From Ligilactobacillus agilis DSM 20509 (lineage in GTDB: Bacteria; Bacillota; Bacilli; Lactobacillales; Lactobacillaceae), in contig NZ_AYYP01000015.1 of assembly GCF_001436215.1 (NCBI RefSeq), positions 26,399 through 68,825 on the forward strand: a stretch of 42,427 nt of DNA. The letters are read 5' to 3'. The first letter of the stretch is position 1, and every line of letters begins with the position of its first letter. Positions 1 to 42,427 of this stretch are shown piece by piece. The translations under genes were made by a program, and so were the position numbers. The notes beneath the pieces are model-generated. The model saw only the letters and a program-made list of their open reading frames with translations. It did no database searches and was not told where the DNA came from.

Positions 1-1
1 C

Positions 2-151
2 AATCACAAGATACATCGATACGACTGTATTTTCTGTGGCTTTAAAACTAATGATGACCGTGTTGGAGCTATGAACTTGTACGAATTAGGTAAACAATAT
101 ATCTCCGGGATTGAAAATCCTAAATTTGAATTAACTAACGTTACTGACTGA
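2..151 (+). CDS. tnpB: TnpB (IS605 OrfB) transposon-encoded nuclease, C-terminal fragment
   Basis: The frame beginning at base 2 gives 49 residues before a TGA stop. It contains the second half of the TnpB zinc ribbon (YDCIFCGF) followed by NDDRVGAMNL, the motif that carries the last acidic residue of the RuvC-like site. TnpB is an RNA-guided DNA endonuclease, ancestral to Cas12, that promotes retention of its transposon. The open frame runs off the left edge, so this is a window truncation and not evidence of a pseudogene. Whether the full gene is intact cannot be judged from here. Confidence 0.85.
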   Translation, partial: NHKIHRYDCIFCGFKTNDDRVGAMNLYELGKQYISGIENPKFELTNVTD

Positions 152-285
152 TATGTTGGTAATCTAGGGTGTTGTCAACCACCCAAATGTAGCCACGTAT
201 AGTGTGGAAGAAATTAATTGCGTTATGACCACTGACCGTAAGGTCGTGAGTTACAAGCCCCACGTCTTTAGACTGGGGTAGTTGA
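152..285 (+). ncRNA. Candidate omega-RNA (TnpB guide RNA scaffold)
   Basis: The 134 nt after the tnpB stop fold into successive hairpins: 167-184 (GGGTG/CACCC), 193-207 (CCACG/TGTGG), 230-248 (CAC-bulge-GACC, loop GTAA, GGTCGTG) and 258-278 (subterminal foldback). In characterised IS200/IS605 elements the omega-RNA comes from the tnpB 3' end and right end, and the guide is the flanking DNA just beyond the element. Here the guide would begin near 286. The position and the hairpins are seen; transcription and the true 5' end, which may lie inside tnpB, are inferred. Confidence 0.45.
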
Positions 286-336
286 CTTAGTAAGCTTGCT
301 ATAGTAGGAGTAGCAAATCTAGAAAGGGGCATAGCT

Positions 337-831
337 ATGCAAAAGAGTCTAAAAAATACCTTGGTTGCCGGGTTAGCGGCGGGGTTGATTTCTGGTTTAG
401 TTAAATTAGGCTGGGAAAATATCTTGCCACCAAGAACGCCGCAACGTGATGCCGTTAACCCACCGCAAACATTTTTGCAACAATTAGGGATTCCAGCCAA
501 GGTCACCCAGTCGACTTACAGCTACTCTGGCCACCAAATGCCTTGGGCTAGCTTTTTAGTTCACTTTGGTTTTTCGGTAACCTTTGCGACCACTTATGCA
601 CTCGCGTTGGAAAAGAAGGTGACCTGGCTAACCAAAAAGCAGGGACTACCCTTTGGGGTGGCAATGTGGATTGCCTTTCACTTAGTAATCATGCCGGCGA
701 TGAAGACTATTCCGACTGCTAAGCGCCAACCGCTAGCAGAACACGTTTCGGAAATCTTAGGTCACATGTTTTGGATGTACACCAACCACGAGGTAGCTAA
801 GGAAATTCTTGACCGCTTAGATAGAAAATAA
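337..831 (+). CDS. YagU-like DUF1440 membrane protein
   Basis: The 164-residue protein belongs by sequence pattern to the YagU/DUF1440 family of small inner-membrane proteins. The E. coli member is linked to acid resistance; the biochemical role is unknown. Visible features are an N-terminal hydrophobic segment (about residues 7-24), the family-like stretch around WENILPPR (26-33), and two further hydrophobic segments near 68-90 and 103-122. The ATG at 337 follows AGAAAGGGG at a reasonable distance. It is monocistronic, with a strong terminator at 838. The IS right end lies only about 50 nt upstream, so its original promoter may have been displaced. Confidence 0.75.
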   Translation: MQKSLKNTLVAGLAAGLISGLVKLGWENILPPRTPQRDAVNPPQTFLQQLGIPAKVTQSTYSYSGHQMPWASFLVHFGFSVTFATTYALALEKKVTWLTKKQGLPFGVAMWIAFHLVIMPAMKTIPTAKRQPLAEHVSEILGHMFWMYTNHEVAKEILDRLDRK

Positions 832-837
832 GGACTT

Positions 838-870
838 AATAAACAGCTGTAAGAGGCTGTTTATTTTTTT
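838..870 (+). terminator. Rho-independent terminator after yagU-like gene
   Basis: AATAAACAGC (838-847) pairs with GCTGTTTATT (856-865) around an 8-nt loop, and T residues run to 870. Confidence 0.85.
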
Positions 871-882
871 GCGTAAATTTTC

Positions 883-936
883 TTTACATAATCTTTACAC
901 AAGCCCCCAAGAGCCTTTACATAAGTCAGGTATGAT
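883..936 (+). promoter_or_regulatory. Pho box and promoter of the pst operon
   Basis: Three identical TTTACA hexamers start at 883, 894 and 916. The spacings of 11 and 22 bp put them on the same face of the helix. TATGAT (931-936) is a good -10 box lying 9 bp beyond the last hexamer, and no separate -35 hexamer is evident. This matches the PhoP/PhoB-type arrangement of direct repeats replacing the -35 element. The hexamer agrees with the TT(A/C/T)A(C/T)A repeats bound by PhoP in Firmicutes. Phosphate-starvation control is inferred from this and from the genes downstream. Confidence 0.7.
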
Positions 937-964
937 AAAGGTGACAAAGAAAGGAAGAAGGCTC

Positions 965-1798
965 ATGAAAAAAATAGTGCAAATTACAGCGCTTAGCCTG
1001 TTTTTAGGGCTTTTTTTAAGCGCTTGTGGTAACGAAAATAAAATTAAACAAGTAACGATTGTGGGGTCGACGGCTTTACAACCGATGGTAGAAGTGGCGG
1101 CAGAAGAATATCAAACTCATAATGAAGGAATCAGTATCACCGTTCAAGGTGGCGGCTCTGGAACTGGTTTGAGTCAAGTCCAGGCTGGAGCGGTAACGAT
1201 TGGTAACTCTGATATTTACGCAGCCGAACAGCCGGGGATTAAAGCAGATAAGCTAGTTGATCATAAGGTAGCGGTCGTAGGGATTGGCCCGATTGTCCAC
1301 AAAGGAGTTGGGGTTAAAAATGTCAGCATGGACCAGCTAGCTGGAATCTTTACAGGAAAATATACTAACTGGAAACAGTTAGGCGGCAAAGACCAGGAAA
1401 TTATTGTTATCAACCGGGCACAAGGAAGCGGGACCCGGGCCGCCTTTGAAGGTAAGGTGCTACCTAAACAAAAGGCGCTTAACGCCCAAGAACAAGAGTC
1501 AAGTGGGACCGTAGCCAAGATGGTGGCGGCTACTCCGGGCGCAATCAGTTACGTGGCCTTTTCTTATTTTAAGGATAACGTGACGGCCTTAGCAGTTAAC
1601 GGGGTCAAGCCAACGGACCAAAACGTAATGACCGATACGTGGAAAATCTGGGCTTATGAACATATGTATACTAAGGGCAAGCCGGATTTAGAAACGAAAA
1701 AGTTCTTAGATTATATGCGCTCAGAAGAAATTCAAACTAAGGTAGTTAAAAAACTTGGTTATATTTCCATCAACGAGATGAAAGTTAAAGTAGACTAG
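965..1798 (+). CDS. pstS: Phosphate ABC transporter, phosphate-binding lipoprotein PstS
   Basis: This 277-residue lipoprotein captures inorganic phosphate outside the membrane and delivers it to PstCA. The start at 965 is chosen because it follows AAAGAAAGGAAG and begins a clean lipoprotein signal: KK, a hydrophobic run, then the lipobox LSAC with the lipidated Cys at residue 21. An upstream in-frame extension to 869 overlaps the Pho box and is unlikely. Phosphate-contact motifs are VGSTALQP (about 34-41), GGGSGTGLSQ (62-71) and NRAQGSGTRAAFE in the second lobe. It is the first gene of pstS-C-A-B-B-phoU. Confidence 0.95.
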   Translation: MKKIVQITALSLFLGLFLSACGNENKIKQVTIVGSTALQPMVEVAAEEYQTHNEGISITVQGGGSGTGLSQVQAGAVTIGNSDIYAAEQPGIKADKLVDHKVAVVGIGPIVHKGVGVKNVSMDQLAGIFTGKYTNWKQLGGKDQEIIVINRAQGSGTRAAFEGKVLPKQKALNAQEQESSGTVAKMVAATPGAISYVAFSYFKDNVTALAVNGVKPTDQNVMTDTWKIWAYEHMYTKGKPDLETKKFLDYMRSEEIQTKVVKKLGYISINEMKVKVD

Positions 1799-1812
1799 GG
1801 GTGAGGATGAGG

Positions 1813-2730
1813 ATGGACAAGATTAAAGAAAAAATTACCAGTAACTCAAAGGAAACCCGGCAAGAATTGCGGGGCAAAATCCTAACTTACAGTGCCATTG
1901 GCCTAATTATTTTAGTAGTGTTAGCAATTTTTATCTTTGTCGCTTCTAAGGGACTAGCAACCTTTATCCAAGATAAAGCTAGCTTAAAGACCTTTTTAAC
2001 GACGACTACCTGGAATCCTAATGTCTTAGGGGCAGATGGCAAACCTTTAGTCGGGGCTTTACCAATGATTGCCGGTTCATTTGGGGTTACCATTTTAGCC
2101 GCCTTATTGGCAACCCCTTTTGCGGTGGGAACTGCTTTGTATATGACAGAGCTTGCCGGTAAACGGGGGCGGGATTTCTTACAGGTCGTAATTGAATTAT
2201 TGGTCGGCATTCCTTCGGTTGTCTATGGTTTTATCGGCTTAAATGTAGTCGTTCCCTTCGTTAGAAATCATTTTGGCGGTTCGGGTTACGGAATTTTAGC
2301 CGGGGCGGTGGTACTATTTGTAATGATTTTGCCAACGGTAACCTCGATGACAGTCGATGCCTTAAAGGCGGTTCCTAAGCACTATAAATCAGCCTCCTTG
2401 GCCTTAGGTGCCACCCAGTGGCAAACCATCTATAAGGTGTTATTACGTGCTAGTATCCCCGGAATTTTAACGGCGGTAATTTTTGGAATGGCGCGGGCCT
2501 TTGGGGAGGCCTTAGCGGTGCAAATGGTAATCGGTAACGCCTCCTTACTGCCAACTAGCTTGTTGAACCCAGCTTCGACTCTAACTAGTGTCTTGACAAT
2601 GGGAATTGGTAATACTGTCATGGGGACAACTGCTAATAATGCCTTGTGGTCCCTAGCCTTAGTGCTCTTGTTAATGTCACTACTATTCAATATCTTAGTT
2701 CGCTGGGTCGTTAGAAAGAGGAAGATGTAA
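1813..2730 (+). CDS. pstC: Phosphate ABC transporter permease PstC
   Basis: The product is about 305 residues with a cytoplasmic N-terminus, a first membrane helix (about residues 26-48), a periplasmic-type loop and a five-helix BPD_transp_1 core. The core carries the EAA-like loop (YKSASLALGATQWQTIYKVLLRASIPGI) that docks the ATPase. The frame opens at a GTG at 1801 with ATGs at 1807 and 1813. The ATG at 1813 is preferred because AGGGGTGAGG at 1797-1806 sits 6 nt before it. Its TAA stop shares one base with the pstA ATG (TAATG), implying translational coupling. Confidence 0.95.
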   Translation: MDKIKEKITSNSKETRQELRGKILTYSAIGLIILVVLAIFIFVASKGLATFIQDKASLKTFLTTTTWNPNVLGADGKPLVGALPMIAGSFGVTILAALLATPFAVGTALYMTELAGKRGRDFLQVVIELLVGIPSVVYGFIGLNVVVPFVRNHFGGSGYGILAGAVVLFVMILPTVTSMTVDALKAVPKHYKSASLALGATQWQTIYKVLLRASIPGILTAVIFGMARAFGEALAVQMVIGNASLLPTSLLNPASTLTSVLTMGIGNTVMGTTANNALWSLALVLLLMSLLFNILVRWVVRKRKM

Positions 2731-3623
2731 TGAATGCAAAACTACAAAATAAAATTGCTTTAACCATTATTAAATTAATCGCAGGAATTGTGGTCTTGAT
2801 CTTGGCCTTTTTAATCGGCAAGATTTTGCTTGAGGGTCTCCCTCACATTTCTTGGCAATTCTTAACTTCACCTGCCAAGGCCTTTGAAGCCGGGGGCGGG
2901 GTTGGAATTCAGCTCTTTAACTCCTTTTACCTCTTGGTGTTAACCCTCTTGATTTCTTTTCCAATCTCACTGGGGGCAGGAATTTACCTTTCCGAGTATG
3001 CTCCTAAAAATGCAGTGACTGCTACGGTGCGGATGGCCATTGAAGTTTTGAGTTCCCTTCCTTCCGTGGTGGTTGGCTTGTTTGGCTTCTTGTTATTTGT
3101 AGTCCAATTTAAATTTGGCTACTCAATTTTATCCGGGGCAATTGCCTTGACCTTTTTTAACTTGCCACTACTAACCAGAAATATTGAGGAATCTTTACAA
3201 GCAGTGCCTAACCTCCAGCGGGAAGCAGGGTTAGCCCTTGGTTTGTCAAAGTGGCGGACGGTCAACAAGATTATTTTGCCTGAGGCTTTACCTGGAATTG
3301 TAACTGGGATTGTCCTTAGTGCTGGTCGAATCTTCGGTGAAGCGGCCGCCTTAATCTTTACCGCCGGGCAGAGTGCAACTAACGTTGATTTTACAAATTG
3401 GAATCCATTTGCCTCAAATAGTCCCCTTAATTTGATGCGGCCGGCGGAAACCTTGGCGGTGCATATTTGGAAAATTAATTCGGAAGGGATTATGCCCGAT
3501 GCCGACGCTGTTTCCGCGGGTGCTTCCGCAGTTTTGATTATTGCAGTGCTAGTCTTTAACCTAGGGGCCCGGTTCTTGGGTAATTACCTCTATAAGAAGT
3601 TGACGGCAGCGGCTAGCAAGTAA
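2730..3623 (+). CDS. pstA: Phosphate ABC transporter permease PstA
   Basis: This 297-residue integral membrane protein is the second permease half of the Pst importer. Membrane helices occur near residues 9-31, 63-90, 105-130, 135-150, 190-215 and 265-285. The coupling loop LQREAGLALGLSKWRTVNKIILPEALPGI is the EAA motif. The start codon overlaps the pstC stop by one base, and the ribosome site GAAAGAGGAAG lies within the pstC end. Length and motif order match the family. Confidence 0.95.
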   Translation: MNAKLQNKIALTIIKLIAGIVVLILAFLIGKILLEGLPHISWQFLTSPAKAFEAGGGVGIQLFNSFYLLVLTLLISFPISLGAGIYLSEYAPKNAVTATVRMAIEVLSSLPSVVVGLFGFLLFVVQFKFGYSILSGAIALTFFNLPLLTRNIEESLQAVPNLQREAGLALGLSKWRTVNKIILPEALPGIVTGIVLSAGRIFGEAAALIFTAGQSATNVDFTNWNPFASNSPLNLMRPAETLAVHIWKINSEGIMPDADAVSAGASAVLIIAVLVFNLGARFLGNYLYKKLTAAASK

Positions 3624-3635
3624 GGAGTGATTTTT

Positions 3636-4439
3636 TTGAACCAATATGACTTAAAGCAAAACTATATTTTACCTTTACCAGAGCCAGAACATGAAATTGC
3701 CTTAGAAACCAAGAACTTAGAGGTTTTTTACGGAGCTAAGCAGGCCTTTTTTGAAGGCAACCTAAAGTTTGAACGCTATAAAATCACCTCCTTAATTGGA
3801 GCTTCGGGCTGTGGCAAGTCGACTTACTTACGGTCACTAAACCGGATGAACGATGGCATCGGTACGGTAAAGGGACAGATTTTATACCGGGATTTAGATA
3901 TCAACGGTCCAGACATTAATGTTTACGAGTTAAGAAAGCACATTGGGATGGTTTTCCAACGGCCTAACCCCTTTTCTAAATCAATCAAGGAAAATATTAC
4001 CTTCGCCTTAAAGGAAAATGGCCTCAAAGATAAGGAAAAGTTGGCGGAAATTGTAGAAGAGAGTCTTAAAAAAGCCGCTTTGTGGGATGAGGTCAAAGAT
4101 GATTTAAATAAGAGCGCGCTTGCACTGTCAGGAGGCCAACAACAACGCCTCTGCATTGCGCGGGCAATCGCGATGTCACCAGATATCTTGCTGATGGACG
4201 AACCGTGCTCAGCCTTAGACCCGATTTCAACCTTGAAGGTGGAAGAAACGATGTTGGAACTAAAGAAGAACTACACCATCATTATCGTGACCCATAATAT
4301 GCAACAGGCCTCGCGGGTGAGTGATTACACAGCCTTCTTTCACATGGGCCACGTCTTAGAGTTCGATAAGACCAAGAAAATTTTCACTAATCCAACTATT
4401 CAAGCGACTAATGATTACGTTTCAGGGAATTTTGGTTAG
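3636..4439 (+). CDS. pstB: Phosphate ABC transporter ATPase PstB (first copy)
   Basis: The cytoplasmic ATPase carries Walker A GASGCGKST, the Q-loop MVFQRPNPF, the signature LSGGQQQRL, Walker B ILLMDEPCSALDP and the H-loop [10 protein letters not shown]. The frame opens at a GTG at 3627, but that codon lies inside the ribosome site AAGGAG (3622-3627). The likely start is therefore the TTG at 3636, 8 nt downstream, giving 267 residues. It has about 20 more N-terminal residues than the second copy. TTG initiation may hold its output below that of its neighbours. Confidence 0.93.
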   Translation: MNQYDLKQNYILPLPEPEHEIALETKNLEVFYGAKQAFFEGNLKFERYKITSLIGASGCGKSTYLRSLNRMNDGIGTVKGQILYRDLDINGPDINVYELRKHIGMVFQRPNPFSKSIKENITFALKENGLKDKEKLAEIVEESLKKAALWDEVKDDLNKSALALSGGQQQRLCIARAIAMSPDILLMDEPCSALDPISTLKVEETMLELKKNYTIIIVTHNMQQASRVSDYTAFFHMGHVLEFDKTKKIFTNPTIQATNDYVSGNFG

Positions 4440-4451
4440 AAGGGATAACAA

Positions 4452-5207
4452 ATGACAGAATTAATTACAACCCAAGACGTGCACCTCTACTATGGAAAAA
4501 AAGAGGCGCTCAAAGGAATCGATTTAAATTTTCCGGATAAAGGAATTCATGCCTTAATCGGACCGTCTGGTTGCGGTAAGTCGACCTACCTACGGTGTCT
4601 AAACCGGATGAATGATTTAATTGAAAATGTTAAAATTACCGGGAGCTTTAAATTAGCCGGCCAAGATATTTATGGGCCTAAGACGGACTTAGTTGAACTG
4701 CGAAAGCAGGTGGGGATGGTCTTTCAACAGCCTAACCCCTTCCCATTTTCAATTTACGAAAACGTTACTTATGGTTTGAGGTTAGCCGGGATTAAGGATA
4801 AGCAACTCCTAGATGAACGGGTGGAAACAAGCTTGAAGCAAGCTGCCGTTTGGGATGAAGTTAAGGATAACCTTAATAAAAGTGCCTTAGCGCTCTCAGG
4901 GGGGCAGCAACAACGGGTCTGCATTGCCCGCGTGTTAGCCGTAAAACCCCAGGTGATTTTACTAGACGAGCCGACTAGTGCACTTGACCCGGTGTCCAGT
5001 AATTTAATCGAAGACATGTTGTTAACTATTAAGGATGACTACACTATCATTATTGTGACCCACAATATGCAACAGGCTTCTAGAATTTCTGATACGACTT
5101 CTTTCTTCTTAAACGGGGAGTTAATTGAGACGGGTAAGACCAAGCATGTCTTCTTAAATCCTAAAAAACAGGCAACAAATGATTATCTCAGTGGGCGCTT
5201 TGGCTAA
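4452..5207 (+). CDS. pstB: Phosphate ABC transporter ATPase PstB (second copy)
   Basis: The 251-residue ATPase has Walker [11 protein letters not shown]-loop [12 protein letters not shown], signature LSGGQQQRV, Walker [14 protein letters not shown] and H-loop [10 protein letters not shown]. It lies 12 nt after the first pstB and is clearly paralogous to it. Tandem pstB genes are common in Lactobacillales. The two may form a heterodimer on PstCA or serve alternative conditions; the sequence does not decide this. The ATG follows AGAAGGGATAACAA. Confidence 0.95.
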
Positions 5208-5226
5208 ACAGAAAGGAACTAAGTAG

Positions 5227-5892
5227 ATGAGACGGATGTTAGATCAACAGATTGATAATTTAAAAAAAGAATTTACGACTATGAGCTTGAATGTAGAGGC
5301 TGCCATTAAAAACAGCCTGTTAGCTTTTGCGGAGCAAGACTTAGAATTGGTGCAAGAGGTGATTGCTAACGATGAGACCATCAATGCCCAGGAAATTCAC
5401 TTAGAAAAGCAATGCACCCAGGTAATCGCCCTCCAACAACCTGTGGCCAGCGATCTGCGGTTAATTATTGCTATGCTAAAAGCCAGCTCTGACTTAGAAC
5501 GGTTAGGCGACCATGCAATCAGCATTGCTAAGGCTACCAACCATTTTGAAAATGAACAGCGTGATGAAGCCATCGACGCGACGGTAATCGAAATGGGGCA
5601 AGCAATCCAAGCGATGCTGGCTAAAATTATTCGCGCCTATGAAAATTTAGACACTAAGCAGGCAATCGAGATTGCTAATCAAGACAACGAAATCAATGAC
5701 TACTTCAAACGAATTAGAAAGTTGTCGTTAAGGGAAATTCACAACGACACTGACTTTGCCGAAAGTGGGATTGATTACCTAAATGTGGCTAACCACCTCG
5801 AAAGAATGGGCGATTACATCATTAACCTGGCTGAATGGATTTTTTATGCGACTGAGGGTAAGATTACCGAATTAGGACGTAACGATTTGTAA
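5227..5892 (+). CDS. phoU: Phosphate signalling protein PhoU
   Basis: This 221-residue all-helical protein has two PhoU repeats, each with the metal-binding E/D-rich motif: SSDLERLGDHAISIAKA (about 89-105) and VANHLERMGDYIINLAEW (about 189-206). PhoU lowers Pst uptake and signals phosphate sufficiency to the PhoR-type kinase. It is the last gene of the pst operon, 19 nt after pstB. The ATG at 5227 follows AAAGGAAC; an in-frame ATG at 5236 is also possible. No phoPR pair is adjacent, so the regulator must be encoded elsewhere or be the two-component system at 18584. Confidence 0.94.
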   Translation: MRRMLDQQIDNLKKEFTTMSLNVEAAIKNSLLAFAEQDLELVQEVIANDETINAQEIHLEKQCTQVIALQQPVASDLRLIIAMLKASSDLERLGDHAISIAKATNHFENEQRDEAIDATVIEMGQAIQAMLAKIIRAYENLDTKQAIEIANQDNEINDYFKRIRKLSLREIHNDTDFAESGIDYLNVANHLERMGDYIINLAEWIFYATEGKITELGRNDL

Positions 5893-6039
5893 GGGGTTTG
5901 ACTGTCAGATTAAAAATGACAAAATGACAAAAATAGAGAAAAACTTATAAAAATGGTACGTTCACTTACAAAAGTGTGTTAAAATAAAGACGTGCTCATA
6001 AGAGTAATTTTAGATGTAAACTTTTTAGGAGGCTGTTTT

Positions 6040-6903
6040 ATGTCATTCGTAAACGGTAACGAAATCTTTACTGCTGCCCGTCAAGGTCACTATGCAGTAG
6101 GTGCTTTTAACACAAACAACTTGGAATGGACACGCGCTATCTTAAAGGCTGCCCAAGAAAAGAACACACCTGTTTTAATTCAAGTTTCAATGGGTGCTGC
6201 TAAGTACATGGGTGACTACAAGTTAGTTAAGACTTTAGTTGAAGAAGAAATGCGTGTAATGGGTATCACTGTTCCTGTTGTTATGCACTTAGACCATGGT
6301 AACTACGAAGCTGCTAAGGCATGTATCGAAGCTGGTTACACATCAGTTATGTTCGATGGCCACGACTTACCATTCGAAGAAAACTTGGCTAAGACAAAGG
6401 AAATCGTTGAATTAGCACACGCTAAGGGTATTTCTGTTGAAGCTGAAGTTGGTTCAATCGGTGGTGAAGAAGACGGTATCATCGGTGCCGGTGAATTAGC
6501 TGACGTTGAAGAAGCTAAGCAAATTGCTGCTTTAGGCGTTGACTACTTAGCATGTGGGATTGGTAACATCCACGGTAAGTACCCAGAAAACTGGCAAGGT
6601 TTAAACTTTGACCGTTTGAAGGAACTTGCAGACGCTATCGACACACCACTTGTATTACACGGTGGTTCCGGTATCCCTCAAGAACAAGTTGTTAAGGCAA
6701 TCAAGATGGGTGTTTCAAAGGTTAACATCAACACAGAATGCCAATTAGCATTTGCTGACGCAACTCGTAAGTATGTTGAAGCAGGTAAGGACTTAGAAGG
6801 TAAAGGTTACGATCCTCGTAAATTACTTGCACCTGGTACACAAGCAATCGTTGACACTGTTAAGGAAATCATCGACTGGCTTGGTACACCAGCAGTTAAA
6901 TAA
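6040..6903 (+). CDS. fba: Class II fructose-1,6-bisphosphate aldolase
   Basis: This 287-residue zinc-dependent aldolase cleaves fructose-1,6-bisphosphate to DHAP and glyceraldehyde-3-phosphate. The proton-donor and metal region MHLDHGNYE, the metal histidines in GIGNIHGKYP and LVLHGGSGIP, and the phosphate-binding NINTECQ are present. An upstream in-frame GTG (5992) exists, but AGGAGG at 6027-6032 fixes the ATG at 6040. Codon use is strongly biased (GGT, GCT, AAC, GAA) compared with the pst genes, as expected for an abundant glycolytic enzyme. A possible -10 TAAAAT lies at 5980-5985, with no clear -35. Its presence argues for glycolysis rather than strict phosphoketolase fermentation. Confidence 0.96.
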   Translation: MSFVNGNEIFTAARQGHYAVGAFNTNNLEWTRAILKAAQEKNTPVLIQVSMGAAKYMGDYKLVKTLVEEEMRVMGITVPVVMHLDHGNYEAAKACIEAGYTSVMFDGHDLPFEENLAKTKEIVELAHAKGISVEAEVGSIGGEEDGIIGAGELADVEEAKQIAALGVDYLACGIGNIHGKYPENWQGLNFDRLKELADAIDTPLVLHGGSGIPQEQVVKAIKMGVSKVNINTECQLAFADATRKYVEAGKDLEGKGYDPRKLLAPGTQAIVDTVKEIIDWLGTPAVK

Positions 6904-6928
6904 TTAAGATTTAACTGATTAAAAATTA

Positions 6929-6966
6929 CCCCGGCTAGTAGCGCTACTAGCCGGGGCAATTTTTTT
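6929..6966. terminator. Bidirectional terminator between fba and the DUF1836 gene
   Basis: A perfect 14-bp palindrome without a loop spacer (6929-6956, CCCCGGCTAGTAGC and its complement) is flanked by five A (6921-6925) and six T (6961-6966). It can end the convergent transcripts from both sides. Confidence 0.92.
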
Positions 6967-6967
6967 A

Positions 6968-7492
6968 TTATTCATGCTGGTGTTGCTGATGCTGAAGTTC
7001 GATTAGGCGGCTAGAGATTAATTTATAAATCACCGCCCGGACAGCGAATTGGACCGTGAAATTAATCACGCTGTCACCGGCATCAACCTGGAGAATCTTT
7101 TCTTCTTGCTGTCTGACCTGAATTAAAGTGCTATTAAAAACAGACGCAAAGTGATTATAAGCCTCCTTTACCGAACTTTGTGCAATGACCTCCCGAATGC
7201 TTTTCTTGATAATTTCAAGCGAGTAAACGTTTTTTAAGAGGCTAATTACAATTAACTCTGCGATGTGTTCGGGTTGGTACTTTTTCTTGATAGGGCGGGC
7301 CATCAAGCCTTTTTTGACGTAGCTATTAACCATTGATGAGGTAATGGGACTGTCTGTAAGGTTATCTAAATAACGATTACCCAAGCTAACTAGTTGATCC
7401 ATATAAAGTTCAAAGTCTGGAAACTCCTCCCAGGTCGGTAGGTTGGGTGCTTGAAAATTTTTAAGCCAGTTGGCTAACATAACTGTATCCAT
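6968..7492 (-). CDS. DUF1836 domain protein, predicted MerR-like DNA-binding regulator
   Basis: The 174-residue protein fits DUF1836. Its middle region ITSSMVNSYVKKGLMARPIKKKYQPEHIAELIVISLLK (about 50-87) resembles the winged-helix of MerR-like proteins, in which a Y-V-K-x-G-L turn is followed by a basic wing and a helix. The C-terminal half is helical and the tail is His/Gln-rich (ELQHQQHQHE). It is monocistronic. GGGAG lies 8 nt before the ATG. Its promoter overlaps a perfect palindrome (see 7511-7534), which would suit autorepression. The regulon is unknown. Confidence 0.75.
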   Translation of the reverse strand: MDTVMLANWLKNFQAPNLPTWEEFPDFELYMDQLVSLGNRYLDNLTDSPITSSMVNSYVKKGLMARPIKKKYQPEHIAELIVISLLKNVYSLEIIKKSIREVIAQSSVKEAYNHFASVFNSTLIQVRQQEEKILQVDAGDSVINFTVQFAVRAVIYKLISSRLIELQHQQHQHE

Positions 7493-7510
7493 AAGAATTT
7501 CTCCCGTAAG

Positions 7511-7534
7511 TTTACTTAAGTAAAGTATACCATA
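7511..7534 (-). promoter_or_regulatory. Extended -10 promoter with palindromic operator, DUF1836 gene
   Basis: Read on the minus strand, TGGTATACT gives an extended -10 box (hexamer complement 7524-7529). The perfect 14-bp palindrome TTTACTTAAGTAAA (7511-7524) lies over the expected transcription start. The -35 is weak. The placement suits a repressor site. Confidence 0.5.
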
Positions 7535-7564
7535 AAATCACCTTTATAAAGATTTAAACTTTAT

Positions 7565-7618
7565 ATCTAGACTAATAATCTAGATGATATTGAATTTAGA
7601 TTTAATTTGCTTTAAAAT
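7565..7618 (+). promoter_or_regulatory. trhA promoter with upstream inverted repeat
   Basis: TTGAAT (7590-7595) and TAAAAT (7613-7618) are separated by exactly 17 bp. Immediately upstream is a 7-7-7 inverted repeat, ATCTAGA (7565-7571) and TCTAGAT (7579-7585), a candidate regulator site abutting the -35. Confidence 0.6.
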
Positions 7619-7648
7619 AAAGGCAGTAAGAAAACGGGGGGTTTTATA

Positions 7649-8278
7649 ATGGATCGAAAATCGCAAATTATCAATGAAGTTTTAAGTGCAGTTTCGCATG
7701 GAATTGGGGTGGGGTTAAGCATTGCCGGCCTAGTCTTTTTGATTATTAAGGGGGTGGCGGCCAACAGTGGGCAAGCCTTGTTTGCCTACCTAGTTTATGG
7801 CATCTCCTTATTAGGCTTGTACAGCTTTTCGATGCTCTTTCACAGCCTGTATTTCACCCGGGCACGGCGCTTATTTCAGATTTTTGACCACTGTGGGATT
7901 TTCCTCTTAATTGCTGGGACCTACACTCCTTATTGTCTATTAGCAATCAAGGGGAGCTTGGGTTTAGGGCTACTGATTATTATTTGGTTACTAGCCATCT
8001 TTGGAATCATTTACCATATCTTAGCTAAAAAAAGGTTGCAGTGGATTGAAACCTTAACCTTTGTGATTATGGGCTGGTTATGTCTAGTCGGGGCGCGACC
8101 ACTAGCCCAAGCTTTGGGTAGCCACGGTCTAACCTTATTGGTATTCGGTGGGATTGTGTTTACCTTAGGGGCGCTAGTTTATAGCATAAAGGGAGTCAAG
8201 TATGCCCACGTTTACTGGCACTTCTTTGTGATGCTGGGGTCCTTGTTGATGTTCTTTTCAATATATTACTATATTTAA
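7649..8278 (+). CDS. trhA: TrhA/hemolysin III family (PAQR) membrane protein
   Basis: The 209-residue seven-helix membrane protein belongs to the bacterial hemolysin III/TrhA branch of PAQR proteins, which influence membrane-lipid and energy homeostasis. Diagnostic features are NEVLSAVSHGIGVGLSIAGL at the N-terminus (conserved SHG), the FHSLYF motif, RLFQIFDHCGIFLLIAGTYTP, and the C-terminal HVYWHFFVMLGSLLMFFSIYYY. The clustered His/Asp residues match the predicted metal site of the family. The ATG follows an AACGGGGGG ribosome site. Direct haemolytic activity is not implied. Confidence 0.88.
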   Translation: MDRKSQIINEVLSAVSHGIGVGLSIAGLVFLIIKGVAANSGQALFAYLVYGISLLGLYSFSMLFHSLYFTRARRLFQIFDHCGIFLLIAGTYTPYCLLAIKGSLGLGLLIIIWLLAIFGIIYHILAKKRLQWIETLTFVIMGWLCLVGARPLAQALGSHGLTLLVFGGIVFTLGALVYSIKGVKYAHVYWHFFVMLGSLLMFFSIYYYI

Positions 8279-8319
8279 TATTAGTGTTATCATTTCCATA
8301 AACTTAGTTGCAAAAAAGA

Positions 8320-8340
8320 TAATTAATTATTGATTAATTA
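8320..8340. repeat. AT-rich inverted repeat downstream of trhA
   Basis: TAATTAAT (8320-8327) and ATTAATTA (8333-8340) form a perfect 8-bp inverted repeat with a 5-nt centre. It may be a weak terminator or an upstream site of the ArsR-type gene. No U-tract terminator is seen here for trhA. Confidence 0.4.
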
Positions 8341-8394
8341 ATTTAGAAGCCTGGTAGTTGAATAAAAATTTTGCAAAATATTTATATTTACGAA

Positions 8395-8443
8395 TGTAAA
8401 CGCTTGCTATCGAATTGAAAATATGCTAGGCTAAACTTAAAGT
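8395..8443 (+). promoter_or_regulatory. Perfect cre site and putative promoter of the ArsR-type gene
   Basis: TGTAAACGCTTGCT at 8395-8408 matches all 14 positions of the cre consensus TGWAARCGYTWNCW bound by CcpA. TTGAAA (8415-8420) and TAAAGT (8438-8443), 17 bp apart, are a plausible promoter just downstream. TATGCT at 8422 is an alternative -10 but lacks a good -35. If the first pair is right, the cre lies upstream of the -35, a position compatible with activation; otherwise it would repress. Confidence 0.6.
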
Positions 8444-8471
8444 TAGGTAGCTCTGAGAGGAGATGGGGTCA

Positions 8472-8810
8472 ATGCCAGTAGTAAAGCTGACAGCAAAACA
8501 GGAAACTGTTTTAGATCGTTTTGTAAATGAAATCAATGTTTTGAATGCATTAGCTGACGTTAAGCGGCAGCAAATTATTGTTATTTTGTGTAAACATGAA
8601 AAGGAAGGCTTGACCGTAACAGATATTACCAACCAGATGGAGATAACTCAGCCAGCTGTTTCACATCATCTGAAGATTTTACGGGAAGCAGGGTTAGTAT
8701 CATTTAGAAAAAATGGCCTACAAAGTGTCTACTATCTAACGGTCAGTGAACCACTTAAGAATTTGGAAGAGGTAGTACACGCTTTGAGAACTGAGATTGT
8801 AGAAGCCTAA
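8472..8810 (+). CDS. ArsR/SmtB-type winged-helix transcriptional regulator
   Basis: The product is 112 residues when started at the ATG at 8472, 9 nt after GAGAGGAG; the in-frame ATG at 8463 lies against the ribosome site. The winged helix is clear: LADVKRQQIIVILC, the recognition region VTDITNQMEITQPAVSHHLKILREAGLVSFRKNG, then the wing QSVYYLTV. The classic metal site ELCVCDL is absent, and the only Cys is in ILCKHE. It is therefore probably not an arsenic or zinc sensor; ArsR proteins of this sort sense redox or other cues, or act constitutively. It is monocistronic, with a terminator directly after. Confidence 0.85.
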   Translation: MPVVKLTAKQETVLDRFVNEINVLNALADVKRQQIIVILCKHEKEGLTVTDITNQMEITQPAVSHHLKILREAGLVSFRKNGLQSVYYLTVSEPLKNLEEVVHALRTEIVEA

Positions 8811-8832
8811 ATTTGCTACCTAATAAAAGCTA

Positions 8833-8875
8833 GGACATGACTTATCAGCTAAGGTTGATAGTGATGTCCTTTTTT
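8833..8875 (+). terminator. Terminator of the ArsR-type gene
   Basis: GGACAT (8833-8838) pairs with ATGTCC (8864-8869), extended internally by TATCA/TGATA, and is followed by six T (8870-8875). Confidence 0.88.
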
Positions 8876-8883
8876 AGGCTCAC

Positions 8884-8936
8884 AAAAAAGAGTCAAGCTA
8901 GTTAAAAGCTATCAACTAACTAACTTGACTCTTTTA
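8884..8936 (-). terminator. Terminator of the rnhA transcript
   Basis: The arms around AAGAGTCAAG and CTTGACTCTT, with inner TAGTTA/TAACTA pairs, form a long stem. On the minus strand the stem is followed by T residues (complement of 8884-8889). The arm nearest the gene includes the rnhA stop codon. Confidence 0.8.
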
Positions 8937-9596
8937 CATTTGATCCATAGTCTGATTTAATAAATAATCAACCCGATTATTTCCCGGGTTATTTGCATGG
9001 CCCTTAGTCCAAGTGTAATAAGGGATGGAGAAGTTAGGTAATAAGGTGGCAACCTCTTGCCAAAGCTCCTTATTTAGGACTGCGTTTCCGTCTGCTTTGC
9101 GCCAATTCCGGCGTTGCCAAGAAGTAAGCCACCCCTTAGTGAGACTGTCTAATACGTAGCGAGAATCTAAGACAAATTCCAACGGTTCATGATTCAGCCC
9201 CAGCGCTAGTAATTTTTTAAGGGCTTGGAGAAAGGCCATGATTTCCATCCGGTTATTGGTGCTACCATACTCACCGCCGCTTTCCTCATAGCTTCCCGTT
9301 GGGGTGTTAATCAAGTAGGCCCAAGCAGCCTTATCATCTGACTTAACATGCTGGCCTAACTTGTTGCCATGGTTACGAGAACCTCCGTCCGTATAAACTT
9401 GAATTGCCGCCTTCTTAACATTAGTGGATGGTTGGGTAGTGCTTGACTCTGCATTTAACCAGTTAAGGGCAGCGGTTTTATCGGTAAAACTCTTAAAACG
9501 GGCATTAGGGAAGCCACTTACCTGTTTTTGACAGTCAGGCCAGCTGGTAAAAATCCCAGTTTGTCGTCCACGTTTGACCGCGTAAAATTTCCCCAC
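8934..9596 (-). CDS. rnhA: Ribonuclease HI with N-terminal hybrid-binding domain
   Basis: The 220-residue enzyme cleaves RNA in RNA:DNA hybrids. Residues 1-48 form the RNase H1 N-terminal domain (KFYAVKRGRQTGIFTSW...GFPNARFKSF) that binds hybrids in eukaryotic and some Firmicute enzymes. A linker follows, then the catalytic domain with the full acidic set: D70 (YTDGGS), E118 (NNRMEIM), D144 (VLDSRY) and D210 (NRVDYLL), plus the catalytic-loop H200. The start codon is GTG (9594-9596), supported by GAAAGGAAG upstream. It lies 41 nt downstream of the ABC ATPase gene on the same strand, so read-through from the transporter operon is possible. Confidence 0.94.
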   Translation of the reverse strand: MGKFYAVKRGRQTGIFTSWPDCQKQVSGFPNARFKSFTDKTAALNWLNAESSTTQPSTNVKKAAIQVYTDGGSRNHGNKLGQHVKSDDKAAWAYLINTPTGSYEESGGEYGSTNNRMEIMAFLQALKKLLALGLNHEPLEFVLDSRYVLDSLTKGWLTSWQRRNWRKADGNAVLNKELWQEVATLLPNFSIPYYTWTKGHANNPGNNRVDYLLNQTMDQM

Positions 9597-9637
9597 GATA
9601 ATCTTCCTTTCACTTTATAAGATAAATATATTATACC

Positions 9638-10402
9638 TTAAAGGTCAGTGAAATAGGAAAGGACTTCTTGTTCACTTAGTTGGGCCCGGGCTGCTCCGGC
9701 AACGTCTAAGACAACCTGACCGTTGTTTAAAATGATGGTACGGTTACCATACTTCAGGGCATCCTTAAGCTGGTGGGTAATCATGATACAAGTTAACTTT
9801 TCGGCTTGTACCACCTCATCTGTTAAGGCTAGTAACTGTTTTGAGGTGTTAGGATCGAGGGCAGCTGTGTGTTCGTCTAACAATAATAACTCCGGCCGGT
9901 TAAGGGTGGCCATCAAGAAGCTCAGTGTTTGTCTTTGCCCACCAGAAAGCGAACCGGTAGCGGTGTTTAAGTGTTCGCTCAGTCCGTTTGGCAACTTAGC
10001 CGTCAAGCTTTCAAACTCTTGGCAGTGTTGTTTGAGGTGGCGGAGGCGTAAAGTTCGTTTTTGGCCCCGCTTATAGGCCAGCAGGAGGTTTTCTGCGACA
10101 GTCATTCTAGGGGCGGTTCCCATTTTAGGGTCTTGAAAAACCTGGGCAATGTATTGAGCACGTTTTACCTCGTTGAGTTTAGTCAAATCCTGACCCTTGA
10201 GGCTAATGGAACCCTGGTCTGGACTTAGGGCCCCGTTGATTACGTTTAAGAGGGTCGACTTACCGGCCCCGTTGGTACCTAAGAGGGTGATAAAGTCCCC
10301 TTGATTTACTTGTAGCGAAAGATTTTTTAGGATCTGGCGTTCTTCACCAGTTCCCTTGTTGACAATGTTGGAAATATTATTTAACTCCAATAATGCTGTC
10401 AT
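9638..10402 (-). CDS. ABC transporter ATPase of the TrpXYZ-type system
   Basis: The 254-residue ATPase has Walker A LLGTNGAGKSTLLN, signature LSGGQRQTLSFLMA, Walker B LLLLDEHTAALDP and H-loop MITHQLKDALKYG. The DEH in place of the usual DEP after Walker B is typical of this subfamily, whose partners are BPD_transp_2 permeases and PF04392 binding proteins. Its ATG overlaps the permease stop by 4 nt (ATGA). It corresponds to TrpZ of streptococcal trpXYZ. The tryptophan assignment rests on the family and the leader peptide, not on the ATPase. Confidence 0.9.
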   Translation of the reverse strand: MTALLELNNISNIVNKGTGEERQILKNLSLQVNQGDFITLLGTNGAGKSTLLNVINGALSPDQGSISLKGQDLTKLNEVKRAQYIAQVFQDPKMGTAPRMTVAENLLLAYKRGQKRTLRLRHLKQHCQEFESLTAKLPNGLSEHLNTATGSLSGGQRQTLSFLMATLNRPELLLLDEHTAALDPNTSKQLLALTDEVVQAEKLTCIMITHQLKDALKYGNRTIILNNGQVVLDVAGAARAQLSEQEVLSYFTDL

Positions 10403-11295
10403 GGCTTTTTAACCCCCTTAGAAATAAGACCAGTTAGATTTAGTTTACGTTCAATTAATGGTAGCATTAAGCACAGTGCTAAGACTAGGGCTGAAAGTAG
10501 CTTAAAATCGTTAGTGCTAAAGCCGAGTTGCAAGACGATTAGAAGGACAAACCGGTAGAAGATACTACCAATCACAACGGCAATTAGGCGGGCCGTTAAG
10601 GAGAGTTCACCAAAGGCAACTTCCCCAATAATGATTGCCGCTAAGCCGATAACGATTGTCCCAATCCCCATATTAACGTCAGCGTAGCCGTTGTTTTGGG
10701 CGATTAACCCGCCGGCTAAACTAATCATGGCGTTAGAAATCATCAACCCTAAGATTTTCATGGCATCGGTGCTAATCCCTAAGGAGCGCGCCATCTTTTC
10801 GTTATCGCCGGTAGCGATGAAAGCTTGTCCTAAATCGGTGTTTAAGAAGAGGGCTAACAGGCTGATAACAATCAAAACAACGATAATCCCTAAAAAGACG
10901 CTGTTAAATCCTTCTGGCAGCGAGTTGAAGAAGCTGGTTGTTAAAATAGTTGGCTTATTTAAAAGTCCAACCGTAGCCTTACCCAGGATGCGTAAGTTAA
11001 TTGAATAAATCCCGGTCATTACCAAAATTCCGGCTAGTAAGATAGGAATTTTTCCCTTAGTGTAAAGCAAGCCGGTAACTAAGCCGGTGAGTAGGCCCGC
11101 GCAAAGGGATAGTAAGGTAGCAGTTAGTGGTGAAGCCCCATGGACTAGGGCTGCGACACAGACACTAGCTCCAAAAGGGAAGGTCCCTTCAACGGTCATA
11201 TCAGGGAAGTTGAGGATACGGAAGGTTAAGAACAGTCCCAAGCCTAAGATACCCCAGATTAGGCCTTGACCGATAGCAGATACGATTAATGTCAT
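10399..11295 (-). CDS. ABC transporter permease of the TrpXYZ-type system (BPD_transp_2)
   Basis: This 298-residue polytopic membrane protein belongs to the branched-chain-type permease fold. It has about eight hydrophobic segments, the N-terminal LTFRILNFPDMTVEGTFPFGA motif and the coupling region ATGDNEKMARSLGISTDAMKILGL. It is translationally coupled at both ends through ATGA overlaps with the binding-protein and ATPase genes. It corresponds to TrpY. Related systems in Firmicutes are annotated for tryptophan uptake. Confidence 0.9.
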   Translation of the reverse strand: MTLIVSAIGQGLIWGILGLGLFLTFRILNFPDMTVEGTFPFGASVCVAALVHGASPLTATLLSLCAGLLTGLVTGLLYTKGKIPILLAGILVMTGIYSINLRILGKATVGLLNKPTILTTSFFNSLPEGFNSVFLGIIVVLIVISLLALFLNTDLGQAFIATGDNEKMARSLGISTDAMKILGLMISNAMISLAGGLIAQNNGYADVNMGIGTIVIGLAAIIIGEVAFGELSLTARLIAVVIGSIFYRFVLLIVLQLGFSTNDFKLLSALVLALCLMLPLIERKLNLTGLISKGVKKP

Positions 11296-12290
11296 TTGTA
11301 GATTACCCCTTTCTTTTCTGCTTGCTTGATTAAGTCTTGTGGAATATTGATGCCAAATCTTTGAGCCTGGCTGAGGTTAAAGGCGTAGTCACCTTGGGTT
11401 ACGTGTTGAATTGGCATTTGGTTTGGCTTTTTGCCCTTAAGGATTTGGGCAACTAATTTACCAGTCAAGCGGCCAATATCGTATTGACTCACACTGTAGG
11501 TTGCGACCGCGCCGGATTTAACCATGGTTGCTACTGAGGCAAAAACTGGAATTTTAGCAGCGTTGGTATTTTTCAAAAGGGCTTGGATTCCGGAAGCAAC
11601 CGTGTTATCAGTTGGGACGTAAACGGCTTGCACTTCGTGGGCCATAGTGGCTGCAACCTGGTCAATATCGTTAGTGGAAGTGATGGTGTAAGTTTTAACC
11701 TCGATGCCGGCTTTTTGGGCTAGCTGTTTGAATTCCTCAAATTCTGCGGTAGAAGAATCATCGCTAGAAGTATAAATTCCCCCGATAGTTTTTAGGTTAG
11801 GCATTAACTTCTTAATCAACTTTACTTGTTGAGCAACAGGTTCAATATGTTGGGTCCCAGTAATATTGCCGTTATTGCTAGGGTTTGTTAGGCTTTTGAC
11901 TAAGCCGGAACCGACTGGGTCACTAATTGCCCCCATAACAATTGGGGTCTTAGTCGTGACGTGAGCCAATGATTGGGCGGAAGGCGTGGCGATTCCGACC
12001 ATCACGTTGACTTTTTCGTTAGCGAAGCGGTCGCTCATAGATTTAAGGTTACTTTGATCACCTTGAGCATTTTGGTAATCAATTTTTAGATTTTTACCAA
12101 CCACATAGCCATTTTCTTTTAGGCCAGCGATAATCCCCTTGTGGATAGAATCCAAGGCTGGGTGGGTCATTAATTGTAAGATCCCTACGGTAGGGGTTTT
12201 AGCTGCCTGGGTGGATATCTTTTGTTCGTGGAAGAAAGCAAAGGTTAAGAAAGCTACCAAGGCGATAATTGTAGTAATTAAACGTTTCAT
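11292..12290 (-). CDS. trpX: Tryptophan-type ABC transporter substrate-binding protein (PF04392)
   Basis: The 332-residue extracytoplasmic binding protein carries PF04392-type motifs: VGILQLMTHPALDSIHKGI at the mature N-terminus, MVGIATPSAQSL, MGAISDPVGSGLV and VYVPTDNTVASG. The N-terminal hydrophobic segment (residues 2-20) is followed by HEQ and has no lipobox Cys, so it is probably an uncleaved membrane anchor or a Sec signal. AAAGGAG lies 8 nt before the ATG. It is the first gene of a three-gene operon. The upstream leader carries a Trp codon and an attenuator, which supports tryptophan as substrate. Confidence 0.88.
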   Translation of the reverse strand: MKRLITTIIALVAFLTFAFFHEQKISTQAAKTPTVGILQLMTHPALDSIHKGIIAGLKENGYVVGKNLKIDYQNAQGDQSNLKSMSDRFANEKVNVMVGIATPSAQSLAHVTTKTPIVMGAISDPVGSGLVKSLTNPSNNGNITGTQHIEPVAQQVKLIKKLMPNLKTIGGIYTSSDDSSTAEFEEFKQLAQKAGIEVKTYTITSTNDIDQVAATMAHEVQAVYVPTDNTVASGIQALLKNTNAAKIPVFASVATMVKSGAVATYSVSQYDIGRLTGKLVAQILKGKKPNQMPIQHVTQGDYAFNLSQAQRFGINIPQDLIKQAEKKGVIYK

Positions 12291-12315
12291 AGAAATTCTC
12301 CTTTGTCATAGTATT

Positions 12316-12460
12316 AAAAAAGAGCGCCCCCGTTGCTACGGGAACGCCCTGTTTGTTCCCCGCACATCGGACTGTGCGGGTTTAGTGAAAAGTTAACCAG
12401 CACAGATACGCTCTGAAAAGGTCGTATCCGTACTGAGACGAAAACAACCTACTGCTGGTT
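12316..12460 (-). promoter_or_regulatory. Candidate Trp attenuator: competing hairpins and terminator
   Basis: In transcript order, stem 1 pairs 12453-12460 with 12395-12402 and encloses 12423-12431 with 12402-12410. A CCCGCAC hairpin follows (12374-12380 with 12359-12365). The terminator is a 13-bp stem (12338-12350 with 12321-12333) plus six U (12316-12321). GGGAAC at 12355-12360 can instead pair with GTTCCC at 12340-12345, which would disrupt the terminator; the same segment competes with the CCCGCAC hairpin. The 5' arm of stem 1 overlaps codons 16-18 of the leader ORF, directly after its Trp codon. Pairings are read from sequence; function is inferred. Confidence 0.65.
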
Positions 12461-12505
12461 TTGCCAATGAGTATTCAAATTTTGCTTAAAGTTGTTTAAC
12501 ATCAT
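12449..12505 (-). CDS. Trp-codon leader peptide of the trpX operon
   Basis: An 18-residue ORF, MMLNNFKQNLNTHWQNQQ, starts 9 nt after a strong GGAGG site (12515-12519) and about 24 nt after the predicted transcription start. The single Trp codon (12464-12466) is residue 14, just ahead of the first stem of the leader. No homology is expected for such a peptide; its role would be to let ribosome position report charged tRNA-Trp. The good ribosome site, short length and placement ahead of a terminator are what support it. One Trp codon is fewer than in classical trp leaders. Confidence 0.6.
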   Translation of the reverse strand: MMLNNFKQNLNTHWQNQQ

Positions 12506-12535
12506 AACTCTTCTCCTCCGTTACTTGATACTGTA

Positions 12536-12564
12536 ATCATAAAAGGCAGACTAAAAATTGTCAA
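12536..12564 (-). promoter_or_regulatory. Promoter of the trpX operon leader
   Basis: On the minus strand a perfect -35 TTGACA (complement of 12559-12564) and TATGAT (complement of 12536-12541) are exactly 17 bp apart. Transcription would start near 12529, giving an untranslated leader of about 240 nt. Confidence 0.8.
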
Positions 12565-12617
12565 GCACTAAAATTAAAAAAGCCTAAAAATTATCATTTG
12601 TTAGCCATAAAAAGTGT

Positions 12618-12667
12618 TAGTTACCGCTATCATAACTGCGTTTCTATGGTAAAATAGTAGGTAACTA
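12618..12667 (+). promoter_or_regulatory. Promoter region of the PRD antiterminator gene
   Basis: TGGTAAAAT (12647-12655) is an extended -10 box, and the -35 is poor. The promoter is bracketed by an 8-bp inverted repeat, TAGTTACC (12618-12625) and GGTAACTA (12660-12667), with arms about 42 bp apart, close to four helical turns. It may bind a regulator. No ribonucleic antiterminator hairpin or terminator is seen before the gene. Confidence 0.45.
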
Positions 12668-12689
12668 TTAAATTGATTGGGAGGACATG

Positions 12690-13535
12690 ATGGATTTTAT
12701 TAAAAATTTCAATAATAATGCCGCCTTGGTGGTTGATCAGGCTGGCAACGAGTGGATTGTCCTTGGTAAGGGGGTGGGCTTTGGTCAAAAGCTAGGCCAA
12801 CCTATTGATGAAGCTAAAATTGAAAGGCGTTTCAAAGCGGCGGGTTCTGATGATACTACGCTCGCAACGATTAAAAGCGTTAGTCCGCTAACCCTAGAAG
12901 CAACGAGTGCGGCAATTAAGTTGATTGAGGCGGAGTCGCCAATTAGGTTTGATAACTTCCAATACCTGGCCTTAGCCGATCACATTGACTTTGCAATTAT
13001 TCGCTCGGAAGGCGGAATTGACATGGAAGACCGCGCTTTACGCTGGGAGGTAAAACGTCTATTTAAGCAAGAATATAGCCTAGCTAAACGGGTGGTTAAA
13101 CTAATTAACGGCCTAACGGGGGCGTCTTTACCGGCAAGTGAAGAGGTATTGATGACCTATCACCTGGTCAATGCAGAATCCGATGGGGCTAAGGTTCAAG
13201 ATACAATGAAGATTACCAAGCTAATAGCTGGCATTGTAGATATTGTCCAATATCAGTATGGGCTGACCTTGGATGTGGAGTCTTTTAATTACACCCGCTT
13301 TATCGGTCATTTGCGGGCCTTTATGGTCCAAAGGTTAAGTAACGCGCGTCCATATGGGGCAGAGTTAGACGGTGAACTGTTAGTTTTAATGGAACAAAAA
13401 TACCCCCAGGCAGCTGTTACGGTTAACCGCATTGATAATTTTTTACAGACTAAGATGGGGTGGACCCTTAACCCAGATGATCGGGTCTATTTAATTTTAC
13501 ATGTTTGGCGGGTAACACATAGGCAAGAACAGTGA
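12690..13535 (+). CDS. BglG/SacT-family transcriptional antiterminator (CAT-RBD plus two PRDs), orphan
   Basis: The 281-residue protein has an N-terminal RNA-binding CAT domain (FIKNFNNNAALVVDQAGNEWIVLGKGVGFG, about 3-32). PRD1 has His in LADHIDFAI and MTYHLVNAE; PRD2 has His in IGHLRAFMVQRL and LILHVWRV. The four positions where PTS proteins phosphorylate the family appear conserved, so it looks functional. GGGAGG sits 5 nt before the ATG at 12690 (an ATG at 12687 is too close). These proteins normally sit beside a beta-glucoside or sucrose PTS gene. None is present here, so the target is unknown. Confidence 0.87.
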   Translation: MDFIKNFNNNAALVVDQAGNEWIVLGKGVGFGQKLGQPIDEAKIERRFKAAGSDDTTLATIKSVSPLTLEATSAAIKLIEAESPIRFDNFQYLALADHIDFAIIRSEGGIDMEDRALRWEVKRLFKQEYSLAKRVVKLINGLTGASLPASEEVLMTYHLVNAESDGAKVQDTMKITKLIAGIVDIVQYQYGLTLDVESFNYTRFIGHLRAFMVQRLSNARPYGAELDGELLVLMEQKYPQAAVTVNRIDNFLQTKMGWTLNPDDRVYLILHVWRVTHRQEQ

Positions 13536-13600
13536 TTAGAACGCTTGTTTATTTTGTAAAAATATTGTAACATATGGAATAGCTACTAACGCTAAAGAGG

Positions 13601-14992
13601 GTGGAGATTATTAATAAGAAAGTTAAAGTTATTGGTGCTAGTATAGTTGCTTTAGTTGTACTTGCTCTAGGGGGCCTAACTTGGTACCAGCACACTCATT
13701 TTAATTCACAAGTTACAATCAACGGTACGAAAGTGGGGGGCTTAACAGCTGACGCTGCTTTAAAGAAGTTACGCTCGGTTTCATTGACGAATGCGATTTA
13801 CCTAGATGGTAAGTTGTTTTACCAAGGCCAAAAGACGGCGGCCGGTTTTACCGCCAGTGATTTAGGGGCGGTCAAAAAGGTCTTAAAAAAGCAGGTAACT
13901 TTGTTTCCAACTAAGGCGGCTAAAGACTATGAAATAGCTCCAAGCAAGATTAGTAATTACCGCAAGGTCACTTTAAAACAAGAGCTTAAGGCGAAGTTAG
14001 AAAGTGAAAACTTAAAGCGGACTAAGGCTCAAGATGCTTATGCAATTCTAAAAGACGGCAAGGTTTCGGTGGTGCCAGCTAAAAAAGGGAATCAATATGA
14101 TGTTGCCAAGATTTTAAAGGAATACGACCGTATTAGTTACAGTTCCGACTTAAAATTGCAGGTGCAATACCTACAACCACTCAGTGCCAAGAGTCAGGAA
14201 GTAAAGACCGAACAAACTAAGTTAGCTGAATTAGCTGGGCGCAAAGTGGACTACCAGGTGCAAGATAAGCACTATGAATTAAAGGCTAACGAAATGTTAA
14301 CCTCAGCTCGCTATGTTGATGGGAAGTATCAATTTGATACGGCCGCGTTAAAGAATAAGATTAATGAGATTAACCAAGCCCAGGCTACTTTAGGAAAGAC
14401 CTTTACCTTTACCACCAGCACGGGCAAAACGATTCAAGTGCCGGGTAAGACTTACGGCTGGGCCTTACGGGATAGCGATGCAATCGCAAGTATTACCAAG
14501 GCTTATGAAACCGGCAAGACGAGTTTAAATGCCGTTAATGATATTTATGGAATCGGCTACCTGACCTATGGGACGGGGTATGATACCACCCTTAACGGGG
14601 GCTTAGGTAATACCTACGCCGAGGTGTCTATTGCAGATCAACACGTTTGGTTATATAAGAACGGCCAACAAGTGGCATCCATTGACGTGGTTACAGGTAA
14701 GAAGTCGACCGGCGAAGACACTCCGACAGGTGTTTGGTACATTATGTACAAGCAATCACCATCTGTTTTGCGCGGAAGCAGTACTGGTTCTGGTTCTTAT
14801 GAAGTCAAGGTTAATTACTGGGCACAATTTACAAATTCTGGCTGTGGTTTTCACGATGCTAGTTGGCGGAAAAATTGGGCTAAAGATGCCTATATTAGCG
14901 ATGGTTCCGGTGGTTGTGTGAACGTAAAGCCAAGCGAGATGCCTAATATCTATAATAATCTCAGCCAAAAAGAGGCTGTAATTATTTACTAA
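13601..14992 (+). CDS. L,D-transpeptidase (YkuD) with PG-binding_4 domain
   Basis: The protein of about 463 residues has an N-terminal membrane anchor (about 8-28), a PG_binding_4-type region (about 110-330) and a C-terminal YkuD domain starting near YAEVSIADQHVWLYKNGQQV. The catalytic Cys is in GSGGCVNV (about C439), preceded by H418 in GFHDASW, as in the family. It would make or remodel 3-3 peptidoglycan crosslinks or attach proteins. The start is uncertain: there is no nearby ATG, a GTG at 13601 directly abuts AAAGAGG, and a non-canonical ATT a few codons later would fit GGTGGAG better. A terminator follows. Confidence 0.88.
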   Translation: MEIINKKVKVIGASIVALVVLALGGLTWYQHTHFNSQVTINGTKVGGLTADAALKKLRSVSLTNAIYLDGKLFYQGQKTAAGFTASDLGAVKKVLKKQVTLFPTKAAKDYEIAPSKISNYRKVTLKQELKAKLESENLKRTKAQDAYAILKDGKVSVVPAKKGNQYDVAKILKEYDRISYSSDLKLQVQYLQPLSAKSQEVKTEQTKLAELAGRKVDYQVQDKHYELKANEMLTSARYVDGKYQFDTAALKNKINEINQAQATLGKTFTFTTSTGKTIQVPGKTYGWALRDSDAIASITKAYETGKTSLNAVNDIYGIGYLTYGTGYDTTLNGGLGNTYAEVSIADQHVWLYKNGQQVASIDVVTGKKSTGEDTPTGVWYIMYKQSPSVLRGSSTGSGSYEVKVNYWAQFTNSGCGFHDASWRKNWAKDAYISDGSGGCVNVKPSEMPNIYNNLSQKEAVIIY

Positions 14993-15001
14993 GTTAAACA
15001 C

Positions 15002-15035
15002 TAGGACTTAACAGATTCTGTTGAGTCCTATTTTT
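15002..15035 (+). terminator. Terminator of the L,D-transpeptidase gene
   Basis: A 13-bp stem (15002-15014 with 15018-15030, one G-U pair) and a 3-nt loop are followed by five T. Confidence 0.9.
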
Positions 15036-15052
15036 GTGCTAGGGCTTTTTAG

Positions 15053-15080
15053 TTGCATTCCGTGCTAATTAGGGTATAAT
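15053..15080 (+). promoter_or_regulatory. ssrA promoter
   Basis: TTGCAT (15053-15058) and a consensus TATAAT (15075-15080) are separated by 16 bp, just upstream of the mature tmRNA 5' end. Confidence 0.75.
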
Positions 15081-15093
15081 AACTATTTGTAAC

Positions 15094-15454
15094 GGGGATG
15101 TTTTGGATTCGACAGGTATAGGTCGAGCTTAAACTGCGTTTGGTTTTGCACACCTAATGTGCTCAGTTAAAATATAACTGCAAAAAATAACACAAACTCT
15201 TACGCTTTAGCTGCCTAATCGCAGTTGCGTAAATCCACCTGCCATCGTCCATGTGTCAGTGTTGGGTTTTATAATTAGTGGACTTACGCTTAATGCTCCC
15301 ACCTGAAGTGTTGAGAAGAGCTTAATCAGGTTAGCCTTTAATGTTAGCCCTGTTGCTTGGCGGAATTAAGGGTGAAGCTTAAATGAAGTAACTATGAGCG
15401 TAGACGTTTAAGTGGCGATATGCTTGGACGCGGGTTCAATTCCCGCCATCTCCA
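15094..15454 (+). ncRNA. ssrA: tmRNA (SsrA)
   Basis: The 361-nt RNA begins GGGGATGTTTTGGATTCGAC and ends with a T-arm (GCGGGTTCAATTCCCGC) and CATCTCCA. The first seven bases pair with the last stem bases to form the tRNA-like acceptor, with one G-U pair, and the 3' CCA is encoded. The resume codon GCA at 15180 opens the tag AKNNTNSYALAA ending at TAA (15216-15218), close to the AKNNNNSYALAA tags of lactobacilli. With SmpB it rescues stalled ribosomes and marks their products for Clp proteolysis. Confidence 0.97.
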
Positions 15455-15587
15455 TTTTAGAGGTTTGAGACGTTCTAAACGTTGTTATATCAAGCTTTAG
15501 GTTTTATAAACGTTTGGTAATGTAATGCTTTTTTAGGAAAAAGTATGCCGAAAGTATCCTAACAATTATAATAACTTGCCCTGGTGA

Positions 15588-15620
15588 GGACCGTATATTT
15601 TAGGTACGGTCCTTTTTTTT
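15588..15620 (+). terminator. Terminator downstream of tmRNA
   Basis: GGACCGTA (15588-15595) pairs with TACGGTCC (15605-15612), followed by eight T. The 133-nt gap after tmRNA holds a weaker hairpin (TTAGGA 15533-15538 with TCCTAA 15557-15562) and no convincing ORF. It is probably the tmRNA 3' trailer removed in maturation. Confidence 0.88.
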
Positions 15621-15669
15621 GTTAGCCAGCCTTGTTATGACTTTATAGTTGGCTAAGAAAAAATAATTC

Positions 15670-15698
15670 TTGCAGCCATTACATTTTAATGTTATTCT
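15670..15698 (+). promoter_or_regulatory. Promoter of the Thr-leader and permease unit
   Basis: TTGCAG (15670-15675) and TATTCT (15693-15698) are exactly 17 bp apart. Transcription would start near 15705, leaving a leader of about 220 nt before the permease. Confidence 0.7.
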
Positions 15699-15731
15699 AA
15701 TAAGGTATTCAAAGTAACGGAGGTTGTGCAA

Positions 15732-15788
15732 ATGTCATATCGCTATAAAGTTAAAGTTAATACAACCACCACCTCAATCACAATTTAG
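15732..15788 (+). CDS. Thr-rich leader peptide
   Basis: An 18-residue ORF, MSYRYKVKVNTTTTSITI, starts 8 nt after GGAGG (15719-15723). Five codons are Thr (ACA 15762, ACC 15765, 15768 and 15771, ACA 15780), four of them consecutive, alongside two Ile and one Ser. That composition recalls the E. coli thr operon leader, where Thr and Ile codons sense charged tRNA. It is followed by an attenuator-like structure (15793-15892). It is too short for database homology; the evidence is composition, ribosome site and context. Confidence 0.7.
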   Translation: MSYRYKVKVNTTTTSITI

Positions 15789-15792
15789 GGCT

Positions 15793-15892
15793 GGTTGAGT
15801 TATTTTGGAGTTTAGATTTTAAATAGAAATTACCAAGTCAACGAAAACCGCCAAGGAAAGTTAATTAAGTGGAGGTTTTGGTTGGCTTTTTT
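15793..15892 (+). promoter_or_regulatory. Candidate Thr attenuator (antiterminator and terminator)
   Basis: The terminator pairs 15837-15842 with 15881-15886 and 15844-15849 with 15874-15879 (one G-G mismatch), followed by six T (15887-15892). An alternative hairpin pairs GGTTGA (15793-15798) and TTGG (15805-15808) with CCAA and TCAAC (15833-15842), using up part of the terminator's 5' arm. A ribosome at the leader stop (15786-15788) would cover 15793-15798 and favour termination. A ribosome stalled at the Thr codons would leave it free and favour read-through. Pairings are from sequence; behaviour is inferred. Confidence 0.6.
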
Positions 15893-15924
15893 GTATTTCA
15901 ACTTAGAGAAATGAGGAATTATCT

Positions 15925-17313
15925 ATGAGTAAGGATAAAAAGGTCGCTAACCATAGCGGCTTAAATCGGTCTTTATCTTCGGGTCAGATGGAAATGATTG
16001 CGCTCGGGGGAACAATCGGGGTAGGTTTATTTATGGGCTCGACTTCGACAATCAAGTGGACGGGGCCGTCAGTGCTATTAGCCTATGCGGTAGTCGGAGT
16101 GGTCTTGTATGCAGTGATGCGCGCCTTGGGGGAAATGATTTACATTAGCCCTGGCACGGGTTCATTTGCCGATTATGCTACCCACTATATCCACCCGTTA
16201 GCCGGCTATTTGACCAAGTGGAGCAATATTTTTCAGTACGTGGTGGTTGGTATCAGTGAGGTAATCGCGGTTACCCAGTATCTGAATTATTGGTGGCCAA
16301 ACTTGCCTGACTGGGTTTCCGGGCTGGTAGTTGTCGTAACCTTGACCTTGGCTAACCTAGCTTCTGCTAAGGCCTACGGGACCTTGGAATTTTACTTTGC
16401 GATGATTAAGGTAGTTACGATTGTCTTAATGATTATCCTGGGCCTATTGGTTATCTTCTTAGGGTTAGGAAATGGCTGGCATCCAGTCGGGTTGGCTAAC
16501 CTATGGCAACATGGTGGCTTCTTTACCGGTGGTTTTAAGGGCTTTATGTTCTCCTTGTCAATCATTGTTGGTTCTTATCAAGGAATTGAATTATTAGGGA
16601 TTACTGCTGGTGAGGCGCAAAATCCTAAGCATGCCATCGTGGCTTCAGTTAAATCGATTGTCTGGCGGATTTTAATCTTTTATATTGGGGCAATTTTTGT
16701 AATCGTAACTATCTATCCGTGGAACCAGCTAGCCGCGGTGGGTTCGCCGTTCGTGGAAACTTTCACTAAAGTCGGGATTGCCGGAGCGGCCGGGATTATC
16801 AACTTTGTAGTACTAACAGCGGCTATGTCAGGGGCCAACTCAGGGATTTATAGTTCCAGCCGAATGCTTTATAAGCTAGCGCTCGATAAGGAGGCACCGG
16901 GAGTATTTGCTAAATTATCTAAGCATATCGTTCCTAACGTAGCAATCTTAACTATTTCTGGCGGGATTTTGATTGGCTTTGTCCTCAACATTGTATTGTC
17001 GTTACTAAGCAAGTCATCTGAAAACCTCTTTGTGATTGTTTATAGTTCCAGCGTGTTACCAGGGTTAGTGCCATGGTTTGTAATTTTACTGTCTGAATTA
17101 CGGTTTAGACGCCAAAATCAGGCTAGTCTAGTAGATCATCCTTTCAAGATGCCACTTTATCCCTGCTCTAACTACTTAGCGATTATTTTCTTATTGGTAA
17201 TCGTACTCTTTATGTTTATTAACCCAGATACCCGGGTGTCTGTTTCCGTCGGGGCGGTCTTCTTATTAGGCTTATCATTGCTTTACTATGTTAAGCATGG
17301 CCGGCAAAAATAA
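15925..17313 (+). CDS. Amino-acid permease (APC superfamily, AAT-like), probably threonine-linked
   Basis: The 462-residue transporter has about twelve membrane helices. Its N-terminal signature MEMIALGGTIGVGLFMGSTSTIKWTGPS is the conserved APC substrate-binding turn in helix 1. VGSYQGIELLGITAGEAQNPK and SGANSGIYSSSRMLYKLA are the family motifs in the later helices. It imports amino acids by proton symport. The family alone does not give the substrate; the Thr-rich leader suggests threonine or a related small amino acid. GAGGAA lies before the ATG. The gene is monocistronic, with a terminator at 17323. Confidence 0.88.
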   Translation: MSKDKKVANHSGLNRSLSSGQMEMIALGGTIGVGLFMGSTSTIKWTGPSVLLAYAVVGVVLYAVMRALGEMIYISPGTGSFADYATHYIHPLAGYLTKWSNIFQYVVVGISEVIAVTQYLNYWWPNLPDWVSGLVVVVTLTLANLASAKAYGTLEFYFAMIKVVTIVLMIILGLLVIFLGLGNGWHPVGLANLWQHGGFFTGGFKGFMFSLSIIVGSYQGIELLGITAGEAQNPKHAIVASVKSIVWRILIFYIGAIFVIVTIYPWNQLAAVGSPFVETFTKVGIAGAAGIINFVVLTAAMSGANSGIYSSSRMLYKLALDKEAPGVFAKLSKHIVPNVAILTISGGILIGFVLNIVLSLLSKSSENLFVIVYSSSVLPGLVPWFVILLSELRFRRQNQASLVDHPFKMPLYPCSNYLAIIFLLVIVLFMFINPDTRVSVSVGAVFLLGLSLLYYVKHGRQK

Positions 17314-17322
17314 CTAAGTTTA

Positions 17323-17360
17323 AATGAACCTCTTGCATTTTGAGCAGAGGTTCATTTTTT
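17323..17360 (+). terminator. Terminator of the amino-acid permease gene
   Basis: AATGAACCTCT (17323-17333) pairs with AGAGGTTCATT (17346-17356), followed by a T-run to 17360. Confidence 0.9.
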
Positions 17361-17374
17361 GCTTAAGTTTCTTC

Positions 17375-17384
17375 ATGGTATAAT
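17375..17384 (+). promoter_or_regulatory. Extended -10 promoter of the M42 peptidase gene
   Basis: ATGGTATAAT carries a consensus -10 (17379-17384) with the TGN extension. The -35 region (TTTTTG near 17356) is weak, and it overlaps the preceding terminator's T-tract. Confidence 0.55.
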
Positions 17385-17419
17385 TTAGGTGACTTAATTT
17401 AAAAGTGAGGTTTTTGCAA

Positions 17420-18508
17420 ATGGAAAAAGCAGCTCAAATTCAAATGTTAACGGACTTTTCAAATGCCAATGCCGTTCCTGGTTTTGAACATGAATTTGTT
17501 AAGATGTTTGTTGACCGCATCGAACCCTATGCAGATATCGAAATTGACGGCATGCTTAACGTCTATGCCAGCAAGAAGGAAAACCAAGGCAAGCGGCCGG
17601 TAATCCAGTTAGATGCCCACTCGGATGCGGTCGGGTTTATGACCCAAGCCGTACGTCCTAACGGCTTATTGAAATTTGTCCCCCTAGGTGGTTGGGTAAA
17701 GTACAATATTCCTGGGACTAAGGTTAAGGTTAGAAATAAAGAGGGCGTCTATATTCCGGGGGTAGTGGCCACTAAGCCACCGCATTTTATGGCGGCCGGA
17801 GAGGGAGATAAGGTTCCAGAGATTGCGGAAATGCAAATCGATGTCGGTTCGTCGTCGCGCAAAGAAACGCTGGAAGTCTTTAAGATTGATACTGGCTGTC
17901 CGATCTTTGTGGACGTCGACTGCCAATACAATGAACAAACCGAAGTCTTTTTTGGTAAGGACTTCGATGATCGCTTTGGGGCAGCCGTCATGGTCAATTT
18001 ATTGGCGGAACTTCAAGGTAAGCAAACCAACCTAGATGTAGTTTGTGCACTTTCCTCCCAAGAAGAAGTGGGGTTACGAGGAGCTTACGTAACCGCTCGA
18101 AAGATTAAGCCGGACGTAGCCATCGTGCTAGAATCATGCCCAGCCGACGATACCTTTGAGCCAGACTGGCTATCACAAACGGGAATGAAACGGGGGCCAA
18201 TGTTAAGGGACATGGATAAAACCTTTATCCCTAACCCGGTTTTCCAACAGTATGTGTGTGAGCTAGCGGACCAAAGAAAAATTCCTTACACCCGGTCTGT
18301 AAGAACTGGGGGCGGTCAAGATGGAGCGGCCATTTATTACGAAAATGGAGCACCTACGATTGTAATTGGGATTCCGGTTCGCTATGAACACTCACCATAT
18401 TGCTTTGCTTCTTATCAGGATTATCAAGCTTCATTGGCCTTGGCCTTAGCAATCGTTGAGGATTTGACGGTTGAGAAGTTAGCCAGTTTTAAACAACCGC
18501 GGTTGTAA
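17420..18508 (+). CDS. M42-family metalloaminopeptidase (glutamyl aminopeptidase-like)
   Basis: The 362-residue cytosolic peptidase of the tetrahedral M42 type contains the co-catalytic metal ligands: QLDAHSDAVGFM (His/Asp), GKDFDDRFGAA (bridging Asp), SSQEEVGLRGA (catalytic Glu pair), a C-terminal-domain acid near LESCPADD, and RYEHSPYCF (His). It trims N-terminal, often acidic, residues from peptides. The start at 17420 is preferred over the upstream GTG at 17405 because GTGAGG (17405-17410) is itself the ribosome site. A 14-bp palindrome (18493-18506) at the stop is not followed by a U-tract. Confidence 0.88.
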   Translation: MEKAAQIQMLTDFSNANAVPGFEHEFVKMFVDRIEPYADIEIDGMLNVYASKKENQGKRPVIQLDAHSDAVGFMTQAVRPNGLLKFVPLGGWVKYNIPGTKVKVRNKEGVYIPGVVATKPPHFMAAGEGDKVPEIAEMQIDVGSSSRKETLEVFKIDTGCPIFVDVDCQYNEQTEVFFGKDFDDRFGAAVMVNLLAELQGKQTNLDVVCALSSQEEVGLRGAYVTARKIKPDVAIVLESCPADDTFEPDWLSQTGMKRGPMLRDMDKTFIPNPVFQQYVCELADQRKIPYTRSVRTGGGQDGAAIYYENGAPTIVIGIPVRYEHSPYCFASYQDYQASLALALAIVEDLTVEKLASFKQPRL

Positions 18509-18583
18509 AATTTCCTAAAAAAGACATATATTTTTAATAATTTTTGGCTAAAATAAGCTAGATAGAGAAGAGAGGGGACGTTT

Positions 18584-19309
18584 ATGAAATTATTAATGGT
18601 GGAAGATAATAAGTCTGTTTCTGAAATGATGTCGATGTTTTTTAAAAAGGAACAATGGGATGTTGAGTACGCCTATGATGGCGAAGAAGCAGTCGAAAAG
18701 TTTAAGCAGGCTCCAGATAGTTGGGACATGGTTACGCTTGACCTAAACTTACCTAAAAAAGACGGGATGCAAGTGAACGCTGAAATTCGGGCAATTTCCA
18801 AAACAGTTCCGATTATTATTTTGACTGCCCGTGATTCGGAAAGTGACCAAGTTTTAGGCTTGGAAATGGGGGCTGATGATTATGTAGTCAAACCCTTCTC
18901 ACCGATTACCTTAATTGCGCGGATTAAGGCTTTACACCGGCGGGCTGAAATTCCTAGTGTCAAAGTGGCTAACGTTCTTAATGACACCGAGGTTTACGAC
19001 GTGGTCACAGATCACTTTAAGCTTAATACGAAGACGCGTGAAGCCTTCTTGTTTGATAAACAGATTAATGATTTAACGCCCAAAGAATTTGATTTATTAA
19101 AGACCTTAGCCCAAAAACCAAGACAGGTCTTCTCCCGCGAACAGCTATTACAATTGGTCTGGGATTATGAATACTATGGGGATGAACGGACCGTTGATGC
19201 CCACATTAAGAAATTACGGCAGAAGTTAGAAAAGGTTGGTCCACAGGTAATCCAAACCGTCTGGGGGGTCGGTTATAAATTCGATGATTCTGAGGTAAAA
19301 CTTAAATGA
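18584..19309 (+). CDS. OmpR/PhoB-type response regulator
   Basis: The 241-residue regulator has a receiver domain with acidic pocket E7/D8, phospho-acceptor D53 (MVTLDLNLPKKDG), Thr in IILTARDS and Lys in DDYVVKPFS. A C-terminal winged helix follows (LTPKEFDLLKTLAQKPRQVFSREQLLQLVWDYEYYGDERTVDAHIKKLRQKL). AGAGAGGGG precedes the ATG. Its TGA overlaps the kinase ATG by 4 nt, so the two are co-translated. The signal and regulon are unknown; a role as the missing Pho regulator cannot be excluded but nothing adjacent supports it. Confidence 0.92.
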   Translation: MKLLMVEDNKSVSEMMSMFFKKEQWDVEYAYDGEEAVEKFKQAPDSWDMVTLDLNLPKKDGMQVNAEIRAISKTVPIIILTARDSESDQVLGLEMGADDYVVKPFSPITLIARIKALHRRAEIPSVKVANVLNDTEVYDVVTDHFKLNTKTREAFLFDKQINDLTPKEFDLLKTLAQKPRQVFSREQLLQLVWDYEYYGDERTVDAHIKKLRQKLEKVGPQVIQTVWGVGYKFDDSEVKLK

Positions 19310-20811
19310 AATTAATCTATCAACAAATGTTGGCCTTCTTTGTGGTCATTATTACTTTGTTGGTAATTTTAGGGGCCTCATTTTTCCATTTAATGAGAGA
19401 AAATGTCTACCAATCTACTTGGCAACAAATGGAGACCTACGCTTATAGCTTGAAGAGTACTTCCTTGAAGTTAGTCAACACTTCTAATGGTGAACAAATC
19501 GCCCTAAATGTTAGCAACTTGGAAATCAGTGAGTTACTCCTTCAAAACCAAAAGGTTCACTTCACAATCTACACCGGACGTGATAAGGTCCTGTACCCTT
19601 TGGACGGGTTTCAGTCAGTGATTTCTAAAACTGATTGGCAAAAACTGCAGGCGGGGCAAATTTTGCGGCGGCGCAAGGATATTGGGGATCGAAAAAAGGT
19701 TAACCAAAAACAGTTGAGCACGTCCCAAAATAAACTGAGTTCCGCCCAAAAACAGCTCCCTAATTGGGGTAAGCAAGTTATCACAACCGATGTCTTCGTA
19801 CCCTGTTTTAACTCGCAAGGTAAGTTAGTGGCAGTTATTTCAGTCGGGGCAATGGTTTCTAATATCGAATCAAGTATTAAGGAAATCCAAAAGAGCTTGA
19901 TTTATGCCCTGCTAGTTTCGGCGCTTCTAGGGATTTTAATTAGTTATATCCTGGCTCACTATAGTACCAAACGGATTAGCCGCTTACGTAAGGCCAGTCA
20001 CCAGATTGCCGGAGGTAATTTTGACGTTCAGATTGAAAATAACGGCCGTGATGAGCTTGATTATTTGGCCGCCGATTTCAATAAAATGGCTAGCTCATTA
20101 AAGGAGTCGCAAGAAGAAATTAAGCGGCAAGAAGAACGACGGCGCCAGTTTATGGCTGACGCGGCCCATGAAATGCGGACCCCACTAACTACGATTAACG
20201 GTCTCCTAGAAGGATTAGCTTACGATGCCATTCCTGAAGAAAGCAAGGGCCAAAGTATCGAGTTGATGCGCAATGAAACCAAGCGCTTAATTAGGCTAGT
20301 TAACGAAAATTTAGATTATGAAAAGATTCGGAGTGGGGCGATTAGCCTATCGAAATCTAAATTTGATGCCGTTACCGTAATTCATAACCTGGTTGAACAG
20401 TTACAACAAAAGGCCCAGGAAAGTAATGATCGCTTTGAGTTGGCCTTGCCTAAGCAGTTAGAAGTCTACGCTGATTATGACCGCTTCGTGCAAATTTTAT
20501 TTAACGTGATGCAAAATGCGGTCCAGTTTACCGATGATGGGGTGATTAATATTAGCGCTGAACGTGGCTTTAATGAAGTCATAATCCGGATTACTGATAC
20601 TGGAATTGGAATGAGCCAAGAGCAGTTGCGCAATATCTGGGAGCGTTATTACAAGGCTGACCCATCACGTAATAATACCAAGTATGGAGAATCCGGCTTG
20701 GGCTTAGCAATTGTCCACCAGCTAATGCAGTTGCACCAAGGTAAAATCGAGGTAACTAGTCAAGAGGGAAAGGGGACGACCTTTAGCTTAACTTTCCCTA
20801 GCCCTAAGTAA
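19306..20811 (+). CDS. Membrane sensor histidine kinase
   Basis: The 501-residue kinase has TM1 (about 8-30), an extracellular sensor domain of about 165 residues with a Gln/Lys/Ser-rich stretch (about 124-152), and TM2 (about 198-220). HAMP follows (SKRISRLRKASHQIAGGNFDVQIENNGRDELDYLAADFN), then a HisKA domain with the phospho-acceptor H288 (MADAAHEMRTPLTT). The HATPase_c domain shows the N box (LFNVMQNAVQFTDD), G1 (ITDTGIGM) and G2 (GESGLGLAIV). It is the partner of the response regulator upstream. A bidirectional terminator follows. Confidence 0.92.
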   Translation: MKLIYQQMLAFFVVIITLLVILGASFFHLMRENVYQSTWQQMETYAYSLKSTSLKLVNTSNGEQIALNVSNLEISELLLQNQKVHFTIYTGRDKVLYPLDGFQSVISKTDWQKLQAGQILRRRKDIGDRKKVNQKQLSTSQNKLSSAQKQLPNWGKQVITTDVFVPCFNSQGKLVAVISVGAMVSNIESSIKEIQKSLIYALLVSALLGILISYILAHYSTKRISRLRKASHQIAGGNFDVQIENNGRDELDYLAADFNKMASSLKESQEEIKRQEERRRQFMADAAHEMRTPLTTINGLLEGLAYDAIPEESKGQSIELMRNETKRLIRLVNENLDYEKIRSGAISLSKSKFDAVTVIHNLVEQLQQKAQESNDRFELALPKQLEVYADYDRFVQILFNVMQNAVQFTDDGVINISAERGFNEVIIRITDTGIGMSQEQLRNIWERYYKADPSRNNTKYGESGLGLAIVHQLMQLHQGKIEVTSQEGKGTTFSLTFPSPK

Positions 20812-20822
20812 TTAGGTAATCA

Positions 20823-20867
20823 AAAAAGAAGGAATTCTAAGAGCAATTCTTAGGATTCCTTCTTTTT
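20823..20867. terminator. Bidirectional terminator between kinase gene and LTA-synthase-family gene
   Basis: A near-perfect 20-bp stem (20823-20842 with 20848-20867) has an A-rich left flank and a T-rich right arm. It serves the convergent transcripts. Confidence 0.92.
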
Positions 20868-20869
20868 AC

Positions 20870-23020
20870 TTATTGTGCAGTAGCCTGACTGCTAGCAGTG
20901 GAGGCGCTAGCGTCAGTACTAGCGTCGCTTGCTTCTTGATCAGTGGTCTTTAACTCGGGGGCATCAGAGTTATAAAGGTTGGCAGTAGTTTGGTTGCCCT
21001 TTTGGCTCCAAAGGCTGGTAGAGTTATTACCTAGGATTTGTTGGAGCTTTTCGAGTTGGCTTAACTGCTTTTTGTAGTTGTAATTTTGTGGATTTACTGG
21101 GGTAAAACCTGCTGGAACATAGAAGCGCAGTAGGTTTTTGTTATTGAGCGAATCAGACAAAGCTAACTCAGTGCGGACCTTTTGCTTATCGGCCTTGAGC
21201 TCCTGTTTAAGTTTATTGGTAGGGTGGGTGATTACGGTCCCACTCCCATTTTGATAAATGGTAGAGCCAACAACTGTGTACTTAGGGGTGACAAAGGTAC
21301 CGCTTCTAAAGGCTACAACCTGATCATGGCTTGGTGAGAATAAGTCGGTTCCAAATTGGACGTACTTCGAACTGTCAATTCCTAGGAGGTGGAGAAGGGT
21401 TGGTAGTACGTCAATTTCGCCCCCGTATTGCTCTTGAATTCCTCCGGTAGTGATACCAGGAATATGAATCATGAATGGTACGCGCTGCATCTGGGCATCG
21501 TCATAGTCAGACCAGGTGGTGGCAGACTTGCCTAGTAGTGGGGCCAGTTTTAGGTTGCGGGAATCAGAAATACCGTAGTGGTCTCCGTAGATAACGATGA
21601 TGGAGTTATTGTAGAGGCCTGATTCCTTTAGGTAGTTAAAGAACTCGTTTACAGCTTGATCTAGATAATGGGCCGTTACAAAGTAATTATCAACCGTGCT
21701 ATCCCCGGTGTTAGCTGCTTTGAAGCTAGTGTTTTTCTTGTCTAATTCAAACGGGAAGTGGTTTGAAACGGTAATGAACTTAGCATAGAAAGGTTGTTGC
21801 AATCTTTCTAAGTATTTAACCGAGTCGTGGAAGAGCAATTTGTCTTTGAGGCCATACTCAGTGAGGTTATTAGAATTGGTATTGTAATAAGAGGCATCAA
21901 AGAAATATTGGTAGCCCATGTTCTTATAGGTATTGTCCCGATTCCAAAATGAACCCACATTACCATGGAAGACGGCGGAACTGTAGTTACCCTCTTGGTT
22001 TAAAATCGCTGGGGCTGCTTGGAAGGTGTTATCACTACCGAGGGTGGTAAATAAGGAGCCTTGTGGCAGCCCGTAGGTGCTAGTTTCAAGCATATTTTCG
22101 GCATCGGAAGTTTTACCCTGACCCACTTGGTTAAAGAAGTTGGCAAAACTATAAGTTTCGTTGCCGTTGTAGAGACTGTTTAAGAAAGGAGTAACCTCTT
22201 TGCCATCTAACTTATAGTTGATTAAAAATTGCTGGAAACTCTCTAGGTGAATGACAATCACGTTTTTTCCCTGGGCAATGCCAAATAAGTCCGGATTAGG
22301 TTTGGCGTAATGTTCCTTAGTAAAGGTTAAAACCTTATTTAAATCGGCACTCTCTGCGTCGCTTCTAGCTTGGTTGGTCTTAACGGTTTTAAGGCCATCG
22401 TAAACTGTGTAGGCGTCAAGGCCCAGGTACTTAACGAGGTAAACCCGGTCAAAGGTCCGTCCTAATAGCTGGGGCCGCGAGATCTCGGCCAAAGTCAAGT
22501 TGAAAAAAAACATTAAACAACCCAAGGAACTGATAGCTACGGCCGTCTTGCGCGCTACGGGCTGAGGGTCGAGTTTGATTTTCTTGGTAATTAATGCCCC
22601 TAAAATCAACACTAAATCTAAAATTAAGATAAGGTCAGCCGGTTCCAGTAAAGCTAGTGAACTAGTACTCAGCCCATTTGAAACTGACGAGTAACCGAAA
22701 ATAACGTTAAAGGTCATGAAGTCGGTAAACTCGCGGTAATAAATCACATTAAAAATGATGAGGGCGCTATTGGCAATGTAAATTAAAACCATGGTTAGGT
22801 ACGAAAGTAAGGTTCGGTGTACATACAAAGCCAATCCGAATAACAGCATGGTGGTTGCAAGGGGGTTGATTAAAAGGACCAACCATTGGTAGGGAGTAGC
22901 TACCCCTAACTTAAAGTCCATACAGTAAACAATGATGGTTTTTAACCAAAAAAGTCCGACTAGGAAGGTAAAAAAGCCCTTGCGTGTATTTAGAAATTCA
23001 CTAATTTTTTTTAAACGCAC
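20870..23020 (-). CDS. LTA synthase family protein (glycerol-phosphate transferase, alkaline-phosphatase fold)
   Basis: The protein of about 716 residues has five N-terminal membrane helices and a large extracellular sulfatase domain. Catalytic residues match LtaS: E260 (IHLESF), nucleophile T304 (GQGKTSDAENM), and the metal Asp/His in YGDHYGISD. These enzymes polymerise glycerol-phosphate from phosphatidylglycerol onto lipid carriers for lipoteichoic acid. The C-terminus ends in a Ser/Thr/Ala-rich tail. An in-frame GTG at 23053 sits at the predicted transcription start, so the GTG at 23018-23020, preceded by AAAGGACGG, is preferred. Primase and polymerase paralogues cannot be told apart here. 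Confidence 0.9.
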   Translation of the reverse strand: MRLKKISEFLNTRKGFFTFLVGLFWLKTIIVYCMDFKLGVATPYQWLVLLINPLATTMLLFGLALYVHRTLLSYLTMVLIYIANSALIIFNVIYYREFTDFMTFNVIFGYSSVSNGLSTSSLALLEPADLILILDLVLILGALITKKIKLDPQPVARKTAVAISSLGCLMFFFNLTLAEISRPQLLGRTFDRVYLVKYLGLDAYTVYDGLKTVKTNQARSDAESADLNKVLTFTKEHYAKPNPDLFGIAQGKNVIVIHLESFQQFLINYKLDGKEVTPFLNSLYNGNETYSFANFFNQVGQGKTSDAENMLETSTYGLPQGSLFTTLGSDNTFQAAPAILNQEGNYSSAVFHGNVGSFWNRDNTYKNMGYQYFFDASYYNTNSNNLTEYGLKDKLLFHDSVKYLERLQQPFYAKFITVSNHFPFELDKKNTSFKAANTGDSTVDNYFVTAHYLDQAVNEFFNYLKESGLYNNSIIVIYGDHYGISDSRNLKLAPLLGKSATTWSDYDDAQMQRVPFMIHIPGITTGGIQEQYGGEIDVLPTLLHLLGIDSSKYVQFGTDLFSPSHDQVVAFRSGTFVTPKYTVVGSTIYQNGSGTVITHPTNKLKQELKADKQKVRTELALSDSLNNKNLLRFYVPAGFTPVNPQNYNYKKQLSQLEKLQQILGNNSTSLWSQKGNQTTANLYNSDAPELKTTDQEASDASTDASASTASSQATAQ

Positions 23021-23056
23021 GGTTATAAACCGTCCTTTCCAAAAGAATGTCACCTA

Positions 23057-23086
23057 ATTTTAAACCAAAAAAGAATTTTAAGTCAA
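23057..23086 (-). promoter_or_regulatory. Promoter of the LTA-synthase-family gene
   Basis: On the minus strand, TTGACT (complement of 23081-23086) and TAAAAT (complement of 23057-23062) are 18 bp apart. The predicted start near 23050 helps exclude the 23053 GTG as start codon. Confidence 0.6.
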
Positions 23087-23294
23087 TTAAGCTTGGGGGA
23101 CTTACTGAAGTCTTAAAAAATTAGCGATGAAAATAAATAATAAATTTTCATTTTTGGGGTTGATTTAAATAAATGTGAACTAGTCACAAGAAATGATAGT
23201 TGGTAAACTAGGGCTATTTAAAACGCTTGTGAAGAAAGTTCTTGAAAATACTTTCTTGTGCGTCATTAAAGCGTTAAAGCGGTAAATTTAAGAC
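23087..23294. other. Intergenic region without a recognisable gene
   Basis: This AT-rich stretch lies between two divergent promoters. Noted within it are a tandem octamer, TTAAAGCG twice (about 23266-23281), and TTTAAAACGCTTGTG (about 23218-23232). The latter shares the core of a cre site but misses several outer positions. No ORF with a ribosome site and no terminator were found. Confidence 0.5.
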
Positions 23295-23324
23295 TTGAAA
23301 TTAGGGGGCAGAAACTGATAAAAT
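23295..23324 (+). promoter_or_regulatory. Promoter of the GRP sugar transporter gene
   Basis: TTGAAA (23295-23300) and TAAAAT (23319-23324) are separated by 18 bp. Confidence 0.6.
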
Positions 23325-23380
23325 ATTTTTTTGTTATGACAAGAGAGAATGCATAAGAAGAGAAAAGAGAGGAACTTAAT

Positions 23381-24244
23381 ATGTTAATTGCGCTAATTCC
23401 AGCTTTAGCTTGGGGAAGTGTTGGCTTAATTTCCGGTAAATTAGGTGGAAATGCCAACCAACAAACACTTGGAATGACTTGGGGGGCTTTGGTCTTCTCA
23501 ATTTTAATGACGCTATTTTCCTGGCAACACTTTATTAGTAGTAATAGTTTAAAACTATGGTTGGTCGGAATTGTTTCAGGTTTATTTTGGAGTTTAGGTC
23601 AAAACCAACAATTCCACGCGATGAAGGCGGTCGGAATTTCTAAGGCTGTGCCAATTTCAACGGGGGCCCAGTTAGTGTCTAACGCCTTGGCCGGGGCTTT
23701 GTTGTTCCATGAATGGACAACCGGCCGGCAACTATCGCTAGGGACAATCGCCTTAGTGGTATTGGTATTAGGGGCAACGTTAACAGCCTTAAAGGATAAG
23801 AGTGTCGCAACTGATAATACCGTGAAAGAAAATTGGGCTTTAGGTAGCCGGGCGTTAGTCCTATCTACCCTTGGTTATTTGGGTTATACAGTAGTAGTAA
23901 CTTGGGCAAGCGTTGATACTCAGGCAATGGTGTTACCACAAGCTTTAGGGATGGTTGCTGGTGCTTCGGTCTTTGCTTTAGGTAAAGATGCCTTCGAAGT
24001 GGCTACCTTCAGAAATATTATTACCGGTTTAGTTTGGGGAACAGGGAACTTCTTCATGTTCATGGCGACTGCAGCCGTCGGGTTAGCAATTAGTTTTTCC
24101 TTCTCCCAAATGGGAATCGTTATTTCCACCTTCGGTTCAATCCTCCTATTGGGTGAACATAAGACGAAAAAAGAATGGCTATACGTATGTCTAGGCTCAA
24201 TTCTAGTAATTGCCGGTGGGATTATCTTAGGACAATTGAAATAA
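23381..24244 (+). CDS. GRP-family sugar uptake protein (GlcU/RbsU-like)
   Basis: This 287-residue protein has ten predicted membrane helices in two five-helix repeats, as in the glucose/ribose porter family of the DMT superfamily. Family motifs include the N-terminal LIALIPALAWGSVGLISGKLGG, SGLFWSLGQNQQFHAMKAVGISKAVPISTGAQLV (about 66-99) and GLVWGTGNFFMFMATAAVGLAISFSFSQMGIVISTFG in the second half. It takes up glucose or ribose by proton-coupled transport without phosphorylation. The substrate is not decided by sequence; the adjacent pgi is consistent with glucose. GAGAGGAAC precedes the ATG. Confidence 0.88.
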   Translation: MLIALIPALAWGSVGLISGKLGGNANQQTLGMTWGALVFSILMTLFSWQHFISSNSLKLWLVGIVSGLFWSLGQNQQFHAMKAVGISKAVPISTGAQLVSNALAGALLFHEWTTGRQLSLGTIALVVLVLGATLTALKDKSVATDNTVKENWALGSRALVLSTLGYLGYTVVVTWASVDTQAMVLPQALGMVAGASVFALGKDAFEVATFRNIITGLVWGTGNFFMFMATAAVGLAISFSFSQMGIVISTFGSILLLGEHKTKKEWLYVCLGSILVIAGGIILGQLK

Positions 24245-24250
24245 AGTTGC

Positions 24251-24284
24251 AGAACTCCGCTCAAGTGTAGCGGGGTTCTTTTTT
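24251..24284 (+). terminator. Terminator of the GRP transporter gene
   Basis: AGAACTCCGCT (24251-24261) pairs with AGCGGGGTTCT (24269-24279, one G-U pair), followed by T to 24284. Confidence 0.9.
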
Positions 24285-24403
24285 CTTAGTTGTTAAGTAT
24301 TTTTAAGGAAAAATAATAATTTATCGTCAATTTGTGCTTTAAAAATTGTGGGTATAATTGTATAATTACTTCTGTAGATAACATTTACTAAGGAGAGATC
24401 TAA

Positions 24404-25756
24404 ATGGCTCATATTTCATTTGATAGCTCAAATTTAACTAAGTTTGTTAACCCTAACGAACTTGGTGAAATGCAAGCTTTAGTTACAGCAGTTGATAAAG
24501 AATTACGTGAAGGTACTGGTGCAGGTAACGACTTCCGTGGTTTCTTAAACTTACCAGTTGACTACGATAAGGAAGAATTTGCACGGATTAAAGAAGCTGC
24601 TAAGAAGATTCAATCAGACTCAGATGTTTTGGTTGTAATCGGTATCGGTGGCTCATACTTAGGTGCCCGGGCAGCAATTGAATTCTTACACCACTCATTT
24701 TATAACTACTTACCAGCTGAAAAGCGGAATGCACCACAAATCTTCTTTGCTGGTAACTCAATTTCATCATCATATGTTCATGACTTATTAGACTTAATCG
24801 GGGACCGTGACTTCTCAGTTAACGTAATCTCCAAGTCTGGTACAACTACTGAACCTTCAATCGCTTTCCGTGTCTTTAAGGAAAAATTGGTTGAAAAGTA
24901 TGGTCAAGAAGGTGCACGCGAACGGATTTATGCTACAACAGACCGGGCACGTGGAGCTTTGAAGACCGAAGCTGATGCAGAAGGTTACCAAACATTTGTC
25001 ATTCCTGATGATGTTGGTGGTCGTTTCTCTGTATTGACACCAGTTGGGTTATTACCAATTGCTGTTTCAGGCGCAGATATTGATAAATTAATGGCTGGGG
25101 CAGCCCAAGCTCGTGAAGACTACGCTGATGCTGACTTAGAAAAGAACGAAGCATACCAATACGCAGCTTTACGTAACATCTTATACCGCAAGGGTTACAC
25201 TACTGAAATCCTTGAAAACTACGAACCATCCTTACAATACTTCTCAGAATGGTGGAAGCAATTGATGGGTGAATCAGAAGGTAAGGATCAAAAAGGTATC
25301 TACCCTTCATCAGCTAACTTCTCAACAGACTTACACTCATTAGGTCAATACATCCAAGAAGGACGTCGGAACTTAATGGAAACTGTTGTTAAAGTTGGTA
25401 AGCCAAACCATGACGTGGCTATTCCTAAGGAAGAAGAAAACTTGGATGGTTTAGGTTACTTAGAAGGTAAGTCAATGGACTTCGTTAATACTAAGGCCTT
25501 CCAAGGGGTTGTTTTAGCTCACACTGACGGTGATGTTCCTAACATGATCGTTAATATTCCTGACCAAACAGCTTTCACTTTAGGCTACACAATCTACTTC
25601 TTTGAAATTGCTGTTGCTATTTCAGGTTACTTAAATGGCATCAACCCATTCAACCAACCAGGGGTTGAAGCTTACAAGAAGAACATGTTTGCTTTACTTG
25701 GTCGCCCAGGTTATGAAGAATTAACTGCAGAATTGACTAAGCGTTTAGAAAAATAA
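24404..25756 (+). CDS. pgi: Glucose-6-phosphate isomerase
   Basis: The 450-residue cytosolic enzyme interconverts glucose-6-phosphate and fructose-6-phosphate. Recognisable parts are [19 protein letters not shown] (sugar-phosphate binding), [22 protein letters not shown] (SIS-fold phosphate loop), [14 protein letters not shown] (PGI signature 1), the catalytic Glu in [10 protein letters not shown], the catalytic His region [14 protein letters not shown], and C-terminal [16 protein letters not shown] with the catalytic Lys. Length matches the short Firmicute type. AAGGAGAG precedes the ATG. Codon bias is strong, as in fba. Two overlapping TATAAT-like boxes lie at about 24352-24365. Confidence 0.97.
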
Positions 25757-25766
25757 GCTGCTTTTA

Positions 25767-25811
25767 AAGCTCAAGCTAAAGGTCCTCAGGCTTTTGGCTT
25801 GGGCTTTTTTT
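25767..25811 (+). terminator. Terminator of pgi
   Basis: AAGCTCAAGC (25767-25776) pairs with GCTTGGGCTT (25797-25806, one G-U pair), followed by a T-run to 25811. Confidence 0.88.
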
Positions 25812-25906
25812 AGTTGACCTGGCAAAGAAAAGACTTGAAATTACTAGGCTTTTAGCGATTAGCTTGGTACAATAGAGATTAATAAAGGATTATAGAGGTG
25901 ACGAGA

Positions 25907-26875
25907 ATGGCACAAATTTCTTATGGCATTTTAGGTGCAAGCCAGCCGGCAACAGAATTTGTCAAGGCAATCGAACAAGTTGAAGAAGCTAAAGTGGTAG
26001 CCATTGCCGGCCGGAGTCTTGCCGATGCGCAAAAACAAGCTGAGAGGTTGGGACTTGAGCGAGCATATGGTAGTTATGAAGAGTTATGTGAAGTAAGTGA
26101 TGTAGATGTAATCTACATTCCTAAGTATAACCGGGCCCACTACGCTTGTGCTAAGTATGCGCTCGAGCATGGTAAGCATATTTTGATGGCACAACCCTTT
26201 ACTAGACACAAGGTGGGGGCCGGAGAATTATTCCAGCTAGCTGCCAATAAGAATTTGCTATTGATGGAAGAACAAAGTGTACTCTTCTTGCCGTTAATGC
26301 AACGAATTAAGGCGGAAGTGGCTAAGGGGACGATTGGTAAACTACGGTTTATCGAAATTAAACGTTACCTCAAGCTCGCTAACAATAACGACTGGCTCCA
26401 AGACTTGGCAGCTGGTGGGGGGGCTTTAAATGTAGGTGGGAGTAACCCCTTAGAACTGGCAGCTTACTTAACTGATGGTGAAGTATCGGAGTGGGCAGGG
26501 TTTGCTGAAAATAATATTGGTGAAGCCGACCGCTCCGCCAGCTTGACCTTTAAGGTAGCTGACTTGTTAGTCAATGCCTTTGTCACCACCGAATTAACCG
26601 GTGAAGATAAGCTAACCTTGGTGGGAACAGACGGAAAGATTACCGTTCCTAATTATACCGAAGCTAAGGTTGCTACAGTTGAAACAACTAGTGGGACAAA
26701 CCAGTTAGTAGATCAAAACTACCAGTCAGGCTTAGCTTACCTATTAGCTCACTTCAATGAGTGTCTAGCTAAGGGATTAGTTGCTAGTCCACTTGTAACG
26801 CCTGCTCAAACTATTAAGGCATTAACAGTCATCGAAGACCTCTATCAAAGATGGTACGGTGATCCTTTAAACTAG
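25907..26875 (+). CDS. Gfo/Idh/MocA-family oxidoreductase
   Basis: The 322-residue NAD(P)-dependent dehydrogenase-like protein has an N-terminal Rossmann fold (ISYGILGASQPATEFVKAI, about 3-21). The GxGxxG is degenerate, reading GILGASQPA, as in several members. The motif DVIYIPKYNRAHYACAKYALEHGKHILMAQPF corresponds to the family's xPxxxHxxxxxxALxxGKHVxxEKP, but the catalytic-site EKP Lys is replaced (AQP). The missing Lys makes ordinary sugar dehydrogenase activity doubtful. The ATG at 25907 sits 6 nt after GAGGTG, so an upstream GTG (25898) is rejected. Its substrate is unknown. Confidence 0.8.
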   Translation: MAQISYGILGASQPATEFVKAIEQVEEAKVVAIAGRSLADAQKQAERLGLERAYGSYEELCEVSDVDVIYIPKYNRAHYACAKYALEHGKHILMAQPFTRHKVGAGELFQLAANKNLLLMEEQSVLFLPLMQRIKAEVAKGTIGKLRFIEIKRYLKLANNNDWLQDLAAGGGALNVGGSNPLELAAYLTDGEVSEWAGFAENNIGEADRSASLTFKVADLLVNAFVTTELTGEDKLTLVGTDGKITVPNYTEAKVATVETTSGTNQLVDQNYQSGLAYLLAHFNECLAKGLVASPLVTPAQTIKALTVIEDLYQRWYGDPLN

Positions 26876-26880
26876 GATAA

Positions 26881-26920
26881 ATAAAAGGCCCACGCTAATT
26901 TCTAGCGTGGGCCTTTTATT
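26881..26920. terminator. Bidirectional terminator between oxidoreductase and glpF genes
   Basis: A 17-bp perfect stem (26881-26897 with 26903-26919) and a 5-nt loop, with AAAA on the left and TTTT on the right, can stop both convergent transcripts. Confidence 0.9.
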
Positions 26921-26936
26921 AGGTTAAATTAAAATC

Positions 26937-27674
26937 TTAAAGACCAAAAATAGCCTTGTAAAGTAAAGCGGCACTAATACCGGCACAGATAGGTGCAAGC
27001 ACTGGTACCCATGAGTAATCCCATTGGGAAGAACCTTTGTGCTTCAGTGGAAGTAAGGCGTGCACAATCCGAGGACCAAGGTCACGAGCAGGGTTTAAGG
27101 CTGGACCAGTAGGACCACCGAATGAAGTAACTAATACCATCACTAATAGACCGATGCCGATGAAGCCTGCACCTTGGTTACCGTGAGCAAAAATTGGTGA
27201 GTGGGTAATTGCTAAGGCAGCAAAAACTAATGTGAAAGTCCCAAAGTATTCGTTCACAAACCCATTTAAGCGGCTCTTAGAAGCGTCGATAGTTGAGAAA
27301 GTTCCTAAGATAGCTTCAGGATTTTCTGTGAGGTCGTAGTGAGGTTTAAAGCAGGCAACAATAACTAATTGCCCCACCATTGCCCCTAAGAACTGAACGG
27401 CGATGTAAGGAAGAACTTCGGACCAAGGGAAGTCGCCGGCAAAAGCTAACCCTAAAGTAAAGGCAGGGTTGATGTGGTTACCAGAAACAGATCCAAACAT
27501 TAAAGCGGGAATCATAACCGCAAACCCGTAACCAACAGCGATTGTCATCCAACCACTCCTGGAACCCTTAGTACCATTTAATTCAACGTTGGCAACAGAA
27601 CCGTTACCTAAAATAACCATGATAGCTGTCCCAAAGAATTCGGCAGCTAATCTTGCTGTTAATGCGAAATGCAT
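26937..27674 (-). CDS. glpF: MIP-family glycerol facilitator/aquaporin
   Basis: This 245-residue, six-helix channel has both NPA half-helices: GNHINPAFTLGLA (about 65-77) and GPALNPARDLGPRI (about 188-201). The Asp after the second NPAR is characteristic of glycerol-conducting members rather than strict aquaporins. Lactobacillus homologues also pass water and small solutes. Initiation is by ATG after a strong GGAGG. No glpK or glpD is adjacent, so it is a stand-alone facilitator. Confidence 0.9.
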   Translation of the reverse strand: MHFALTARLAAEFFGTAIMVILGNGSVANVELNGTKGSRSGWMTIAVGYGFAVMIPALMFGSVSGNHINPAFTLGLAFAGDFPWSEVLPYIAVQFLGAMVGQLVIVACFKPHYDLTENPEAILGTFSTIDASKSRLNGFVNEYFGTFTLVFAALAITHSPIFAHGNQGAGFIGIGLLVMVLVTSFGGPTGPALNPARDLGPRIVHALLPLKHKGSSQWDYSWVPVLAPICAGISAALLYKAIFGL

Positions 27675-27930
27675 ATGAGCCTCCTATATAAATATGTATA
27701 AACTTGATAATTATGTAACAATGAAATAATTACTCATACTATCATAATAAGGGACTTAGTTAATGTCAATAAGCTTTCTAAATTATTTGCAAAGTTTTTC
27801 GAGAAAAAATTAAGCTTTTCACAAATGAATTTGAAAAAGATTTTGTTAACATAGAAAAGCAAGGTGTTTAGACTTGTAATTTTATTTAAATACCATAGAA
27901 TATAAAGTAGTAGCCTAAGGGGGTTTTTAG

Positions 27931-28485
27931 ATGATAGCGAAAGCGGTAGAAGAAATGTTCAGCCAGCGTAAGGGTGGATATTTAATCCCGGCTGAAATAG
28001 TGGCTAATGTTTCTGAAACTAATAATTTAAATCATGCTTTATTGGTACTAACCAAGGTGAAGTATGCAAAGATTCCAGTTTTAGATAAAGAACAACGGGT
28101 TACGGGCTTGCTTTCTTTAGCGATGATAACCGAGACCATGCTAGGCTTAAATGGGATTGACCCTAGCCGGCTAAACCGGATGACTGTTAAAGAAATAATG
28201 CAGACCGATTTTCCTAAGATTCAGGCGCCATATGATATTGAAGAAATTCTGCACCTGTTGGTGGATCAACCCTTCTTAACGGTAGTTGATCAGGCGGGCG
28301 TTTTTTTAGGAATTATTACCCGGCGGGAAATTATGAAAGAAGTCAATTACTTTGCGCATGATTTAGAAAGGCAATATCTAATTGAACCTAAGGCAGGCTA
28401 TCTAGAGGAAACAAAAAACACGGGGACTAAGGTAAAACTAGTTGTTCCCAAGAGGAGGAGTTCTAGTGCCAAAGTTAGACGCTAA
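27931..28485 (+). CDS. cbpB: CBS-pair protein, c-di-AMP-binding CbpB (YkuL) type
   Basis: The 184-residue protein has tandem CBS domains (about 15-75 and 87-148), with the typical [18 protein letters not shown] and [28 protein letters not shown] segments. Homologues in B. subtilis (YkuL/DarB) and Listeria (CbpB) bind c-di-AMP and, in the free state, stimulate the stringent-response enzyme Rel. In Bacillus ykuL likewise precedes the DAP genes ykuQ and ykuR. The basic C-terminal tail ([13 protein letters not shown]) is encoded by the segment overlapping dapH by 20 nt. The gene begins after AAGGGGG. Confidence 0.85.
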
Positions 28486-29176
28486 TGAAATTATTCGGAC
28501 GATTGCGGAATCTAAAAAGCAAACGCCGGTTAAGGTTTTTGTTAAGGGCAAATTAAATGAATTAGAGGTACCAGCAAGCATCGATGCTTATCTAAACGAT
28601 AAAGCTGGGGTCTTATTTGGGGATTGGCAAGAAGTTGAAGCCTTTTTAAAGGCTAACCAAGCTAAGATTACTAATTACCGGGTTGAAAATGATGGGCGCA
28701 ACACTGGGGTGCCTATGATTGATAAAAAGCAATTTAATGCCCGGATTGAACCAGGTGCAATTATCCGTGACCAAGTTGAAATCGGAGATAACGCCGTGAT
28801 TATGATGGGGGCCGTTATCAACATTGGGGCCGAAGTCGGTGAAGGTTCAATGATTGATATGGGGGCTATCCTTGGTGGCCGGGCCCTAGTTGGTAAGCAC
28901 TGCCACATTGGGGCCGGCACGGTCTTAGCTGGCGTGGTAGAACCACCTTCTGCCCAACCAGTTACAATCGAAGATGATGTTTTAATTGGGGCTAACGCAG
29001 TAGTCCTAGAAGGTGTTCGGGTCGGAAAGGGTGCAATTGTTGCCGCTGGTGCAGTTGTTACTAAAGACGTTGAACCTTATACTGTGGTTGCAGGTACTCC
29101 TGCTCGTAAGATTAAGGATGTTAAAGACGTTGCCGGCGATAAGAAGGAAATCGTTGACGACTTACGGAAACTTTAA
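28466..29176 (+). CDS. dapH: Tetrahydrodipicolinate N-acetyltransferase
   Basis: The 236-residue enzyme acetylates 2,3,4,5-tetrahydrodipicolinate with acetyl-CoA in the acetyl branch of the DAP/lysine pathway. It has an N-terminal helical domain (to about 85) and a left-handed beta-helix of hexapeptide repeats ([26 protein letters not shown]... to about 210). The GTG at 28466 is chosen because AGGAGG at 28453-28458 is 7 nt before it; an in-frame extension to 28442 would include the ribosome site. The start overlaps the cbpB end. A weak terminator separates it from dapL. Confidence 0.94.
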
Positions 29177-29182
29177 GACTAG

Positions 29183-29213
29183 AAGTGGGATGTTAAGCAG
29201 TCCCACTTTTTTT
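29183..29213 (+). terminator. Terminator-like hairpin between dapH and dapL
   Basis: AAGTGGGA (29183-29190) pairs with TCCCACTT (29201-29208) and is followed by T to 29213. It lies only about 20 nt before the dapL start, so it may attenuate read-through rather than end the operon. Confidence 0.75.
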
Positions 29214-29232
29214 AAATAAAGAAGGGTTAATG

Positions 29233-30387
29233 ATGGCATTTACAGCTGAAGAACTAATTAAAATTAGACGACAACTACACCAAATTCCAGAAATTGGGAT
29301 GGAAGAATTTGAAACTTCCGCTAAGTTAATGGCAATCATCAAGTCATTGCCACAAACTTTTTTGGAAATTAAGACTTGGAAGACCGCAATCTTAGTTCAT
29401 GTTCAAGGAAAGAATCCTAGCAAGACGATTGGCTATCGGACTGATATTGATGGGCTACCAGTGACAGAACAAACCGGCTTGCCATACGCTTCCAAACACG
29501 CAGGCCGGATGCACGCTTGTGGTCATGACATCCACATGACGGTGGCGCTTGGGATTTTAAGCCACTTTGCGGAGGTTCAACCAGAATGTAACCTGACGTT
29601 TCTTTTCCAGCCATCCGAAGAAATTTTAAGTGGTGGCAAGCAGGTTTATGAAAGTGGGGTCATGGATGAATGGATGCCTGATGAAATCTATGCTTTTCAC
29701 GATAACCCCCAATTACCTGCGGGGACAATCGGTTGTCGGTTGGGCACCTTATTTGCAGGCACTTGTGAAATTCATGCCACTTTTACCGGCAAGAGTGGTC
29801 ATGCTGCTTACCCGCACATGGCTAATGATATGGTTGTTGCTGGGGCACAATTTGTCAACCAAATTCAGACAATTGTTAGCCGCAATGTTGATCCAATCCA
29901 AGCCGGAGTGGTGACTCTTGGCCACTTTGAAGCCGGGACAACTGGTAACGTGATAGCTGGTAAGTGCCAAATTGATGGGACGATTAGGGCGCTGACCCAA
30001 GTAAATAATCGCTTGATTCAAAAGCGGGTGGAAGCAATCGCCAAGGGGGTTGCCCAAGCTTTTGACTGTCAATTGGATTTGAAATTAGAACAAGGTGGTT
30101 ATTATCCGGTTGAAAATAATGACCAGACGACTAAGGCTTTTATCGACTTTATGCAAGCCAACCCAGAGGTCGACTTTGTGGAAACTCAGCCGGCTATGAC
30201 CGGAGAAGATTTTGGCTTTTTACTCTCTAAAATTCCGGGAACCATGTTTTGGTTAGGGGTGGATAGTCCCTACTCACTTCATTCTGAATACTTGGCTCCT
30301 AAGGAAGAGGCAATTTTTGCAGGGGTAAAGGCAATGGTGGCTTACATTGAACACCGCCAAACCGAAGTTTTTGCGGCCAAATACTAG
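29233..30387 (+). CDS. dapL: N-acetyldiaminopimelate deacetylase (M20D family, YkuR type)
   Basis: The 384-residue metallo-deacetylase has the M20D pattern: RRQLHQIPEIGMEEFET, RTDIDGLPVTEQTGLPYASKHAGRMHACGHDIHMTVALG (metal Cys/His), FLFQPSEEILSGG (Glu pair), a dimerisation domain from about 175, and C-terminal HSEYLAPKEEAI (metal His). It removes acetyl from N-acetyl-LL-2,6-diaminopimelate after DapH and the aminotransferase. The ATG at 29233, 6 nt after AGAAGGG, is preferred over 29230. Paralogous amidohydrolases (hippurate hydrolase-like) share these motifs; context decides. Confidence 0.9.
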   Translation: MAFTAEELIKIRRQLHQIPEIGMEEFETSAKLMAIIKSLPQTFLEIKTWKTAILVHVQGKNPSKTIGYRTDIDGLPVTEQTGLPYASKHAGRMHACGHDIHMTVALGILSHFAEVQPECNLTFLFQPSEEILSGGKQVYESGVMDEWMPDEIYAFHDNPQLPAGTIGCRLGTLFAGTCEIHATFTGKSGHAAYPHMANDMVVAGAQFVNQIQTIVSRNVDPIQAGVVTLGHFEAGTTGNVIAGKCQIDGTIRALTQVNNRLIQKRVEAIAKGVAQAFDCQLDLKLEQGGYYPVENNDQTTKAFIDFMQANPEVDFVETQPAMTGEDFGFLLSKIPGTMFWLGVDSPYSLHSEYLAPKEEAIFAGVKAMVAYIEHRQTEVFAAKY

Positions 30388-30392
30388 GCTAT

Positions 30393-30437
30393 AAAAAATC
30401 TGACCCATCCTCATTGCGGGGATGGGTCAGGTTTTTT
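30393..30437. terminator. Bidirectional terminator between dapL and mscS-like gene
   Basis: An 18-bp stem (30393-30410 with 30420-30437) has A6 and T6 in its outer arms. The right edge overlaps the stop codon of the minus-strand gene. Confidence 0.9.
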
Positions 30438-31344
30438 ATTTACCGGCTAAGTTTAAGGGGCTAGTGGGAATTACAAAGCCATTGCTTCTTAACACTTCTA
30501 GATAGCGCTCTAAAAAGGCGCTTTGAATTGCAAACTGGGCGCCATTTTTAGTATAAATGGCAATTCTTAAGACCATGCGCCCGTTGCCGCTGTCAAAGGT
30601 GCCTAAAATGTTAGGACCACTGGTAATGTCAGGGTAGTTAGGCTTTAATTCCTCATTCACCTTGGTTACTAAGGCAATCATTTCCTTAATTTCTTTTTTA
30701 GGATCAAGTCCAATTTCAATTAAAGCCCGCATATCGTTACGCGAGAGGTTACTGATGATGGTAATGCTACGGTTAGGAATAAAGTTCAAAGTACCGTCAT
30801 AGCCTAAGATCTGGGTAGTTCTTAGCCCTACTGAGTGAACGGTGCCTTCGATAGTTCCAATCTTAACGCTATCTCCGACCGCTAGTTGTTGTTCTAGGAG
30901 AATAAAAGCCCCGGTAATTACGTCGCTGACGAATCCTTGGGCCCCTAAACCTAAGGCAACTGATAAAATTCCAGCCCCGGCTAGGAGGGTTCCGACAGGG
31001 ACACCTAGAATTGATAGGATTGCGTAGAGATAAAAGAAGAGAATCGTATAGTGGAAAATATTGCGGGTCAACGAATAGACCGTTTCGATACGATTGCTAG
31101 CCAGGTTTTGGACAAAACGGGTGTGTCTAAAACTTCGTTTAATAATGCTTTTGCCAATGAGGTTAAGCAAGATGAAGAGTAACGAAACTAGCAGTAGCGC
31201 GATGGTAGTAGAGACGACTTTTCCAATAATAGCGTCCCAATCAATATTAGCAACATACCGAGAAAGAATGTTGGTTTGCTTACTAACTTGTTTACTAACG
31301 TCGCTAGTTACTCCGGCTGTTAAGAGAATAGTATTAAGTTGCAC
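30436..31344 (-). CDS. MscS-family small-conductance mechanosensitive channel
   Basis: The channel of about 302 residues has three membrane segments (the first near 40-65) and the pore-lining helix AGILSVALGLGAQGFVSDVITGAFILLEQQ with the Gly/Ala zipper. The MscS beta domain follows (LAVGDSVKIGTIEGTVHSVGLRTTQILGYDGTLNFIPNRSI), then the alpha-beta cytosolic part. It opens on hypo-osmotic stress to release solutes. The open frame runs to 31410, but no ribosome site supports that start. A GTG at 31344 has AGGTG 6 nt before it and is chosen; a GTG at 31353 is the alternative. Confidence 0.88.
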   Translation of the reverse strand: MQLNTILLTAGVTSDVSKQVSKQTNILSRYVANIDWDAIIGKVVSTTIALLLVSLLFILLNLIGKSIIKRSFRHTRFVQNLASNRIETVYSLTRNIFHYTILFFYLYAILSILGVPVGTLLAGAGILSVALGLGAQGFVSDVITGAFILLEQQLAVGDSVKIGTIEGTVHSVGLRTTQILGYDGTLNFIPNRSITIISNLSRNDMRALIEIGLDPKKEIKEMIALVTKVNEELKPNYPDITSGPNILGTFDSGNGRMVLRIAIYTKNGAQFAIQSAFLERYLEVLRSNGFVIPTSPLNLAGK

Positions 31345-31440
31345 AAATGACACCTGCCTAAAAATAATCTTAATTCTAATGATATCAAATCTAAGGGCGA
31401 GAAGAAACATTAAGAATTTAAGAAACTGACTGGTTGCAAT

Positions 31441-31469
31441 TTGAAGTTTTAGGGTAAGAATGATATCCT
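31441..31469 (+). promoter_or_regulatory. Promoter of the DUF948/ytxH unit
   Basis: TTGAAG (31441-31446) and TATCCT (31464-31469) are 17 bp apart, upstream of the DUF948 gene. Confidence 0.5.
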
Positions 31470-31506
31470 AAAATAGGTAAATAAAATGCGGAAAGTGGGA
31501 AAAAGT

Positions 31507-31923
31507 ATGGTTTTAACATTTGGACAATTAGCAGGTTTAATTGCTGCAGGAGCATTTTTAATACTAGTAATCGCCTTATGCTTTGTGCTCAAGGGCTTAA
31601 TCAAGACCCTGGAAGAAACAACTAAAAGTATTGGGGCGGTAACCGAGGATATTAACGGCATCTCTAAAGAATTGGAACAGTTAGTAAATAAAACTAATAC
31701 TTTGATGGATGATGTTAATCAAAAAAGTGCCAAGCTAGATCCACTTTTTGAAACAATGGCAGAATTAAGCGAATCTATTTCAGATTTAAATGCTGCTAGC
31801 CGGAATATGGCTGAAAGGGTGAGTGGTTCAGCTAAGGCTGCGACCCAAGCTTCAATGGCTTTTAGACTAGGAAAGCAAGCACTTAAGTTTTATAATAAAC
31901 ATAAGAAGAATCCGACAGACTAG
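31507..31923 (+). CDS. DUF948 membrane protein (YtxG-like)
   Basis: The 138-residue protein has one N-terminal membrane helix (about 7-27) and a long coiled-coil-like region with DUF948 character (KGLIKTLEETTKSIGAVTEDINGISKELEQLVNKTNTLMDDVNQKSAKLDPLFETMAELSES). In Bacillus the homologue ytxG lies with ytxH near ccpA, and the same neighbourhood is kept here. An in-frame start at 31486 is possible, but the ATG at 31507 follows AAAGTGGGA. The function is unknown; envelope or stress association is suggested by Bacillus homologues. Confidence 0.8.
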   Translation: MVLTFGQLAGLIAAGAFLILVIALCFVLKGLIKTLEETTKSIGAVTEDINGISKELEQLVNKTNTLMDDVNQKSAKLDPLFETMAELSESISDLNAASRNMAERVSGSAKAATQASMAFRLGKQALKFYNKHKKNPTD

Positions 31924-31938
31924 AAGTGGAGGTAATTG

Positions 31939-32418
31939 ATGATGAAGAAAACTTTCTTACTAGGTTTAGGTGCGGTTGCAGGTGCATCCTTTTTACTTTC
32001 TAAAAAGGTTACGGAAGAACAACGTGAAAAGATTGCCCTAAAACTGGATGAAGCATTGCTAGATGGACGAGAAAAAGCGCTCAAGTACGATCGCTATTTG
32101 CGCGACTTCTTACAAGCTAACAGCTTAGATTTTGCTCCTTTAAAAGATAAGGTTTTGGCCAAGACTGATGCTTTAAAGGAAAATGAGAAAATGACGGACG
32201 CAATTACTTCTTTGAAGCAAGCAACTACTGAATTGCGCGAACATTTAAGAGCTGCTAAGGAAGAGTTAGCAGAGGAAGACTTAGCAGAAGATATGCAAGA
32301 CGACATCATAATCGATGGGCGTTCAGCTTTTGGAGAAGCTAAAGATGTTGCTGACTTTGAAAGTGAACATCCAACCGAAGTCTTTTATCCTAAAAAGAGT
32401 ACTAAAGTAACAGACTAA
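31939..32418 (+). CDS. YtxH-like small membrane-associated protein
   Basis: The 159-residue product has a short N-terminal hydrophobic segment (KKTFLLGLGAVAGASFLLSKK) followed by a charged, helical region rich in Glu, Lys and Ala, the YtxH-like pattern. The C-terminal 45 residues are acidic and of low complexity. The ATG at 31939 follows GGAGG by 6 nt; an upstream TTG (31936) is rejected. It is cotranscribed with the DUF948 gene 15 nt upstream. Function unknown. Confidence 0.75.
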   Translation: MMKKTFLLGLGAVAGASFLLSKKVTEEQREKIALKLDEALLDGREKALKYDRYLRDFLQANSLDFAPLKDKVLAKTDALKENEKMTDAITSLKQATTELREHLRAAKEELAEEDLAEDMQDDIIIDGRSAFGEAKDVADFESEHPTEVFYPKKSTKVTD

Positions 32419-32425
32419 GTGAATT

Positions 32426-32470
32426 AAAAAGAGCACGTTTACTGATTGCAAGTAAGCGTGCTTCTTTTTT
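32426..32470. terminator. Bidirectional terminator after the ytxH-like gene
   Basis: AAGAGCACGTTTACT pairs with AGTAAGCGTGCTTCTT (one G-U and a bulge), flanked by A5 and T6. The right T-tract overlaps the stop codon of the minus-strand reductase gene. Confidence 0.87.
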
Positions 32471-33032
32471 AAAAGAGGGCATCCTCTTGTTTTTGGCGGA
32501 GGATTTTAAAGGTCTCCACCATCAAGACAGTATCTTCTACCAATTTATCCAGTCTAAAGATAATATCATGGTTGATAATCTCATTCCGGTAGAGATCTTG
32601 GCCTTCTACAAACACAATCTCAGGTAAAACCTGGGCTTTCATGTAGGCTAGAATTGGCTTTAATTGCATTTCAGCCACTAGGTAGTGTTTAGGAGAGCCG
32701 GCTGTAATGACTAGGGAGACAACTTTATCCCTAAGGGCTTTTTCAGGTAGGAGGTCAAGAATATTTTTGACGGAGCCGGGGATAGCAGCTTGAAAAATAG
32801 GACTGCCAATAATTAAAGCGTCTGCGGCCATAATCTTAGTAGTAACTTCTAGGGTGTCGCCACTGTACTCTAAGTAGTTACGACCGTCACTAAATTGGAT
32901 ATCTTTTTTAGCGAGCTCGATTAGCTCAAAGTCAATTTCACTAAAATCAGTGGCTATTTTTTGGGCGACGTAGTTCATGACCGTTAAAGTTTTTTTACCA
33001 ACGACTGAACCAGCAAGGGCTACAATTTTCAT
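32469..33032 (-). CDS. NAD(P)H-dependent FMN reductase (flavodoxin-like fold)
   Basis: The 187-residue protein has the NADPH-dependent FMN reductase fold: the FMN-phosphate loop VALAGSVVGKKTLT (about 3-16), DALIIGSPIFQAAIPGSVKNILDLLP (about 73-98, the signature SPxYxxxxPGxLKNxLD) and SLVITAGSPKHYLV. It reduces FMN for a partner enzyme. The ATG at 33032 follows GAGGAAG; a GTG at 33041 would overlap the upstream gene. It lies 5 nt after the LLM monooxygenase gene, so the pair likely forms a two-component oxygenase. Confidence 0.88.
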   Translation of the reverse strand: MKIVALAGSVVGKKTLTVMNYVAQKIATDFSEIDFELIELAKKDIQFSDGRNYLEYSGDTLEVTTKIMAADALIIGSPIFQAAIPGSVKNILDLLPEKALRDKVVSLVITAGSPKHYLVAEMQLKPILAYMKAQVLPEIVFVEGQDLYRNEIINHDIIFRLDKLVEDTVLMVETFKILRQKQEDALF

Positions 33033-33037
33033 TTTAA

Positions 33038-34099
33038 TCACTTCCTCGTATATTTCTTGATGGCAGGTAGGATGTCCTTACCAATAATTTCAATATTTTT
33101 CATAACTTTTTCAAAGGGAAGACCACCAAAATCAATTTGAGCCATGTAACGTTGGTGTCCAAATTGTTTATGCTGGTAGAGGATCTTTTCAATAATAGCT
33201 TGGGGACTACCGATAGCCATTACATCTTGAATTTTAGCTCCGTTAGCAAATAGGCGCTTGTTAAAGCCGGTTCCATTAGCGAGGGTGATGCCCTTATCAA
33301 CGTAAGGGTAAAATTCGCGTAAGGCGGTCTTGGTATCTGCGGCCGCGTAGAAAAGTCCGGTGGTAGCAACCGGAAAATCGGTTGGTTGATAACCACTAAG
33401 GCGCAAGCTCTGGCGGTAAGCATCAACGGAGCGTTTAAAGATGGCAACAGGTCCGCCTAACATTGCGATGGCCATAGGCACGCCCTGCATCCCTGCTTTA
33501 ATGGCGCTTTCTGCCGGCCCACCGACTGCCCGCCAGATAGGGAGCTTGTCGTTTAATGGGCGCGGTAGAATTTCTGCATCATGGAGTGGTGCGCGGAAAT
33601 TACCTTGCCAAGTAATCCTTTTTTCTTGATTTATTTTTAGTAATAATTCAAATTTTTCTTCGAACAATTCTTCGTAATCGCTGACGTTGTAGCCTAACAG
33701 TTCAAATAAGCCTAAACGCGAGGCCCGGCCACCGATAATCTCGGCCCGTCCGTTAGATAAAAGGTCGATGGTTGCAAAGTTCTCATAGATTCTTACCGGA
33801 TCTGAAGTTGACACGATAGTAGCAGCTGAACCAAGCTTAATTTTAGAGGTAGCTTGAGCGACTGCCCCTAATAAAACGGCATGAGCTTGGCCCACAAAAT
33901 ATTGTTGGTGACTTTCGCCGATACTAAAAAAATCAAGGCCAGCGTCTTCTGCCAACTTGGCTTCTTGGATAATTTGATTAACCCTTTCTTTAGCTGAAAC
34001 CCGCTCGCCGGTGAGCGCATCAGGCATATGATCACCTAGAGAATAAAGGCCAAATTCCAGTCCAGTTTTGGGGGTAATACGATAGTCAGTCATGGACAT
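33038..34099 (-). CDS. LLM-class flavin-dependent monooxygenase (bacterial luciferase-like)
   Basis: The 353-residue TIM-barrel flavoenzyme has GLEFGLYSLGD at the N-terminus, the flavin-region segments LDFFSIGESHQQYFVGQAHAVLLGAVAQATSKIKLGSAATIVSTSDPVRIYENFATIDLLSNGRAEIIGGRAS, and the C-terminal GSPQAIIEKIL motif. Such enzymes oxidise organic substrates using reduced FMN supplied by a reductase, here probably the next gene. The substrate is unknown. In lactobacilli these pairs are often stress or electrophile genes. The promoter carries a perfect palindrome on the transcription start (34119-34137). Confidence 0.88.
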   Translation of the reverse strand: MSMTDYRITPKTGLEFGLYSLGDHMPDALTGERVSAKERVNQIIQEAKLAEDAGLDFFSIGESHQQYFVGQAHAVLLGAVAQATSKIKLGSAATIVSTSDPVRIYENFATIDLLSNGRAEIIGGRASRLGLFELLGYNVSDYEELFEEKFELLLKINQEKRITWQGNFRAPLHDAEILPRPLNDKLPIWRAVGGPAESAIKAGMQGVPMAIAMLGGPVAIFKRSVDAYRQSLRLSGYQPTDFPVATTGLFYAAADTKTALREFYPYVDKGITLANGTGFNKRLFANGAKIQDVMAIGSPQAIIEKILYQHKQFGHQRYMAQIDFGGLPFEKVMKNIEIIGKDILPAIKKYTRK

Positions 34100-34118
34100 G
34101 CTAATCCCTCATTTATTT

Positions 34119-34164
34119 TACTTACTTTTTGTAAGTATTATACCAAATGATTTATGTTTGTAAA
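34119..34164 (-). promoter_or_regulatory. Promoter and palindromic operator of the LLM/FMN-reductase operon
   Basis: On the minus strand, TTTACA (complement of 34159-34164) and a consensus TATAAT (complement of 34137-34142, with TGG extension) are 16 bp apart. A perfect 7-5-7 palindrome, TACTTAC and GTAAGTA around TTTTT (34119-34137), touches the -10 and covers the predicted start. That suits a repressor. It loosely resembles operators of HxlR/DUF24 redox regulators, but the family is not assigned from sequence alone. Confidence 0.7.
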
Positions 34165-34174
34165 GGAAAAAATA

Positions 34175-34218
34175 AAATAACCTCAAATTAGCATTGGCTT
34201 GCTAGTTTGAGGTTATTT
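34175..34218 (-). terminator. Terminator of pepQ
   Basis: An 18-bp stem (34175-34192 with 34201-34218, one G-U pair) precedes a T-rich run on the minus strand (complement of about 34165-34178). Confidence 0.82.
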
Positions 34219-34238
34219 CAATAATGCTTAATCGAATT

Positions 34239-35342
34239 TTATTTAACGGGTAGGGTAATTAAGTCCTTAGGATAGTGGGTAAATGGTTCTACCCCGGTAT
34301 CGGTAACGTAAACGCAGTCTTCAATTCTAACTCCGGCTACGCCTGGGATATAGATACCTGGTTCGATGGAGAAGCACATACCGGGTTCTAATTCCATATT
34401 ATTTCCTTCCATAATTGATGGGAATTCGTGGTCACTTTGGCCCATTCCGTGACCAAGTCGGTGGATAAAGTATTGACCATAGCCAGCCTTGTCAATCACA
34501 TCGCGGGCAATTTTATCCAGCTGGGCGGCGGTCATCCCTGGTTTAGCAGCAGCTTGGGCAGTCAATTGAGCTTCTAAGCAAACATCGTAGATTTCTTTTG
34601 ACTTAGCATCAATTTGACCAAAGGCTACAGTTCTTGAAGCATCGGATACAAAGCCCTTATAGACGGTCCCAAGGTCGAATAAACAAAGTTCGTTAGGACG
34701 AATCTTGTCTGCCTTAGGGGCGCCGTGTGGGTCAGCAGCGTTAGCGCCACTTTGAACGATGGTATCAAAACTCATGTGGAGGATACCTTTTTTCTTCAAG
34801 GCATATTCAATTTCGGCCACAATATCTTGTTCAGTCTTATCTTGGGCTAAAGCGTTGAAGCCCACTTCAAAAGCAAAGTCAGCCCATTTACCAGCGACTT
34901 TTAATAATTCGATGTCTGCTGGGGTTTTGTAGAGTTTTTCGTGTTCGATTAAGGGACTGATATTGCCTGTAAAATCGGCGCTAGGGAATTGTTGTTTGAA
35001 AGCCTCGTAACGTTCAACAGTTAAGTTACCCTTTTCAATTGCCCACTTAACTGGATTACCAGCGGTTTGAAGAATGTGGTCCTTGATTAAAGCAAAAGGA
35101 TTTTCATGGTCGAGGTAACCATAGACAGGATATTTCCAGCCCACTTCTTTTACAGCCTCGACCTCTAGGGCAGGTGCAAAAATGAAAGGATCTTTATCAG
35201 GAAAGATAAAGAGGGCTAACACCCGTTCAATGGGGTCACTGCCGAAACCTGTAAAGTATTGGATGTTCTTGTAATCGCTGACGTAAGCAATATCATAGTC
35301 GTTTTCAGCCAGCCATTGTTGGACCTTAGTTAAATGTGACAT
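34239..35342 (-). CDS. pepQ: Xaa-Pro dipeptidase (prolidase)
   Basis: The 367-residue M24 metallopeptidase has a creatinase-like N-terminal domain and a pita-bread catalytic domain. The metal ligands are all present: DLGTVYKGFVSDASRTV (two Asp), HRLGHGMGQSDHE (His), SIEPGIYI (Glu) and VRIEDCVYV (Glu). It cleaves Xaa-Pro dipeptides. The open frame extends far upstream, but AAGGAGTGA 6 nt before the ATG at 35342 fixes the start. It is divergent from ccpA, the conserved Lactobacillus arrangement. An extended -10 TGCTATAAT lies at 35382-35390 (complement). Confidence 0.95.
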   Translation of the reverse strand: MSHLTKVQQWLAENDYDIAYVSDYKNIQYFTGFGSDPIERVLALFIFPDKDPFIFAPALEVEAVKEVGWKYPVYGYLDHENPFALIKDHILQTAGNPVKWAIEKGNLTVERYEAFKQQFPSADFTGNISPLIEHEKLYKTPADIELLKVAGKWADFAFEVGFNALAQDKTEQDIVAEIEYALKKKGILHMSFDTIVQSGANAADPHGAPKADKIRPNELCLFDLGTVYKGFVSDASRTVAFGQIDAKSKEIYDVCLEAQLTAQAAAKPGMTAAQLDKIARDVIDKAGYGQYFIHRLGHGMGQSDHEFPSIMEGNNMELEPGMCFSIEPGIYIPGVAGVRIEDCVYVTDTGVEPFTHYPKDLITLPVK

Positions 35343-35460
35343 GAGGGTCACTCCTTTTATGTAAGTTTTACTAACTACCTCATTATAGCACACTAGTATT
35401 AGGCCCGTTAATTTTTGAAAAGCTAGCCGAATTTTTTGAAAATAATTATGAAAACTTGGC

Positions 35461-35498
35461 TTGAAACGCTTGCATTTTATGGTGAACTTTGATAAATT
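35461..35498 (+). promoter_or_regulatory. ccpA promoter with overlapping cre
   Basis: TTGAAACGCTTGCA (35461-35474) matches 12 of 14 positions of the cre consensus. TTGCAT (35470-35475) and TAAATT (35493-35498) at 17-bp spacing form the likely promoter. The cre overlaps the -35, so CcpA would repress its own gene. Being in the shared intergenic region, it could also affect pepQ. Confidence 0.65.
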
Positions 35499-35552
35499 AA
35501 ATAAGGCATTATGAAAGAAGTTATGAAAAATAAATTTTGGAGGAAAGCTAAC

Positions 35553-36554
35553 ATGGAAAAGCAAACCATCACTATTTATGATGTTGCGCATGAAGCAGGC
35601 GTTTCAATGGCAACTGTTTCTCGGGTTGTTAACGGTAACCCTAACGTTAAGCCCGCTACAAGAAAAAAGGTTTTGGAAGTAATCGATCGCTTAGACTACC
35701 GGCCTAATGCAGTCGCACGGGGATTAGCAAGTAAAAAGACAACTACTGTTGGGGTAATTATTCCCGATGTGACTAACGTTTACTTCTCATCATTAGCTCG
35801 CGGGATTGATGATGTGGCTGCAATGTACAAGTACAACATTATCTTAGCCAACTCAGACGGTAATCCTAAAAAAGAAATTCAAGTGTTGAACACTTTATTG
35901 GCTAAGCAAGTTGACGGTATTATCTTTATGGGTAATAACATTACTGATGATTTACGCGCTCAGTTTGAACGTTCTAAGACGCCAATTGTTTTAGCGGGTT
36001 CTGTGGACCCTAAAGAAGAAGTTGAAAGTGTACACATTGATTATGTGGCGGCCGTCGAAGAAGCTGTTTCTGACTTGATTAATCATGGTAACAAGCGGGT
36101 GGCCTTCATTTCTGGACCACTTTCAGACCCAATCAATGGTCAATACAGACTTAAAGGTTACAAGAACGTTTTAGCTAAGCATGGGATTGAATATGATCCA
36201 GAATTAGTCTTTGAAACAGACTATAGCTATCGGTCTGGCGAAATTTTATGGCCTGCGATGGTAGCTGCTAAAGCAACAGCCGCTTTTGTAGGTGACGATG
36301 AATTGGCTGCCGGGGTTATCAACGGTGCCCAAGATGCTGGGGTTAAGGTTCCAGATGAATTTGAAGTTATTACCAGCAACAACTCTAAGTTGACTGAAAT
36401 CATTCGGCCACAAATGTCTTCCATCACCCAACCACTTTACGATATTGGGGCGGTGGCAATGCGTTTCTTGACTAAGATGATGAACAAGGAAACGGTTGAA
36501 GAAAAGACGATTGAATTACCATATGGCTTTATCAAGCGCTCTTCAACTAAATAA
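35553..36554 (+). CDS. ccpA: Catabolite control protein A
   Basis: The 333-residue LacI-family regulator has the HTH and hinge TIYDVAHEAGVSMATVSRVVNGNPNVKPATRKKVLEVIDRLDYRPNAVARGLASKKTTTVGVIIPDVTNVYFSSLARGIDD (about 5-85). A periplasmic-binding-protein-like core follows, which receives HPr-Ser-P. The N-terminal and hinge sequence is the CcpA type. An in-frame ATG at 35511 exists, but GGAGG 8 nt before 35553 fixes the start. It is the global carbon-catabolite regulator and binds cre sites such as those at 8395 and 35461. Confidence 0.95.
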   Translation: MEKQTITIYDVAHEAGVSMATVSRVVNGNPNVKPATRKKVLEVIDRLDYRPNAVARGLASKKTTTVGVIIPDVTNVYFSSLARGIDDVAAMYKYNIILANSDGNPKKEIQVLNTLLAKQVDGIIFMGNNITDDLRAQFERSKTPIVLAGSVDPKEEVESVHIDYVAAVEEAVSDLINHGNKRVAFISGPLSDPINGQYRLKGYKNVLAKHGIEYDPELVFETDYSYRSGEILWPAMVAAKATAAFVGDDELAAGVINGAQDAGVKVPDEFEVITSNNSKLTEIIRPQMSSITQPLYDIGAVAMRFLTKMMNKETVEEKTIELPYGFIKRSSTK

Positions 36555-36573
36555 GCATAGCTAAGGTTAGATT

Positions 36574-36615
36574 ATGGATTGAAAGTTTTTTAAGGCTTTC
36601 AATCCATATTTTTTT
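36574..36615 (+). terminator. Terminator of ccpA
   Basis: ATGGATTGAAAG (36574-36585) pairs with CTTTCAATCCAT (36596-36607), followed by T (36609-36615). Confidence 0.9.
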
Positions 36616-36659
36616 GTCCAAGCTAATAAATTGTTTCAAAAAGCAAGTAGTCCAATGTG

Positions 36660-36682
36660 AAATATTCTTATATGGAATATTT
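36660..36682. promoter_or_regulatory. 8-7-8 inverted repeat upstream of the lut promoter
   Basis: AAATATTC (36660-36667) and GAATATTT (36675-36682) form a perfect inverted repeat with a 7-bp centre, about 40 bp upstream of the lut -35. It is a candidate regulator site; the protein is unknown. Confidence 0.5.
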
Positions 36683-36720
36683 TTTGGGTAGAAAATATTG
36701 TTATAACAAGCATAAGTTTA

Positions 36721-36779
36721 ATGACACTTGTGAATTTAAGAGTTATAATAAAGTTGCATTTAGGTTAGAATCATTCTAA
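36721..36779 (+). promoter_or_regulatory. lutABC promoter and PerR-like palindrome
   Basis: ATGACA (36721-36726) and TATAAT (36744-36749) are 17 bp apart. Downstream, TTAGAAT-C-ATTCTAA (36765-36779) is a perfect 7-1-7 palindrome matching 13 of 15 positions of the PerR-box consensus TTATAATNATTATAA. Its place about 10-24 nt after the predicted start would block elongation or initiation when bound. Confidence 0.6.
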
Positions 36780-36788
36780 AGGGGGTGA

Positions 36789-36810
36789 CTAGCTTCTATT
36801 TGGAGGCTAG
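36789..36810 (+). promoter_or_regulatory. Hairpin enclosing the lutA ribosome-binding site
   Basis: CTAGCTTCT (36789-36797) can pair with GGAGGCTAG (36802-36810) over a 4-nt loop, 9 bp including two G-U pairs. The 3' arm contains the whole lutA Shine-Dalgarno GGAGG, 10 nt before the ATG. A second purine run, GGGGG, lies at 36781-36785. Translational control of lutA is inferred. Confidence 0.5.
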
Positions 36811-36816
36811 ATAATC

Positions 36817-37623
36817 ATGAAGAAACCAAAAGTTTGTATTTTTTCTACTTGCTTAGTTGATTTACTCTTTCCTAAAGTTGGGATTGCGATGGTCGAAGTG
36901 CTAGAACGCCTAGGTTGTGAAACCGTCTTACCGGAGAAACAAATATGTTGTGGACAACCAACTTATAACAGTGGCTACTCTAAAGCAAGTATAAAAACCT
37001 TTAAAAATGAAATTGATGCCTTGTTAAGTATCGACGCCGATTATATTGTGGGCCCTTCAGGTTCCTGCGTCTTTATGATTAAAGAGTACAAGGATATCTT
37101 TAAAGACGATCCAGAATATGGACCTAAGGCCGCAGAAATTGATAGTAAAATTTATGAATTTACCCAATTTATCTACCGGGTATTAGGCATTTTGGATTGC
37201 GGGGCGCAATTAGATGCTAAGGTAACGGTTCACCGTTCTTGTCACATGACTCGGTTAATTGGAGAGAGAACCGCGCCCTTTGTCCTATTAGACCACGTTA
37301 AGGACCTCAAACGGATTCCTTTAAAAAATGTGCAACTATGTTGTGGATTTGGGGGAACTTTCTCCGCCAAAAGGCCAGAATTGTCTGTAGAAATGGTTGA
37401 CGAAAAGGTAAAAAATATCATGGATACCGATGCCGAAATTTTAATTGGAACCGAAGAATCCTGCTTGATGAATATCGCTGGCCGGATGAATCGCTTGGGG
37501 CATCAAATTAAGGCTATGCATATTGCCGAGGTTTTGAACCACAACGTCGATCCAAGTAGAATTAAGTATATCTCAGATACTGACCACGTTGTGGTTCCAA
37601 CTAATGGAGAAGGGGTGTTTTAA
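36817..37623 (+). CDS. lutA: L-lactate utilisation protein LutA (CCG domain)
   Basis: The 268-residue protein has two cysteine-rich CCG domains: CIFSTCLVDLLFPKVG with EKQICCGQPTYNSG, and VHRSCHMTRLIGE with VQLCCGFGGTFSAKRP. These are expected to hold iron-sulfur or heterodisulfide-reductase-like centres. With LutB and LutC it oxidises L-lactate to pyruvate. The ATG is 10 nt after GGAGG inside a hairpin. The stop abuts the lutB start, implying coupled translation. It lies downstream of ccpA but in its own transcription unit. Confidence 0.93.
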   Translation: MKKPKVCIFSTCLVDLLFPKVGIAMVEVLERLGCETVLPEKQICCGQPTYNSGYSKASIKTFKNEIDALLSIDADYIVGPSGSCVFMIKEYKDIFKDDPEYGPKAAEIDSKIYEFTQFIYRVLGILDCGAQLDAKVTVHRSCHMTRLIGERTAPFVLLDHVKDLKRIPLKNVQLCCGFGGTFSAKRPELSVEMVDEKVKNIMDTDAEILIGTEESCLMNIAGRMNRLGHQIKAMHIAEVLNHNVDPSRIKYISDTDHVVVPTNGEGVF

Positions 37624-39141
37624 ATGGGAATTTCAACAAGCAATAAGCCTTACCTAGAAAGAATTGCGGACGCTAAGAGCGATAAGTTCATGCAAGCTGC
37701 TGTTGCTAAGGCCCAAGATGCCCAATTCATTAAGCGGACAAAAGCGCGGCGTGAGATGGGGCACTGGAACGAATGGCGCGATTTAGCAGAACAAATTCGC
37801 CAACACGTTTTAAAGTATTTACCAGATTACCTGGAAGAATTTGCGGGTAACGTTGAAAAACAAGGGGGTCACGTCTTTTTTGCCCAAACCGAAAAGGAAG
37901 CGCGTGACTTTATTAAGGAGCTAGTAATTAAAAAGCAAGCTCATAACGTTGTTAAGTCTAAGTCAATGGTGACAACTGAAATTGATTTAGATAAGACCTT
38001 GCAAGACATCGAGGGAGTCAATGTTTTGGAAAGTGACTTGGCTGAGTTTATCCTCCAAGAAGATAATTGGGATGAACCAACGCACATTGTCTTTCCAACC
38101 TTGCATAAAAACCGCGATCAAGTTCAAGCCGAATTTAAAAAATTAGGTTACACCGGTGATAACGACCCACAACATGAAGCCCGGTTTGTTAGGGGCTATT
38201 TGCGAGACTACTTCATGAAAGCCGACTTCGGTATTACGGGCTGTAACTTTGCGGTTGCGGATAAAGGGATTATTAATCTAGATACTAACGAAGGAAATGC
38301 GGATTTAACCATGGCCTTACCTAAGACGCAGGTGGTCGTAATGGGGATGGAACGCATTGTTCCTTCTATGAAGGAAGCCGAAGTTTTAGATAATATGCTT
38401 GCCCGTTCAGCTGTAGGTCAGAAGTTAACGACTTACTGTACTTTTTCTGGTAAACAAGTTGTCGGTGAAGTCGATGGTCCGGAAGACTTTTGGGTAGTTA
38501 TTTTAGATAATGGGCGCTCTAACGCTTTAGGCACGGAATTTGAGCCAATTTTACAATGTATCCGTTGCGGTGCTTGCATGAATGTTTGCCCTGTTTACCG
38601 GCATATTGGGGGGAAAGGTTATGGCTCGATTTACCCCGGACCTTTGGGCAAGGTGTTATCACCAATTTTGGGTGGTTATGACCAATTTGAAGACCTGCCT
38701 TACGCTTGTTCCTTGTGTGCTGCTTGCAGCGAGACCTGCCCAGTAAAGATTCCGTTACACAATTTGATTAGAAAACACCGGATTGTTGAGATGGATGACA
38801 AACACTTAGATCATAGTATGACTAACTTAATCATGAAGGTGATTGGAACGGGGACGGGCTCACCATTCTTATTCCAATCTGCTTTAAAGATGGAGCACTT
38901 TGGGTTGGGGATGTTTGGTAAGGCCCAAGATGAAAAAGATGTCAGTGGGACTATCTATGAGAATGGTAAAATTAAGCATTTACCTAAGGTAGCGCCTAAG
39001 TTAGTTAAGGGTTGGTCTGATATTCGTGATATTCCAGTACCACCTAAAAATAAGGACAATTTCCGCAACTGGTATAAGAAGCACCAACCAGTTGAAGTAG
39101 CAATTAGGGTTAAGCAAAAGGGAGATGAAAGTGATGACTAA
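37624..39141 (+). CDS. lutB: L-lactate utilisation iron-sulfur protein LutB
   Basis: The 505-residue protein has an N-terminal DUF162/LUD domain and two 4Fe-4S clusters: CIRCGACMNVCPVYRHIGG (about 311-329) and CSLCAACSETCPVKIP (about 360-375). A C-terminal DUF3390-like region follows. It carries electrons in LutABC-dependent lactate oxidation. It starts at the base after the lutA stop, and its last 8 nt overlap lutC. Length and motif order match Bacillus LutB. Confidence 0.95.
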   Translation: MGISTSNKPYLERIADAKSDKFMQAAVAKAQDAQFIKRTKARREMGHWNEWRDLAEQIRQHVLKYLPDYLEEFAGNVEKQGGHVFFAQTEKEARDFIKELVIKKQAHNVVKSKSMVTTEIDLDKTLQDIEGVNVLESDLAEFILQEDNWDEPTHIVFPTLHKNRDQVQAEFKKLGYTGDNDPQHEARFVRGYLRDYFMKADFGITGCNFAVADKGIINLDTNEGNADLTMALPKTQVVVMGMERIVPSMKEAEVLDNMLARSAVGQKLTTYCTFSGKQVVGEVDGPEDFWVVILDNGRSNALGTEFEPILQCIRCGACMNVCPVYRHIGGKGYGSIYPGPLGKVLSPILGGYDQFEDLPYACSLCAACSETCPVKIPLHNLIRKHRIVEMDDKHLDHSMTNLIMKVIGTGTGSPFLFQSALKMEHFGLGMFGKAQDEKDVSGTIYENGKIKHLPKVAPKLVKGWSDIRDIPVPPKNKDNFRNWYKKHQPVEVAIRVKQKGDESDD

Positions 39142-39865
39142 TTTATTAAGCCAAGCTAATAGCAAAGAAAATCGTGAAGCTTTTTTAGATAGGATTGCGA
39201 AAAAAGCTGGGCGGCCTCGTCATCAGGTTAAAGCTTTCACTCCGTTAAATGATCTCCCTGAACAAGTTTTAGCGGATAAAAGTGGAGTAGAATTGCTAAC
39301 AATCGCTAAAGAAAACGCCGAGGAAGTTAATGCTAAGGTGGTTGTGAAAAAGCGGGCTGAATTGGAAGACTTTCTGAAGGATTATGCCCAAGAAATTGGG
39401 GCTAAACGGCTCTTGCTACCGGGGGTTAAATCGGCTAAATGGCAAGAATATCAGTTAGACCACTGGGCAAAGGCAACCGGGATTGAGCAAACAGATTGTT
39501 GGTCCACCGAGTTGAGTCGAATGGAAAATGAACAACTAGCTAATCAAGCTGATTTAGCGGTCGGCTTTGCGGATTACTTAATTGCTAACACAGGCACAAT
39601 CACCGTGGTTGTTAGTCCTAAACAGGGACGGGGGTTTAATTTCTTACCAGAACATTATTTGGCCTTGGTTCCTAAGAGTGGCTTAGTTGCTTCAACTAGG
39701 CAGGCGGTCACCAAGTATGAACAACGCTTGGCAGCGGGGAGCTTAAAAACATCAGCGATTAACTTTATCTCTGGTCCCTCAAATTCCGGTGATATTGAAA
39801 TGGAACTGGTAGTAGGGGTACACGGACCATTGGATTGTACCTACTTAGTGGTAGAAGATTTATAA
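39134..39865 (+). CDS. lutC: L-lactate utilisation protein LutC (LUD domain)
   Basis: The 243-residue LUD-domain protein has an N-terminal segment NREAFLDRIAKKAGRP, typical of LutC, and the core VGFADYLIANTGTITVVVSPKQGRGFNFLPEHYLALVPKSGLVAS, where lactate oxidation chemistry is thought to involve the LUD fold. The ATG at 39134 is chosen because AAGGGAG sits about 10 nt before it; 39125 is too near. It overlaps lutB by 8 nt, so all three genes are translationally coupled. A terminator follows at 39878. Confidence 0.93.
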   Translation: MTNLLSQANSKENREAFLDRIAKKAGRPRHQVKAFTPLNDLPEQVLADKSGVELLTIAKENAEEVNAKVVVKKRAELEDFLKDYAQEIGAKRLLLPGVKSAKWQEYQLDHWAKATGIEQTDCWSTELSRMENEQLANQADLAVGFADYLIANTGTITVVVSPKQGRGFNFLPEHYLALVPKSGLVASTRQAVTKYEQRLAAGSLKTSAINFISGPSNSGDIEMELVVGVHGPLDCTYLVVEDL

Positions 39866-39877
39866 AACTAATAATTG

Positions 39878-39913
39878 ACCTAGCACCTTCGTTTTTAGGG
39901 GCTAGGTTTTTTT
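39878..39913 (+). terminator. Terminator of the lutABC operon
   Basis: ACCTAGC (39878-39884) pairs with GCTAGGT (39901-39907) and is followed by T to 39913. Confidence 0.85.
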
Positions 39914-39987
39914 AGTTTGGCAAAGGATAACTTGTTAGACTTACCTAGTAACTTTTGGCTATAATTGTGTCTTAGGTAGGTGACATG

Positions 39988-40863
39988 ATGAATATTCAGA
40001 AATTTGTTGCACAAAGGAAAAAATTAGGACTAACACAAGTAACTTTATGTCAAGGAATCTGTACTCAAGCGACCTTAAGCAAATTTGAAAGGGGGAGCCA
40101 ACTCCCCTCTCTGGCTATTTTGACCCAACTGTGTGCTAGGCTAGGCCTGGGGTTAGATGACCTAGATGACGGCGAAATATTGACTTTAAGGACAATCAAG
40201 GCTAGGCTAGCAGAGATTGAAGAAAACCTAATGGTTGAAGATTTCCCTAAAGTTAAGCAACTTTTAAAAAAGATTGATGTTAGCCAAATAAAGACTAAGG
40301 AAGAAGTACTACGTTACTATCTCTTAGAGGGAATGACTAACGTGTTAACTAACCAACCTTTGGGACGGGTAACAGCTTCCTTTAACCCAATTTTAAAGGC
40401 GTTAGACACTAACAATTTGAGTCTGTACGTTTATTTGGCTTATTTAGGTGAAGGAATTTTTTATATGCGCCACGATGCTTCCAGACAGGCGCACTTCTTT
40501 TTTCATAAGGTTGAGCGCTTCTTTAACAAGTTACCTAAAAAAATAGGGGGCGAGTTGACCTATGCGTACTTAACGATGGCTTACTTTTTAGCGGAATACC
40601 ATTCATTAATGGCCGATTTTGAGGAAAGTAACCGCTTGATCAAATTGGCTTTAGCTAAGTGTGCTAGTAGCCACAGAACCTACTATTTGCCCCGCTTAAA
40701 ACTATTAGAAGCAGAAAATAATTTAAACTTGAAAAAAGATAACCAAGTGATTTTAGAAGCGTTAGAAGATGCCCGCGCCTTTGCACGCCTAAACAATAAT
40801 AATGCGGTCCAACTTCAGGTGGCAGCCTTGCTTCGTAGCTATCAGCGGCTAGTTTTGGATTAA
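39988..40863 (+). CDS. Rgg/PlcR-like (RRNPP-type) XRE regulator with TPR-like domain
   Basis: The 291-residue regulator has an N-terminal XRE helix-turn-helix (VAQRKKLGLTQVTLCQGICTQATLSKFERGSQLPSLAILTQLCARLG, about 7-53). A helical TPR-like C-terminal domain of about 220 residues follows. This architecture is shared by peptide-pheromone receptors (Rgg, PlcR, MutR). AGGTGA is 7 nt before the ATG at 39988; 39985 is an alternative. No secreted pheromone ORF is visible in the flanks. The next gene, on the same strand 34 nt downstream, encodes a VanZ-like protein and may be its target. Confidence 0.82.
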   Translation: MNIQKFVAQRKKLGLTQVTLCQGICTQATLSKFERGSQLPSLAILTQLCARLGLGLDDLDDGEILTLRTIKARLAEIEENLMVEDFPKVKQLLKKIDVSQIKTKEEVLRYYLLEGMTNVLTNQPLGRVTASFNPILKALDTNNLSLYVYLAYLGEGIFYMRHDASRQAHFFFHKVERFFNKLPKKIGGELTYAYLTMAYFLAEYHSLMADFEESNRLIKLALAKCASSHRTYYLPRLKLLEAENNLNLKKDNQVILEALEDARAFARLNNNNAVQLQVAALLRSYQRLVLD

Positions 40864-40897
40864 AGATTATGTAATAATGTTTATGAGGTGAAGGAAG

Positions 40898-41428
40898 ATG
40901 ACGTGGATACCAGTCTTAGTTTTATGTTTGCTGGTAATAGTAAGTTTTAAACGAATTTATTTTTTTAAAAAGTGGACGAGTTGGCAAAAAATAACTTTAT
41001 ACTCAGCGCTAGTTTACAGTATCACGGTGGTGTGGCTAACTTTTTATCCAGCTGGGATGGCCTTTTTTGCTGGTAGCTATAAAACAATTAAATATTTTGG
41101 TAACGTAGCTTACAACCTCGTGGCACTTAAATATTTTGACGGGGGGTTTGTAGAAAATGTCTTGATGACCGTCCCCGCGGGAGTATACTTGCGACTAGCT
41201 AAACCCAAGTTAAGTTCAGTCCAATTAATTGGCTGGGCATTACTACCTGGCTTAGCGATTGAATGCTGTCAGTTTATAAGTGATATGGCGGTCAATCTTC
41301 AGCGCGTAGTTGACATCGATGATCTGTGTGCCAACACATTAGGGGTATTACTAGGTTTTGTGCTCTTACAATTACTGGAACATACCAGTCTAAAAAAACT
41401 AATTATTAAATTGTCTTTAGCTAATTAA
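40898..41428 (+). CDS. VanZ-like family membrane protein
   Basis: The 176-residue protein has about five membrane helices and VanZ-type signatures: the NLVALKYFDGGFVENVLMTVPAGVYLRL segment, then IECCQFISDMAVNLQRVVDIDDLCANTLGVLLGFVLL, whose E-x-x-Q...R..DIDDL.xNTxG pattern is diagnostic. VanZ gives low-level teicoplanin resistance in enterococci, but the broad family is common in Firmicutes with unknown envelope roles. GAGGTGAAGGAAG precedes the ATG. It is likely cotranscribed with the RRNPP-type regulator. Confidence 0.88.
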   Translation: MTWIPVLVLCLLVIVSFKRIYFFKKWTSWQKITLYSALVYSITVVWLTFYPAGMAFFAGSYKTIKYFGNVAYNLVALKYFDGGFVENVLMTVPAGVYLRLAKPKLSSVQLIGWALLPGLAIECCQFISDMAVNLQRVVDIDDLCANTLGVLLGFVLLQLLEHTSLKKLIIKLSLAN

Positions 41429-41511
41429 GGATTGCATGAGCGTCATTAATTTGTTATTATGAAAGTTGGCATGATAGCCAAATTTGAAATAATCGGAAAG
41501 AGGTATTAGAA

Positions 41512-42240
41512 ATGTCAGGACATTCAAAATGGCATAACATCCAAGGCCGCAAAAATGCCCAAGATGCAAAACGTGGAAAAATTTTCCAAAAAATATCACG
41601 AGAAATCTATATGGCTGCAAAGAGTGGTGGTCCTGACCCAGACTCTAACCCACAATTGCGCTTAATGATGGATAAAGCTCGTGCTGCCAACATGCCTAAA
41701 GATAACATTAAACGGGCACTAGACAAAGCTACTGGTGCCGGTGGTGAAAACTACGAAGAAATTACTTACGAAGGTTACGGTCCTGGTGGGGTAGCTATTT
41801 TAGTTCACACTTTAACAGATAACCGCAACCGGACTGCTTCTGCTGTACGGACAGACTTCAACCGTAATGGTGGTGCCTTAGGTGAAACAGGTTCTGTTAG
41901 CTTTATGTTTGACCGTAAGGGTTACATTGCGATTGCACGCGAAGAATTAGACGTTGACGAAGATCAAATGTTTGAAGACATCTTAGAAGCAGGGGCTGAA
42001 GATATGCAAGCTTCAGATGATGTCTTTGAAATCTATACAGATCCTAAGTCATTTGCAGAAGTGCGTGACGCTTTAGAAAAGAAATATGATTTAGCAACCG
42101 CTGAATTAACAATGATTCCCCAAAATACAGTTCCAGTTCCGGAAGATAAAGTGGAACAATTACAACGTTTAATTGATCGGCTTGAAGATGAAGACGACGT
42201 ATCAGAAGTCTTTACTGCCGCTGAATTTCCAGAAGATTAA
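41512..42240 (+). CDS. yebC: YebC/PmpR-family protein (TACO1-type)
   Basis: This 242-residue, three-domain protein starts [32 protein letters not shown], the family hallmark. It continues with [51 protein letters not shown] and the acidic C-terminus typical of YebC. Family members act as transcriptional regulators (PmpR) or, as shown more recently, help ribosomes through difficult motifs. In lactobacilli the gene often precedes the comG operon; here an IS3 element follows after about 30 nt. AAAGAGG precedes the ATG, and codon bias is strong. Confidence 0.95.
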
Positions 42241-42270
42241 TTAATTATTTAAGCACTAAGGAGAGTGGTG

Positions 42271-42427
42271 TGGGCCCTGTCAAGTAGACACTAAAAAAAT
42301 ATAAACTTTATGCAGCCTGATTTCGGTATTCTACCGGAGTTAGGCTGTTTAATTTCCATTGATAACGCTTATGATAACGCTTAGTGTTGTAGTAAGTAAC
42401 ATAGTCGTTAATACCAGCTACTAAGTC
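42271..42427 (-). mobile_element. IS3-family (IS150-like) element, terminal portion
   Basis: The element's end appears to lie near 42271 with TGGGCCCTGTCAAGTAGACA, an IS3-type TG-ended terminus. The transposase stop is about 37 nt inside it. The rest lies beyond the window, so the other terminal repeat and any target duplication cannot be seen. The end is about 30 nt after the yebC stop. Confidence 0.75.
42308..42427 (-). CDS. IS3-family transposase OrfB (DDE), C-terminal fragment
   Basis: Thirty-nine residues before a TAA: DLVAGINDYVTYYNTKRYHK, then RYQWKLNSLTPVEYRNQAA. The DYxxYYNxxRYQWKLxxxTPxxYR pattern is the C-terminus of IS150-group OrfB integrases. The catalytic DDE residues lie outside the window. 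An extra KRYH beside RYQW coincides with a tandem 12-bp repeat in the DNA (42363-42386). Confidence 0.85.
   Translation of the reverse strand, partial: DLVAGINDYVTYYNTKRYHKRYQWKLNSLTPVEYRNQAA

Follow-up and report, generated by a model that had tools for sequence, protein, structure and literature searches.

Upstream of an amino-acid permease gene of Ligilactobacillus agilis DSM 20509 lies a short open reading frame with a run of threonine codons, followed by a terminator. The question is whether transcription of the permease gene is attenuated in response to threonine. We analysed a stretch of 42,427 nucleotides containing this locus (hereafter, the window), together with the corresponding loci of related genomes. 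Judging from the sequence comparisons, ribosome-mediated transcription attenuation by charged tRNA-Thr, acting upstream of a ThrP-like permease, is very probably the correct explanation, and the best of those considered.

Leader and permease in the window

All leader elements described in the first-pass annotation were re-found in place when the sequence of the window was checked: the promoter, the GGAGG motif, the 18-codon threonine-rich ORF, the GGTTGA arm and the U6 terminator. They are all on the forward strand. The promoter consists of the −35 hexamer TTGCAG (15670-15675) and the −10 hexamer TATTCT (15693-15698) separated by 17 nucleotides, the latter being an extended −10 element with TG one base to its 5′ side. 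The promoter scan made no call at 15670-15698, as the −35 hexamer has three of six consensus matches and the scan requires four. TTGCA and TATTCT are kept at a similar spacing in most Ligilactobacillus relatives examined. Since the tmRNA gene ssrA (15094-15457) is situated just upstream of the leader, with a terminator-like site (15586-15614) in between, the leader is presumably transcribed from a promoter of its own.

The leader peptide ORF, MSYRYKVKVNTTTTSITI, occupies positions 15732-15788 (ATG at 15732, stop codon TAG at 15786-15788) and is preceded by the Shine-Dalgarno sequence GGAGG (15719-15723). Five of the 18 codons encode threonine, four of them in a row (ACA ACC ACC ACC, 15762-15773) and the fifth being ACA at 15780-15782. 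Of the 14 ORFs on both strands of the window that start with ATG, span 10-40 codons and have a Shine-Dalgarno sequence, this is the sole one with a run of four threonine codons. Thus, the leader has what is expected of an attenuator, a short ORF with a Shine-Dalgarno sequence and tandem codons for the same amino acid, and its translation is predicted.

The fold of the 193-nt leader has z = −2.77, equalled by two of 200 shuffles. A comparison of the leader with 4227 Rfam families yielded two unrelated families only up to E 10 (E 6.7 and 6.9), with nothing at the gathering level. The Rfam model of the threonine operon leader (presumably RF00506) did not match the leader, and the T-box model (RF00230) had no match anywhere in the window.

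The gene downstream (15925-17313, forward strand) encodes an APC amino-acid permease of 462 aa. It matches the amino acid permease family PF00324 with 337 bits over residues 23-455 (gathering cut-off 24.6), and the best of 21 NCBIfam models is NF047867, ThrP, with 581.3 bits, below the curated cut-off of 850 bits. By these matches, the permease is a ThrP-like homologue; in the nearest relative (G006) it is 88% identical. E. coli YifK/ThrP is a bifunctional threonine/serine transporter that takes threonine and, to a lesser extent, serine (PMC10070963), and the L. agilis permease would likewise import threonine and serine. The leader had been proposed to give a substrate clue beyond homology. 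This did not hold, as the best NCBIfam match is already ThrP, though below the cut-off: the leader agrees with homology on the substrate rather than adding to it. It does support the substrate prediction for the ThrP-like permease family.

Threonine auxotrophy was considered as a general reason for such control and was not supported: the L. agilis genome has matches over the cut-off to both thrB and thrC. In one relative that has the leader (G013), however, there is no match to thrC.

The window also contains a two-component system (18584-20811), whose best NCBIfam matches, PieR with 293 bits (cut-off 450) and PieS with 430 bits (cut-off 850), stay under the cut-off, and a BglG/LicT-type antiterminator gene (12687-13535; 222.7 bits, cut-off 300).

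Alternative hairpins and ribosome positions

The transcript can form alternative hairpins from four arms. Arm 1, the protector (15773-15780), pairs with arm 2 at 15792-15799; arm 2 (15789-15813) has either arm 1 or arm 3 as its partner, forming the antiterminator in the latter case; arm 3 (15827-15853) supplies both the 3′ strand of the antiterminator and the 5′ strand of the terminator; and arm 4 (15870-15888) is the 3′ strand of the terminator, its duplex with arm 3 having −23.6 kcal/mol and running into the U6 tract (15887-15892). Both mutually exclusive hairpins noted at first are present, but the protector hairpin, which completes the classical 1:2 / 2:3 / 3:4 set, had been missed. Similarly, GGTTGA (15793-15798) is indeed an antiterminator arm, but as part of arm 2 in a broader, gapped pairing of 15789-15813 with 15827-15852.

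In 24 distinct leaders, 92.6% of the cells of the 1:2 helix are paired, compared to at most 52.3% in slid controls, and 12 of 5000 permutations were as low for this pairing, as would be expected of a protector hairpin. A point against is that the helix varies little: one pair is changed on both sides, which was matched by 47 of 500 shuffles.

For the 2:3 duplex the mean energy of own pairs of arms was −18.52 kcal/mol against −14.94 kcal/mol (sd 0.71) for permuted ones (23 cluster representatives), and none of 5000 permutations was as low; hence arms 2 and 3 covary between lineages. In 26 of 27 leaders the energy was lower than the mean of the shuffles, and in 26 of 27 it was lower than the foreign-genus mean, but only 16 of the 27 ranked among the best 5% when compared with shuffles. 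In the window by itself a fraction of 0.07 of 300 shuffles paired equally strongly, which is suggestive, and convincing together with the relatives. The antiterminator duplex of the window is not exceptional, and the case for the attenuator rests on the relatives.

With the best T run taken for each, all 27 leaders have a hairpin in front of it; of the 56 distinct leaders, 55 have a hairpin before a T run, the exception being L134 with a shorter U tract. The pairing analyses hence point to a mutually exclusive antiterminator and intrinsic terminator. Relative to the leader stop codon (n = 55), arm 2 starts at −23 to +3 and ends at −11 to +25 bases, so that it would be under or beside a ribosome positioned at the stop.

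We then compared folds for different ribosome positions, with the stall placed on the codon that precedes ACC-TCA and the ribosome edge 14 bases further on. In all 26 leaders a stalled ribosome gave more 2:3 pairs (mean 16.9) than a ribosome at the stop codon (mean 2.6). With no ribosome the mean is 7.9, below that of the stalled state, but the difference is next to nothing in several leaders (L040, L043, L047 and L061 among others). The window without a ribosome and before arm 4 is mixed, 2:3 contributing 10.8 pairs and 1:2 contributing 4.2. These points count against the attenuator, as the folds do not clearly predict termination by default. Also against it, in full-length folds 3:4 pairs in all three ribosome states, and therefore the switch must be kinetic, chosen during transcription.

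Potential pairing of the Shine-Dalgarno region with the threonine codons

The Shine-Dalgarno region of the leader (arm 0, 15719-15728, forward strand) can pair with 15761-15770 at −11.6 kcal/mol. In 56 leaders the own mean was −12.11 compared to −10.08 for permuted partners, and in 23 cluster representatives −12.4 compared to −10.24 (sd 0.35), with none of 5000 permutations as low in either case. The pairing is matched within lineages: 16 of the 23 clusters beat both foreign means, although the cluster of the window does not. Examples of the helix are found in L061, L125, L052 and L062. By this folding analysis, the helix may keep the initiation of leader translation at a low level as long as no ribosome occupies the codons. 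The start of the E. coli trp leader is likewise sequestered.

Leaders of related permeases

Of 177 loci with a permease relative the best 80, all named, were kept, and a threonine-rich leader precedes the permease in 28 of them. The core was recognized by the covariance model in 27 of these leaders, while that of L. equi (L036) is divergent and was found by an ORF scan; L036 was excluded from the core alignment, the 1:2 helix count, the position folds and the 56-leader test of Shine-Dalgarno pairing. The leader-bearing genera are Ligilactobacillus, Weissella, Pediococcus, Furfurilactobacillus and Limosilactobacillus, with peptides such as MLYFRALINLNNNTTTTTSTTTI, MIKQYRHNSITVITTTTTSTTILAGWAL and MLLLSLNSQTTSTSTTTTVGG. 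The N-terminal residues vary, whereas the threonine run and its frame are conserved. When the leader start was picked by Shine-Dalgarno strength alone, blind to threonine, the threonine frame was read in all 56 distinct leaders, and the core was open throughout in all 56. Of this set 26 leaders had been pre-picked for a threonine ORF and 30 had not, a few being the same locus with another start codon. Alternative frames of the same core letters would yield His- or Pro-rich peptides.

In a quick tree of 89 permeases, where long branches meet and the exact forks are not relied on (L110 was excluded due to its short frame), a branch of 46 rows (support 100) contains not a single leader. All 30 rows with a leader are among the other 35 near rows, and it is from these that the branch arises. 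The leader label requires six changes on the tree, and five of these 35 rows (L034, L038, L045, L048 and L065) are without a leader; both are points against the attenuator. At one of these loci, L065 of Limosilactobacillus caecicola, there are promoter-like hexamers and 1:2-like and terminator-like hairpins at about 1300-1500 but the leader ORF is absent; this may be an attenuator in decay. In L038 and L048 a terminator-like hairpin is all that remains, and L034 and L045 have neither a leader nor a T-box motif. Thus, the expectation that orthologous leaders would carry threonine codons was largely borne out, as the threonine run, frame, stop geometry and pairings recur in five genera, but not for the five leaderless near relatives. 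Overall, the frame in the relatives, the geometry and the alternative pairings argue for the attenuator interpretation.

Specificity of the leader core

A core model of 55 positions (R1) was searched in 397 genomes of the family, yielding 47 strong matches (E at most 3.7e-5) in 47 genomes. The permease directly follows 46 of them, and the 47th (L152) is situated at a contig end. The L134 locus, with its short U tract, has an interrupted permease frame; the genome is 83% complete and 7% contaminated, and the interruption is possibly an assembly error. Beyond the strong matches there were 28 weak places, of which 18 were inspected: two are true ThrP leaders, four are Ser/Thr leaders preceding another permease, and the remaining 12 are without a permease. 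At E 0.001 and with stricter filters, which lose weak matches, R1 matched in six of 246 genomes of the order, all from the same family, and among 299 genomes of the phylum only in the L. agilis genome. The latter contains just one further R1 match up to E 1 (E 0.78). In a text search, neither a threonine leader nor a T-box core was found at four of its eight further APC matches and at one SteT-like homologue.

Proposed mechanism and alternatives

We propose that transcription would start near 15706, and a ribosome would load at GGAGG and translate the leader. If charged tRNA-Thr is scarce, the ribosome would stall on the threonine codons and cover arm 1, leaving arm 2 free for arm 3; the terminator would not form and the permease gene would be transcribed. 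Vice versa, if threonine is plentiful, the ribosome would reach the stop codon and cover arm 2, and the 3:4 hairpin would end transcription. The Shine-Dalgarno helix may hold leader translation low until opened by a ribosome.

The strongest alternative, which we still regard as rather unlikely, is that the attenuator senses threonine and serine jointly through an invariant serine codon, the permease carrying both. Indeed, all 26 aligned cores share the TCA codon, the E. coli homologue carries serine besides its preferred threonine, and Ser/Thr-rich leaders precede a second type of permease (see below). However, TCA lies in the 1:2 helix and the pairing alone could account for its conservation, and threonine codons outnumber serine codons in the 27 listed leaders.

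It is very improbable that the leader answers a general slowing of ribosomes by antibiotics or stress: leaders of the erm/msr type, e.g. msrD, are known in Firmicutes, but here the threonine run and the frame are kept while the N-terminal residues vary, the gene encodes an amino-acid permease, and T-boxes of related permeases were read as threonine-specific. We give equally little credence to a ligand-binding RNA or a protein-binding hairpin with an incidental small ORF. The strong conservation of the core nucleotides and the 1:2-like hairpin kept in L065 without a leader ORF would fit it, but the leader reads the threonine frame in 56 of 56 cases and lacks a gathering-level Rfam match. Least probable is that a terminator upstream of the gene acts constitutively, with no regulation and an ORF of no significance, given that the alternative arms change in a matched fashion and the placement is nearly exclusive to one permease.

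Among known systems, the threonine operon leader of E. coli (thrL) is an attenuator with a threonine-coding leader peptide. The proposed attenuator resembles it in the peptide, the 1:2 / 2:3 / 3:4 logic and the U-tract terminator, and differs from it in that the target is a permease rather than biosynthesis, the window has no match to an Rfam leader family, the Shine-Dalgarno region can pair with the threonine codons, and the leader is confined, among the genomes sampled, to a single family of Bacillota. Leader-peptide attenuation is a proteobacterial textbook case with few reports from Firmicutes, where T-boxes dominate (PMC2965389, PMC9413887, PMC5794164). The Leu-rich attenuator peptide of S. 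aureus ilv-leu is also an amino-acid leader peptide in a low-GC Gram-positive bacterium, but with Leu (and Ile) codons, a biosynthetic operon and support from mutants and reporters (PMC5794164). His leader peptides, described from bacilli, Eubacteriales and Erysipelotrichales, are similar in standing where other Firmicutes have T-boxes, but contain His codons and precede hisS paralogues or his operons (PMC2965389, PMC9413887); for his genes of Lactobacillales T-boxes are reported (PMC9413887). In the open-licence PMC literature searched, we found no threonine leader of this kind in lactic acid bacteria. In the present case the conserved threonine version precedes an importer and not a biosynthetic operon.

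Possible exchange with T-boxes, and a second permease type

Four related permeases are preceded by a T-box, first spotted by eye (L020, 70.6 bits; L022, 107.6; L024, 90.9; L025, 84.8), one of them passing the Rfam gathering score of 93. The specifier, as read from the alignment, is ACU (threonine) in all four, and the four rows are on one side of a tree branch (support 93). A text search in L031-L110 found no T-box core. In the threonine T-box of amino-acid permeases the charging of tRNA-Thr similarly controls an APC permease by antitermination, but the RNA binds tRNA directly and there is no leader peptide (PMC2494555). Among related permeases, one and the same tRNA seems to be sensed in two unrelated ways, and the leader peptide and the T-box provide a tractable case of regulator exchange. 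A more far-reaching version, in which permease attenuators of the Lactobacillaceae for threonine (in the Weissella group, for serine and threonine) replace the threonine T-box, and through the Shine-Dalgarno helix a threonine-sensing ribosome gates the loading of the next one, is put forward tentatively, with chances somewhat short of even.

Ser/Thr-rich leaders were observed before a different APC permease at seven loci, all in one group of genomes (g36, the Weissella group): L165 (624-676), L166 with an identical leader, L174, L175, L178 and L179 (reverse strand), and L177. Terminators are present in the six loci examined in detail, L166 being excluded due to its sharing the leader of L165. 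The one permease of this type that was scanned had the L-type amino acid transporter as its best NCBIfam match (185 bits, far under the cut-off), and SteT-like is a label of our own. SteT is a Ser/Thr exchanger, and control by a threonine T-box is described in the B. cereus group (PMC2494555). The Ser/Thr leaders suggest a substrate for this second permease type. The SteT-like and ThrP-like genes are convergent in three genomes (G408, G420 and G181), and in G408 and G420 their leaders are about 3 kb apart.
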